A DNA stretch of 49,555 nucleotides from Gallionella sp. (lineage in GTDB: Bacteria; Pseudomonadota; Gammaproteobacteria; Burkholderiales; Gallionellaceae): contig JANXXH010000042.1 in assembly GCA_025350705.1 (NCBI GenBank), forward strand, positions 1-49,555. The letters are read 5' to 3'. Made by a program: the position numbers and the translations under genes. Within the stretch, counting starts at the first letter, position 1, and every line of letters begins with the position of its first letter. Positions 1 to 49,555 of the stretch are shown here, in pieces. The notes under the pieces are model-generated. The model did not search any database and was not told where the DNA came from. It was given only the letters and a program-made list of their open reading frames with translations.

Positions 1-69
1 TTGGCGCTGAACAACGCAAGAAAAAAACTGTTTCAGGCCATTTCTGCTGCAATCAAGAAGCAGGCATGA
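1..69 (+). CDS. Possible 3' end of an unidentified gene (partial)
   Basis: Frame 1 is open from the window edge to a TGA at 67-69 and encodes about 22 residues rich in Ala and Lys, ending KKQA. It would converge on the SDR gene at 220-987. The piece is too short to assign to a family, and a chance open frame is possible. Confidence 0.3.
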   Translation: MALNNARKKLFQAISAAIKKQA

Positions 70-219
70 GAGAAACAGGCAAGGCAGAACGAAGAAATAT
101 TTACTAAACCGACCGAGTCAGAACGAGATTCAGATTCTCAAATTCACAAACCTTCGTTCAGACTCATTTCAAGATTGGAAAATACTAGGTGAAGCAACCC
201 CTTTGCGATTTTCAAGGAT
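70..219. other. Intergenic, nothing recognised
   Basis: About 150 bases between the possible gene end at 69 and the stop of the SDR gene at 220. I see no clear terminator or gene. The stretch is AT-richer than its surroundings. Confidence 0.4.
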
Positions 220-987
220 TTATTTTATACGCCTGCGCGGTTTGTACGGCGCCTTGGCGAACAAACCATCATATAGCCAGCATGGCATCCATTTGAGTAC
301 GCGCCCGACCAAACCCATCTGCCACGGGATCACGGTGAATGTTGTTTGCCGTTCAATGGTGCGCGCCATGCGCCTTGCAGCATCGTCGGCATCCAGTATG
401 AACGGCATGGGATAAGGATTGATGGCAGTCATGGGTGTCTTGATGTAGCCCGGACATATCGTGACAACTTTCACGCCGCTGCCATGCAACTCCACCCGCA
501 GGGATTCCAGATAGGATATTGCGGCAGCCTTGGAGGCCGAGTAGGCACTCGCCCCAGGCAAGCCGCGAAATCCCGCCACGCTGGCGATGCCGACCAATGT
601 ACCCCGTTTCGCCGCACGCATCGCTGCAACGAAAGGTTGGAATGTTTTCACCATGCCCACCACATTGATATCCATCACTTGCTGAAAGGCATCGATGTCT
701 TCGGTGTATTCGGTGAGTGTGCCTGAACTTACTCCGGCATTGGCGATGACCACATCCGGTATCCCGGCACGCGCAATAAAATCCTTTGCGGCATTTTGCA
801 TTGCAGCAACATCACGCACATCCAGCGCATAGCAAAATACCTGATCGGGAAAGTTGGCGGCGATAGCTTGCAGTAATTCGCCGCGCCTTGCGAATGCGGC
901 AACTGTTGCGCCGCGTTCAAGATAATGGCGCACGAGGGCCAGACCTATACCGCTCGACGCGCCACTAACGACTACACGCAGCGACAT
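220..987 (-). CDS. Short-chain dehydrogenase/reductase (SDR) family oxidoreductase
   Basis: A 255-residue classical SDR, probably a cytosolic NAD(P)-dependent oxidoreductase of unknown substrate. Seen: the N-terminal cofactor motif SGASSGIG (about residues 8-15), the NAG motif near residue 84, the catalytic Ser in IASVAG, and YSASK (Tyr-x-x-x-Lys) near residue 155, followed by PGYIKTPM. The C-terminus is basic (KPRRRIK) and preceded by a hydrophobic stretch (MGLVGRVLKWMPCWLYDGLF), which may associate with the membrane. It lies 61 bases downstream of dsbA on the same strand and is probably the last gene of the argS-SPOR-dsbA-SDR unit. The family is clear; the substrate cannot be read from sequence. 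Confidence 0.9.
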   Translation of the reverse strand: MSLRVVVSGASSGIGLALVRHYLERGATVAAFARRGELLQAIAANFPDQVFCYALDVRDVAAMQNAAKDFIARAGIPDVVIANAGVSSGTLTEYTEDIDAFQQVMDINVVGMVKTFQPFVAAMRAAKRGTLVGIASVAGFRGLPGASAYSASKAAAISYLESLRVELHGSGVKVVTICPGYIKTPMTAINPYPMPFILDADDAARRMARTIERQTTFTVIPWQMGLVGRVLKWMPCWLYDGLFAKAPYKPRRRIK

Positions 988-1048
988 TTTTCATCTTTCA
1001 CCGTGATCAAAGCGCTGCAGATTTCTGAATGTTGTCCGGGTGAGTGAT

Positions 1049-1669
1049 TCAGCCTTTGTGAGCCTTGCGCGCCATCGCGATCACTTCTTTCAAGGTGCGA
1101 ATGGTGTCTTCAGGCTGCAAGCCTTCGATCACATATTTTCCGTCCACCACCAGCGTGGGGGTGCCGCTGATGTTGTAGCTGCGTATCATCTGCTTGGCGC
1201 GCGTCACCTTGCTCTGCATCGAGAAGGAATTGTAAGCAGCGCTAAACTTCGCACGATCCACGCCATGTTGAGCCACAAAATCGGCAATCTTGCCTTCATC
1301 CATCAACTGGATATTTTGTTCGTTCCACGCGCGATAAAGCGCGTCATGTAATTTTTGCTGCTGCCCGATACTTTCCAGCGCATAGAACGTACTTGCCATC
1401 GGCTCCCAGGAATCACGGAAAACGGTAGGCACAAAAATCAGCGCCACATCCTTGGGCATGGTCTTTTCCCACGCGCTTAAAAACGGATGCAAATGAAAAC
1501 AGTGCGAGCAGCCGTAAAAGAAAAATTCCAGCACTTCGATTTTCTTGGTGCTGGTCAGTTGTACGGGATTCAATACCTTGTAATCCCTGCCCAGTACGGG
1601 TTCGGCAAGCGCCGCCCCGCAAACCGACAGCGCTACCGCAACGACCAAGCCCCTGATAAAACTCTTCAT
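1049..1669 (-). CDS. dsbA: Thiol:disulfide interchange protein DsbA/DsbL
   Basis: Periplasmic thioredoxin-fold oxidase that donates disulfide bonds to exported proteins. The start at 1669 is preferred over the longer open frame to 1735, because AAGGAG sits just upstream of this ATG and the product then begins with a typical signal peptide (MKSFIRGLVVAVALSVCG, cleavage likely after ALA22). The mature part has the active site FFFYGCSHC (Cys54 and Cys57) and the cis-proline loop SGTPTLVV. Length is 206 residues, normal for the family. It starts 31 bases after the SPOR gene, so the two are probably co-transcribed. The extension to 1735 would overlap the SPOR gene and destroy the signal peptide. 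Confidence 0.95.
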   Translation of the reverse strand: MKSFIRGLVVAVALSVCGAALAEPVLGRDYKVLNPVQLTSTKKIEVLEFFFYGCSHCFHLHPFLSAWEKTMPKDVALIFVPTVFRDSWEPMASTFYALESIGQQQKLHDALYRAWNEQNIQLMDEGKIADFVAQHGVDRAKFSAAYNSFSMQSKVTRAKQMIRSYNISGTPTLVVDGKYVIEGLQPEDTIRTLKEVIAMARKAHKG

Positions 1670-1700
1670 GTATCGCTCCTTGAAAATGATAGTAAAAATT

Positions 1701-2339
1701 TCATTGCGCCCGCATCGGAGTGCTCTCCACTCCATTTTGTTTCAAAAAACCGCGCGCATGATTCAACTCATCCGCATTCTTGTATGGCCCCAAACGCACA
1801 CGATACCACACGCCTTTATCCGGGATAGTCGCGGTCTGAATGTTAGCTTCTACACCCAGCAATGCAAGTTTAGCCTTGAGCTTTTCAGCATCATCGACAT
1901 TGGAGAATGACCCTGCCTGCAATACCCGCAATTCATTGAAAACGACAGACTTGCTGTCCGCTGGCTGTGTTTTATCGGTGGCCTTTGGTTTATCAACTGG
2001 CTTGGTTGGCGCAACGACCGTTGTATTCGGCTTGTCAGTCAGCACTGAGTAGAACTCGAAACGCCGCTTGCCATCAGCAGGCGGTGTCGATTTTTCTGTT
2101 GTAGCTGCAACAGAGGCTGCTGGCTTTGCCGGTTCAGGCTGCGGCTTTATCACCGCCTGCTGCTCCTTGTTAAGGAACGGCCTAGGCGCTTTCAGCGTGT
2201 ACCAGGCTACCCCGGCAGCCATCCCGACACCGACCAATACGCCAACGAGTATACTGACCCAGATCAAATCCCCGCCCTTGCGTGGCGCAGAAGAATTATT
2301 GCCGTTGTCTCTGCCCGTGTTATATCCGTTTCTTCTCAT
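1701..2339 (-). CDS. SPOR domain protein (FtsN-like)
   Basis: A 212-residue bitopic inner-membrane protein. Seen: a short cytoplasmic N-terminus (MRRNGYNTG...), one transmembrane helix at about residues 25-46 (LIWVSILVGVLVGVGMAAGV), a Pro/Ala/Lys/Thr-rich periplasmic linker, and a C-terminal SPOR domain at about 135-210 (VLQAGSFSNVDDAEKLKAKL, then VWYRVRLGPY). SPOR domains bind denuded septal peptidoglycan. This architecture is that of FtsN, and the argS-SPOR-dsbA order is common in betaproteobacteria, so a role in cell division is likely but not proven. An unusual tandem repeat lies immediately upstream of its ATG. Confidence 0.88.
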   Translation of the reverse strand: MRRNGYNTGRDNGNNSSAPRKGGDLIWVSILVGVLVGVGMAAGVAWYTLKAPRPFLNKEQQAVIKPQPEPAKPAASVAATTEKSTPPADGKRRFEFYSVLTDKPNTTVVAPTKPVDKPKATDKTQPADSKSVVFNELRVLQAGSFSNVDDAEKLKAKLALLGVEANIQTATIPDKGVWYRVRLGPYKNADELNHARGFLKQNGVESTPMRAQ

Positions 2340-2409
2340 TACATTATTCCAAGCACATCACATCTTTCCATACACATCACATTTTTTCCAATCGCATCAC
2401 ATCTTCTCC
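2335..2409 (-). repeat. Four-copy degenerate tandem repeat across the argS stop and SPOR start
   Basis: Read on the minus strand, four units of 19-20 bases follow each other: GGAGAAGATGTGATGCGATT, GGAAAAAATGTGATGTGTAT, GGAAAGATGTGATGTGCTT and GGAATAATGTAATGAG. The first contains the last argS codons and stop; the last contains the ATG of the SPOR gene. Every unit carries a GGA(A) ribosome-binding-like sequence followed by ATG. Confidence 0.75.
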
Positions 2410-4172
2410 GGCGCGCTCACACCCAGCAAGGCCAATCCGTTATGTATCACCTGCGCCACTGCGGCAATCAATGCCAGCCTTGCCAATTTGATCGCTTCGT
2501 TCTCGACCAGAAAGCGCGAGGCATTATAGTAGCTGTGGAAACTGGCTGCCAACTCCTTCAGATAAAAGGCGATCAGGTGCGGCGCCAATTCCAGCGCGGC
2601 GTTTTCGATCACCTGCGGAAAATCGATCATCTGTTGCAGCAGAGCCGTTTCGTATTCGCTGTCCAGCAGGCTGACATTTGCTTCCAGCAAAGCCTTGTGT
2701 TCAGCGCCCCATTGAGCGAGCACAGCGCTGATGCGGGCGTGGGCATACTGGATGTAATACACCGGGTTCTCGTTGCTTTTAGACTTCGCCAGATCGATGT
2801 CGAACACCAGTTGCGAATCCGAATGGCGCGCTGCAAGGAAATAGCGCGTCGCGTCGCAACCCACCTCGTCGATCAAATCGCGCAGCGTGACATAGCTGCC
2901 CGCACGCTTGGATATCTTTACCTCTTCGCCGTTGCGCAATACCGTCACCATCTGGTGCAACACATAATCCGGCCAGCCTTTGGGGATGCCTACATCCAGC
3001 GCCTGCAAGCCCGCGCGCACACGGGTGATGGTGGAGTGATGATCCGCGCCCTGCTCGTTGATGACGCGCACAAAGCCGCGCCGCCACTTGTCCAGATGAT
3101 AGGCGATGTCCGGCACGAAATACGTGTAAGTGCCATCGCTCTTGCGCATCACGCGATCCTTATCGTCGCCGAAATCGGTAGTGCGCAACCACAATGCATC
3201 GTCCTGCTCATAGGTGTGGCCGCTGGCGATCAACTTCTTGACCACTTCGTCCACCTTTCCATCGGTATATAGCGCAGACTCCAGCGCAAACACATCAAAG
3301 TTCACGCCAAAGGCGCGCAGATCGATATCCTGTTCGCGGCGCAGATAAGCCACTGCGAAGTGGCGGATCGCCTCGGCATCATTCACATCGCCGGAGGCCT
3401 TTACATGCTGGTCGTGCGCCTCCGACACGTTACTGGCGTAGCCAGCCGATTGCGGGAGGAGGCGCGGAGACGGCCCTCCCGCACCTGGCGCTTGCGCGAA
3501 CCGTGTCGGTCCGTCTGCCTCCACCATCTCTTGTGCCAGATATGCCTGAGCAACATCCAAGATGTAATCGCCGCGATAACCCGCTTCCGGCCAGCTCGGG
3601 TCGTCCGGCGTGATACCCTTGCAGCGCAATTGCACCGACAGCGCCAGATTATCGATCTGCACGCCCGCATCGTTGTAGTAAAACTCACGCGTCACATTCC
3701 AGCCTGCCGCGTGCAACACGCTGCACAAACAATCGCCCACCGCTGCACCGCGACCGTGGCCCACATGCAGCGGCCCGGTTGGATTCGCCGAAACGAACTC
3801 CACATCCACCTTGCGTCCTGCACCGAGATGGATGTGGCCGTAACCTGCGCCAGCTTGCAACACGCCGCGCACCACGCCACGCTTGGCCGCAGTGGTGATG
3901 AACACATTGATGAATCCTGCCCCGGCGATCTCCAGCTTCTCGATGAAATCAGATACCGGCAATGCCGCGATCAACGCCTGCGCGATTTCGCGTGGCGGTT
4001 TACGCAACGGCTTGGCCAGCTGCATCGCCAGATTGCAGGCGTAATCGCCATGCGTTGCCAGCTTGGGACGCTCGATGAGTATCTCGATCCCTCCCGCGTC
4101 GGGAACGACCTCGCGCAATGCCTGCGCGAACAATTCGGACAAATGGGATTTGAAATTCAAGACGACAGACAT
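2397..4172 (-). CDS. argS: Arginyl-tRNA synthetase with an in-frame mobile insert
   Basis: Class I aminoacyl-tRNA synthetase charging tRNA-Arg; cytosolic and essential. Seen: the N-terminal additional domain, the HIGH-type motif in [14 protein letters not shown] (about residues 128-141), the KMSKS-like [12 protein letters not shown], and a C-terminal anticodon-binding DALR domain. Length is 591 residues, about 33 longer than usual. The excess is a Gly/Pro/Ser-rich stretch at residues 217-251 ([13 protein letters not shown]... [12 protein letters not shown]), encoded by the repeat element at 3413-3522. The rest of the frame is intact, so the enzyme probably tolerates it in a surface loop. The ATG is preceded by AAGGTGAGG, and an extended -10 promoter lies about 27 bases upstream. 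Confidence 0.97.
3413..3522. mobile_element. In-frame palindromic insertion element in argS
   Basis: The insert has inverted ends CCGACACGTT (3422-3431) and AACCGTGTCGG (3499-3509). It carries the core AGCCAGCCGATTGCGGGAG (about 3440-3458) and CCTCCCGCAC. Near-identical 11-mers flank it: CGTGCGCCTCC at 3413-3423 and CGTCTGCCTCC at 3512-3522, 9 of 11 matching. The repeat-to-repeat distance is 99 bases, exactly 33 codons, which accounts for the excess length of ArgS. Related copies lie in gltD and amgK. Confidence 0.8.
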
Positions 4173-4370
4173 GAAACCTCACCTTTAGAGAGGCGCGGAT
4201 TATATCACTTGGGCACTATCGAATTGTTTATGAACTGGCCTCCAAACCAGGATTGGAAACTTGTCTGATGACCAACTCAACATGAGTTTGTATCAAAAAG
4301 TATGAGTTATTGCCATCCAAGATGGCGGGTCAGTGATAAATGAATAATTTTGAGCCAATCGTTGACCTGA
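4173..4370. other. nifJ-argS intergenic region
   Basis: 198 bases. Besides the argS promoter it holds two small hairpins: AACTCA-ACA-TGAGTT around 4275-4289 and GCCATC-CAA-GATGGC (4312-4326). The second follows the nifJ stop on the minus strand but lacks a T run, so it is at best a weak terminator. Confidence 0.35.
4199..4207 (-). promoter_or_regulatory. Extended -10 promoter for argS
   Basis: The minus strand reads TGATATAAT, an extended -10 (TGn) plus a perfect TATAAT at 4204-4199. No good -35 is visible 16-18 bases upstream, as is usual for extended -10 promoters. Transcription would start near 4192, giving a short leader before the argS ATG at 4172. Confidence 0.55.
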
Positions 4371-6596
4371 TTATGCTTCTGTCGGTTTCTTAGCGTCTGC
4401 TTTGATGTCATCGCCGGAGCCCTCCGCCATGTGTTCATATAGGGCGAAGTGTTTCTGCAGTTCGTTCTCGTAGAACGCCTGCACTTCTCCGCCGTCATCG
4501 TCCATTTCCCGCAACAGTCTGCGGAAGCGCGGCTCGCCCTTGATGAACTCGCGGTAGGGTACCGATGGCCTCTGCGAATCCAGTAACAGCGGATTCTGGC
4601 CTTCCTGCGCGCGCCGCGGATCGAAGCGGAGCAGCGGCCAGTGGCCGGTCTTGACTGCGAGCTCCTGTTGCTGGAGCTGATTGCCCAAATCGTAGCCGTG
4701 TTCGACGCAGGGGCTGTATGCGATGATCAGCGAGGGTCCGCCATAGGATTCCGCCTCAAGGAATGCCCTCAGCGTGTGCGTATCCTTCGCGCCGTAAGCC
4801 ACATGCGCAACGTAGACATGTCCATAGCTCATCGCGATCTGCGCCAAATCCTTTTTGCCGGTGTGCTTGCCGCCGGAAGCGAATTTGGCTATCGCGCCGC
4901 GCGGCGTGGCCTTGGACATCTGCCCGCCGGTATTGGAATACACCTCGGTGTCGAGCACCAGGATATTGACGTTGCGGACTGTGGATATGACATGGTCGAG
5001 ACCGCCGAAACCGATGTCGTAAGCCCAGCCATCGCCGCCTATGATCCACACGCTTTTCTTCACCAGATATTCTACCAGGCTTTCCAGTTGGCGCGCTGCG
5101 GCAGCATCGATGCCGGCCAGCTTCTTACGCAATTCCTCAACCCGTTCGCGCTGCTGAAAGATGCCCGCCTCGGTGGACTGGTCGGCGTTGAGTATTGCTT
5201 CCGTGAATTCGCTGCCGACATGTTCTTTCAATTGTTGCAACAACTCGCCGGCATGCTCGGCATGCTTGTCGATGCTGACGCGGAATCCCAGGCCGAACTC
5301 GGCATTGTCCTCGAACAACGAGTTGCTCCAGGCCGGGCCGCGTCCATCACCATTCTTGCAATAGGGCGTGGTGGGCAGGTTGCCGCCGTAGATCGACGAG
5401 CAACCGGTCGCGTTGGCCACCACCATACGGTCGCCGAACAACTGGCTGGCCAGACGGATATAGGACGTTTCGCCGCAACCGACGCAAGCCGAGGGGAACT
5501 CGAACAGCGGCTGCATCATCATCGCGCCCTTGATCGTGGTGGCTTTCAATCGGGTACGGTCATACTCCGGCAGCGTGAGGAAGAATTCGAAGTTCTTGCG
5601 CTCCTGCTCGCGCAGTGGCGCCATAGGTCTCATTTCCAGTGCCTTGTGGCCGTCGACCTTGGAAACCGCCGGGCAGATGTCCACGCACAGCGTGCAACCG
5701 GTGCAGTCTTCCGGCGCGACCTGGTAACTGATATGCATACCCTGTTCGAAGTCTTTGCCCTTGACCTGGACATGTTTGAAAGTCGGCGGCGCGTCCTTCG
5801 CCAGATCGGCAGAAAACAATTTGCTGCGGATGGCCGAGTGGGGACAGACGAACGGGCATTTGCCGCAGTGTATGCATAATTCTTCATCCCATACCGGGAT
5901 CTCCTGGGCCAGATTACGCTTGTCCCACATCGCAGTACCGGTGGGCCAGGTTCCGTCATTTGGCAGCGCGCTCACCGGCAGGCGGTCGCCCCGTCCGGAC
6001 ATGATCTCGGCGGTGATCTTGCGCACGAATTCCGGCGCGAATGCGGGCACGGCTTCAGGCATCTCGTGGGTGCTGCTCACTGCTGCCGGCACGACGACCT
6101 TGTGCAAGTTGGCGATCGTCTCATCGATCGCCTTCCAGTTGGCTTCGACCACCGCACTGCCTTTCTTGCTATAGGATTTTTTTGCGGCGAGCTTGATCTT
6201 CTCGATCGCCACATCGCGCGGCAGCACCCCGGATATCGCAAAGAAGCAGGTCTGCATGATGGTGTTGATGCGGTTGCCCATGCCGGTTTTTTTGGCGATC
6301 TCATAGGCATCGATCACGTAGAAAGCTATCCTCTTGTCTATGATCTGCTGCTGCATCCTGCGCGTCAGGGTATGCCACACTTTGTCCGGCGCTGTCGCCG
6401 TATTGACCAGGAAGACCGCGCCTTCGGCCGCATGATCCAGCAATTCGTAGCGCTCCAGAAACACCGGCTGATGGCAGCCGATGAAGTTCGCCTCGTTGTC
6501 GGCGATCAGGTAGGGGGAATGTATCGGTTTGGGCGAGAAGCGCAGGTGTGAGATGGTCGCGGCACCTGCCTTCTTCGAATCGTAAACGAAATATCC
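4371..6596 (-). CDS. nifJ: NifJ C-terminal part (after the amber codon)
   Basis: Open in the same frame from codon 461. The first possible internal start is a GTG at 6464 (VFLERYELLD); I see no convincing ribosome-binding site for independent translation. It holds the rest of the gamma domain, two [4Fe-4S] motifs (CIHCGKCPFVCP and CTGCTLCVDICP), the cluster-binding CVGCGETSY, and the thiamine-diphosphate site GDGWAYDIGFGGLDHV with YSNTGGQMSKATPRG. All key residues look conserved, which argues that the amber mutation is recent. Confidence 0.65.
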   Translation of the reverse strand, partial: GYFVYDSKKAGAATISHLRFSPKPIHSPYLIADNEANFIGCHQPVFLERYELLDHAAEGAVFLVNTATAPDKVWHTLTRRMQQQIIDKRIAFYVIDAYEIAKKTGMGNRINTIMQTCFFAISGVLPRDVAIEKIKLAAKKSYSKKGSAVVEANWKAIDETIANLHKVVVPAAVSSTHEMPEAVPAFAPEFVRKITAEIMSGRGDRLPVSALPNDGTWPTGTAMWDKRNLAQEIPVWDEELCIHCGKCPFVCPHSAIRSKLFSADLAKDAPPTFKHVQVKGKDFEQGMHISYQVAPEDCTGCTLCVDICPAVSKVDGHKALEMRPMAPLREQERKNFEFFLTLPEYDRTRLKATTIKGAMMMQPLFEFPSACVGCGETSYIRLASQLFGDRMVVANATGCSSIYGGNLPTTPYCKNGDGRGPAWSNSLFEDNAEFGLGFRVSIDKHAEHAGELLQQLKEHVGSEFTEAILNADQSTEAGIFQQRERVEELRKKLAGIDAAAARQLESLVEYLVKKSVWIIGGDGWAYDIGFGGLDHVISTVRNVNILVLDTEVYSNTGGQMSKATPRGAIAKFASGGKHTGKKDLAQIAMSYGHVYVAHVAYGAKDTHTLRAFLEAESYGGPSLIIAYSPCVEHGYDLGNQLQQQELAVKTGHWPLLRFDPRRAQEGQNPLLLDSQRPSVPYREFIKGEPRFRRLLREMDDDGGEVQAFYENELQKHFALYEHMAEGSGDDIKADAKKPTEA

Positions 6597-7976
6597 CTAG
6601 CCGTAGAGTCCGGATTCCTCGCCCATGATCTTGATGGTGTTCTTGTTGGCGCCCACCGTGCCGTCCGAGCCCAAGCCATAGAACATGCAGCGCATCACGC
6701 CCTGGCCGGCGTCGGTTCGGAAATCCTCGTCCCATTCCAGGCTGGTGTGGCTAAGGTCGTCGAAAATTCCGATCGTGAAATGGTTTTTCGGATGATCCTT
6801 TTTCAGTTCATCGAACACGCCCTTGACCATGCCCGGCGTAAATTCCTTGGAGGACAAGCCATAGCGCCCGCCCACCACGCGCGGTAGCGCAGCGAACTTG
6901 CCCGCGCCGCCGGTGTAGTCTTCGCTAAGCGCCGTCACCACATCCTTGTAGAGCGGCTCGCCGTCTGCTCCCGGTTCCTTGGTTCTATCCATTACGGCGA
7001 TGCGTTTCGCTGTGGCGGGAATGACCTTGAGCAATTCGTCTGCCGCGAACGGGCGGAACAGCCGAACCTTTGCCACGCCCACTTTTTGGTTATGATTATT
7101 ATTAATGTGGTCGACCACTTCCTCCACCGCTTCCGCGCCGGAACCCATCAAGATGATCACACGATCGGCATCCGGCGCACCGGCATATTCATACAGGTGG
7201 TACTGGCGTCCGGTCAGTCCGGCGAATTTGTCCATGGTTTTCTGCACGATCCCGGGCATGTGTTCATAGAACGGGTTGACCGATTCGCGAGCCTGGAAAT
7301 AGACGTCCGGGTTTTGCGAAGTGCCGCGCATGAAAGGATGGTCCGGTGTCAGCGCGCGGGTGCGATGCGCGAACACCAGCTTGTCGTCTATCATTTCACG
7401 CACCACTTCAACCGGGATCTGATCGACCTTGGCCACTTCGTGTGAAGTACGGAAGCCGTCAAAAAAATGCAGGATCGGTACGCGCGCTTCCAGCGTTGCC
7501 GCCTGTGCGATCAGCGCCATGTCCATCGCCTCCAGCACCGAATTGGAGACGAGATAGGCGAAGCCGGTCGAGCGGGCCGCCATCACGTCGCCGTGGTCGC
7601 CGAAGATAGACAGACCCTGAGCTGCCAGCGAACGCGCCGCCACGTGCATCACAAAGGACGTGAGTTCGCCGGCAATCTTGTACATATTGGGGATCATCAG
7701 CAGCAAGCCCTGCGATGCGGTAAAGGTAGTCGCCAGCGAACCGGTTTGCAAAGCGCCGTGGATCGCCCCGGCTGCACCGCCCTCGCTCTGCATCTCGACA
7801 ACCTCCGGAACAGTACCCCACAGATTTTTGAGGCCCTGAGACGACCATGTTTCGGAATATTCACCCATCGGCGAAGAAGGGGTGATCGGATAAATCGCGA
7901 TCACCTCGTTGGTCATGTGGGCGATATAAGCGGCGGCTTCGTTGCCGTCGATAGTCACCATGCGTGCTTGAGTCAC
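6597..7976 (-). CDS. nifJ: NifJ N-terminal fragment (459 aa, before the amber codon)
   Basis: This piece carries the first PFOR domain with the pyruvate/thiamine-site segment YPITPSSPMGEYSE (about residues 30-43), domain II (PDADRVIILMGSGAEAVEEV, then KVGVAKVRLFRPF) and the beginning of the gamma/EKR domain (FDDLSHTSLEWD, GSDGTVGANKNTIKIMGE). It has no iron-sulfur domain and no thiamine-diphosphate domain, so it cannot be an active PFOR by itself. Confidence 0.7.
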   Translation of the reverse strand: MTQARMVTIDGNEAAAYIAHMTNEVIAIYPITPSSPMGEYSETWSSQGLKNLWGTVPEVVEMQSEGGAAGAIHGALQTGSLATTFTASQGLLLMIPNMYKIAGELTSFVMHVAARSLAAQGLSIFGDHGDVMAARSTGFAYLVSNSVLEAMDMALIAQAATLEARVPILHFFDGFRTSHEVAKVDQIPVEVVREMIDDKLVFAHRTRALTPDHPFMRGTSQNPDVYFQARESVNPFYEHMPGIVQKTMDKFAGLTGRQYHLYEYAGAPDADRVIILMGSGAEAVEEVVDHINNNHNQKVGVAKVRLFRPFAADELLKVIPATAKRIAVMDRTKEPGADGEPLYKDVVTALSEDYTGGAGKFAALPRVVGGRYGLSSKEFTPGMVKGVFDELKKDHPKNHFTIGIFDDLSHTSLEWDEDFRTDAGQGVMRCMFYGLGSDGTVGANKNTIKIMGEESGLYG

Positions 7977-8032
7977 CGGACACCTCCCCAGGTTAACTAA
8001 CCTAGAAATTCAGGTAGAACAGCATATACCTT

Positions 8033-8071
8033 TTCGAATTACCCTGCTCGGGCAACCATAACAAATTCGAA
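8033..8071. repeat. Inverted repeat upstream of nifJ
   Basis: TTCGAATT at 8033-8040 is repeated in inverted form as AATTCGAA at 8064-8071, 23 bases apart, within the 138-base gap between nifJ and the NYN gene. It could be an operator, but the spacing is large and chance is possible. Confidence 0.3.
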
Positions 8072-8114
8072 GTGCGGTTGGCACAAACCCGGTGTTCTTC
8101 AATAGTCCAGTTCG

Positions 8115-8939
8115 TTAGTCGGCCGCAGGCAAACGAATTGTATATTGACCCGATTTTTCGTCACGCACTACCATCAGCAGCTTGTGTCTCTGCGCATCCT
8201 CCACCAATTCTTTGAACGAGCGATATCCGTAGGAGGATTCGGTAAATCCCGGCCTGCGCCGCTGCATGGTGGTCTTGACCATCGAGCCCCAGATCTTTTC
8301 GTCCGAACCTCGCTCTGCAATCAAGGCTTCGACGGTCTCGACGATAAAGTCGAGCGCTTCCTGGCGCTTGTCGTCTTCGCCCTTCGCTGCCTGTGGCTTG
8401 GCTTTCCCCGCTACGACTTTCACAGGTATCTGTTTCTCTGCGCGCTTTTGCTTTGCTTCCTGCGCGCGCACCAGATCGTCGTAGAAAATGAACTCGTCGC
8501 AATTGGCGCTGAGCAAATCGGAGGTCGAGTCCTTCACGCCGATGCCGATCACGTACTTGTTGTTCTCGCGCAGCTTGGAAACCAGCGGCGAAAAATCTGA
8601 GTCGCCGCTGATGATGACAAAGGTGTCAACATGGGCCTTGGTGTAGCAGAGGTCGAGCGCATCGACGACCATGCGGATGTCGGCGGAGTTTTTACCGGAC
8701 TGGCGCACGTGCGGGATCTCGATTAATTCAAAGGCCGCTTCGTGCATCGTCGCCTTGAACTCCTTGTAGCGATCCCAATCGCAATAGGCTTTCTTGACCA
8801 CGATGCTGCCCTTGAGCAGCAATCTCTCCAGCACTTTCTTGATGTCGAACTGCGCGTACTTGGCATCGCGCACGCCCAATGCCACGTTCTCGAAATCGCA
8901 GAACAATGCCATGTTGGTGATCTCAGGTTGGGCTGCCAT
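8115..8939 (-). CDS. NYN domain protein with C-terminal OST-HTH/LOTUS domain
   Basis: 274 residues. The N-terminal half is a NYN (PIN-like, LabA/MARF1-type) domain: ALFCDFENVALG carries the first acidic residue, SADIRMVVDAL the second, and VIISGDSDFSPLV the SGDSDF motif expected of a metal-dependent ribonuclease. After a Lys/Ala-rich linker (about 175-200), residues 200-272 form an OST-HTH/LOTUS-type winged helix (FTESSYGYRSFKELVEDA) that probably binds RNA. The family is thus a predicted RNA-processing or RNA-decay protein; its target is unknown. AGGAG lies seven bases before the ATG. It reads in the same direction as nifJ, with 138 bases between. Confidence 0.88.
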   Translation of the reverse strand: MAAQPEITNMALFCDFENVALGVRDAKYAQFDIKKVLERLLLKGSIVVKKAYCDWDRYKEFKATMHEAAFELIEIPHVRQSGKNSADIRMVVDALDLCYTKAHVDTFVIISGDSDFSPLVSKLRENNKYVIGIGVKDSTSDLLSANCDEFIFYDDLVRAQEAKQKRAEKQIPVKVVAGKAKPQAAKGEDDKRQEALDFIVETVEALIAERGSDEKIWGSMVKTTMQRRRPGFTESSYGYRSFKELVEDAQRHKLLMVVRDEKSGQYTIRLPAAD

Positions 8940-8971
8940 TTGTGTCTCCTGTTTTATTTTGCTTAAACGGG

Positions 8972-10408
8972 CTACAGAACCTTGCCCGGATTCATCAGCC
9001 CTTGCGGGTCGAGCGCCTGCTTGATGGTATGCATCAATTCCAACTCCAGCGGGTCTTTGTATTCGCGGATCGTATCGCGCTTGAGTTGCCCCAGGCCGTG
9101 CTCGGCGCTGATACTGCCATTGAATTCATGCACCACCGAATATACCAGCATGTTCACCTTGTCTTCCTGTTGCGCGATGAAAGTCTTGTTGTGTGCCGCA
9201 TCCGGCATCGAAGTGTTGTAATGGATATTGCCGTCGCCCATGTGGCCGAACGCGACGATGCGTATGCCGGGATATGCCTTGTGCAAGGCTGCATCGGCTC
9301 GCGCGATGAATTCCGCGACGCGGCTGATCGGCACGGCAATATCGTGCTTGATGCTGACGCCTTCGCGCTTCTGCGCCTCGCTGATATTTTTGCGCAGTTT
9401 CCACCAGCGTTCGCCATGATCATTGTTGGTGGTGATCTCGAACTCGATGACGCCATCGCCGAAAGTTCGCAGCGAATCGCGCAGGGCCGCATCCAGCGGC
9501 ACAGGAAGCACATCGGCCAATTGGGTGATGATGATCCATTCGTGTTTTCTTTTAAAGGGTTCGCTCGTATCGGGGATGTGCTTGAATACCAGATCGAGGC
9601 AGGAACGCGAGATGATCTCGAAGGCGCTGATCTTGTCGCCGCAGGTGGCGCGCAGATGCGACAGGAACGCGACTGCGGCTGCCGGATCGCGTACCGCCAC
9701 GCACGCCGTCGCTTCTGATTTTGGACGCGGAAACAATTTCAGCACGGCGGCTGTGATGATGCCGAGTGTACCTTCCGCGCCGATGAACAGATGTTTCAAA
9801 TCGTAGCCGGAGTTGTCCTTGCGCAGGCTGCGCAAGCCGTTCCACACGCGCCCGTCCGGCAGCACCACTTCCAGGCCCAGCACCAGGTCGCGCGCATTGC
9901 CATAGCGCAGCACGCCGATGCCGCCGGCATTGGTGGAAAGGTTTCCGCCGATCTCGCAGTGCGATGCAATGGCGGTAAGGGCCAGAGGAAACAAGCGATC
10001 ATGTTTTTCCGCCGCGTCGCGCACACTGGCCTGCGTGCAGCCAGCCTCGACGATCATGGTGTAATTGGTGGGGTCGATGGCGCGAATCTGATTCATGCGC
10101 GACAGGTTCAGCACGACTTGCTCGCCCTGTTGCAGCGGCACACTGCCGCCGCACAGACTGGTGTTGCCGCCCTGCGGCACGATGGCGATTTGATTTGCGG
10201 CACACAGCTTCACAACTTCCGCGACTTGCAGCGTGCCGGATGGGAATACCACTGCCAGCGCGTTGCCAGAATAACGTCCGCGCCAGTCAGTGCAATACTT
10301 TGCAGCCGACTCGCCGACCAGCACGGCATCACGGCCGATCAGCGCAGACATTGATTGAATTATATTGGCTGGTGTCATTATTATTTTCGGGGTGGCGCTG
10401 GGCGACAT
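8972..10408 (-). CDS. FAD-linked oxidase (GlcD / D-2-hydroxyacid dehydrogenase type)
   Basis: A 478-residue flavoprotein. Seen: the PCMH-type FAD-binding domain (PQGGNTSLCGGSVP, GGNLSTNAGGIGVLRYGNARD, then GAEGTLGIITAAVLKLFPRP) and a C-terminal FAD-oxidase domain ending EHGLGQLKRD...QGLMNPGKVL. This architecture covers glycolate oxidase GlcD, D-lactate dehydrogenase and D-2-hydroxyglutarate dehydrogenase. No glcE or glcF lies beside it, so a single-subunit D-2-hydroxyacid dehydrogenase is more likely than glycolate oxidase. Neither the ATG at 10408 nor the one ten codons inside (10378) has a good ribosome-binding site, so the start is uncertain. Confidence 0.88.
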   Translation of the reverse strand: MSPSATPKIIMTPANIIQSMSALIGRDAVLVGESAAKYCTDWRGRYSGNALAVVFPSGTLQVAEVVKLCAANQIAIVPQGGNTSLCGGSVPLQQGEQVVLNLSRMNQIRAIDPTNYTMIVEAGCTQASVRDAAEKHDRLFPLALTAIASHCEIGGNLSTNAGGIGVLRYGNARDLVLGLEVVLPDGRVWNGLRSLRKDNSGYDLKHLFIGAEGTLGIITAAVLKLFPRPKSEATACVAVRDPAAAVAFLSHLRATCGDKISAFEIISRSCLDLVFKHIPDTSEPFKRKHEWIIITQLADVLPVPLDAALRDSLRTFGDGVIEFEITTNNDHGERWWKLRKNISEAQKREGVSIKHDIAVPISRVAEFIARADAALHKAYPGIRIVAFGHMGDGNIHYNTSMPDAAHNKTFIAQQEDKVNMLVYSVVHEFNGSISAEHGLGQLKRDTIREYKDPLELELMHTIKQALDPQGLMNPGKVL

Positions 10409-10439
10409 AAATCAGGCGCAAGCATGGCCCGGCAACGGT

Positions 10440-10817
10440 TCAATATCCTGAACTGATATGCGTGCTGGGTAATTCAGCACCACTGGCAATGAGTGCCCAG
10501 ATCATGCGGGCAATGTTATCTGTAGCAACGATGGTGTGGTTATTTCCGGATGCCTTTAGTTTATCCCTGATCTCATGGCGCACTGTCTCTTCACCCGTCA
10601 GGTCGAAGAGAATGTTCAGGTTGCTACCCATCGCGATCAGATCGTCTATGCTGAGATTCCTGAGGCCATGATTTTTAGCCATAGCCAGACCGCGCGTATT
10701 GTTTATTTCCGCAACGGCGACAATCTCGACACTTTCGTTAGGCTGCTTTAATAATTCCTCTAGAAAAGCCGATCCCATTGTACCCAGCCCGACAATTGCG
10801 ATTGATTGCTTTCCCAT
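10440..10817 (-). CDS. Small Rossmann-fold NAD(P)-binding protein
   Basis: 125 residues. It begins with a dinucleotide-binding motif (IAIVGLGTMGSAFLEELL), followed by a second beta strand ending in an acidic residue (EIVAVAEINN) and a GFO/IDH/homoserine-dehydrogenase-like segment (NILFDLTGEETVRHEI). It lacks any catalytic C-terminal domain, so it resembles the N-terminal half of an oxidoreductase standing alone. AAGGA lies six bases upstream of the ATG, supporting translation. Either a genuine one-domain protein (for example a redox sensor) or a truncated gene; I cannot tell which. Confidence 0.7.
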   Translation of the reverse strand: MGKQSIAIVGLGTMGSAFLEELLKQPNESVEIVAVAEINNTRGLAMAKNHGLRNLSIDDLIAMGSNLNILFDLTGEETVRHEIRDKLKASGNNHTIVATDNIARMIWALIASGAELPSTHISSGY

Positions 10818-10879
10818 GACATTCCTTTAGAGTCCAACAAAATAGTTTCGTTTACGCACCGAACTCTACAGCGTCTAAA

Positions 10880-11605
10880 CTACTTGGCGCTTTTCAATAA
10901 CCACATCTGATACAGCGATGTGAATATCATCACCGTCGAGGCCAAGCTGTAGCCAAACCCGCCAATGATCACCAGCCAGGCAAAGTTCGGATTCATTTTG
11001 GTCAGCCACCAAGACACGACATCCACGATCAGGAATGCAAACGGAGTGATGATTAGAAACGATTTGACCCAGATGTTGAAACCTGTGGCTAAATTGAATA
11101 TCCAGCCCACCATGAAGAAGATGAAGGCAATACCGAAAAGGTGTATGTGAGAAACGCGGGTCAGCGTGGCAAACGACTGCCCTTCATCGCGTTTCGTCAT
11201 CTGATCCATTACCGTTTTGTCGGTAATATTGGCCAACCCCGGCGTATTGGCGTGACAAGGCCCGCAATATTCAACGACCTTGGGTTTGATGTTGTTATCC
11301 CACTCGCTTGCCGGAGCGCCCGCGTCAGCCCACTTCAGCAGCGCCATGCGCACTTCGGGGGGCGCATTATCCTTCATCGAGCCGAAGAGCTTGGATTCAA
11401 GCTTCGAGGCATTGGGGCCATCATGGTTACCATGGTAGCTGTATACGATGTCATCCACTGAAAGGCCGAATTTTCCGTCCGCCATACCGTGGGTCAACAT
11501 GATCTGCGCTCCAGCCATCAACAAGCCCAGGCCGATCGCGAGCAGGTAGCCGGTGAACAAGGCTTTGACAGGCAATTTAAGGTTCTGCAACGTCGTGTCA
11601 TTCAT
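10880..11605 (-). CDS. Four-helix membrane protein with a cytochrome c heme site
   Basis: 241 residues, function unknown. Seen: a transmembrane helix at about 14-36, a periplasmic domain at about 37-150 with a single heme c motif CGPCH, then three more helices; the second starts at HIHLFGIAFIFFMVGWIF, whose histidines could be additional heme or metal ligands. The first helix (KALFTGYLLAIGLGLLMAGA) looks like a membrane anchor rather than a cleaved signal. GGGGGA precedes the ATG. Similar small mono-heme membrane proteins occur in betaproteobacteria as hypothetical proteins. A role in quinol or periplasmic electron transfer is inference. Confidence 0.75.
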   Translation of the reverse strand: MNDTTLQNLKLPVKALFTGYLLAIGLGLLMAGAQIMLTHGMADGKFGLSVDDIVYSYHGNHDGPNASKLESKLFGSMKDNAPPEVRMALLKWADAGAPASEWDNNIKPKVVEYCGPCHANTPGLANITDKTVMDQMTKRDEGQSFATLTRVSHIHLFGIAFIFFMVGWIFNLATGFNIWVKSFLIITPFAFLIVDVVSWWLTKMNPNFAWLVIIGGFGYSLASTVMIFTSLYQMWLLKSAK

Positions 11606-11701
11606 TTATTCTTCCCCCTGTGTGAATATCCGGTGAATACTCGGCGCGACATTAGCACCGTACGGCAAGCATTACAACTTGGTCTTGTACCCGGCACACG
11701 G

Positions 11702-13963
11702 CTAGAATTCCAGCGGGTCGATATCCAGCGAGCAGCGCAGTTTTGCAGCAGGCAGCGCGTCCAGCCTGGATTGCCAGGCGCGCAAAAACTGTTGCAGCGC
11801 TTTGCGTGATGTCGCCTGTATCAGCAATTGCGCGCGCAGGTGATTGGCGCGGCGCGGCAGCGCGGCGGGCACTACGCCGAGGATTTCTACCGGATGATTT
11901 AATTCAATTGCGGCGGCACGCGCCTGATTGAGATACGCGTACAACTCGGTTTCGATCTTCCCTTCGGCACGCAACATCGCCTGAAACATGAACGGCGGGA
12001 AACCAGCCATCTGCCGCTCGGCCAATTGGGATGCAGCCCAGCCTTCAAAGTCATGCGTCTGTAACGCTCGGAACAACGGGTGATCGGGGAACGCGGTCTG
12101 GATCAGCACCTCGCCGGGCTTGTCGGCACGCCCGGCGCGTCCTGCCACCTGCACCAGTTGCGCGAACAGTTTTTCCGGCGCACGAAAGTCGCTGCTGTAC
12201 AGCGCGCTGTCCGGATTGAGTACGCCGACCAGCGTTAGCTCCGGGAAGTCGTGTCCCTTCGCAAGCATCTGCGTGCCAACCAGGATGTCCACTTCGTTCG
12301 CGTGTATCTGCTCGCGCATCGTTTGCCAGGCGCGCTTGTTGCGAGTGCTGTCGCGGTCTACTCTCAGGATGCGCGCATCCGGGAAGCGCTCATGCAGCAC
12401 ACTTTCGACGCGCTGCGTGCCGCTGCCGACCGGTATCAAATCCGCGCTGCCGCAATCGGGACAAGCATTGGGCACGCGTATCTGGTAACCGCAATGATGG
12501 CAGCGCAGGCGTTGCTCGTTCAGATGCAACACCATCTTGCCCGCGCAATGTTTGCAACCGGACAACCAGCCACAGCCGGCGCACATCAACACTGGCGCAT
12601 AACCGCGCCTGTTGATGAACAACAGGCTTTGCTCCTTGCGTTCGATGCGCAGCGCTATCTCGCGCAACAAGTTCTCGCTGATACCATGGTGCATCACAGA
12701 CTGGGTGATGTTGATGCTGCGCACGGTTGGCAAACTCGCCGCAGCCAGAGCGCGCCCGGTCAGATTGAGCATCTGATAGCGCCCGCTCTGCGCGTTGTGA
12801 TAACTCTCCAGCGACGGCGACGCCGAACCCAGCACGATAGGCACGCCGCGCTGATTCGCACGAAAGATCGCCGCATCGCGTGCCGAGTAACGCAAGCCAT
12901 CCTGCTGCTTGTACGAACTGTCGTGTTCCTCGTCCACGATGATCAACGCCAATGCAGGCAACTCGGCAAACACCGACAACCGCGTACCGAGGACGATCTG
13001 CGCCGCACCAATTTGCGCCTGCAGCCAGTTATGCAAACGCTCGCCTTCTGATAAACCGCTATGCAGGCTGACCAGGTTCACATCCGGGAAACGGCTGCGG
13101 AAATAATTTTCCAGTTGCGGCGTCAGATTGATCTCCGGTACCAGCAACAACACCTGTCCGCCACGCTGCAACACTTCATGCATCAGATGCACATACACTT
13201 CGGTCTTGCCGCTGCCAGTGATACCGTGCAACAGAAAGCAGGCATAGCCGCCGGCTTGAGTGACGGCATTCACCGCGAGCTGCTGTTCGCTGGTCAACGT
13301 GTGCGCGTTATCGAAGGTGTGTTGTCGAATACTATTAACCGTTCGCCCTGACAACTCCGCATCAAACTTGTTTGATAGCGGATTGCGTACTTTTAGTGCT
13401 GAGCTTGCCGAAGGGAGGTGAACACTCGTAAAACTTTCAACCCATCCCTCCTGAACCAAAGCCCTCAACTGAGCCCCCACAGTCGCCGACAACGTTTTAA
13501 TCTGTGCAATATTGCACGGGTGCTCCGCCAGCTTCGCCAGAATGCGTCGCTGCACCACTTTGCGTTTTGGGAATGATTCGACGTCGAGCGCCGCACCGTT
13601 TGCACTCAAGCGATAACTCAAAATGGGCTTGCTGATAACCGGCTTGTCAGAACGCAGCCTCACAGGTAAAGCCGACAGCACCGTCTGCCCGATCGGGAAC
13701 CGGTAATAGTCGCTGCAAAAACGCAGCAGGTCGAGCAACCCCGCCGACAGCGGCGCGCTGTCATGCAGAACTTGCGTCACCGGCTTGATGCGTTCCGCCG
13801 ATACATCCGTCGTGGCCACGCACTCCATCACCACCCCGACCAACTGCCGCTTGCCGAATGGCACGATCACACGCTGGCCGACTTCAACGCTAACGCCCTC
13901 AGCCACCGTGTAATCAAACAAAGTGGGTAACGGAACATCAAGAGCGACGCGGACTATGGACAT
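11702..13963 (-). CDS. priA: Primosomal protein N' (replication restart helicase PriA)
   Basis: Superfamily 2 3'-5' DNA helicase that reloads the replisome at stalled forks. Seen: N-terminal DNA-binding domain (IVRVALDVPLPTLFDY, GQRVIVPFGKRQLVGVV), Walker A GITGSGKTEVY, the DEEH box (IIVDEEHDSSYKQ), and an eight-cysteine zinc region (CAGCGWLSGCKHC, CHHCGY, CPDCGS). The ATG at 13963 (MSIVRV) is preferred; the open frame runs to 14038 but there it reads through a terminator hairpin. Residues about 183-208, between the winged-helix region and the helicase core, are encoded by a repeat-like insert (13339-13415). Without it the protein is of normal length. Confidence 0.95.
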   Translation of the reverse strand: MSIVRVALDVPLPTLFDYTVAEGVSVEVGQRVIVPFGKRQLVGVVMECVATTDVSAERIKPVTQVLHDSAPLSAGLLDLLRFCSDYYRFPIGQTVLSALPVRLRSDKPVISKPILSYRLSANGAALDVESFPKRKVVQRRILAKLAEHPCNIAQIKTLSATVGAQLRALVQEGWVESFTSVHLPSASSALKVRNPLSNKFDAELSGRTVNSIRQHTFDNAHTLTSEQQLAVNAVTQAGGYACFLLHGITGSGKTEVYVHLMHEVLQRGGQVLLLVPEINLTPQLENYFRSRFPDVNLVSLHSGLSEGERLHNWLQAQIGAAQIVLGTRLSVFAELPALALIIVDEEHDSSYKQQDGLRYSARDAAIFRANQRGVPIVLGSASPSLESYHNAQSGRYQMLNLTGRALAAASLPTVRSINITQSVMHHGISENLLREIALRIERKEQSLLFINRRGYAPVLMCAGCGWLSGCKHCAGKMVLHLNEQRLRCHHCGYQIRVPNACPDCGSADLIPVGSGTQRVESVLHERFPDARILRVDRDSTRNKRAWQTMREQIHANEVDILVGTQMLAKGHDFPELTLVGVLNPDSALYSSDFRAPEKLFAQLVQVAGRAGRADKPGEVLIQTAFPDHPLFRALQTHDFEGWAASQLAERQMAGFPPFMFQAMLRAEGKIETELYAYLNQARAAAIELNHPVEILGVVPAALPRRANHLRAQLLIQATSRKALQQFLRAWQSRLDALPAAKLRCSLDIDPLEF
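13339..13415. repeat. Repeat-derived insert in priA (GTTCGCCCTGA / TGAGCTTGCCGAAGGG arms)
   Basis: CCGTTCGCCCTGA at 13339-13351 and TGCTGAGCTTGCCGAAGGG at 13397-13415 are the two arms of a motif that I recall as widespread in proteobacterial genomes in the joined form CCGTTCGCCCTGAGCTTGTCGAAGGG. Here the arms are about 45 bases apart and the whole lies in frame in the PriA linker. Confidence 0.55.
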
Positions 13964-14003
13964 ATTTTTCAAACCATCAACGTTGCGATTGTCGCAGAAA
14001 TAC

Positions 14004-14032
14004 AAAAGCCGCAGGTATCCCCTGCGGCTTTT
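14004..14032 (-). terminator. Rho-independent terminator downstream of hemE
   Basis: A perfect 12-bp stem (AAAAGCCGCAGG at 14004-14015, CCTGCGGCTTTT at 14021-14032) with a 5-base loop, A-rich on one side and T-rich on the other. It starts 16 bases after the hemE stop and ends the gltB-gltD-hemE unit. By symmetry it could act in both directions. Confidence 0.9.
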
Positions 14033-14047
14033 GTTCAAACCAACTAC

Positions 14048-15112
14048 TTAATGATATTTTCTGCTCAACTCATGTACCGCCGCAACCAGCGCTGCCGCGT
14101 GTTCCGGATCGGAATGCTGCGAGATGCCGTGGCCGAGATTGAACACATGGCCGCTGCCGTAGCCATAGCTGCCGAGGATCTGATCCACCTCTTTGCGGAT
14201 CGCATCAGGCGAGGCGAACAACACGGCGGGATCCATATTGCCTTGCAGCGCGACCTTGTTGCCGATGCGCTGGCGTGCGATGCCGATGTCGATGGTCCAG
14301 TCCAAGCCAACTGCGTCGCAACCGGTGTTGGCGATGCTCTCCAGCCACAAGCCGCCGCCCTTGGTGAACACGATGGACGGTATCTTCACGCCGTCTTTTT
14401 CCTTGATCAAACCATCGACGATGCGATGCGTGTAAGCCAGCGAGAATTCGTGGAAGGCCGCATGGGACAACACGCCGCCCCACGAGTCGAAAATCATCAC
14501 CGCTTGCGCGCCCGCTTCGATCTGCGCATTCAGGTAAGCGATCACCGCCTGGGTGGTCACTTCGAGAATGTGGTGCATCAGCTTGGGCTCGTTGTACATA
14601 AGGGTCTTGACCTTCGCGTAGTCGTCGCTGCCGCCACCTTCCACCATGTAGCACGACAACGTGAACGGGCTGCCCGAGAAACCGATCAGCGGCACGCTGC
14701 CATCCAGCGCCTTGCGGATCTGTGTCACTGCATCGGTGACGTATTTCAAATCCTTGCCGATGTCGGGCACGCGCAGCGCCTTGATCGCCGCCGCATCATT
14801 CAATGGACGCTCAAACTTCGGGCCTTCGCCTTCGGAAAAATACAGACCCAAGCCCATCGCATCCGGCACAGTCAGAATATCGGAGAACAGGATCGCGGCA
14901 TCCAGCGGGAAACGCTCCAGTGGTTGCAGCGTGACTTCGGTGGCGTAGTCCGGGCTTTTGCACAGGCCGAGGAAGCTGCCGGCACGCTTGCGCGTCTCGC
15001 GGTATTCCGGCAGATAGCGGCCAGCCTGGCGCATCATCCACAACGGAGTGTATTCAGTAGGTTGACGCAAAAGAGCGCGCAGGAAGGTGTCGTTTTTTAG
15101 TTTGAAGTTCAT
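14048..15112 (-). CDS. hemE: Uroporphyrinogen decarboxylase
   Basis: Cytosolic enzyme that removes four carboxyl groups from uroporphyrinogen III to give coproporphyrinogen III in heme synthesis. Seen: the N-terminal signature [23 protein letters not shown], containing the substrate-binding Arg residues, the central [15 protein letters not shown], and the C-terminal FNLGHGI. 354 residues, normal. GGAATAGAAA precedes the ATG. It lies 18 bases after gltD and before a strong terminator, so it is probably transcribed with gltBD. hemB and hemL lie elsewhere in this window. Confidence 0.97.
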
Positions 15113-15130
15113 TTTCTATTCCAGGTTGAA

Positions 15131-16746
15131 TTAGCGAGGCAGTACCGATGATCCCATTAAAAATTCGTCAACAGAGCGTGCGCACTGGCGGCCTTCGCGT
15201 ATCGCCCATACCACCAGCGATTGCCCGCGACGCATGTCGCCTGCGGCGAATACCTTGCCCTTGCTGGTGAGGTAACTTTCCGTGTCGGCCTTGGTGTTGC
15301 CGCGCGCGTCCTTTTCCACACCGAAGGCATCCAGCACCTTCTGCTCCGGGCTGACGAAGCCCATTGCCAGCAATACCAGATCGGCTTTCATCTCGAATTC
15401 GCTGCCGGCGATCTCGTTCATCTTGCCGTCTTTCCATTCCACGCGCACCGCGCGCAGTTTCTCGACCTTGCCGTTGCTGCCGATGAATTCCTTGGTGGCG
15501 ATCGCCCAGTCCCGGTTACAGCCTTCTTCATGCGAGCTGGAGGTGCGCAGCTTCATCGGCCAGTTCGGCCACACCAGGGATTTGTTTTCCTTCTCCGGAG
15601 GACGCGGCATCACTTCGAATTGCGTGACCGACAATGCGCCGTGGCGATTCGAGGTGCCCACACAATCGGAGCCGGTGTCGCCACCGCCGATCACGATCAC
15701 ATGTTTACCGGCGGCAGAGATCGGATTCCTGCCGTCGCCCGCCACTTCCCGCGACACGTTACTGATAGAACTACTAGCCATTCGACTAGGCGAGCCAACA
15801 ACGCTCGCCAAGTCGCTGGTTATGGCGGAGCCAGCCGATTGCGGGAGCGGGTGTGAGGAGGCCATTCCCGCCCCGGAAGCTTCGCTACGCCGTCTCATGG
15901 CCTCCACTTCCTTGTTCTGCGGGATCAGGAATTCCAGCGCGAAATGAACGCCTTTCAATTCGCGTCCGGGAACCGGCAAGTCACGCGGCGCTTCTGCGCC
16001 GCCAGCTAATATTACCGCATCGAATTTCTTCAGCAGTTCCCCGGGACTGATGGCCTTCTTCGCGTCGTTGGCGACGTTCTTTGCAGGCGAATCCTTGCCG
16101 ATGAACACCGATGTTTGAAACTCCACGCCCTCGGCCTGCATCTGCGCCATGCGCCAGTCGATCAAGCGCTTGTCGAGTTTGAAGTCGGGAATGCCGTAAC
16201 GCATCAAACCGCCGATGCGGCTGTTCTTCTCGAACACCGTCACGCTATGCCCCACGCGCGCCAATTGTTGCGCAGCTGCCAAGCCTGCCGGGCCGGAACC
16301 GACTACGGCAACTTTCTTGCCGGTCTTGTTCGCTGCGGGCTGAGGTACCACCCAGCCGTTCTCGCCGCCCTTGTCGATGATCGCGTGCTCGATGGACTTG
16401 ATGCCCACCGCGTTGTTGTTGATGTTCAGCGTGCAGGCCGCTTCGCAGGGCGCGGGGCAGATGCGTCCGGTGATCTCCGGAAAGTTGTTGGTGGAGTGCA
16501 ACACGTCGAGCGCTTCGCGCCAGTTGCCGCGATACACGAGATCGTTCCAGTCAGGGATGATGTTGTTGACCGGACAGCCGCTGATGCAGAACGGGATGCC
16601 GCAATCCATGCAGCGCGCACCCTGAAACTTGGCCTGCTCGTCGTTCAGGTGCAGCACGAACTCCTGGTAGTTCTTGCGCCGCTCCGCCACGGGCAGGCTG
16701 GCTTCGTTGATGCGCATGTACTCCATGAAACCGGTTGGCTTGCCCA

Positions 16747-16747
<1 letters not shown>
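15131..16747 (-). CDS. gltD: Glutamate synthase small subunit with an in-frame mobile insert
   Basis: NADPH-dependent beta subunit of glutamate synthase; passes electrons through FAD and [4Fe-4S] clusters to GltB. Seen: N-terminal cluster motifs [17 protein letters not shown] and CPAPCEAAC, the FAD-binding [13 protein letters not shown] (about 150-162) and the NADPH-binding [12 protein letters not shown]. The protein is 538 residues, about 50 more than usual. The excess is at residues about 281-335, where [14 protein letters not shown]... LPQSAGSA... SNVSREV is encoded by the element at 15737-15911. The rest is intact. Its ATG overlaps the gltB stop (TAATG), with GGGGAGGC upstream, indicating translational coupling. 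Confidence 0.97.
15737..15911. mobile_element. In-frame palindromic insertion element in gltD (long form)
   Basis: Shares GCGACACGTTACTG at one end (15751-15764) and the core GAGCCAGCCGATTGCGGGAG (about 15828-15847) with the argS element. Flanks are near-direct repeats: GCCCGCCACTTCC at 15737-15749 and GGCCTCCACTTCC at 15899-15911, 11 of 13 matching, 162 bases apart (54 codons). Compared with argS it has about 60 extra bases, including the stem GGCGAGC/GCTCGCC (15789-15795, 15803-15809). The other end has lost the clear GTGTCG terminus. Confidence 0.78.
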
Positions 16748-21447
<4,700 letters not shown>

Positions 21448-21460
21448 GGCGTTCCTCGGT

Positions 21461-21482
21461 CAAATCACAAATCACAAATCAT
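21461..21482. repeat. Short heptamer repeat upstream of gltB
   Basis: Three adjacent heptamers, AAATCAC AAATCAC AAATCAT, lie in the gltB leader just before the ribosome-binding region. Confidence 0.5.
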
Positions 21483-21541
21483 TAGAGTCAAAAAATGGCG
21501 ACACACGCCGCCACGTTAAATTCAAAAGCGAAAGGGCGGGA

Positions 21542-21570
21542 ATTTTACCTTGTCTGGGGATGATGGGCAA
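21542..21570 (-). promoter_or_regulatory. Sigma-70-like promoter candidate for gltB
   Basis: On the minus strand TTGCCC (21570-21565), 17 bases, then TAAAAT (21547-21542). It matches the consensus at 4 of 6 and 5 of 6 positions and would give a leader of about 90 bases before the gltB ATG at 21447. Confidence 0.45.
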
Positions 21571-21597
21571 CCGTGCTTAACAGCGCAGGTTTGGAAG

Positions 21598-22722
21598 CTA
21601 CACTGCCTCTTCTACCGCGAATATCCTGCGGTGCTCACGTATCGCATAGCGATCGGTCATGCCGGCGATATAGTCGGCGACCGCGCGAGCGCGGTCGTGT
21701 TCAGCCAAACTTTGAAATTGCGGCGGCAACAAGCGGCTGTCTGCCATGAATACGCCAAACAAGTCGCTGATGATGCGCTGCGCCTTGGCGCTCATGCGCA
21801 GCACGCGGTAGTGGCGGTACAAATGGATACGCAAAAAGTTTTTCAGCGCGCGCTGCTGCTCGTTGATCTCAGGGCTGTATGCGATCAGCGCCGGGGCGCT
21901 GCGCACATCTTCCAGCGTGGCCGGGCGTTGTGAATTGATATTGGATTCGCTCTGCCGAATCAGGTCGGTCACCAGCGTATTGATCATGCGCCGCACGGTT
22001 TCATGCACCACGCGCCGCTCCGGCAAATCGGGATGCAGGCGGCGCACTTCGTGCAAATGTGCCGTCACCAGCGGAACTGTTTCGAATTGCTCCAGCTTGA
22101 CCAAACCCGAACGCAAGCCGTCATCTACATCGTGATTGTTGTAGGCGATCTCGTCGGCGAGGTTGGCGACCTGTGCTTCCAGCGAGGGGCGGCGATTGTT
22201 CAGAAAACGCTCGCCCAACTCGCCCAGACTTGCCGCGTTATCCGCCGAACAATGCTTGAGGATGCCTTCGCGCGTTTCGAAACACAGGTTCAATCCGTCG
22301 AACGCGGCATAGCGCTCTTCCAGCATGTCCACCACGCGCAGCGATTGCAGATTGTGCTCGAATCCGCCGTACGATTTCATGCAGGCATTCAACGCATCCT
22401 GCCCGGCATGACCGAACGGAGTATGCCCGAGATCGTGCGCCAGCGAGATCGCTTCAGAGAGGTCTTCGTTCAGGTGTAAACGCCGCGCGATGGAACGCGC
22501 GATCTGTGCCACTTCGATGCTGTGCGTAAGACGGGTGCGAAACAAATCGCCTTCGTGATTCACAAATACCTGGGTCTTGTATTCGAGACGGCGGAATGCG
22601 CCGGAATGGATGATGCGGTCGCGGTCACGCTGGAATTCGCTGCGCCCTTGCGGCGCATCTTCGGCTACTTGCCGCCCTCGCGAATTGCCCTCAGAGACAG
22701 CGTAAGTTACGAGTTCAGCCAT
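21598..22722 (-). CDS. dgt: Deoxyguanosinetriphosphate triphosphohydrolase-like protein
   Basis: HD-domain dNTP triphosphohydrolase. Seen: an N-terminal basic region ([26 protein letters not shown]) typical of the dGTPase family, then [15 protein letters not shown] with the metal-binding His, and [19 protein letters not shown] with the HD pair. 374 residues, the shorter dGTPase-like type that occurs beside aroB in betaproteobacteria. It starts 8 bases inside the aroB 3' end, so it is co-transcribed with aroK and aroB. Substrate preference among dNTPs is not visible. Confidence 0.93.
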
Positions 22723-23800
22723 ATGTACATGCTTCTATGGTCTGTTGCAAAAGTGCAGAAGGAACATCGCCGTAAACCACGGCATTGCCGATTTGTTTGA
22801 GCAGCACGAAGCGCATCTTGCCGCCCTCCACTTTCTTGTCCAGCCCCATCAATTCCTGATATTTGTCCGCACCCAGATCGGGCGCGACCACCGGCAACCT
22901 GGCGCGCTCGAACAGCTTGCGTATGCGCGCCACATCCTGCACGCTGATCCAGCCCAGGCGTTGCGACAGGTCCGCCGCCATCACTGTGCCCGCCGCGACG
23001 CCTTCACCATGCAGCCAGTTGCCATAACCCATGCCCGATTCGATCGCGTGGCCGAAAGTGTGACCCAGATTCAGCAGCGCGCGTTCACCGCTTTCACGTT
23101 CGTCCGCCGCGACGACCTCGGCCTTGTTCTGGCAACTGCGCGCGATCGCGTATTGCAGTGCGGCGGTATCGCGCGCCAGCAATTTATCCATGTTCTGTTC
23201 CAGCCATTCGAGGAAAGGCAGATCGCGGATCAAACCATACTTGATAACCTCGGCCAAGCCTGCCGCCAATTCCTTGTCCGGCAGCGTGTCCAGCGTGGAT
23301 GTATCCGCCAGCACCACCTGCGGCTGATAGAACGCGCCTATAATGTTTTTGCCGAGCGGATGGTTGATGCCGGTCTTGCCGCCCACTGAAGAATCGACCT
23401 GCGCCAGCAGCGTGGTCGGGATCTGGATGAAAGGCACGCCGCGCAAATAAGTCGCTGCCGCATAGCCGGTCATGTCGCCGATCACGCCGCCGCCCAGCGC
23501 GATCAGCGGTGTGCTGCGCTCGCAACGATTGTTGAGCAGCGCGTCGTAGATCAGATTCAGCGTTTCAAAATTTTTATATTCTTCTCCATCCGGCAGAATG
23601 ACGGTCACGCTGCTGACACCGATGGCCTGCAAGGTATGTTGAAGCTTATCAAGATACAGCGGTGCGACCGTGGTATTGGTAACGATGGCCCCCCGCTTGC
23701 GCGGCACATGCGCTTTCAGCAATTCTGCTTGATCGAGCAGGCCGCTGCCGATATGTATCGGATAACTTCGTTCGCCCAATCCTACTGTCAATGTTTGCAT
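22715..23800 (-). CDS. aroB: 3-dehydroquinate synthase
   Basis: Second step of the shikimate pathway: DAHP to 3-dehydroquinate, using NAD and a divalent metal. Seen: the NAD-binding [39 protein letters not shown], and the metal-site segments [16 protein letters not shown] and GEGVAAG. The ATG at 23800 (MQTLTVG) is chosen because GGGGA lies just upstream; the longer frame would begin with a TTG at 23821. 361 residues, normal. Ten bases after aroK and overlapping dgt. Confidence 0.97.
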
Positions 23801-23810
23801 GATTCCCCGG

Positions 23811-24404
23811 TCAACTTCCAAGACAACTTTTTCTGAATGATTCGATTTCGTCCACCAGATGCAACATCAAAGCATGCGCGCTCTGTTTGCCGCTCTGGAC
23901 GACGATATCTGCCACCTGCCGGTAAAGCGGGTCGCGCTGGTTAAACAATTCGGTCAGCCTGGCGTGTGGATCGTTGGTCTGCAGCAGCGGGCGATTGCGG
24001 TCATGCCGGGTGCGTTGCCATAGATCGTGCACGCTCGCCTTCAGGTAGATGACGATCCCGTTCTGTTGCAGCATCGTACGGTTTTGTTCCTCCAGCACCG
24101 CGCCTCCACCGGTCGCCAGCACCATGTTATCGCGCCCGGCCAGATCGCGAATGGCTGCAGTCTCGCGCAAACGAAATCCGGCTTCGCCTTCGATATCGAA
24201 TATGTGCGTAACCGTCACGCCGGTGCGATTGATGATCTCCTCATCGCTGTCCACAAATATCTTGTCCAGATGCTTGGCCAGCGCCCGCCCCATCGTGGTC
24301 TTGCCGGAGCCCATCATGCCCACCAGGATCAGGTTGCCGGACTCGAGCTTGCGGCCATGTTTCAGGAGATGAGATGTGCTATCGTTCTCTTGGTCGATCT
24401 GCAT
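23811..24404 (-). CDS. aroK: Shikimate kinase
   Basis: Phosphorylates shikimate with ATP. Seen: Walker [13 protein letters not shown] (about residues 29-40), the shikimate-binding DSDEEI and GFRLRE motifs, ATGGGAV, and the LID arginine region ([13 protein letters not shown]). 197 residues, slightly longer than usual because of an N-terminal extension of about 20 residues; a start a few codons inside is possible. First gene of aroK-aroB-dgt. A terminator upstream (24427-24457) separates it from the Ig-like gene, so it needs its own promoter or readthrough from the pil side. Confidence 0.95.
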
Positions 24405-24426
24405 GCCGCATATTGTAAACGATAAT

Positions 24427-24457
24427 AACGAAAGCCCGGACTGGCCTGGCTTTCGTT
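24427..24457 (-). terminator. Terminator downstream of the Ig-like lipoprotein gene
   Basis: A perfect 10-bp stem, AACGAAAGCC (24427-24436) and GGCTTTCGTT (24448-24457), with an 11-base loop; on the minus strand the right arm ends CTTTCGTTATTAT. It lies 18 bases after the stop of the gene at 24475 and before aroK. Confidence 0.75.
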
Positions 24458-24474
24458 AAATCAAATCCTGCGTA

Positions 24475-26604
24475 CTAGAACTTAAAGGGTGACGGAGGTA
24501 ATACGCAAGGTACGCTGTCAGCTTTGGATGCCACCAACCGCCAATCCAGTTGGCCTACTGCGGGGGAACCCTGTACCACCGTTTGGGCGCGTATCCTGGC
24601 TACGACCCAGTTCGCACTGGACTTGGTATAAGTCAGGTTAAACTTGGCCAGGCCGGTCTCATCGGTCGTCGCCGTCCCGGCCAGGTCGATCGGGTTCGTC
24701 GAGGCCAACGTCCCCGCCCATGAATTCAGCGGAGTGAGTTGACCGTCTTTGATTCCCGTTCCTAGTGCCGCAGCACCGGTAGCGTAATATTTCCTGACAC
24801 CGTCTTCGCCAGCATCCAGGATCAAGTTCTGGTTTGTATCCTCGGTATAAAATGTCCCGCCATTGCCGGCAACCCAGGCAAGAGCGACGGGATCCCAAAC
24901 AAAACCATCCGGATCCCATACACATCCCGAGCCGGTGCTCCACGCAATTGGCGAGACGCTGATGTTGACCACGGTTCCCTTCGGCGCAGGACTGCCGTTT
25001 GAATCGGCAACCAGAACGGACATCGGGAAGGAATAGATGGTGCTGGTGTCGCCCAAATCGATGATTTTGGTGGCCTGGCCGAAGGCCACCGAACCCGCCG
25101 TGCCGCCTACGACAATGGCCGCGTCGGTGCTCGACGTTGTGCCAGTTCCTCCTATAAGTGTCGTTGCAATCGCGGTGCCTATCACACTGGCGCGAATCTG
25201 AACCCCTGTCGAAGCTGAAGACAGCGAACCGGATGTAAATACCGTCGGTGATGCTCCCAGGGCGAGACCATTCATCGTTGTCGAAGCAGAATACACCACC
25301 ACCGGCGAGACGGTTTCGCCCGAGCCGGTGCCGGTGCCGCTGACTATCTCAAAGCCAACCGGCAAACCACCCACGGGCTGATTATTTGCGTCATACACCA
25401 TGGCGGTCAGATTCGAATAGCCTACTGTGGAGCCCACGCTCTTGGGTATCACCGTGGGAAATGCCTGCAGCGTAATCTTGGACGCAATCTTCGCGGTGAT
25501 CCCCACCGTGAGCGTGTCAGTAGGGGTTCCGGTGGTTGAATCAAGCACTTCAACAATGGCATTCCCTGCTGCAGCCGATTGTAATGTTGCGGTTGCGATA
25601 GCTCCGGCATTGGTTGTTACTATCAGATATGCCGTTCCGACTCCCGTACCCGGTGCCGCAACGATCGTACCCGGTGGCGCACCAGACCAATAGCCTATCG
25701 TTGTGGCGAACAGCACGGTGGTTGTGGGGAGGGGCGCAGTGACCTCCACATCCAATGAGTCGCCGAGTTGCATCGCGCTGTTTTTGGGATTGACAGGGAC
25801 TAGGGGCGTCCCGCCATTCAGCGTCAGATGGCTGATGTTAAAGGTGCCGCCGGTCAGTGCAACTGTATAGTTGAGGGTTGCCGTGACGCCCGCTGCTGCG
25901 GCGCTCACGGTCACTGCACCGATCGCCCCTCCTCCAACAGAGACAGTAAGCACGCCGCTCGCATTCGTCGTGCCCGAAGCCGGGGTGAATGTCACTGTTC
26001 CGCCAGGGCCAGGGATGAGGATGGGTGTTTGGGTCAGCGTCACTGCGGCACCTGAAATCGCATTACCCGCTGCGTCTTTCGCAGTGATGGTCAGCGTAGC
26101 CGGCGACGCACCGCCAATGGCTATCGATGTGCTGGTCGAGCTCAATGTGAGCGTAGAACCCACGATCTGCACCGGCAGCAACGCAGTGGCGGCGCCCGAT
26201 GTTGCGGTTATGGTCGCGGTTCGATTAGTCTGGTTTGCAGCGCCGACACCGGAATAGAAAGTTGTCGTGGCTCTGCCTGTGGCATCAGTGATGAGTGTCG
26301 AAGTGGTGAGCATGCCCGAACTGGCGCTGAGGGTTATCGTCGCACCCGATACTGCCGCATTGCTTGCATCTACCGCAATAACGGTGATCGTAGTGAAAGT
26401 TGCGTTATCGGTTTTAATCGTCAGCGGATTGCCTGATATCTGGATATTGGCGACTGTCGCTGATCCAGTCACCGGCGGTGGCGTTGTCACCACTGTGGTT
26501 CCGCCGCCTGAGTTACTGCAACCGGCAAGAACCGCAAGCGCAATTGCCAACAAGAACGTCGCCGGGAAGTTAGTGATTTTTTGACTGAAAAAAAAGTCCT
26601 GCAT
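24475..26604 (-). CDS. Ig-like (Big_1/invasin-type) repeat lipoprotein
   Basis: A 709-residue exported protein. Seen: a type II signal peptide ending in the lipobox LAGC (Cys29), a Gly/Thr linker, and several Ig-like modules with the pattern TITVIAVDASNAAVSGATI ... TDATGRATTTF and LTITAKDAAGNAISGAAVTL ... TTNASGVLTV, typical of bacterial Ig-like group 1 domains. Near residue 600 a calcium-loop-like DTNQNLILDAGED occurs, and a Cys lies on each side of it (GSGCVWDP, VPCVLPP). The body is Ser/Thr/Ala/Gly-rich. GGGAG precedes the ATG. It sits alone between pilQ (242-base gap) and aroK, bounded by a terminator. Surface or pilus-associated adhesion is plausible but inferred only from position and domains. 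Confidence 0.8.
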   Translation of the reverse strand: MQDFFFSQKITNFPATFLLAIALAVLAGCSNSGGGTTVVTTPPPVTGSATVANIQISGNPLTIKTDNATFTTITVIAVDASNAAVSGATITLSASSGMLTTSTLITDATGRATTTFYSGVGAANQTNRTATITATSGAATALLPVQIVGSTLTLSSTSTSIAIGGASPATLTITAKDAAGNAISGAAVTLTQTPILIPGPGGTVTFTPASGTTNASGVLTVSVGGGAIGAVTVSAAAAGVTATLNYTVALTGGTFNISHLTLNGGTPLVPVNPKNSAMQLGDSLDVEVTAPLPTTTVLFATTIGYWSGAPPGTIVAAPGTGVGTAYLIVTTNAGAIATATLQSAAAGNAIVEVLDSTTGTPTDTLTVGITAKIASKITLQAFPTVIPKSVGSTVGYSNLTAMVYDANNQPVGGLPVGFEIVSGTGTGSGETVSPVVVYSASTTMNGLALGASPTVFTSGSLSSASTGVQIRASVIGTAIATTLIGGTGTTSSTDAAIVVGGTAGSVAFGQATKIIDLGDTSTIYSFPMSVLVADSNGSPAPKGTVVNISVSPIAWSTGSGCVWDPDGFVWDPVALAWVAGNGGTFYTEDTNQNLILDAGEDGVRKYYATGAAALGTGIKDGQLTPLNSWAGTLASTNPIDLAGTATTDETGLAKFNLTYTKSSANWVVARIRAQTVVQGSPAVGQLDWRLVASKADSVPCVLPPSPFKF

Positions 26605-26845
26605 GTTTCATCTCCCGTTCACGTTTGATGCGAAATGATTCTTTGCATAATCCAATGATGTGCTGCGAACAAAAATTGCCTTTATGCCTGATGTGCATAT
26701 TGACTCACCTGATACTCCCTTACAAATCAAACCGGACAAGCGGGCAAACCCATCTGATAAACGGGTACACAGAATATTTATTTCCAGCATTTCCGAATGC
26801 CCGCCAGCTTCGATAACGCAGGAACAAGCATCGATTACACTTACA

Positions 26846-29005
26846 TTAACGTAAATTCATTGCTTCTTTTATGATCTTGGGCGTAATAAAGATCAGCAAT
26901 TCGCCCTTGTTATCAATCTTTGCGCTGCTTCGAAAAAGTGCGCCCAGAAACGGTATGTCCCCAAGAAACGGCACTTTATTCACGCCGTCGCTTTGAACCT
27001 GGCTAAACACGCCGCCGATCACCACCGTGCCGCCGTTTTCCACCAGCACCTGGGTGGTTACCCTGTTGGTATCGATGCTGGGTACACCTGCATACAAAGT
27101 GCCGACCGAATCTTTGTTCACTTTGATATCCATGATGACATTGTCATCCGGCGTGATTTGCGGTTTGACCGACAGACTCAAAGTCGCAGCTTTGAATGCC
27201 ACATTCGTAGCACCGCTGCTGCTGGCCTGCTGATATGGCACTTCGGTGCCCGTTGCAATCGTGGCTTCGGTCTGATCCGATGTCACAACGCGCGGACTGG
27301 AAATAACCTTGCCCTTGCTGTCGGTTTCGAGCGCGGTCAGTTCTACAGACAGCAATTTGCTCATCGAGCTGTTGAACAAAAGCATGGAAAATGCACCGGC
27401 AGTACCCGCAGACGGCAAATTGACATTAGGCGTATTGACAGGTGTTACCGTCGTGCTAAGCAATGGCGAGCCGGACAATGTTGCGGTACTGGCACCAATA
27501 TTTCCATTGAGACTACCATTGGTTCCATTCAGCGTGAATGTGTCGAGGGAGTTGTAGCCCAGCCTCACACCCAGATTCTTGCCAAACTTGTCCGATGCCT
27601 CAACCACGCGTGCTTCGATCATCACCTGGCGTATCGGCACGTCGATTTGCTTGATCAGTTTGCGTGCCTCATCAAGATGCGAGGGCGTGTCTTGAATAAA
27701 CACGGTGTTGGTGCGTGCATCCACTACTGCGCTACCGCGCTTGGAAAGCATGCGCTGCTTGTCGTTGGTTAACATCGCTGCCACCGCATCGCCTTTTTGA
27801 TAACTGATCTGGAAGCTCTCGGTGTGCAGTTCTTCCAGTTCGGCTATTTCCTGATGCGCGGACAAATCTAATTTTTCCTTGGCGGCGATCTCTTCGCGAG
27901 GTGCGACCTGGATCACGTTGCCATTCTTGCGCATATCCAATCCGCGGCTCTGCAGGATGATGTCAAAAGCCTGATCCCATGGCACATCTTTCAAACGCAG
28001 GGTCAGATTTCCGGTCACGGTATCGCTGATCACCATGTTTGTTTCGATGAAATCGGCAATCACATTCAGTGCTTCACGAACGTCGATCTTTTGGAAATTC
28101 AATGTCAGCTTTTCGCCCGTATATCCCTCCTTCTTGCTCTTCTCCTTTTTATCAGCTTCCGCAGCAATCGGCTTCACTTCGACGATGAACTTATTGTCAG
28201 TCTGATATGCCGAATGCTCCCATTTACCCTTGGGCTCGATCACCATACGCACGTTGTCGCCCTGCACAAAGGTATCCACGCCCTGTACCGGAGTTGCAAA
28301 ATCGACCACATCCAGTTTGCGTTGCAAATTGAGCGGCAAGTTGGTTTTGAGAAAGTCGATTATCAACGAGGCGCCCTGTTGCCGCATATCAATTCCAATA
28401 CCCGAATCGGAAAGGTCGACCTGGATGCGCCCTTCGCCATTTTTACCTCGACGAAAATCTATGTCGCGTAATTCATGTTGTTGAGTGCCTTGTCTTGGCT
28501 CGGCAAAGCGCGCAGTGCTTGCCGTCACTGCAGGCTTGTTATGCAAGGTGATCAGAAGGTTATTTCCATCAACCTTGGTTTCGTAGGCCAACATTTGATT
28601 AAGGTTAATCACCAGCCGGGTGCGGTTGCCCGCCTGAACGATATTGGCGCTACGCAAATCTCCTTCAGTGAAACCTTGTGTTGATTTACCCATCCCGTTT
28701 GCAGTATTAGGGAAATCAAACGCAATACGCGGAGGAGTATTGATGGAAAACCCCGCGGGCAAACTTGCCAGAGGCTGCGCTAGTTCGACCCTGATGATTG
28801 TCGTTCCGTTACCAGTACTGACATTCATCGCAGTAATGCTGTTCTGCGCATCTGCGTTTGCCTGTGTACCCAATATACCAAATGCGATGGCCAACCCCAG
28901 CAATCGAACCGCATCTTGAACCAATTTATGGAAGGCACTTCCGGCCCCTTGCGGGTGGAATGGTCCGGAGAATGAATTTATGGCAAAGTCAGTAAACTGT
29001 CTCAT
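26846..29005 (-). CDS. pilQ: Type IV pilus secretin PilQ
   Basis: Outer-membrane secretin through which type IV pili exit. 719 residues. Seen: an N-terminal export signal (about 36-52, LLGLAIAFGILGTQANA), two AMIN domains (about 55-160 and 180-270) that bind peptidoglycan, a secretin/TonB short N-terminal domain (KLTLNFQKIDVREALNVIADF), an N1 domain and the C-terminal secretin domain with VEARVVEASDKFGKNLGVRLG, VENGGTVVIGGVF and VPFLGDIPFLGALFR. It overlaps the pilP stop by one base (TAATG), indicating coupling. Last gene of pilMNOPQ. Confidence 0.97.
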   Translation of the reverse strand: MRQFTDFAINSFSGPFHPQGAGSAFHKLVQDAVRLLGLAIAFGILGTQANADAQNSITAMNVSTGNGTTIIRVELAQPLASLPAGFSINTPPRIAFDFPNTANGMGKSTQGFTEGDLRSANIVQAGNRTRLVINLNQMLAYETKVDGNNLLITLHNKPAVTASTARFAEPRQGTQQHELRDIDFRRGKNGEGRIQVDLSDSGIGIDMRQQGASLIIDFLKTNLPLNLQRKLDVVDFATPVQGVDTFVQGDNVRMVIEPKGKWEHSAYQTDNKFIVEVKPIAAEADKKEKSKKEGYTGEKLTLNFQKIDVREALNVIADFIETNMVISDTVTGNLTLRLKDVPWDQAFDIILQSRGLDMRKNGNVIQVAPREEIAAKEKLDLSAHQEIAELEELHTESFQISYQKGDAVAAMLTNDKQRMLSKRGSAVVDARTNTVFIQDTPSHLDEARKLIKQIDVPIRQVMIEARVVEASDKFGKNLGVRLGYNSLDTFTLNGTNGSLNGNIGASTATLSGSPLLSTTVTPVNTPNVNLPSAGTAGAFSMLLFNSSMSKLLSVELTALETDSKGKVISSPRVVTSDQTEATIATGTEVPYQQASSSGATNVAFKAATLSLSVKPQITPDDNVIMDIKVNKDSVGTLYAGVPSIDTNRVTTQVLVENGGTVVIGGVFSQVQSDGVNKVPFLGDIPFLGALFRSSAKIDNKGELLIFITPKIIKEAMNLR

Positions 29006-29532
29006 TATTTTGCTCCTAATCCTTCAATTAATTGCAGGCTGTTTATGCGTTCCGTCCAGTCACCCGAGCTGTCTTGAACCATCTCTTTGATTTTCACTTC
29101 TGTTTCGGTTATTTCTTTTATCAAACCAAAGTTCAAACCGGCATGGTTGCCTGCTTTAACCCGATACAGCTTGGCATCGGGAGCGCGTAATACCGCATAG
29201 CCTACTTTAGCCTTGTAAAGGTAACCAACCATTTGAAGGCTTTCGAGTGGAAATTCTTCCAAAGCCTCTTTGGGACGATCAAAGTCCGGTTGATTTTGCC
29301 CCTTTCCTGCGCCGGGAGGCTTCTCTGGCTTGCGGGGCTTGAAAGGATCAGGCAAATTTGTTTCATTGTTGTAAGGGAAATATTCATAAGGCTTCACCTC
29401 TGGCGGAGGCTCTATTTTTCCGCGCATACCCTCACCGGAACTTTTGACGAAATCGCGCAAATCCTGAAATTCTTCTCCTCCACACGCTGTCAGTAATATC
29501 GAAACAAAAAAAACAAAATGAATTATTTTCAT
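29005..29532 (-). CDS. pilP: Type IV pilus assembly lipoprotein PilP
   Basis: Periplasm-facing lipoprotein that links the PilMNO platform to PilQ. 175 residues. Seen: a lipoprotein signal with lipobox LTAC (Cys17), a disordered Pro/Lys/Glu-rich stretch (about 40-90), and a C-terminal beta domain (LESLQMVGYLYKAKVGYAVL ... YRVKAGNHAGLNFGLIKEI) characteristic of PilP. Overlaps pilO by four bases and pilQ by one. Confidence 0.96.
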   Translation of the reverse strand: MKIIHFVFFVSILLTACGGEEFQDLRDFVKSSGEGMRGKIEPPPEVKPYEYFPYNNETNLPDPFKPRKPEKPPGAGKGQNQPDFDRPKEALEEFPLESLQMVGYLYKAKVGYAVLRAPDAKLYRVKAGNHAGLNFGLIKEITETEVKIKEMVQDSSGDWTERINSLQLIEGLGAK

Positions 29533-30173
29533 TTTGCCCCCGCCGGCTTGGCAGCCTTCTTCTGTGCGGCCACTTCTGAATCATCCAGGTAACGAAAAGT
29601 CCTAGCTGTCGCATCCATGATCAATGAATTTGCTCCAGGATTTATCGCTATATCATTAAGCGTGACGATGCGCGGCAACATCGCAATATCGCTGGCAAAC
29701 TTGCCAATGTCATCATAATTTCCCGTCACCTTGATGGTGATCGGCTGTTCGGCAAACGCCCCATTCATCGTTTCACCACCGGGGCGGAACAGTTCGAACT
29801 GAAGCCCGCGCCCCAAACCAGCCTGGTTGATATCGGTCAATAACGCATCCATTTCCGATTTGCTTGGCAGTTGTTTGAGTAGCGCGCCAAATGATTCCTG
29901 TGTTTCATTAAGTTGTTTCTTGATCAAGTCCAGGTTGATCGCCTGTTTCTTTTTTGCCAGGAACGTTTCCTTCAACTGACCTTCCTCATCCTGGACTTTG
30001 CCCAAAGTTTCCAATTGATCCTGCCAAATCAGCAGCGCACCCGCAACAACCACTGCAACAAATAATGCCACGAATGCAATAATTTTTGCCGGCCAAGGCC
30101 ACGCACCGGGTGTTTTCGGATTTAAGTTCTTCAGGTCGATTAGACTTTGCTTCAGGCCATCCAAGTTCATCAT
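29529..30173 (-). CDS. pilO: Type IV pilus inner-membrane protein PilO
   Basis: Partner of PilN in the inner-membrane alignment complex. 214 residues. Seen: one transmembrane helix at about 28-50 (KIIAFVALFVAVVVAGALLI), a coiled-coil segment (KETFLAKKKQAINLDLIKKQ) and a periplasmic ferredoxin-like fold (ITIKVTGNYDDIGKFASDIA). Five bases after pilN. Confidence 0.96.
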   Translation of the reverse strand: MMNLDGLKQSLIDLKNLNPKTPGAWPWPAKIIAFVALFVAVVVAGALLIWQDQLETLGKVQDEEGQLKETFLAKKKQAINLDLIKKQLNETQESFGALLKQLPSKSEMDALLTDINQAGLGRGLQFELFRPGGETMNGAFAEQPITIKVTGNYDDIGKFASDIAMLPRIVTLNDIAINPGANSLIMDATARTFRYLDDSEVAAQKKAAKPAGAK

Positions 30174-30178
30174 GACAC

Positions 30179-30802
30179 CTAATTCTTAGCGCCAGCAGGT
30201 TTGGCGGGGGGTGGGGCAGCTGCATTCTGCGGCTTGGTCGCATCCTGTGGCTTGGATGCATCCGGCTTGGTCAAGTTGAAGTTCATCGTAAATTCGCTGA
30301 TGCGGCCTCCTGCTGCGCTGGTAGCATGAATTTCTACCAATGTAGGCGTATCGAGCCAAGGAGAGTCATCAATCGCCCGCATCAATGTAGAAATACGCGC
30401 ATTGGACTGCGCATAGCCAACCAAATTGATTCTATTGCCTGCCTGCCTGAGCGACTTGAGATATATCCCGTCCGGCAAGATGCGCAACATCTGATCAAGC
30501 AGATGCACCACATCTGAACGTGTACTTTGCAAACTTTCCACAACATTTTTGCGTGCCAATAAAGCTTGTGTTTCAGCGCGGAGCTTGTTGATTTCCTCAA
30601 TTTGCTTATCCAATACCGCAGTTTCTTGTTTCAGGTATGCATTGCGTCTTTCCTGATAGGAAATCTGGGTGCTGATTGCAACTTGCACAGACCCTACTAA
30701 CAAGGCCGCCAGCACCACAGAAATCACGCTTAACGCGATAAATTGGATCTGGCGAGCGCGACGCTTTTCAGCACGATGCGGTAATAGGTTTACGCGTATC
30801 AC
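30179..30802 (-). CDS. pilN: Type IV pilus inner-membrane protein PilN
   Basis: 207 residues. The first residues IRVNLLPHRAEKR form the conserved cytoplasmic PilM-binding motif of PilN. A transmembrane helix follows (about 23-45), then a coiled coil (ISYQERRNAYLKQETAVLDK) and a periplasmic domain. The C-terminus is a low-complexity Pro/Ala/Lys/Asp tail (KPDASKPQDATKPQNAAAPP) that is longer than in most PilN proteins. Overlaps pilM by four bases (ATGA). Confidence 0.96.
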   Translation of the reverse strand: MIRVNLLPHRAEKRRARQIQFIALSVISVVLAALLVGSVQVAISTQISYQERRNAYLKQETAVLDKQIEEINKLRAETQALLARKNVVESLQSTRSDVVHLLDQMLRILPDGIYLKSLRQAGNRINLVGYAQSNARISTLMRAIDDSPWLDTPTLVEIHATSAAGGRISEFTMNFNLTKPDASKPQDATKPQNAAAPPPAKPAGAKN

Positions 30803-31902
30803 TGTGGGTCAAACCTCCGCATAGCCAAGCCGCAAGCAATGATCAACGAAGGTGCATCAGCTTGTAATTGCCTTGGTTTGATTCGACCCGCTAGCGTCAT
30901 CAAAGCAAACGGATTCGCTACCATGGTGCTTACCTGAGTTTTGGTTGCCACTTCATCATCCAATCCAGGCAGTGCCGCACATCCGCCCGAGAGCACGATG
31001 TAATCCACTTCATGGTATTGTGTCGACGTGAAAAAAAACTGTAATGCACGAGCGATTTCCGTCACCACGTTTTCACGGAAGGGCGACAGGACATCGCTCT
31101 CATAATTATCCGGCAACCCGCCACTTCGCTTTGCTGACTCAGCCTCTTCTGCAGACAAACCGAACACAGTTTGGATCTGCTGCGTCAATTGCGCGCCACC
31201 TACCTGCTGATCCCTCGAATATACCGATTGGCCATTACGCAAAACATTGACGTTCATCACGTTCGCGCCTATGTCTATCAGCGCCACGCACCTGTCAACA
31301 GCGCCATCGGGGAGCTGGAGGCGTATCTGCTCAAAAGCCATCTCGGCCGCATAGGGCTCAACATCCATGACTACTGTTTTAAGTCCGGCCATCTGAGCTG
31401 CCGCTACACGATCCTCGACATTGGCCTTACGTGAAGCGGCCAACAATACTTCCAACTCCTCGGTATTATCAGGTGATGGGCCGATCACCTGGAAGTCGAG
31501 ATTAACTTCTTCCAACGCAAACGGTATATACTGATTCGCTTCAGATTCGACTTGATATTCCAGATCCTCATCGCGAAGACCGGCAGGCAATAGTATCTTT
31601 TTGGAAATCACCGCCGCTGCGGGCAGCGCCAAGCTTATTGTCTTGATACGCGTACCCATTCGCTTCCAGGCGTTGTGCATGCATTCGGAGACGGCTTCAA
31701 GATTAATAATATTGCCATCAGTGATTGCATCTTTAGGCAACAGTTCGATCGCATAACGCTCAACAGTGTAACCGCCTTTTTTTTTGGGCGACTCGCTCAG
31801 CTCGACAATTTTGACCGATGACGCACTGATATCCACGCCTATCAGAGGTGGTGCTTTAGCCCACAAAAAGTCCAAAGGGATGTCAAAATTTACTTTAATC
31901 AT
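30799..31902 (-). CDS. pilM: Type IV pilus assembly protein PilM
   Basis: Cytoplasmic actin-like ATPase that recruits PilN. 367 residues. Seen: phosphate-1 motif LIGVDISASSVKIVELS, phosphate-2 region CVALIDIGANVMNVNVL, and the adenosine motif YIVLSGGCAALPGLDDEV. First gene of pilMNOPQ, divergent from mrcA as in many beta- and gammaproteobacteria. A sigma-70-like promoter is visible at 31940-31968. Confidence 0.97.
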   Translation of the reverse strand: MIKVNFDIPLDFLWAKAPPLIGVDISASSVKIVELSESPKKKGGYTVERYAIELLPKDAITDGNIINLEAVSECMHNAWKRMGTRIKTISLALPAAAVISKKILLPAGLRDEDLEYQVESEANQYIPFALEEVNLDFQVIGPSPDNTEELEVLLAASRKANVEDRVAAAQMAGLKTVVMDVEPYAAEMAFEQIRLQLPDGAVDRCVALIDIGANVMNVNVLRNGQSVYSRDQQVGGAQLTQQIQTVFGLSAEEAESAKRSGGLPDNYESDVLSPFRENVVTEIARALQFFFTSTQYHEVDYIVLSGGCAALPGLDDEVATKTQVSTMVANPFALMTLAGRIKPRQLQADAPSLIIACGLAMRRFDPQ

Positions 31903-31939
31903 TGACTGGTTAGCGCCCTATTTGTATAAAGTGGTTTAA

Positions 31940-31968
31940 ATCCTAGCAATAACTATAAATCGTGTAAA
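31940..31968 (-). promoter_or_regulatory. Promoter candidate for the pilMNOPQ operon
   Basis: On the minus strand TTTACA (31968-31963), 17 bases, TAGGAT (31945-31940). It matches the consensus at 5 of 6 and 4 of 6 positions, 38 bases before the pilM ATG. Confidence 0.5.
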
Positions 31969-32004
31969 GCTATTTTTGGGGGTTATTTATATCCGAAGAG
32001 CCGA

Positions 32005-32010
32005 TATAAT
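32005..32010 (+). promoter_or_regulatory. -10 box candidate for mrcA
   Basis: A perfect TATAAT 56 bases before the mrcA ATG. No good -35 is found at 16-18 bases, so the call rests on the -10 alone. Confidence 0.35.
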
Positions 32011-32065
32011 TTCACGCGCATCTCATAATGCTACTTTTTGTTACTTTTTTCCTGGATAACTGCAC

Positions 32066-34378
32066 ATGCCTTACCCCCGCTGGCTTCCCTCTGCTCTAGT
32101 CACTCTAGCCCTATTTGTGCTTCCAGCGATTTTGCTGAGTTTGGCAGCCATACTGGCTTATCCTACTCTGCCTTCGCTGGAAGCACTTACCGACTATCGC
32201 CCCAAGATCCCGCTGCGTATTTACAGCACTGAGGGTATGCTGCTCGGTGAATTCGGGGAGGAACGCCGCGCCTTGGTCACAATTTCAGAAGTGCCGGAAA
32301 TAATGAAGCACGCCATTCTTGCCGCCGAAGATGATCGATTCTATGAGCATGGAGGCGTGGATTTCGTGGGTGTAGTCCGTGCAGCGATTTCAAATTTCAC
32401 TTCCGGCAGTGCAAAACAGGGGGCCAGCACGATCACCATGCAGGTAGCACGCAACTTTTTTCTTACCAAAGAAAAAACCCTGACCCGCAAGTTCAATGAG
32501 GTACTGCTTACCTTCAAAATCGAGCATAGCTTGAGCAAGGACGACATCTTGCAGCTTTATATCAACCAGATATACCTTGGCCAGCGTTCTTACGGGTTTG
32601 CCTCAGCTGCCCAGGTTTATTTTGGCAAACCGCTTGGTCAAGTCACGATTGCAGAGGCTGCTATGCTTGCGGGGCTGCCTAAAGCACCCTCCTCCTATAA
32701 TCCGGTTGTCAATCCAAACCGCGCCAAACTTCGCCAGATGTATGTACTGCGCCGTATGCGTGAATTAAATTTTATTAATGATGAACAGCTCCAACTTGCG
32801 CAACAGCAGCCCATCGTGACCATGCGCAGCAATCAAGAGTTCGGGGTCAAGTCAGACTATCTCTCGGAAATGGTCAGGCAGGCTGTTTATGAAAAATATC
32901 GGGATGACACCTACACACAAGGTTTCAAAGTTTACACCACCATTCGTCAGCAAGACCAGCTTGCCGCTTATCAGGCTGTCCGCACAGGCGCACTGGATTA
33001 TGACCGTCGACAAGGCTACCGCGGCCCGGAAGGTTTTGTCGATTTACATGGAGACATCAGTAACGCTGAGCAATTTGATGAAGCCCTGCAGGATATTAAT
33101 GACAGCGATGATTTAATCCCTGCCGTCGTCCTTGAGGCTTCACCCAAATTGATTAAAGCCTATTGCAAGGGTGGAGAAATCGCTGAGGTCGGCGGTGATG
33201 CATTACTTTTCGCCGAACCGGCTTTGAACAAGAAAGTAGCCTTGAACCAGCGTATTAACGTAGGCTCTATCATTCGGTTGCGCAAGGATGATAAAGGCAC
33301 TTGGCAAATAGCCCAGCTCCCGCTAGTCGAAGCTGCCTTCGTTTCCGGCGACCCGCGCACCGGTGCTATTTATTCGCTGGTGGGGGGCTTCGATTTCGAT
33401 CGCACTCAGTTCAACCATGTCACTCAGGCATGGCGCCAACCCGGGTCGAGCTTTAAACCTTTCGTATATTCTGCTGCGCTGGAAAAGGGGTTCACCCCAG
33501 CCACTGTGATTAATGATGCACCCTTGATTTTTGATGCGGAACAAACCGGCAATGAACCTTGGGAGCCGAAGAACTACGATGGAAAATTCGAAGGGCCGAT
33601 GCGTATGCGCCAAGCATTGATCAAATCAAAGAATCTGGTGTCGATCCGTATATTACAGTCCATCACCCCGCAATATGCAAAGGACTACATCACCAACTTT
33701 GGCTTCGATCCCACCAAGTACCCCGCCTATCTGACCATGGCTCTTGGAGCCGGCTCTGTAACACCGATGCAAATGTTGACTGGCTATTCTGTATTTGCCA
33801 ATGGAGGTTTTCTCGTTGCCCCTTATTTTATACAACGCATCGAAGATGCTCGCGGCACCGTGCTCAGCAAATCCACACCGGAGGTGGCCGGAAATGGCGC
33901 AAAGCAGGTTATCGATATACGCAATGCATATACCATGGTCAGTATGTTGCAGGATGTGGTCAAGCATGGCACCGGCATTCGTGCCATGCAGCTTGGCCGA
34001 CAAGATTTGGCCGGCAAGACCGGCACCACCAATGACACGATTGATGCCTGGTTTTGCGGCTTCCATCCGACCATTGTCGGTATCGCCTGGATAGGCTATG
34101 ACCAGCCACGCAGCTTGGGAGACAGGGAAACCGGCGGTGGTGCGGCCCTGCCGATATGGATGAGCTACATGGAAAAGATACTCAAAGATGTGCCTGAGGC
34201 TGTTTACACCATGCCAAACAACATGGTTGCAGTACATATCAATGAAGAAGGATATCATGATGACAATAGCCCTCGGGTCGAATATTTTTATCAGGAAAAT
34301 GTTCCGCCCGAACATGCCACACCCACACTCAATGAAGAAATAAAGCCGGCAGACACCCTCAAGGATCAGTTGCTCTGA
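32066..34378 (+). CDS. mrcA: Penicillin-binding protein 1A (bifunctional peptidoglycan synthase)
   Basis: Class A PBP: polymerises glycan strands and cross-links peptides in the periplasm. 770 residues. Seen: an N-terminal membrane anchor (about 10-32), the glycosyltransferase domain with catalytic Glu88 in AAEDDRFYEHGG, then KQGASTITMQVARN and RKFNEVLLTFKIE, an OB-like insert, and the transpeptidase domain with SxxK (Ser461 in PGSSFKPF), SxN (SKN in LIKSKNLVS) and KTG (AGKTGTTND). Divergent from pilM, as in many relatives. The nucleotidyltransferase-like gene starts nine bases after its stop. Confidence 0.97.
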   Translation: MPYPRWLPSALVTLALFVLPAILLSLAAILAYPTLPSLEALTDYRPKIPLRIYSTEGMLLGEFGEERRALVTISEVPEIMKHAILAAEDDRFYEHGGVDFVGVVRAAISNFTSGSAKQGASTITMQVARNFFLTKEKTLTRKFNEVLLTFKIEHSLSKDDILQLYINQIYLGQRSYGFASAAQVYFGKPLGQVTIAEAAMLAGLPKAPSSYNPVVNPNRAKLRQMYVLRRMRELNFINDEQLQLAQQQPIVTMRSNQEFGVKSDYLSEMVRQAVYEKYRDDTYTQGFKVYTTIRQQDQLAAYQAVRTGALDYDRRQGYRGPEGFVDLHGDISNAEQFDEALQDINDSDDLIPAVVLEASPKLIKAYCKGGEIAEVGGDALLFAEPALNKKVALNQRINVGSIIRLRKDDKGTWQIAQLPLVEAAFVSGDPRTGAIYSLVGGFDFDRTQFNHVTQAWRQPGSSFKPFVYSAALEKGFTPATVINDAPLIFDAEQTGNEPWEPKNYDGKFEGPMRMRQALIKSKNLVSIRILQSITPQYAKDYITNFGFDPTKYPAYLTMALGAGSVTPMQMLTGYSVFANGGFLVAPYFIQRIEDARGTVLSKSTPEVAGNGAKQVIDIRNAYTMVSMLQDVVKHGTGIRAMQLGRQDLAGKTGTTNDTIDAWFCGFHPTIVGIAWIGYDQPRSLGDRETGGGAALPIWMSYMEKILKDVPEAVYTMPNNMVAVHINEEGYHDDNSPRVEYFYQENVPPEHATPTLNEEIKPADTLKDQLL

Positions 34379-34386
34379 CTACACAC

Positions 34387-34992
34387 ATGCCCAAAGAACG
34401 CACACCCAGAGAATATGCCAACAAACGCGATTTGATGCGGGAGCAACTGGCGCATCAAGCTGCAAAATTGATGGCTGAGGACGGTATCACAGACCATGCC
34501 TTTGCCAAACGAAAGGCCGCGCGACAGCTCGGTGCAGCGGATACACAGCATCTGCCCAGCAACAATGAAGTGGATGACGCACTGCACAGCTACCGTGCGC
34601 TCTATCAACGCGACAGCCACCCCGGCATCTTGTATCAGCTGCGCGAAGAAGCGCTCACCGCTATGCACATGCTGGCAGAGTTCCACCCCTACCTGACCGG
34701 CTCGGTGTTGAGCGGCACTGCCGGCGAGCAGTCGGACATCAACCTAATGCTGTTCAGCGATGATGCAAAAGCCGTGCTGCTGTTCCTGCTCAAGCACAAC
34801 ATCGAGTTCGAAGATGGCGAATGGAGAGTACGGGTGGGTGGACACGAAGAGACTGTGCCGAGCTACACATTGACCAGTGAATCAGGCACCCAGACACACA
34901 TCATCGTCCTGCCTGAAAACGCTCGCCACAGCGGCAGCCGCCACCCGGAGACGCATGCAGATATTGCGGCGGTGGAAGGATTGTTGACATGA
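34387..34992 (+). CDS. Nucleotidyltransferase-like protein of unknown function
   Basis: 201 residues. The first 90 are charged and helical (MPKERTPREYANKRDLMREQ); residues about 100-125 resemble a minimal nucleotidyltransferase core (YLTGSVLSGTAGEQSDINLMLFSDD), with the GS motif but a single Asp-x-Asn in place of the usual Asp-x-Asp pair, so catalytic activity is doubtful. It follows mrcA closely on the same strand and was probably co-transcribed with it. Homologues are generally annotated as hypothetical or nucleotidyltransferase. Substrate unknown. Confidence 0.8.
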   Translation: MPKERTPREYANKRDLMREQLAHQAAKLMAEDGITDHAFAKRKAARQLGAADTQHLPSNNEVDDALHSYRALYQRDSHPGILYQLREEALTAMHMLAEFHPYLTGSVLSGTAGEQSDINLMLFSDDAKAVLLFLLKHNIEFEDGEWRVRVGGHEETVPSYTLTSESGTQTHIIVLPENARHSGSRHPETHADIAAVEGLLT

Positions 34993-35044
34993 TAAAAGGT
35001 GCCACACCCTCTGGCTATTACGCTAATGGCTGACATCTATCGGA

Positions 35045-35519
35045 TTACTGTCTTACAAAGCTATCGACGGATTTTATCAGTGTTATTTTTGCTGCTCCCA
35101 TTGTTTGTCTAGGCTGGTTGCGGTGACAAGGTAGTATACACCAGACTTAATGGCTCTTGCATACCAATGCAAAGCACTTCCTTGCATGTCACCTTTATAT
35201 TCATATCTAAGCTCATTACCTTTTAAAGTGCGATTTAAGACGGCAAGTTTAAATTGCTCAATTGGCCTACCGTTAATTTGTCATAGGCTTCGATTGAATC
35301 AGTAAATTTTTGCTTTTGGATGTTTACATTGGCGGCAAAATTATTGGAAGGGGGAAGAAAGAACATGGCTATCTGCAGATTTTGAGCCTCTATATCTTTG
35401 GAAGCGGGCGCTTCTATAGAAATGCCATGGTCAGATGAAATAAATGTATTCTTCGGCTCAGCCGCAAGCGCCCCTGTTACCACGAACAATCCTACGACGA
35501 TAATCACCGTGAAACGCAT
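35045..35519 (-). pseudogene. Small exported protein gene with two frameshifts
   Basis: The first frame (35519-35235) begins with a signal peptide (MRFTVIIVVGLFVVTGALAA) and a domain with HGISIEAPASKDIEAQNLQI, stopping early. The coding sense continues in another frame as VLNRTLKGNELRYEYKG ... SALHWYARAIKSGVYYLVTA, and again after an A5 run as ITLIKSVDSFVRQ-stop (stop at 35047-35045). Restoring one T near 35245 (AACTTGCC to AACTTTGCC) and one A in the run near 35086-35090 gives a continuous 158-residue protein. The fold resembles small periplasmic PsbP/DcrB-like proteins, but no function can be named. Either a decaying gene or two homopolymer sequence errors. Confidence 0.75.
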
Positions 35520-35592
35520 ATCAATCTCCTTAAGTGATCCAATTTAGTTCGTTCGATAGGGCGGCAATCGCCCCAAGGGCAAGCACTGTGTC

Positions 35593-36612
<1,020 letters not shown>

Positions 36613-36622
36613 TTATTTTCCT

Positions 36623-36650
36623 GGAACTATTTTAGAATCTGCTTATCTGA
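36623..36650 (+). promoter_or_regulatory. Sigma-E/AlgU-type promoter of the small RNA
   Basis: GGAACTA (36623-36629), 16 bases, TCTGA (36646-36650). The recognised extracytoplasmic sigma-E/AlgU consensus is GAACTT, 16-17 bases, TCTGA or TCAAA, so six-base and five-base boxes match with one difference. A start six or seven bases after TCTGA falls at 36656-36657, precisely at the first hairpin. Confidence 0.65.
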
Positions 36651-36656
36651 TGCTTT

Positions 36657-36758
36657 GAATGATGTGAATCATTCCACGTTTCTCCTCCCTGAGCGTGCGT
36701 CTTAACTCTTGTTAAGACTTTGCCCCGGCCTACCTCCCCTTGGCTGGGGCATTTTTTT
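36657..36758 (+). ncRNA. Probable small regulatory RNA between hemB and engB (Spot 42/ErsA position)
   Basis: About 102 nt. Seen in order: hairpin GAATGAT/ATCATTC (36657-36663, 36668-36674); CACG (36675-36678) pairing with CGTG (36694-36697) to present the loop TTTCTCCTCCCTGAG, whose CU-rich part is complementary to Shine-Dalgarno sequences; a perfect 8-bp hairpin GTCTTAAC/GTTAAGAC (36699-36706, 36711-36718); and a terminator. A sigma-E-like promoter precedes it. It is antiparallel to engB, with the terminator facing the engB stop. Spot 42 (spf) in enterobacteria and ErsA in Pseudomonas lie at the engB (yihA) 3' side in the same orientation, as I recall. Function as a trans-acting regulator is inference. 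Confidence 0.7.
36721..36758 (+). terminator. Rho-independent terminator of the small RNA
   Basis: Ten-base-pair stem TGCCCCGGCC (36721-36730) with GGCTGGGGCA (36742-36751), one G-U pair, an 11-base loop, then seven T. The T run is on the plus strand only, so it serves plus-strand transcription, although no protein gene reads in that direction here. Confidence 0.85.
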
Positions 36759-36762
36759 CCTA

Positions 36763-37371
36763 TTAGCTTTTGAACCAACCCGCCATCACGGCTTCCGCTT
36801 CTTCCATGCCCTGCTTCTTCAAGCTGGAAAACAATTGCGCAGAACACTGCGGGAAATGCTCGGCCAAGTGGGATTTTACACGACTCAACGTCAATGTTGC
36901 TTGTTGCCGGCTGAGCTTATCTGACTTGGTGAGCAGGATATGCACCGGCTTGCCAGTTGGCGCAAACCAGTCCAGCATGTTCTCATCCATCTCGGTCAGC
37001 GGATGACGGGAATCCATGATCACCACCAAACCGCACAACTCATCGCGATTCTGCAAATACTCACTGAGCAAAGCCTCCCAATGACGCTTACTTTCTGGCG
37101 GGACTTTGGCGTAACCGTACCCTGGCAAGTCCACCAGAAAATTATTGTTACCCCCTTCAATATTTCCTAGGGAAAAATAATTCAGGTGCTGGGTTCGTCC
37201 CGGCGTTTTGCTGGTATAAGCCAGACGCACATGATTCGCCAGCGTATTGATCGCACTCGACTTGCCCGCATTGGAACGTCCGACAAACGCGATTTCCTTG
37301 CCGCCGTGCAGCGGCAGATCCTTGATATGATTGACGGTAGTAAAAAAAGCCGCTTGGGAAAACAGTCCCAT
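36763..37371 (-). CDS. engB: Ribosome biogenesis GTPase EngB (YihA/YsxC)
   Basis: Essential GTPase for 50S subunit assembly. 202 residues. Seen: G1 [15 protein letters not shown]2 region (SKTPGRTQ), G3 DLPGYG, G4 LTKSD. Its ATG overlaps the hemL stop (TAATG), so it is translated from the thiD-thiE-hemL-engB unit. Confidence 0.97.
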
Positions 37372-38654
37372 TACTTCCAGTTCGCGAAAATCTTGTCCGC
37401 AGCGGCAATGGTTGCAGCTATATCAGCCTCGGTATGCGCGGCGGAAACGAAACCGGCTTCAAATGCTGACGGCGCGAGGTATACACCGGCTTCCAGCATC
37501 GCGTGGAAAAAGCGATTGAACGCGGCCTTGTCGCTAGCCATCACTTCGGCATAGCTGGTCGGCACTTTGCTGCTGAAATACAAACCGAACATGCTACCGA
37601 TCGACTGCGCGCTGAACGGTATACCGTGCTTCTTCGCGCTTGCCGACAAACCTTCAGTCAACTGCTTGGCCACCTTGGTCAGGTTTTCGTAAAAGCCCTT
37701 CGCTTGAACGAGCTTGAGCGTAGCCATACCTGCGGCAACTGCCACCGGATTACCGGACAGCGTACCGGCCTGATACACCGCGCCGAGCGGAGCCAGGCAT
37801 TGCATGATGTCGCGGCGTCCGCCGAACGCGGCAGCAGGCAAACCGCCGCCCATTACCTTGCCCAGCGTGACCAAATCAGGTTTGATGCCATAGTGTCCAT
37901 GCGCGCCCTGCAAACCGACTCGGAAACCGGACATCACCTCATCCAGGATCAGCACCGCTCCGTGTTTCGTACACAGATTGCGCATCGCGTCGAGGAACTC
38001 GCGCTTGGGCAGAATCAGATTCATGTTGCCCGCTACCGGCTCGACGATCACGGCGGCGATCTCTTTACCCATTTCCGCAAAGGATTTTTCCAGTCCGGCT
38101 ACGTCGTTGTAGTCCAGCACCGTAGTCAGCGCGGCGATCTCGGCGGGCACGCCTGAAGAACTCGGCTGGCCGAAAGTCAGCGCGCCTGAGCCTGCCTTGA
38201 CCAGCAAACCGTCGGAATGGCCGTGGTAGCAGCCCTCAAATTTGATAATGCGCGAACGCCCGGTAAAGCCACGCGCCAGACGGATCGCGGTCATCGTCGC
38301 CTCGGTGCCGGAACTGACCAGACGCACCATTTCCAGGGACGTCAGAATCTTGCACAACAATTCGGCGATCTCCAGCTCGGCTGCGGTCGGCGCGCCGAAA
38401 CCCAATCCTTCGGCAGCGGCTGTCTGCACTGCCTTGACCACTTCGGGATGGCAGTGGCCGACGATCATCGGCCCCCACGAATTGACATAATCTATGTATC
38501 GCTTGTCGTCCGCATCCCACACATAAGCACCCTTGCCGCGTTTGAAAAACAGCGGCGTGCCACCCACCGACTTGAATGCACGCACCGGTGAATTCACACC
38601 GCCGGGTATGATTTTCTGGGATTGATCGAATAGCTGCTGATTTTTTGAAATCAT
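37371..38654 (-). CDS. hemL: Glutamate-1-semialdehyde 2,1-aminomutase
   Basis: PLP enzyme forming 5-aminolevulinate in the C5 pathway. 427 residues. Seen: [16 protein letters not shown] at the N-terminus, [40 protein letters not shown] and the PLP-lysine in [17 protein letters not shown]. Overlaps thiE by four bases (ATGA) and engB by one. With hemB and hemE in this window it supplies tetrapyrrole precursors. Confidence 0.97.
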
Positions 38655-39304
38655 ATTGTGTCTTTCTGCCGAAGTAATTTTATATTTGTAAACTGTCGTG
38701 CCGCATACTGAATATCCGTTGCGCCAAATATCGCTGAAATCACCGCCAGCGCATCCGCGCCCGCATCCAGCAACTGTGTGCCGTTTTGTACCGTGATGCC
38801 ACCTATAGCCACCAGCGGCACCTTGATCTCGCGGCGAGCATGCTGCAATAACTCAAGCGACGCCACCGTCGCATCCGGCTTCACCGTCGACGAAAAAAAA
38901 CTGCCGAAAGCCACGTAATCCGCACGTTGGCGAACTGCTTCTTGCGCCAGCGGCATGCGATTATAGCAAGATACTCCAATGATTTTACCGCTGCGCAAAA
39001 CTGAACGCGCCGCAGCCACACTGCCATCCTCTCTACCCAGATGCACACCGTCGGCATCTACTTGCTGCGCCAACATCGCATCGTCGTTGATGATCAGCAG
39101 CACAGAAAATTCGTGCGTCAGTGCACGCAACGACTTGGCTTGTACCAAACGCAATGTCGCAGTGGCGGCTTTGTTGCGATACTGCAGGATCCGCGCACCT
39201 CCAAGCAGTGCCAGCCTTACCTTGCGTATCAGCTCCGCAGTATCTGGTTCATCCGGCGTGATCGCGTAAAGGCCTTCAATTCGGCCGCTCTGGCTGGGGC
39301 TCAT
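38651..39304 (-). CDS. thiE: Thiamine-phosphate synthase
   Basis: Joins the pyrimidine and thiazole phosphates to form thiamine phosphate. Seen: [53 protein letters not shown]-like [10 protein letters not shown], and [11 protein letters not shown] near the C-terminus. The start is within the thiD 3' end: ATG at 39304 or 39307 (two adjacent ATG after GAAGAGG). The open frame to 39376 overlaps thiD further and has no family similarity in its extra part. About 217 residues. Confidence 0.93.
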
Positions 39305-40118
39305 CATCCTCTTCACCGCGTGCCCAAAACAGACGGTCGGGAATATGTTGTCCCATGCCCGGACGGAAGCCCGCATTCAAAGTTTGCCAAGTGTATTCCT
39401 GAGCTTCTTTGACAGCTTCCGGAACATCCACGCCCTGCGCCAACAATGCGGCAATCGCCGCAGACAGGGTACAGCCCGAGCCGTGATAGATACCCGGCAG
39501 GCGCACCCAACTGTCGCTGCTGACAACACCACGCTCACTGTACAGCGTATTGATAACTTTGGGCGTTTGCTCGTGCGTTCCGGTGATCAACACATACTCG
39601 CAACCCATGCGCAATATACGTTTGGCGCATTCTTCAAGCGTTGGGTCGTCCTCATCATTATCTTCATCAAGAGCAAGACGACGGGCCTCCATGCTGTTCG
39701 GTGTGAGGATGGTGGTCTGCGGAATCAGCAACTCGCGCATCGCGTCCAGCATGTCCTCATTCGCCAATTCATCGCCGCGTCCCGAAGCTAGCACCGGATC
39801 CAGCACCAGGGGAATATCCGGATAATCCGACAACACCTCGGCAATTGCCGCGATATTTTCCACACTGCCCAGCAGCCCGATCTTGAATGCCGCCACTGGC
39901 ACATCTTCCAGCATCGCGCGTGCCTGATCTACTACCCATTCAGGGTCTATCGGCATCACATCGTCCACCCCGCTGGTGTCCTGGACGGTGATGGCCGTCA
40001 CCACCGACAACGGATGGCAACCCATGCTGGAAATGGTCAACAGATCGGCCTGCAAACCCGCACCCCCGCTGGGGTCGGTTGCAGCAAAGCTCATTACTAA
40101 AGGGAACGGTTCGGTCAT
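39276..40118 (-). CDS. thiD: Hydroxymethylpyrimidine/phosphomethylpyrimidine kinase
   Basis: Phosphorylates HMP and HMP-P for thiamine synthesis. 280 residues. Seen: SFAATDPSGGAGLQADLLT with the substrate site, ITVQDTSGV, LDPVLASGRGDEL, ILTPNSMEAR, and the anion-hole GSGCTLSAAIAALLAQG. An acidic insert (DEDNDEDDPTLEEC) is slightly unusual. No good ribosome-binding site precedes the ATG at 40118; instead a 10-bp inverted repeat ends 13 bases upstream. No TPP riboswitch is visible. First gene of thiD-thiE-hemL-engB. Confidence 0.95.
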   Translation of the reverse strand: MTEPFPLVMSFAATDPSGGAGLQADLLTISSMGCHPLSVVTAITVQDTSGVDDVMPIDPEWVVDQARAMLEDVPVAAFKIGLLGSVENIAAIAEVLSDYPDIPLVLDPVLASGRGDELANEDMLDAMRELLIPQTTILTPNSMEARRLALDEDNDEDDPTLEECAKRILRMGCEYVLITGTHEQTPKVINTLYSERGVVSSDSWVRLPGIYHGSGCTLSAAIAALLAQGVDVPEAVKEAQEYTWQTLNAGFRPGMGQHIPDRLFWARGEEDDEPQPERPN

Positions 40119-40130
40119 GATGTGGACAAT

Positions 40131-40161
40131 GGTAAAATGCGTCGCGTGTTTGCATTTTACC
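40131..40161. promoter_or_regulatory. Perfect inverted repeat between thiD and gloA
   Basis: GGTAAAATGC (40131-40140) and GCATTTTACC (40152-40161) are a perfect 10-bp inverted repeat around an 11-base spacer, in the divergent thiD/gloA region. Each arm contains TAAAAT, usable as a -10 box on its own strand. It may be an operator, overlapping promoters or an RNA hairpin next to the thiD start. Confidence 0.5.
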
Positions 40162-40231
40162 CTATGTAGCCCAGTCTATCGAACACAACGAATACCGAAC
40201 ACAAAGACGATTTCAATATGGAGAAAATCTG

Positions 40232-40621
40232 ATGCGTATTCTTCACACCATGCTGCGCGTAGTCGATCTGGAAAAATCACTCGCCTTTTATACCGGCGTG
40301 CTCGGCATGAAGTTGCTTCGCCGCAATGACTACCCGGATGGGAAATTCACACTGGCTTTTGTCGGCTACACCGACGAAGCCAGTGGCGCGGTGATCGAAC
40401 TCACCCACAACTGGGGCGTGGAAAAATACGAACTCGGCAATGCCTACGGCCACATCGCCATTGAAGTGGAAGATGCCTATGCTGCCTGTGAAAAAATCAA
40501 ACAGCGCGGTGGCAAGGTGGTACGCGAAGCGGGGCCGATGAAACACGGCAACACGGTAATCGCATTTGTTGATGACACGGATGGATACAAGATCGAATTG
40601 ATCCAGAAGAAAACGGGCTAA
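40232..40621 (+). CDS. gloA: Lactoylglutathione lyase (glyoxalase I)
   Basis: Converts the methylglyoxal-glutathione hemithioacetal to S-lactoylglutathione. 129 residues, normal. The four metal ligands are at the E. coli positions: His5, Glu56, His74 and Glu122, which suggests a Ni/Co-type enzyme. GGAG lies eight bases before the ATG. Divergent from thiD and convergent with rsmA. Confidence 0.97.
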
Positions 40622-40628
40622 GGATTGA

Positions 40629-40647
40629 TGCCGGGGGTAGCCCGGCA
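40629..40647. terminator. Hairpin between convergent gloA and rsmA
   Basis: TGCCGGG (40629-40635), loop GGTAG, CCCGGCA (40641-40647): a 7-bp GC-rich stem directly between the two converging stops. There is no T run, so termination is only probable. Confidence 0.4.
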
Positions 40648-40649
40648 AC

Positions 40650-41423
40650 TCACTGCGCCAACTCATCCAGGTAATTCGCCACCTTGATAAAGTCTGCCAC
40701 TGCCAGATTCTCGGCTCGTAATTGAGGATTGATGCCCAGCTTTTCAAAATCCATCTCATCCAGATAACTGCGCAGTGTATTGCGCAATGTCTTGCGGCGT
40801 TGCCCGAATGCCGTCCTGACAATCGCGGCAAGCAGCTTTTCGTTTCGCACAGTGATTTCACTGACGGGCAGCGGAATCATGCGCACGATGGCGGAGTCCA
40901 CCTTGGGCGCGGGACGGAACGATTCGGGCGGCACGTCGAGCAGCTTCTCCATGTGAAAGCGGTATTGCAGCATCACCGACAGCCGTCCGTATTCCGACGT
41001 GGAAGGCTCGGCCACCATGCGTTCGACCACTTCGTTTTGCAGCATGAAGTGCATGTCAGTGATGCGCTCTGCATACGCTGCAAAGTGAAACAACAACGGT
41101 GATGAGATGTTGTAAGGCAGGTTACCGACGATGCGCAGCGGTGTTGGAAGGTTCGCAAGATCGAATTCCAACGCGTCTCCGGCATGGATGATGAGTTTAT
41201 TTTTTGGGTAGTCATTTTCCAGCCGCGCGATGATGTCGCGGTCTATTTCCACCACATGCAGATGTTTCAATTTCTTTAGTAGCGGGCGGGTCAGCGCGCC
41301 CAGGCCCGGACCGATCTCGACCATGCTGTCTTCGGGTTCGGGACGGATCGCACTGATGATGTCGGCGATGATCTGTTCATCGACGAGGAAATTCTGACCA
41401 AACTTCTTCTTGGCCTTATGCAC
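40650..41423 (-). CDS. rsmA: 16S rRNA (adenine1518-N6/adenine1519-N6)-dimethyltransferase
   Basis: KsgA family, modifies the 3' end of 16S rRNA during 30S maturation. Seen: [11 protein letters not shown] at the N-terminus, SAM motif [15 protein letters not shown], and the [14 protein letters not shown] catalytic motif. The start is taken as the GTG at 41423 ([12 protein letters not shown]), 8 bases inside pdxA, because the longer open frame only adds non-homologous sequence read from pdxA. About 257 residues, normal for the family. Confidence 0.95.
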
Positions 41424-42423
41424 GATACATTTTTTCGTTCTGCGCCATCTCAGCCGCGAGCTTGATCGCTTCCAGCATGCTGCCGCTCTCGGCTTTGCCG
41501 GTTCCCGCCAAGTCAAGCGCCGTGCCGTGATCCACCGAGGTGCGGATGATGGGCAGGCCGAGCGTGGCGTTTACACCTTGTCCGAAACTGGCGTGCTTTA
41601 ACACCGGCAACCCTTGATCGTGATACATGGACAACACGCAGTCGCAATGCGCCAGCTTTTGTGGTGTAAACAAAGTATCGGCAGGCAGCGGCGCGCTGAC
41701 ATTCATGCCCTCGGCACGCAATTTGTTGAGCACCGGGATCATCACGTCGATTTCTTCTCGCCCCAGATAACCACCCTCACCCGCATGCGGATTCAACCCT
41801 GCAACCAGAATACGCGGCTGTTTTATGCCGAAACGACGGCGCAAATCGCGCTGAATGATGCGCAACTCCTGTTCAAGCAAGGATGCAGTGATCACCGCAG
41901 GCACGTCTTTTAAGGCGAGGTGAGTGGTAGCAAGTGCTACGCGCATCCCTCCACCAACCAGCATCATCACCGCGAGCTCGGTATTGGTTTGCTCGGCCAG
42001 AAATTCGGTGTGTCCCGAGAAAGGAATGCCCGAATCGTTGATGACGCCCTTGTTCACCGGAGCGGTGACCATGCCGGAAAACTCGCCTGACTGACAGCCT
42101 TGAATCGCACTTTTTAGCGTTGCCAACACGTATTCACTATTGGCAGCATTCAGCACACCAGGATGACATTCCGTAACGAGCGGCACATGAATCACCGACA
42201 GCGTATTGGGCTTGCCTGCATTTTTCTGGCCGGGTGAAAAATCTTGCACCTTCAAAGCTATGCCCAGTTGCGCAGCACGTTGTTGCAATAAATTTTTATC
42301 GGCAACAACAACGATGGGAACATCGGACGGCGTAGCGGCAAGCTGCACGCACAGATCGGGGCCTATGCCTGCCGGTTCGCCAGAGGTAATAACCAGGGGT
42401 GCGGAAAGCACAGCGGCATCCAC
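41416..42423 (-). CDS. pdxA: 4-hydroxythreonine-4-phosphate dehydrogenase
   Basis: NAD-dependent step of pyridoxal phosphate synthesis. 335 residues. Seen: [13 protein letters not shown] at the N-terminus, the metal-binding His in [20 protein letters not shown], and the C-terminal [11 protein letters not shown] ... [16 protein letters not shown]. Three bases after surA and overlapping rsmA, in the conserved lptD-surA-pdxA-rsmA order. Confidence 0.97.
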
Positions 42424-42426
42424 CGG

Positions 42427-43797
42427 CTATTTTTTCTCTTCGAGGCGATACTCGACGAATGCGCGGTCTCGTAACTGGCGCAGCCAGTCCTGAAACTGTT
42501 CGTCCGACTTGAATGTGCCAATTGCGACTCGCGCCTGCTGGCGCTTCTGTTGTTCGCTGACATCGGTATTGCGCCTCTCCAGCACCTGGGCCAGATGCCA
42601 ACCGAATTGGGTTTGCACCGCTGCCATTTGCCCAGGTTGCAGCTTGTTCATTGCATCCTCAAATTCCGGCACGAATTGACCGGGCGATATCCAGTCCAAA
42701 TCACCACCATGCTGAGCGCTGCCATCCTGTGAATATCGTTTGGCCTGCTCGGCGAAATCTGCGCCGGCTTCGATGCGCTGCTTGATTTCCATGATGCGTT
42801 TTTTGGCTTCCGCCTCCGGCATGATTTCGCTGGTCTTGATCAGAATATGCCGCGCATGGGTTTGCGTAATCACCACCGGCGCATTGCCGCTACGCTTTTC
42901 CACCAACTTGAGGATGTGAAAACCGCTCGGGCTGCGCAACACCGCAGACGTTTGGCCTGGCTTCATATTTTGCAGCTCGTTCATAAACAATGGAGGAATG
43001 CCCTCGCCAGGCCTCCACCCCAAATCCCCCCCCTTCAGCGCATCCTTGGCATCCGAAATGCCCGCTGCCACTTGCGCGAAATCCGCGCCGCCCTTCAATT
43101 GGCTCAACGCTTTTTCGGCGCGTTCGTGCGCGACCTGAATTTTCTCCGCGCTTGCCTGTTCCGGCACCACCACCAGAATATGCGCGAGATGAAACTCTTC
43201 TCCCGCACTGCCGATCCTTGCTTTGTTAGCAAGATAGTTGTCCACCTCGCCTTCGCTGATAATGAGCTTGCTTTCAACTTCGCGCTCGCGCAAACGTGTG
43301 GAGATGATTTCGCCGCGAAATTCCTCACGGAATTTTTTGTAATCTACACCATCCGCCTCCAGCTTGGCGCGGAATTCTGCCAATGAAGGGAAGTTGTTCT
43401 GCTGCGCGACGCGGGTAATCGCCAGGTTCAACTGTGTATCATCCACGCGCACTCCGTTTTCCCTCGCATACTGCTCTTGCAACTTGTCTGTAATCATGCG
43501 TTCCAGAATTTGTCTTTCCAGCACATCCGCTGCAGGCAACGGTGTATCCTGTTTTTGCAATTGGCGCACCACTGCTCGCACATGATCATCCAGCTCGTAG
43601 CGGGTAATCACATCATCGTTGACCACCGCAACCACTGCATCAATCTTCGCAACTTGCTGTTGAGGATCGGAATGGCTCGATTGCGAAGAGTCCGATTTCG
43701 CTGTGGCCTTCGTGACTTTAGCGGGCGGTGTATTGGCACCATTTGCAGCTTGCGCCATGAGCAAAGCGCACCACATCATCAAAATTTTTATACGCAT
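42427..43797 (-). CDS. surA: Periplasmic peptidyl-prolyl isomerase/chaperone SurA
   Basis: Escorts outer-membrane proteins, including LptD, through the periplasm. The ATG at 43797 (MRIKILMMWCALLMAQAANG) gives a proper signal peptide; the longer frame would begin at a TTG. About 456 residues. Seen: the N-terminal SurA domain (KIDAVVAVVNDDVITRYELD) and two parvulin domains (LAHILVVVPEQA ... GGDLGW and ARHILIKTSEIM ... GGDLDW). Between lptD and pdxA. Confidence 0.97.
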   Translation of the reverse strand: MRIKILMMWCALLMAQAANGANTPPAKVTKATAKSDSSQSSHSDPQQQVAKIDAVVAVVNDDVITRYELDDHVRAVVRQLQKQDTPLPAADVLERQILERMITDKLQEQYARENGVRVDDTQLNLAITRVAQQNNFPSLAEFRAKLEADGVDYKKFREEFRGEIISTRLREREVESKLIISEGEVDNYLANKARIGSAGEEFHLAHILVVVPEQASAEKIQVAHERAEKALSQLKGGADFAQVAAGISDAKDALKGGDLGWRPGEGIPPLFMNELQNMKPGQTSAVLRSPSGFHILKLVEKRSGNAPVVITQTHARHILIKTSEIMPEAEAKKRIMEIKQRIEAGADFAEQAKRYSQDGSAQHGGDLDWISPGQFVPEFEDAMNKLQPGQMAAVQTQFGWHLAQVLERRNTDVSEQQKRQQARVAIGTFKSDEQFQDWLRQLRDRAFVEYRLEEKK

Positions 43798-43848
43798 CTT
43801 TTTTCTTTCACTTATCAACGCAAGACTTACAGGAGATTGAATGGCAGT

Positions 43849-46050
43849 TTAGTTATTTAATTTGGTATATCCGGGCACGCTTTGCTTGAGCAGGAGCAAA
43901 GGATCCGCACCTACTTTGACGAAGTCATTCAGCTCCAGTTGGACAAAGAAACCGGTATTGAATTGCTGCGTTGCTGTGGCAAAGCGTTGCGCCACGAGCC
44001 GCAGCATCCAGCAGTCTTGATTATACTCAAGCCCGCCTATCGTCTCCAAAATTCTGGAGTCCTGCAACGAATAGTTCCAGCGCCCCACCGCATGCCAGCG
44101 ACCGGTCAGAGGCCATTGCGTAGAAATGTCAGATTGACGCAGCGTGTTGCGCTGAAAACGATATCCCAAATTGAGCACCTTACCCGCTTCGGGACGGAAA
44201 TGTGCGGCAATATTGAAAATTTGTGCATGGGATTGATTTGGGTCATATTGGAACTCACTGTCCAACGACCATGCCTTCGTCACTTGCCCCGAAGCCGCCA
44301 ATAAAATATCCGACCTACCGGTACTGGCCGCAGGTGCGGCCAGATTTACCTGTGGCGCCTTTAAACTGAAGCGCTCTCCCATCATCACCTTTAACCGTTC
44401 CGCACCGCTTTTCTGATCCAGCAGACGCGATGTGGCCGCCAGCGTGATTTGATCTGCATCGCCGATCCGGTCGCTGCCGGAAAAACGATTCTCGGTGAAT
44501 ATCTGGGTAAAATTGAAATCGGCCTGTGCCGAATCAAAGTTTGGCAGCATCGATTGATCCTTGTAGGGCACATAAACATAAAAGGCGCGCGGCTCAAAAG
44601 TTTGCAGATAATCACCGCCGAACATATTCGACTCACGTTCAAAAGCAACACCGCCATCCACGCTCAAAATAGGCAATGTGCGCGATGCATTCTGATACGG
44701 AGAGGTATTCGGCACAACTGGGGTATTATTCGCGCCCATCTCATAATGTGTGCTGTGTATCGCAACTTTGGGTGTGAGATAAAACTCGGATTCGCCAAGC
44801 AACGGGTAACTGATGCTGGGGTTGAGTACTATCCGGGATCCATTCACCAAGGTTGGGTGACTGAAATCAACATATTCTCCGGCGAAGGCGAAGTTCGCAC
44901 CTAAATGGTTTTGTTGCGTACCAACAGTTACTTGCGGCAATCGCGCATAAGGCTCAATGATCGGCGCGGCGGGGTCTTGCAGGGTTTGGTAGCGTTGTTC
45001 ACGCAGGGTGGCAATCCAATCTCCTGCGGCATAGTTCAGCCCCCCCTCTTGCAACAAGTTAACCTGTGAAGTGACGTTTACCGCATCGCCCAAATCCCGG
45101 AAATAGCTATCGTCCCCAACACGGTTGAAATTCACATAACCCTTAAGACTGCTTGCCAGTGTTTGATTATGGTTCAACGAGTAACGCTCACGCCTGCTGT
45201 TTGTTATTGCATCGTTGGGTAACACATCCACATGCAGCTCACCACTATAGCTGGTCTCCAGATAACGAAACTCGTTGTTAAACATCAAACCTCGTTTGGC
45301 CATCTCGCGCGGCGCAATCGTCGCATCAAAATTAGGCGCAATGTTCCAGTAGTAGGGCAGCGTCATCTCGCTGCCACCCTGAACCGTACCGCCAAAAATC
45401 GGGGCCAAAAATCCCGATTTGCGCTGGCCATTTAGCGGAAAATCCATCCACGGCGTATACAAAATTGGAACCCCCTTAAACTCAACCGATGCACTATGCG
45501 CCACACCGATTTGCCGATCACGATCGATCTCCAGCAGCCCCATGTTCGCTTGCCAATCCTGATTTCCCGCCGGGCAGGTGGTGTAGGTTGCCTTATCCAG
45601 GCTATAGTGTTGGCGATCTTGAATATGAAGCACATCCGCTGAACCACGCGCGCTATTTTCTTTTAAATAAAATTTCGGCCGCTCCATGGTCCCGGCACTC
45701 TTATCTATGTTAAACAAAAGGTGTGGTCCGCTCATGGTATTACCATCTTGCTCCAGCATCACCGAACCTTGCGCATCAACTTCGTGCGTACTCTGCTTGA
45801 ATAGCAGATTGTCTGCGCGAATCGACCGGTCGCCTTGACGTAACGACGCATCGCCAGTCGCCTCGATCTGATTTTCTTTTTGGCCCACCAAGCTGTCTGC
45901 CTCGATAACGGAGGTGCCCTCTTGGCTGGTCTCTGTCATTGTTTGGGGTTTTTTATCCGTGCGCAGATCGGGCAGGACTTCGCCCGCATTAGAAAGATGC
46001 GCAAAGCAAAACAGAAAGAGAGCGAAAGGATATTTGAAGCGAAACCACAT
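43849..46050 (-). CDS. lptD: LPS-assembly protein LptD
   Basis: Outer-membrane barrel that inserts lipopolysaccharide at the cell surface with LptE. Start taken at 46050 (MWFRFKYPFALFLFCFAHLSNA), which gives a signal peptide; the 35 residues before it in the longer frame show no signal. About 733 residues. Seen: the OstA/LptA-like jellyroll (IEADSLVGQKENQIEATGDA ... DADQGSV-like SVMLEQDGNTM) and the C-terminal barrel with QRKSGFLAPIFGG. Only two cysteines are seen in the mature region (TTCPAGN and NQDCWML), against four in E. coli, so a single disulfide is likely. Confidence 0.95.
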   Translation of the reverse strand: MWFRFKYPFALFLFCFAHLSNAGEVLPDLRTDKKPQTMTETSQEGTSVIEADSLVGQKENQIEATGDASLRQGDRSIRADNLLFKQSTHEVDAQGSVMLEQDGNTMSGPHLLFNIDKSAGTMERPKFYLKENSARGSADVLHIQDRQHYSLDKATYTTCPAGNQDWQANMGLLEIDRDRQIGVAHSASVEFKGVPILYTPWMDFPLNGQRKSGFLAPIFGGTVQGGSEMTLPYYWNIAPNFDATIAPREMAKRGLMFNNEFRYLETSYSGELHVDVLPNDAITNSRRERYSLNHNQTLASSLKGYVNFNRVGDDSYFRDLGDAVNVTSQVNLLQEGGLNYAAGDWIATLREQRYQTLQDPAAPIIEPYARLPQVTVGTQQNHLGANFAFAGEYVDFSHPTLVNGSRIVLNPSISYPLLGESEFYLTPKVAIHSTHYEMGANNTPVVPNTSPYQNASRTLPILSVDGGVAFERESNMFGGDYLQTFEPRAFYVYVPYKDQSMLPNFDSAQADFNFTQIFTENRFSGSDRIGDADQITLAATSRLLDQKSGAERLKVMMGERFSLKAPQVNLAAPAASTGRSDILLAASGQVTKAWSLDSEFQYDPNQSHAQIFNIAAHFRPEAGKVLNLGYRFQRNTLRQSDISTQWPLTGRWHAVGRWNYSLQDSRILETIGGLEYNQDCWMLRLVAQRFATATQQFNTGFFVQLELNDFVKVGADPLLLLKQSVPGYTKLNN

Positions 46051-46119
46051 AACGCGCAGCAATATAGTAAGGTGATAAACTCTGGTCAGTTTAACATCAA
46101 GTACCTTTGAGGGCCCAAT

Positions 46120-47220
46120 ATGCAACGCCAGCAACAACTTATCGGATGGCTGCACAGCCTTTTCCCCAACGAGAAATTTGCCATAGCGCCCGCTTCGGCA
46201 GATGCAAGCTTCCGCCGCTACTTTCGCGCCAGTTTCGAAAATGCCGGTTGCGACACGTTATTGACGAAACTAACCGATTACGGGAGCAACCGCCTCGCCG
46301 CCCCTCCCGCACCAGGCGGCTCCACCGCACCGTGTCGGGGCTGCACTTTGATCGTGATGGATGCCCCGCCGCAGCATGAGGACTGCCGCCCGTTCCTGCA
46401 CGTGGCCAGGTTATTCGAAGATGCCGGAGCGCATGTTCCGCACGTGCATGCGCAAGACCTGAAACAAGGTTTCCTGCTGCTGTCAGACCTCGGCAACACC
46501 ACTTACTTGCAAGCCCTGCAGGACGGGAACGCTGATACCGCGAAAGAACTTTATGGCGCGGCAACCGATGCACTGATCAAAATCCAGCTTGCCTCGCGCG
46601 AAAACGAATTGCCGCCTTATGACGAAGCCCTGCTGCTGCGCGAGATGCGCCTGTTTCCGGAGTGGTATATCGCCAAACATCTTGGCGTCACTCTCAGCGA
46701 AGCGCAGAACGCCAAACTGGAAACCGTGTTCGCGCGCATCATCGCCAACAACCTCGCTCAACCTAAAGTGTACGTGCATCGCGACTATCACTCGCGCAAC
46801 CTGATGGTAACCGATCCCAACCCCGGCATCATCGACTTTCAGGATGCCGTATACGGCCCAATCACTTACGATCTCGCCTCGTTGTTCAAGGATGCTTACA
46901 TTCACTGGGAAGAAGCAAAAATAATTGATTGGTTGATACGCTATTGGGAAAAAGCGCGCAAGGCTGGCCTGCCGGTGGCCGATGATTTCTCCGTGTTCTA
47001 CCGCGATTACGAATGGATGGCCGTGCAGCGTCATCTCAAGGTGCTGGGCATCTTTGCGCGCCTGTATCACCGCGACGGAAAGGATGGCTACCTGAAAGAC
47101 CTTCCGCTGGTGATGGCGTATTTGCGCGCTGCCTGTGTCCGCTACATCGACCTCAAGCCGCTGCTGAATCTGCTCGACACATTGGAGCCACAAGACAGCA
47201 AAGAGGGTTACACATTTTGA
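46120..47220 (+). CDS. amgK: N-acetylmuramate/N-acetylglucosamine kinase AmgK with an in-frame mobile insert
   Basis: Aminoglycoside-phosphotransferase-fold sugar kinase; with MurU it recycles cell-wall MurNAc to UDP-MurNAc, bypassing de novo synthesis, as known from Pseudomonas. 366 residues. Seen: ASADASFRRYFR near the N-terminus, VMDAPPQHEDCRPF, the catalytic loop VHRDYHSRNLM and the metal-binding IIDFQDAVYGP. Residues about 43-74 (the stretch from CDTLL to TAPCRG) are extra and encoded by the repeat element; without them ENAG joins CTLIVMD, as in relatives. Divergent from lptD with 69 bases between. Confidence 0.93.
   Translation: MQRQQQLIGWLHSLFPNEKFAIAPASADASFRRYFRASFENAGCDTLLTKLTDYGSNRLAAPPAPGGSTAPCRGCTLIVMDAPPQHEDCRPFLHVARLFEDAGAHVPHVHAQDLKQGFLLLSDLGNTTYLQALQDGNADTAKELYGAATDALIKIQLASRENELPPYDEALLLREMRLFPEWYIAKHLGVTLSEAQNAKLETVFARIIANNLAQPKVYVHRDYHSRNLMVTDPNPGIIDFQDAVYGPITYDLASLFKDAYIHWEEAKIIDWLIRYWEKARKAGLPVADDFSVFYRDYEWMAVQRHLKVLGIFARLYHRDGKDGYLKDLPLVMAYLRAACVRYIDLKPLLNLLDTLEPQDSKEGYTF
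46244..46344. mobile_element. In-frame palindromic insertion element in amgK
   Basis: Ends GCGACACGTT (46250-46259) and CACCGTGTCGG (about 46328-46338), core CCGATTACGGGAG (about 46275-46287) and CCTCCCGCACC (about 46303-46313), all shared with the argS element in the same order. Flanks CCGGTTGC (46244-46251) and GGGGCTGC (46337-46344) are a weak direct repeat, 5 of 8, 93 bases apart (31 codons). Confidence 0.75.
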
Positions 47221-47437
47221 AAAAATCCCGCCCAAGCTGCTGCGCACCCGAATTCACCCGCAAGGGGCAGGCCGGTGGGATCCCGGCTGCTATGCAGCCA
47301 CCCCTCCGCACGCCGTGTCGCGTGCTCGCTCACTCCTCGCCTACCGATGCGGTATGTCTCGTCGTTCGCTGCGCGGCTTCTTGCACTTCGAGTTGCTCGC
47401 GACGCTTGAACAAGATTTTTTGTGCGAGTTCTTCGAC
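47221..47437. repeat. Repeat-like GC-rich region between amgK and murU
   Basis: 217 bases where related genomes usually have little or no gap. It contains the hairpin GGCTGC-TAT-GCAGCC (47285-47299) followed by CCCTCCGCACGCCGTGTCGCG (ending about 47322), similar to the CCTCCCGCAC ... CCGTGTCGG end of the elements in argS and amgK. The reverse strand is open for 79 codons (47208-47447), but this looks like composition rather than a gene. Confidence 0.55.
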
Positions 47438-48154
47438 ATGAAGGCAATGCTGCTAGCAGCCGGTCGCGGCGAGCGCATGCGTCCGCTCACCGACCACACC
47501 CCCAAACCTTTGCTCACAGTCGGCGGCAAACCGCTGATAGTCTGGCATATCGAAAATCTGGTGCGCGCGGGCATCACCGATCTGGTCATCAACCATGCCC
47601 ACCTCGGCGCACAGATTGAAAAAACATTGGGCGACGGCAGCCGGTTCGGCGCGCACATTCAATATTCTGCTGAAGGCACTGCACTGGAAACTGCGGGCGG
47701 CATCGCTTACGCCCTGCACCTGTTAGGCAACGAGCCTTTCGCCGTGATCAACGGCGATATTTTCTGCGACTACGATTTTGCCAGGCTGCGCGATCGAACT
47801 GAAAAACTAAAATCCAACGGAGATTCTGCACATCTCGTACTGGTTAACAACCCTCCCCAACACCCCGATGGCGATTTCCATCTTCACGACAGCCGCATTG
47901 TAGACCCCTGCAACTTGCGTCTAACGTCTAACGATTCACGTCTGACTTTCAGCGGCATCGGCCTTTATCAACCCGGAATGTTCGCCGGCATCACGCGTGG
48001 AAACAAAACTCCTCTCGCCCCCTTGCTTCGGGCACAGATCGCGTTAGGCAAAGTCAGCGGCGATCACCATCAAGGCTTATGGGTAGATGTCGGCACTCCG
48101 CAACGTCTTGAGGAACTCGACAGGCAAGTGCGTTCGCTGCACAATGCTTCATGA
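47438..48154 (+). CDS. murU: N-acetylmuramate-1-phosphate uridylyltransferase MurU
   Basis: Nucleotidyltransferase making UDP-MurNAc from MurNAc-1-phosphate in the AmgK/MurU recycling route. Start taken at 47438 (MKAMLLAAGRGERMRPLT), the position typical of the family; the open frame extends to 47315 but only through the repeat-like region. About 238 residues. Seen: GRGERMRPLT-PKPLL, GGKPLIVWHIENL, LETAGGIAYAL and NGDIFCDYD. Residues near 160-170 (CNLRLTSNDSRLTF) come from a heptamer repeat at 47917-47944. Overlaps pepP by four bases. Confidence 0.92.
   Translation: MKAMLLAAGRGERMRPLTDHTPKPLLTVGGKPLIVWHIENLVRAGITDLVINHAHLGAQIEKTLGDGSRFGAHIQYSAEGTALETAGGIAYALHLLGNEPFAVINGDIFCDYDFARLRDRTEKLKSNGDSAHLVLVNNPPQHPDGDFHLHDSRIVDPCNLRLTSNDSRLTFSGIGLYQPGMFAGITRGNKTPLAPLLRAQIALGKVSGDHHQGLWVDVGTPQRLEELDRQVRSLHNAS
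47917..47944. repeat. Heptamer repeat inside murU
   Basis: Four adjacent heptamers, GCGTCTA ACGTCTA ACGATTC ACGTCTG, inside the murU frame, encoding an extra loop before the conserved FSGIGLYQP. Confidence 0.5.
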
Positions 48155-49458
48155 ACTTTGACCCGACCATCTATGCTCAACGCCGCGCCCGTTTGCTGAC
48201 ACAAATGCAGCATGGCATCGCCATCATCCCCACCGCGCCGGAAGTGGCGCGCAATGCCGACACGCATTACGGCTACCGCCACGACAGCAATTTTTATTAC
48301 CTGAGCGGATTCATCGAGCCGGAAGCGGTGCTGGTGCTGATCGCCGGTGACGAACCCAAGACCATGCTGTTCTGCCGCGAAAAAAATCTTGAACGCGAAA
48401 TCTGGGACGGCCACCGCGTCGGCCCGGATGCTGCCGCAGAACAATTCGGTTTCGACGCAGCTTATTCGATCGCACAACTGGATGAAAAACTCACCGAGCT
48501 GATGGGCAACCAACCCGCGCTGTTTTATCCCATGGGTGACGATGCCGCTTGGGATCAACGCATCCTCAAGTTACGCAGTGCAGTACAGGAAAAAGTCCGC
48601 AGCGGCATCCGCGCACCGGATGAAATACGCGATGTGCGCGCCCTGCTCAACGAGATGCGCTTGTTCAAGGATGCACACGAACTCGACATCATGCGCCGCG
48701 CCGCCGCGATATCCACGCGCGCTCATCAGCGCGCGATGCGATTCACCCGCCCGGATATTTTTGAATACCAGGTCGAAGCCGAACTACTGCATGAATTCTG
48801 CAGCCACGGCGCACGCCATCCCGCTTACACCTCCATCGTCGCGGGCGGCGCGAATGCCTGCGTGCTGCACTATGTGGGAAACAACGCCAAACTCACGGAC
48901 GGCGATCTGCTGTTGATCGATGCAGGCTGCGAACTGGACGGCTACGCCTCGGACATCACGCGCACTTTCCCCATCAATGGAAAATTCAGCGCCGCGCAAA
49001 AAGACGTGTACGAGATCGTGCTCGCCGCGCAGGCAGCCGCGATATCCGCAGCACAACCCAAACAGACCTGGAACGCACCACACGATGCCGCTTTGCGTGT
49101 CTTGGCGCAAGGCTTCATCAACCTCAAGCTGTGCCACGGCAGCGTCGATGAAGTGCTGCAAAACGAAAGCTACAAGAAATTCTACATGCACCGCACCGGC
49201 CACTGGCTGGGCATGGACGTGCACGATGTCGGCGATTACAAGATCGGCGACAACTGGCGCGCGCTGCAACCCGGCATGGTGCTGACCGTCGAGCCCGGCT
49301 GCTACATCCGCCCCGCCGATGATGTGCCGATGGCATTGTGGAACATCGGCATCCGCATCGAGGACGACGTGGTAATCACAGAGAAAGGCAATGAAGTTTT
49401 AACGAATGCCGCACCGAAAACAGTGGCGGATATCGAAGAGCTGATGAGGAAATCGTGA
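48151..49458 (+). CDS. pepP: Xaa-Pro aminopeptidase P
   Basis: Dinuclear manganese peptidase that removes an N-terminal residue preceding proline. 435 residues. Seen: N-terminal AMP_N domain (HYGYRHDSNFYYLSGF), and the pita-bread metal ligands in LLIDAGCELDGYASDITRTFP, HRTGHWLGMDVHDVG, LTVEPGCYI and IRIEDDVVITEKG. ATG overlaps the murU stop (ATGA). Upstream of ubiH, the usual betaproteobacterial arrangement. Confidence 0.97.
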   Translation: MNFDPTIYAQRRARLLTQMQHGIAIIPTAPEVARNADTHYGYRHDSNFYYLSGFIEPEAVLVLIAGDEPKTMLFCREKNLEREIWDGHRVGPDAAAEQFGFDAAYSIAQLDEKLTELMGNQPALFYPMGDDAAWDQRILKLRSAVQEKVRSGIRAPDEIRDVRALLNEMRLFKDAHELDIMRRAAAISTRAHQRAMRFTRPDIFEYQVEAELLHEFCSHGARHPAYTSIVAGGANACVLHYVGNNAKLTDGDLLLIDAGCELDGYASDITRTFPINGKFSAAQKDVYEIVLAAQAAAISAAQPKQTWNAPHDAALRVLAQGFINLKLCHGSVDEVLQNESYKKFYMHRTGHWLGMDVHDVGDYKIGDNWRALQPGMVLTVEPGCYIRPADDVPMALWNIGIRIEDDVVITEKGNEVLTNAAPKTVADIEELMRKS

Positions 49459-49555
49459 ACGCCCAGTTCGATATAGCCATTATAGGTGGCGGTCCGGTCG
49501 GTGCCGCGCTGGCGCTTGCGTTGCGCGGCAGCAAGCTGAAGGTCTGCGTGCTGGA
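49455..49555 (+). CDS. UbiH/UbiF-family FAD-dependent hydroxylase (5' part only)
   Basis: Starts with a GTG overlapping the pepP stop (GTGA). The 33 residues in the window contain the FAD-binding motif FDIAIIGGGPVGAALALAL, followed by LKVCVLE, as in ubiquinone-biosynthesis hydroxylases. The pepP-ubiH arrangement supports a ubiquinone role. The gene runs off the window. Confidence 0.8.
   Translation, partial: MNAQFDIAIIGGGPVGAALALALRGSKLKVCVL

Follow-up and report, generated by a model that had tools for sequence, protein, structure and literature searches.

The segment that interrupts argS in the window (the whole stretch of 49,555 nucleotides of Gallionella DNA analysed here) is one copy of a dispersed palindromic repeat, which we call family A, that lies in frame within conserved proteins and whose short middle is complementary to the sequence on either side of it. 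We consider it somewhat probable that family A represents a family of non-autonomous, mobile two-hairpin elements which duplicate about 14 bp of target on insertion and whose stems are afterwards kept complementary, probably by template-switch copying.

A full copy consists of two inverted half-units, H1 (34 nt) and H2 (usually 31–32 nt), separated by a middle of 19 (or 18) nt. The core measures 85 bp, the half-units read GACACG...GCGGGA and TCCCGC...CGTGTC, and in the 114 parsed copies they lie in inverted order, forming terminal inverted repeats. The middle begins with the reverse complement of the 8 nt immediately preceding H1 and ends with that of the 8 nt immediately following H2. Each half-unit is enclosed by a stem of 8–9 bp made of flank and middle, and the arms of these stems vary widely among copies but covary with the middle. 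The covarying arms formed by the middle and the two flanks, the 14 bp register, the pairing at the level of DNA and a second family nested in the first are points on which the sequence-only reading that preceded this analysis was silent.

Copies in the window

The sequence-only reading had claimed a segment common to argS, gltD and amgK, and this was borne out: the largest direct-repeat family of the window comprises exactly three places, 3423–3490, 15812–15879 and 46251–46318, which lie in these three genes. The 12-mer CGATTGCGGGAG is in itself no evidence, since with two mismatches allowed it is not rarer than chance (eight found, 7.3 expected); the longer match is evidence.

The gene argS (arginine–tRNA ligase) lies on the minus strand at 2397–4172 and encodes 591 residues, including an insert of 33 residues. 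The profile TIGR00456 spans residues 9–591 above its cut-off, and Pfam matches are present on both sides of the insert. The core of the element occupies 3424–3507 (84 nt, GACACG...GTGTC), with the flanks GGTCGTGCGCCTCC and GGTCCGTCTGCCTCC. Read on the plus strand, it consists of H1 at 3424–3457 (34 nt, GACACGTTACTGGC-gta-GCCAGCCGATTGCGGGA, conserved across 77 aligned copies), the 19 nt middle at 3458–3476 and H2 at 3477–3507 (31 nt, TCCCGCACC...CCGTGTC, placed by the 77-copy alignment). H2 is inverted relative to H1. The last 8 nt of TGGTCGTGCGCCTCC (3409–3423) form stem arm a and pair in all eight positions with the first 8 nt of the middle (3458–3465); the first 8 nt of GGTCCGTCTGCCTCC (3508–3522) form stem arm b, to which the last 8 nt of the middle are complementary at seven positions of eight. 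On the basis of this pairing and of the alignment with 23 empty argS sites, 3409–3423 and 3508–3522 are assigned as the left and right copies of a target of about 15 bp. The direct repeat of nine matches in 11 bases that had been noted around the insert is present, but it is only part of this longer duplication of roughly 14–15 bp.

The length of 99 bases, or 33 codons, given earlier for the argS insert agrees with the net insert of 99 bp measured against the 23 empty sites. The host protein had been described as about 33 residues longer than its family, and protein alignment places exactly 33 extra residues between VEAD and DQH. The structure predicted for ArgS is poor (mean pLDDT 53); the insert falls within a low-confidence stretch, residues 219–255, between two predicted strands. 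The closest chain in the PDB aligns with ArgS only at either side of the insert.

The gene gltD (glutamate synthase small subunit; minus strand, 15131–16747) matches TIGR01317 above its cut-off in two stretches. It carries a family-A element at 15753–15896 (plus strand), in which H1 (15753–15846) is split by a nested hairpin and is followed by the middle at 15847–15865 and H2 at 15866–15896. The nested hairpin, a member of a second family (family B), occupies 15765–15824 on the plus strand, and with 60 nt, or 20 codons, it is in frame. In L063 the gltD orthologue carries this family-A element but lacks the nested hairpin.

The third host, amgK (N-acetylmuramate/N-acetylglucosamine kinase; plus strand, 46120–47220), scores 408 bits with NF045759, below the cut-off of 550, and matches PF01636 (APH) above its cut-off. 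Its element has an 85 nt core at 46252–46336 (plus strand) with both stems paired at seven positions of eight. Judged from its own flanks, this copy shows no target duplication (0/6 and 2/6 matching bases). We also note a match to the Rfam anti-hemB RNA (RF02837; 63.4 bits) at 36673–36758 (plus strand) of the window.

Presence and absence at orthologous sites

A protein search with ArgS gave matches in 35 of the 37 same-genus genomes. Thirty argS loci were taken for comparison, of which 25, including that of the window, could be aligned as DNA near the site; the five others were more divergent and unalignable. The window and one other genome (G025, locus L166) are filled at the same base and the remaining 23 sites are exactly empty, which is the precise presence and absence that had been proposed as a test of mobility.

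Comparison of the flanks of all parsed copies yielded 81 close-spaced filled/empty comparisons involving 30 copies, some of them at tandem or partly filled sites. The net insert, taken as the length of the core plus the spacing, is 99 or 102 bp for twelve copies (L001, which is that in argS, L002, L006, L026, L036, L066, L069, L074, L099, L117, L119 and L130), all of which have a spanning open reading frame (ORF). Against one more diverged relative the net insert of L119 is 96 bp, and that of L065 is 93 bp in a diverged comparison. The inserts in genes are thus a multiple of three, as the sequence-only reading had expected, apart from one poor comparison, that of L010 with L148, in which identity is 64% on one side and the net insert would be 89 bp. 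Copies that are seemingly intergenic (L067, L092 and L033) have net inserts of 96 or 98 bp. At one site L134 (5569–5666) has H1 followed directly by the right arm where L099 (5569–5671) has the full element; as read from the two sequences, L134 appears to be a clean loss of the middle and H2 relative to L099.

The insert could be explained without mobility by a coding repeat of ancient origin that gene conversion has spread, or by a set of convergent palindromes, and the high G+C content and weakly conserved arms are in keeping with this. Such an origin is exceedingly improbable given that the same 34 nt core is found at dozens of unrelated loci, several of which have exactly empty orthologues.

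Dispersal

A blastn search with positions 3413–3522 located 17 places in the own genome at E ≤ 0.00305, the query itself included, the best other copy showing 88% identity over 95 bases (E = 2.8e-29). By blastn, 24 of 61 genomes have matches. A covariance model built from 77 copies, with at most 108 candidates scored per genome, matched in 23 of the 37 same-genus genomes, with 82 matches in G013, 61 in G016 and 43 in G000; many places are counted on both strands because the element is palindromic. The dispersed copies that the sequence-only reading had asked for are therefore present in number, and the outcome it named as contrary, a segment found in every ArgS with no copies elsewhere, is excluded.

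Thirteen of 200 sampled genomes of the order matched at E ≤ 1e-6, and they belong to six genera. Fifteen of the 17 order-wide loci that were printed have a paired left arm by eye; the other two were misplaced in extraction. A pattern scan of named genomes returned at least 116 stretches, and 68 of the 80 pattern matches listed bear the names Gallionella, Sideroxydans, Ferrigenium, Gallionellales/-aceae or Nitrosomonadales. One copy used as query against phage and plasmid records gave no match at E ≤ 1e-5. The core is present in four viral contigs, of which three probably hold the same copy, as their scores are equal. No PHROGs match was found for the ORF of 302 residues that covers the core in L160 and L163, nor any Pfam match for that of L160.

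Host proteins and reading frame

Among the 80 ORFs spanning the 80 non-redundant copies, 30 of the longer ones were chosen by hand and scanned. Pfam domains flank the insert on both sides in 23 of these, 17 on the first scans and six (L028, L120, L112, L081, L155 and L044) after a separate scan of the part preceding the insert, also above cut-off. A further five (L062, L058, L086, L012 and L002) have a domain on one side only, with a match below cut-off on the other side of L086 and a weaker one on that of L062; two (L038 and L160) have a Pfam match on neither side. The two-sided hosts include UvrA, 2-oxoglutarate dehydrogenase E1, HrpA, UvrD (two), RecG (two), ArgS, YhdP, MurC, CysN, fumarase C, glucose-6-phosphate isomerase, MurG, EarP, Aat, DapF, HemD and a GalU-type nucleotidyltransferase. 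The names HrpA, Aat and GalU are putative, being our reading of the Pfam domains. NCBIfam profiles match MurC, MurG, glucose-6-phosphate isomerase, DapF and CysN above their cut-offs and FumC, the ORF of which is cut, below.

Sixteen of the 23 supported ORFs read the element in one frame, in which the peptide ends ...SNVS or GNVS; another five use a second frame, and the remaining two a third. The main frame contains stops in six of the 80 copies. The frame that contains stops in all 80 copies is used by none of the 23. In genes, only insertions that keep the frame, are free of stops and lie at tolerant sites would survive, so that the element would persist as a translated, harmless peptide. 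We infer its 'selfish' character.

Stem pairing

Pairing of the stems was assessed for 107 of the 114 parsed copies, reduced to 80 by flank similarity. On average 7.1 and 7.6 of eight bases are paired in the two stems, compared with 4.4 and 4.5 when the flanks are permuted (0/2000). The paired fraction in the right stem is 0.91–0.97 for bases 1–8, 0.69 for base 9 and 0.05 for base 10, and in the left stem it is 0.74–1.0, 0.44 and 0.11, respectively. A subfamily with the left arm CACATCCCGC is bulged and scores 5/8. In an alignment of 77 copies 95.5% of cells are paired and there are 347 double changes, compared with 100 in shuffles; when the register is slid, 29–54% of cells are paired.

The outer stems comprise 1164 Watson–Crick cells, 19 G–U cells and 70 others. 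The 19 G–U cells among the 89 that are not Watson–Crick are close to the 18.6 expected without any preference. This lack of G–U tolerance argues for complementarity that is set or read at the level of DNA rather than for selection acting on a folded transcript, and the sequences indicate that it is at the DNA level, not that of RNA, that the pairing is kept. The two well-formed stem-loops, and the location of some copies at gene starts (L032 and L035), might suggest an RNA element whose hairpins are retained for the fold and function of a transcript, such as a regulator, a terminator or a splicing or bypassing signal. Besides the intolerance of G–U pairs, we found no Rfam match at gathering thresholds in the three copies of the window or in those of L032, L097, L117 and L166. 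The element also occurs in either orientation in unrelated genes, and it maintains a stop-free frame through the 23 supported ORFs, which bypassing or splicing would not need. An RNA function is in our view very improbable, and we rejected it on the G–U counts and the Rfam result.

Copies with alike flanks show how the stems change. In 59 such pairs, which are not independent of each other, 24 complementary double changes were counted against 21 single ones; we estimate that independent random changes at the rate of the single ones would give far fewer than one double change. In-gene examples of double changes occur in murG (L030 compared with L068) and in fumC (L042 compared with L229, matched by their flanks only). 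Five stem pairs differ together between L067 and L092, which may be paralogous because their flanks belong to a dispersed repeat.

Proposed target duplication and origin of the stem arms

Duplication of the target was examined using covariance-model coordinates. From 173 usable copies 87 non-redundant ones were obtained, of which 12 (tandem or subfamily C) were set aside and 75 were tested. Over 18 tests of class by spacing, the signal peaks at 14. In 13 of the 42 copies with an 85 nt core, the host bases at this spacing match the opposite arm in at least five of six positions on one side or both, compared with 3.4 expected (0/1000). The signal is thus that of a minority (13/42), and it is usually confined to one side. 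Spacing 12 is also raised in this class (11 compared with 6.5, p = 0.023), and counting copies with a match on at least one side gives no excess at 13 or at 15–17, although the left side taken by itself shows a slight rise at 16 (p = 0.011). In the 84 nt class four copies match at spacing 14, where 1.3 are expected (p = 0.003), but the three at spacing 15 are no clear excess (1.6 expected, p = 0.2), yet several in-gene copies of this class need a spacing of 15. No duplication signal was found in the 83 nt class (eight copies). An earlier automatic parse with fewer copies gave a weaker target test that was significant in one class only, with no signal in the class with a short H2. Target duplication is clear in argS and in some other copies, and the 14 bp register is significant in one class.

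A correlation between the arms and the H2 interior (Mantel r = 0.39, 0/1000) indicates that the arms move at least partly together with the element. Copying of the arms purely from each target is insufficient in view of this link to the lineage of the element.

The mechanism that we propose has three parts. The core would be moved by some enzyme, probably as folded single-stranded DNA, and its insertion would duplicate about 14 bp of target (in genes sometimes 15 bp), as the register described above supports but does not prove. The inner halves of this duplication would become the outer arms of the stems. After insertion, template switching by a polymerase within each hairpin may copy one arm onto the other, a step suggested by the patterns of change, and this copying would keep stem and middle complementary while both drift. 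The stems could also be kept complementary by selection on mobile copies, and the 21 single unpaired changes found beside the 24 double ones speak against the proposed mechanism.

The main rival to this mechanism is insertion directed by a guide or by homology, in which the arms travel with the element and a target resembling them is picked by the 14 nt junction b.a, in which a central GC is frequent, or by the complementary 19 nt middle. Such an element might be a circle that integrates by its junction, or might carry a guide that pairs with the target. The link between arms and lineage is consistent with such guidance, as is the observation that targets in relatives are sometimes arm-like before insertion. 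Examples of the latter are argS (GGTCGTCCGCCTCC in relatives), ispE (ATAGCCGTCCGGCC), L099 (in L070 GCGGCTGC, with the right arm and middle both reading GCGACTGC) and L148. In several copies (L010, L053 and L056) the host sequence on one side matches an arm that is common in the family. In addition, the tandem copies in L097 and L054 share 12–14 arm bases. Many copies, however, have no resemblance between host and arm, the excess could also stem from true target duplication, and the host-matching arms of L086, L120 and L117, which are rare by eye, look captured rather than chosen. We regard guided insertion as rather unlikely. Duplication followed by rewriting is favoured because of the covariation, but the two can both be true. 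A further idea, to which we give somewhat less than an even chance, is that the middle is a 19 nt imprint complementary to the place where the element has inserted, and that it either serves in the choice of targets or is rewritten to suit each new site by copying within the hairpin. Family A would then be a mobile coding hairpin that keeps a record of its target sequence or is guided by it.

Family-A copies lie in tandem or close together in L097, L054/L046, L064, L256 and L117. The 12–14 bases of arm sequence shared by neighbours in L097 and L054 suggest unequal exchange, or a junction into which insertion took place more than once.

Search for a mobiliser

A resident RAYT (Y1) transposase moving the elements as a REP/BIME family would fit the occurrence of Y1_Tnp genes in 32 of the 37 same-genus genomes and the resemblance of inverted pairs of hairpin half-units to REP dimers. 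In the own genome there is also a lone hairpin about 1.15 kb from a Y1 gene (L223), its loop like a worn half-unit and its stem of 7–8 bp complete. Inspection of two sets of 30 and 24 loci, with flanks of up to 1.5 kb, showed no Y1 gene with family-A half-units on both sides. Loose half-unit matches were seen in four of the 30 (L195, L196, L212 and L223) and in none of the 24; those of L195 and L212 lack stem arms, and that of L196 resembles that of L195. Three element-bearing genomes of 98–99% completeness (G006, G062 and G072) are without any Y1 match, whereas G003, G015 and G032 have Y1 genes and no element. There is also no GTAG tag, the element ending in GACACG/CGTGTC. On the flanks and the presence and absence we judged RAYT to be an improbable mobiliser. 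The lone hairpin of L223 (317–345) reads GTCGTGC...GCACGAC, has a loop like a worn H2 and stands near the only Y1_Tnp match of the own genome. Among the matches listed from a search of the fetched loci for half-unit pairs lying further apart, no convincing autonomous parent was found.

Nested hairpins and variant copies

With positions 15772–15831 as query, family B gave 42 matches in the own genome at E ≤ 0.01, itself included. Within family-A copies this hairpin of 60 nt always interrupts H1 at one and the same position. At three host loci (gltD, the argS of G025 in L166, and L039 compared with L038/L141) orthologous family-A copies differ by its presence, which where measured (gltD and argS) is in frame, so that a hairpin is nested in a hairpin inside a protein. 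Other hairpin inserts, for example ACCCGCAAGGAGTACGC..., are nested at other positions of the family-A copies in L083, L017/L020, L139 and L064, as though other small repeats used the family-A hairpins to land in.

Some copies have a lone or replaced half-unit. In L073, L078/L138, L082, L145 and L089 the second half-unit is unlike H2 and the second stem, of 7–9 bp, is almost or fully perfect; the loops in these copies may have been replaced or captured. A subfamily with the arms GCACCTCC/ATAACCGC (in L033 ATGGCTGC) is found in L032 (1500–1601), L035, L117 (6393–6494), L135 and L033, seemingly at gene starts. The opposite strand of its arm in L032 and L035 reads GGAGGTGCGGTTATG, which is like a ribosome-binding site and start codon.

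Comparison with known systems

Rickettsia palindromic elements are about 100–150 bp in size. As described in the available text of PMC10969869, they (RPE-1 and others) are palindromic repeats that lie in frame within unrelated protein genes and are translated. Family A is likewise a palindromic repeat of about 100 bases in frame within unrelated protein genes. The likeness to these elements drawn in the sequence-only reading is therefore supported functionally, by a dispersed palindromic repeat in frame within conserved proteins. It is a likeness of function: the sequence-only reading had noted that the sequence is different, and family A comes from a different lineage and differs in its two hairpins, in the covarying, variable outer arms formed by the flanks and the 19 nt middle, and in its 14 bp register.

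Sideroxydans, one of the genera named in the pattern scan, is presumably the 'S. lithotrophicus' of the literature on tagged REPs. The available part of that account (PMC3733652) names this species among the CGTC-positive ones. It describes CGTC- and GTAG-tagged REPs as short palindromes, often inverted dimers, some of them inside ORFs that include tRNA synthetases and repair genes, and states that CGTC repeats have no known transposase. A CGTC-tagged REP is defined there by a stem of 8–9 bp, a loop of 4–5 nt, a CGTC, TGTC or CCTC tag outside the stem and a CCA tail (PMC3733652). Like the CGTC repeats, family A comprises short palindromes in inverted pairs, often intragenic, for which no transposase was found. 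Unlike them, it has loops of 31–34 nt, GACACG/CGTGTC motifs inside the stems and stems that include flanking sequence, and it falls outside this definition. The GTAG tag and the repeats flanking a Y1 gene that distinguish GTAG-tagged REP/RAYT systems are likewise missing. With bacterial MITEs it shares its short length, the lack of a coding gene of its own, inverted ends and, in a minority of copies, what reads as a target duplication; it differs in that its middle is complementary to the flanks and that no parent insertion sequence was found.

Template switching has been described as creating and maintaining hairpins with arms kept complementary (PMC8794818), and coding palindromes, inverted repeats within coding genes, are reported from the mitochondria of Nematomorpha (PMC6649704); the available portions of these two sources contain nothing on a mobile bacterial element with target-derived arms. 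Among the matches listed from the open-licence literature, in which the per-species figure for CGTC repeats was not covered, we found no description of family A or of pairing between arms, middle and flanks. The earlier claim of a new example of selfish coding DNA holds for the family and its anatomy only, as in-frame palindromic repeats of free-living bacteria have already been published (PMC3733652, available part).

Family A extends in-frame selfish palindromes from the obligate intracellular Rickettsia, and from scattered REPs, to free-living iron oxidisers related to Gallionella, where numerous copies lie in enzymes, among them ArgS, MurC, MurG, FumC and UvrD. Because its middle and flanks covary in Watson–Crick fashion, it offers a natural system in which to test how short palindromes that lack a transposase move, and whether template switching keeps hairpins complementary in genomes.
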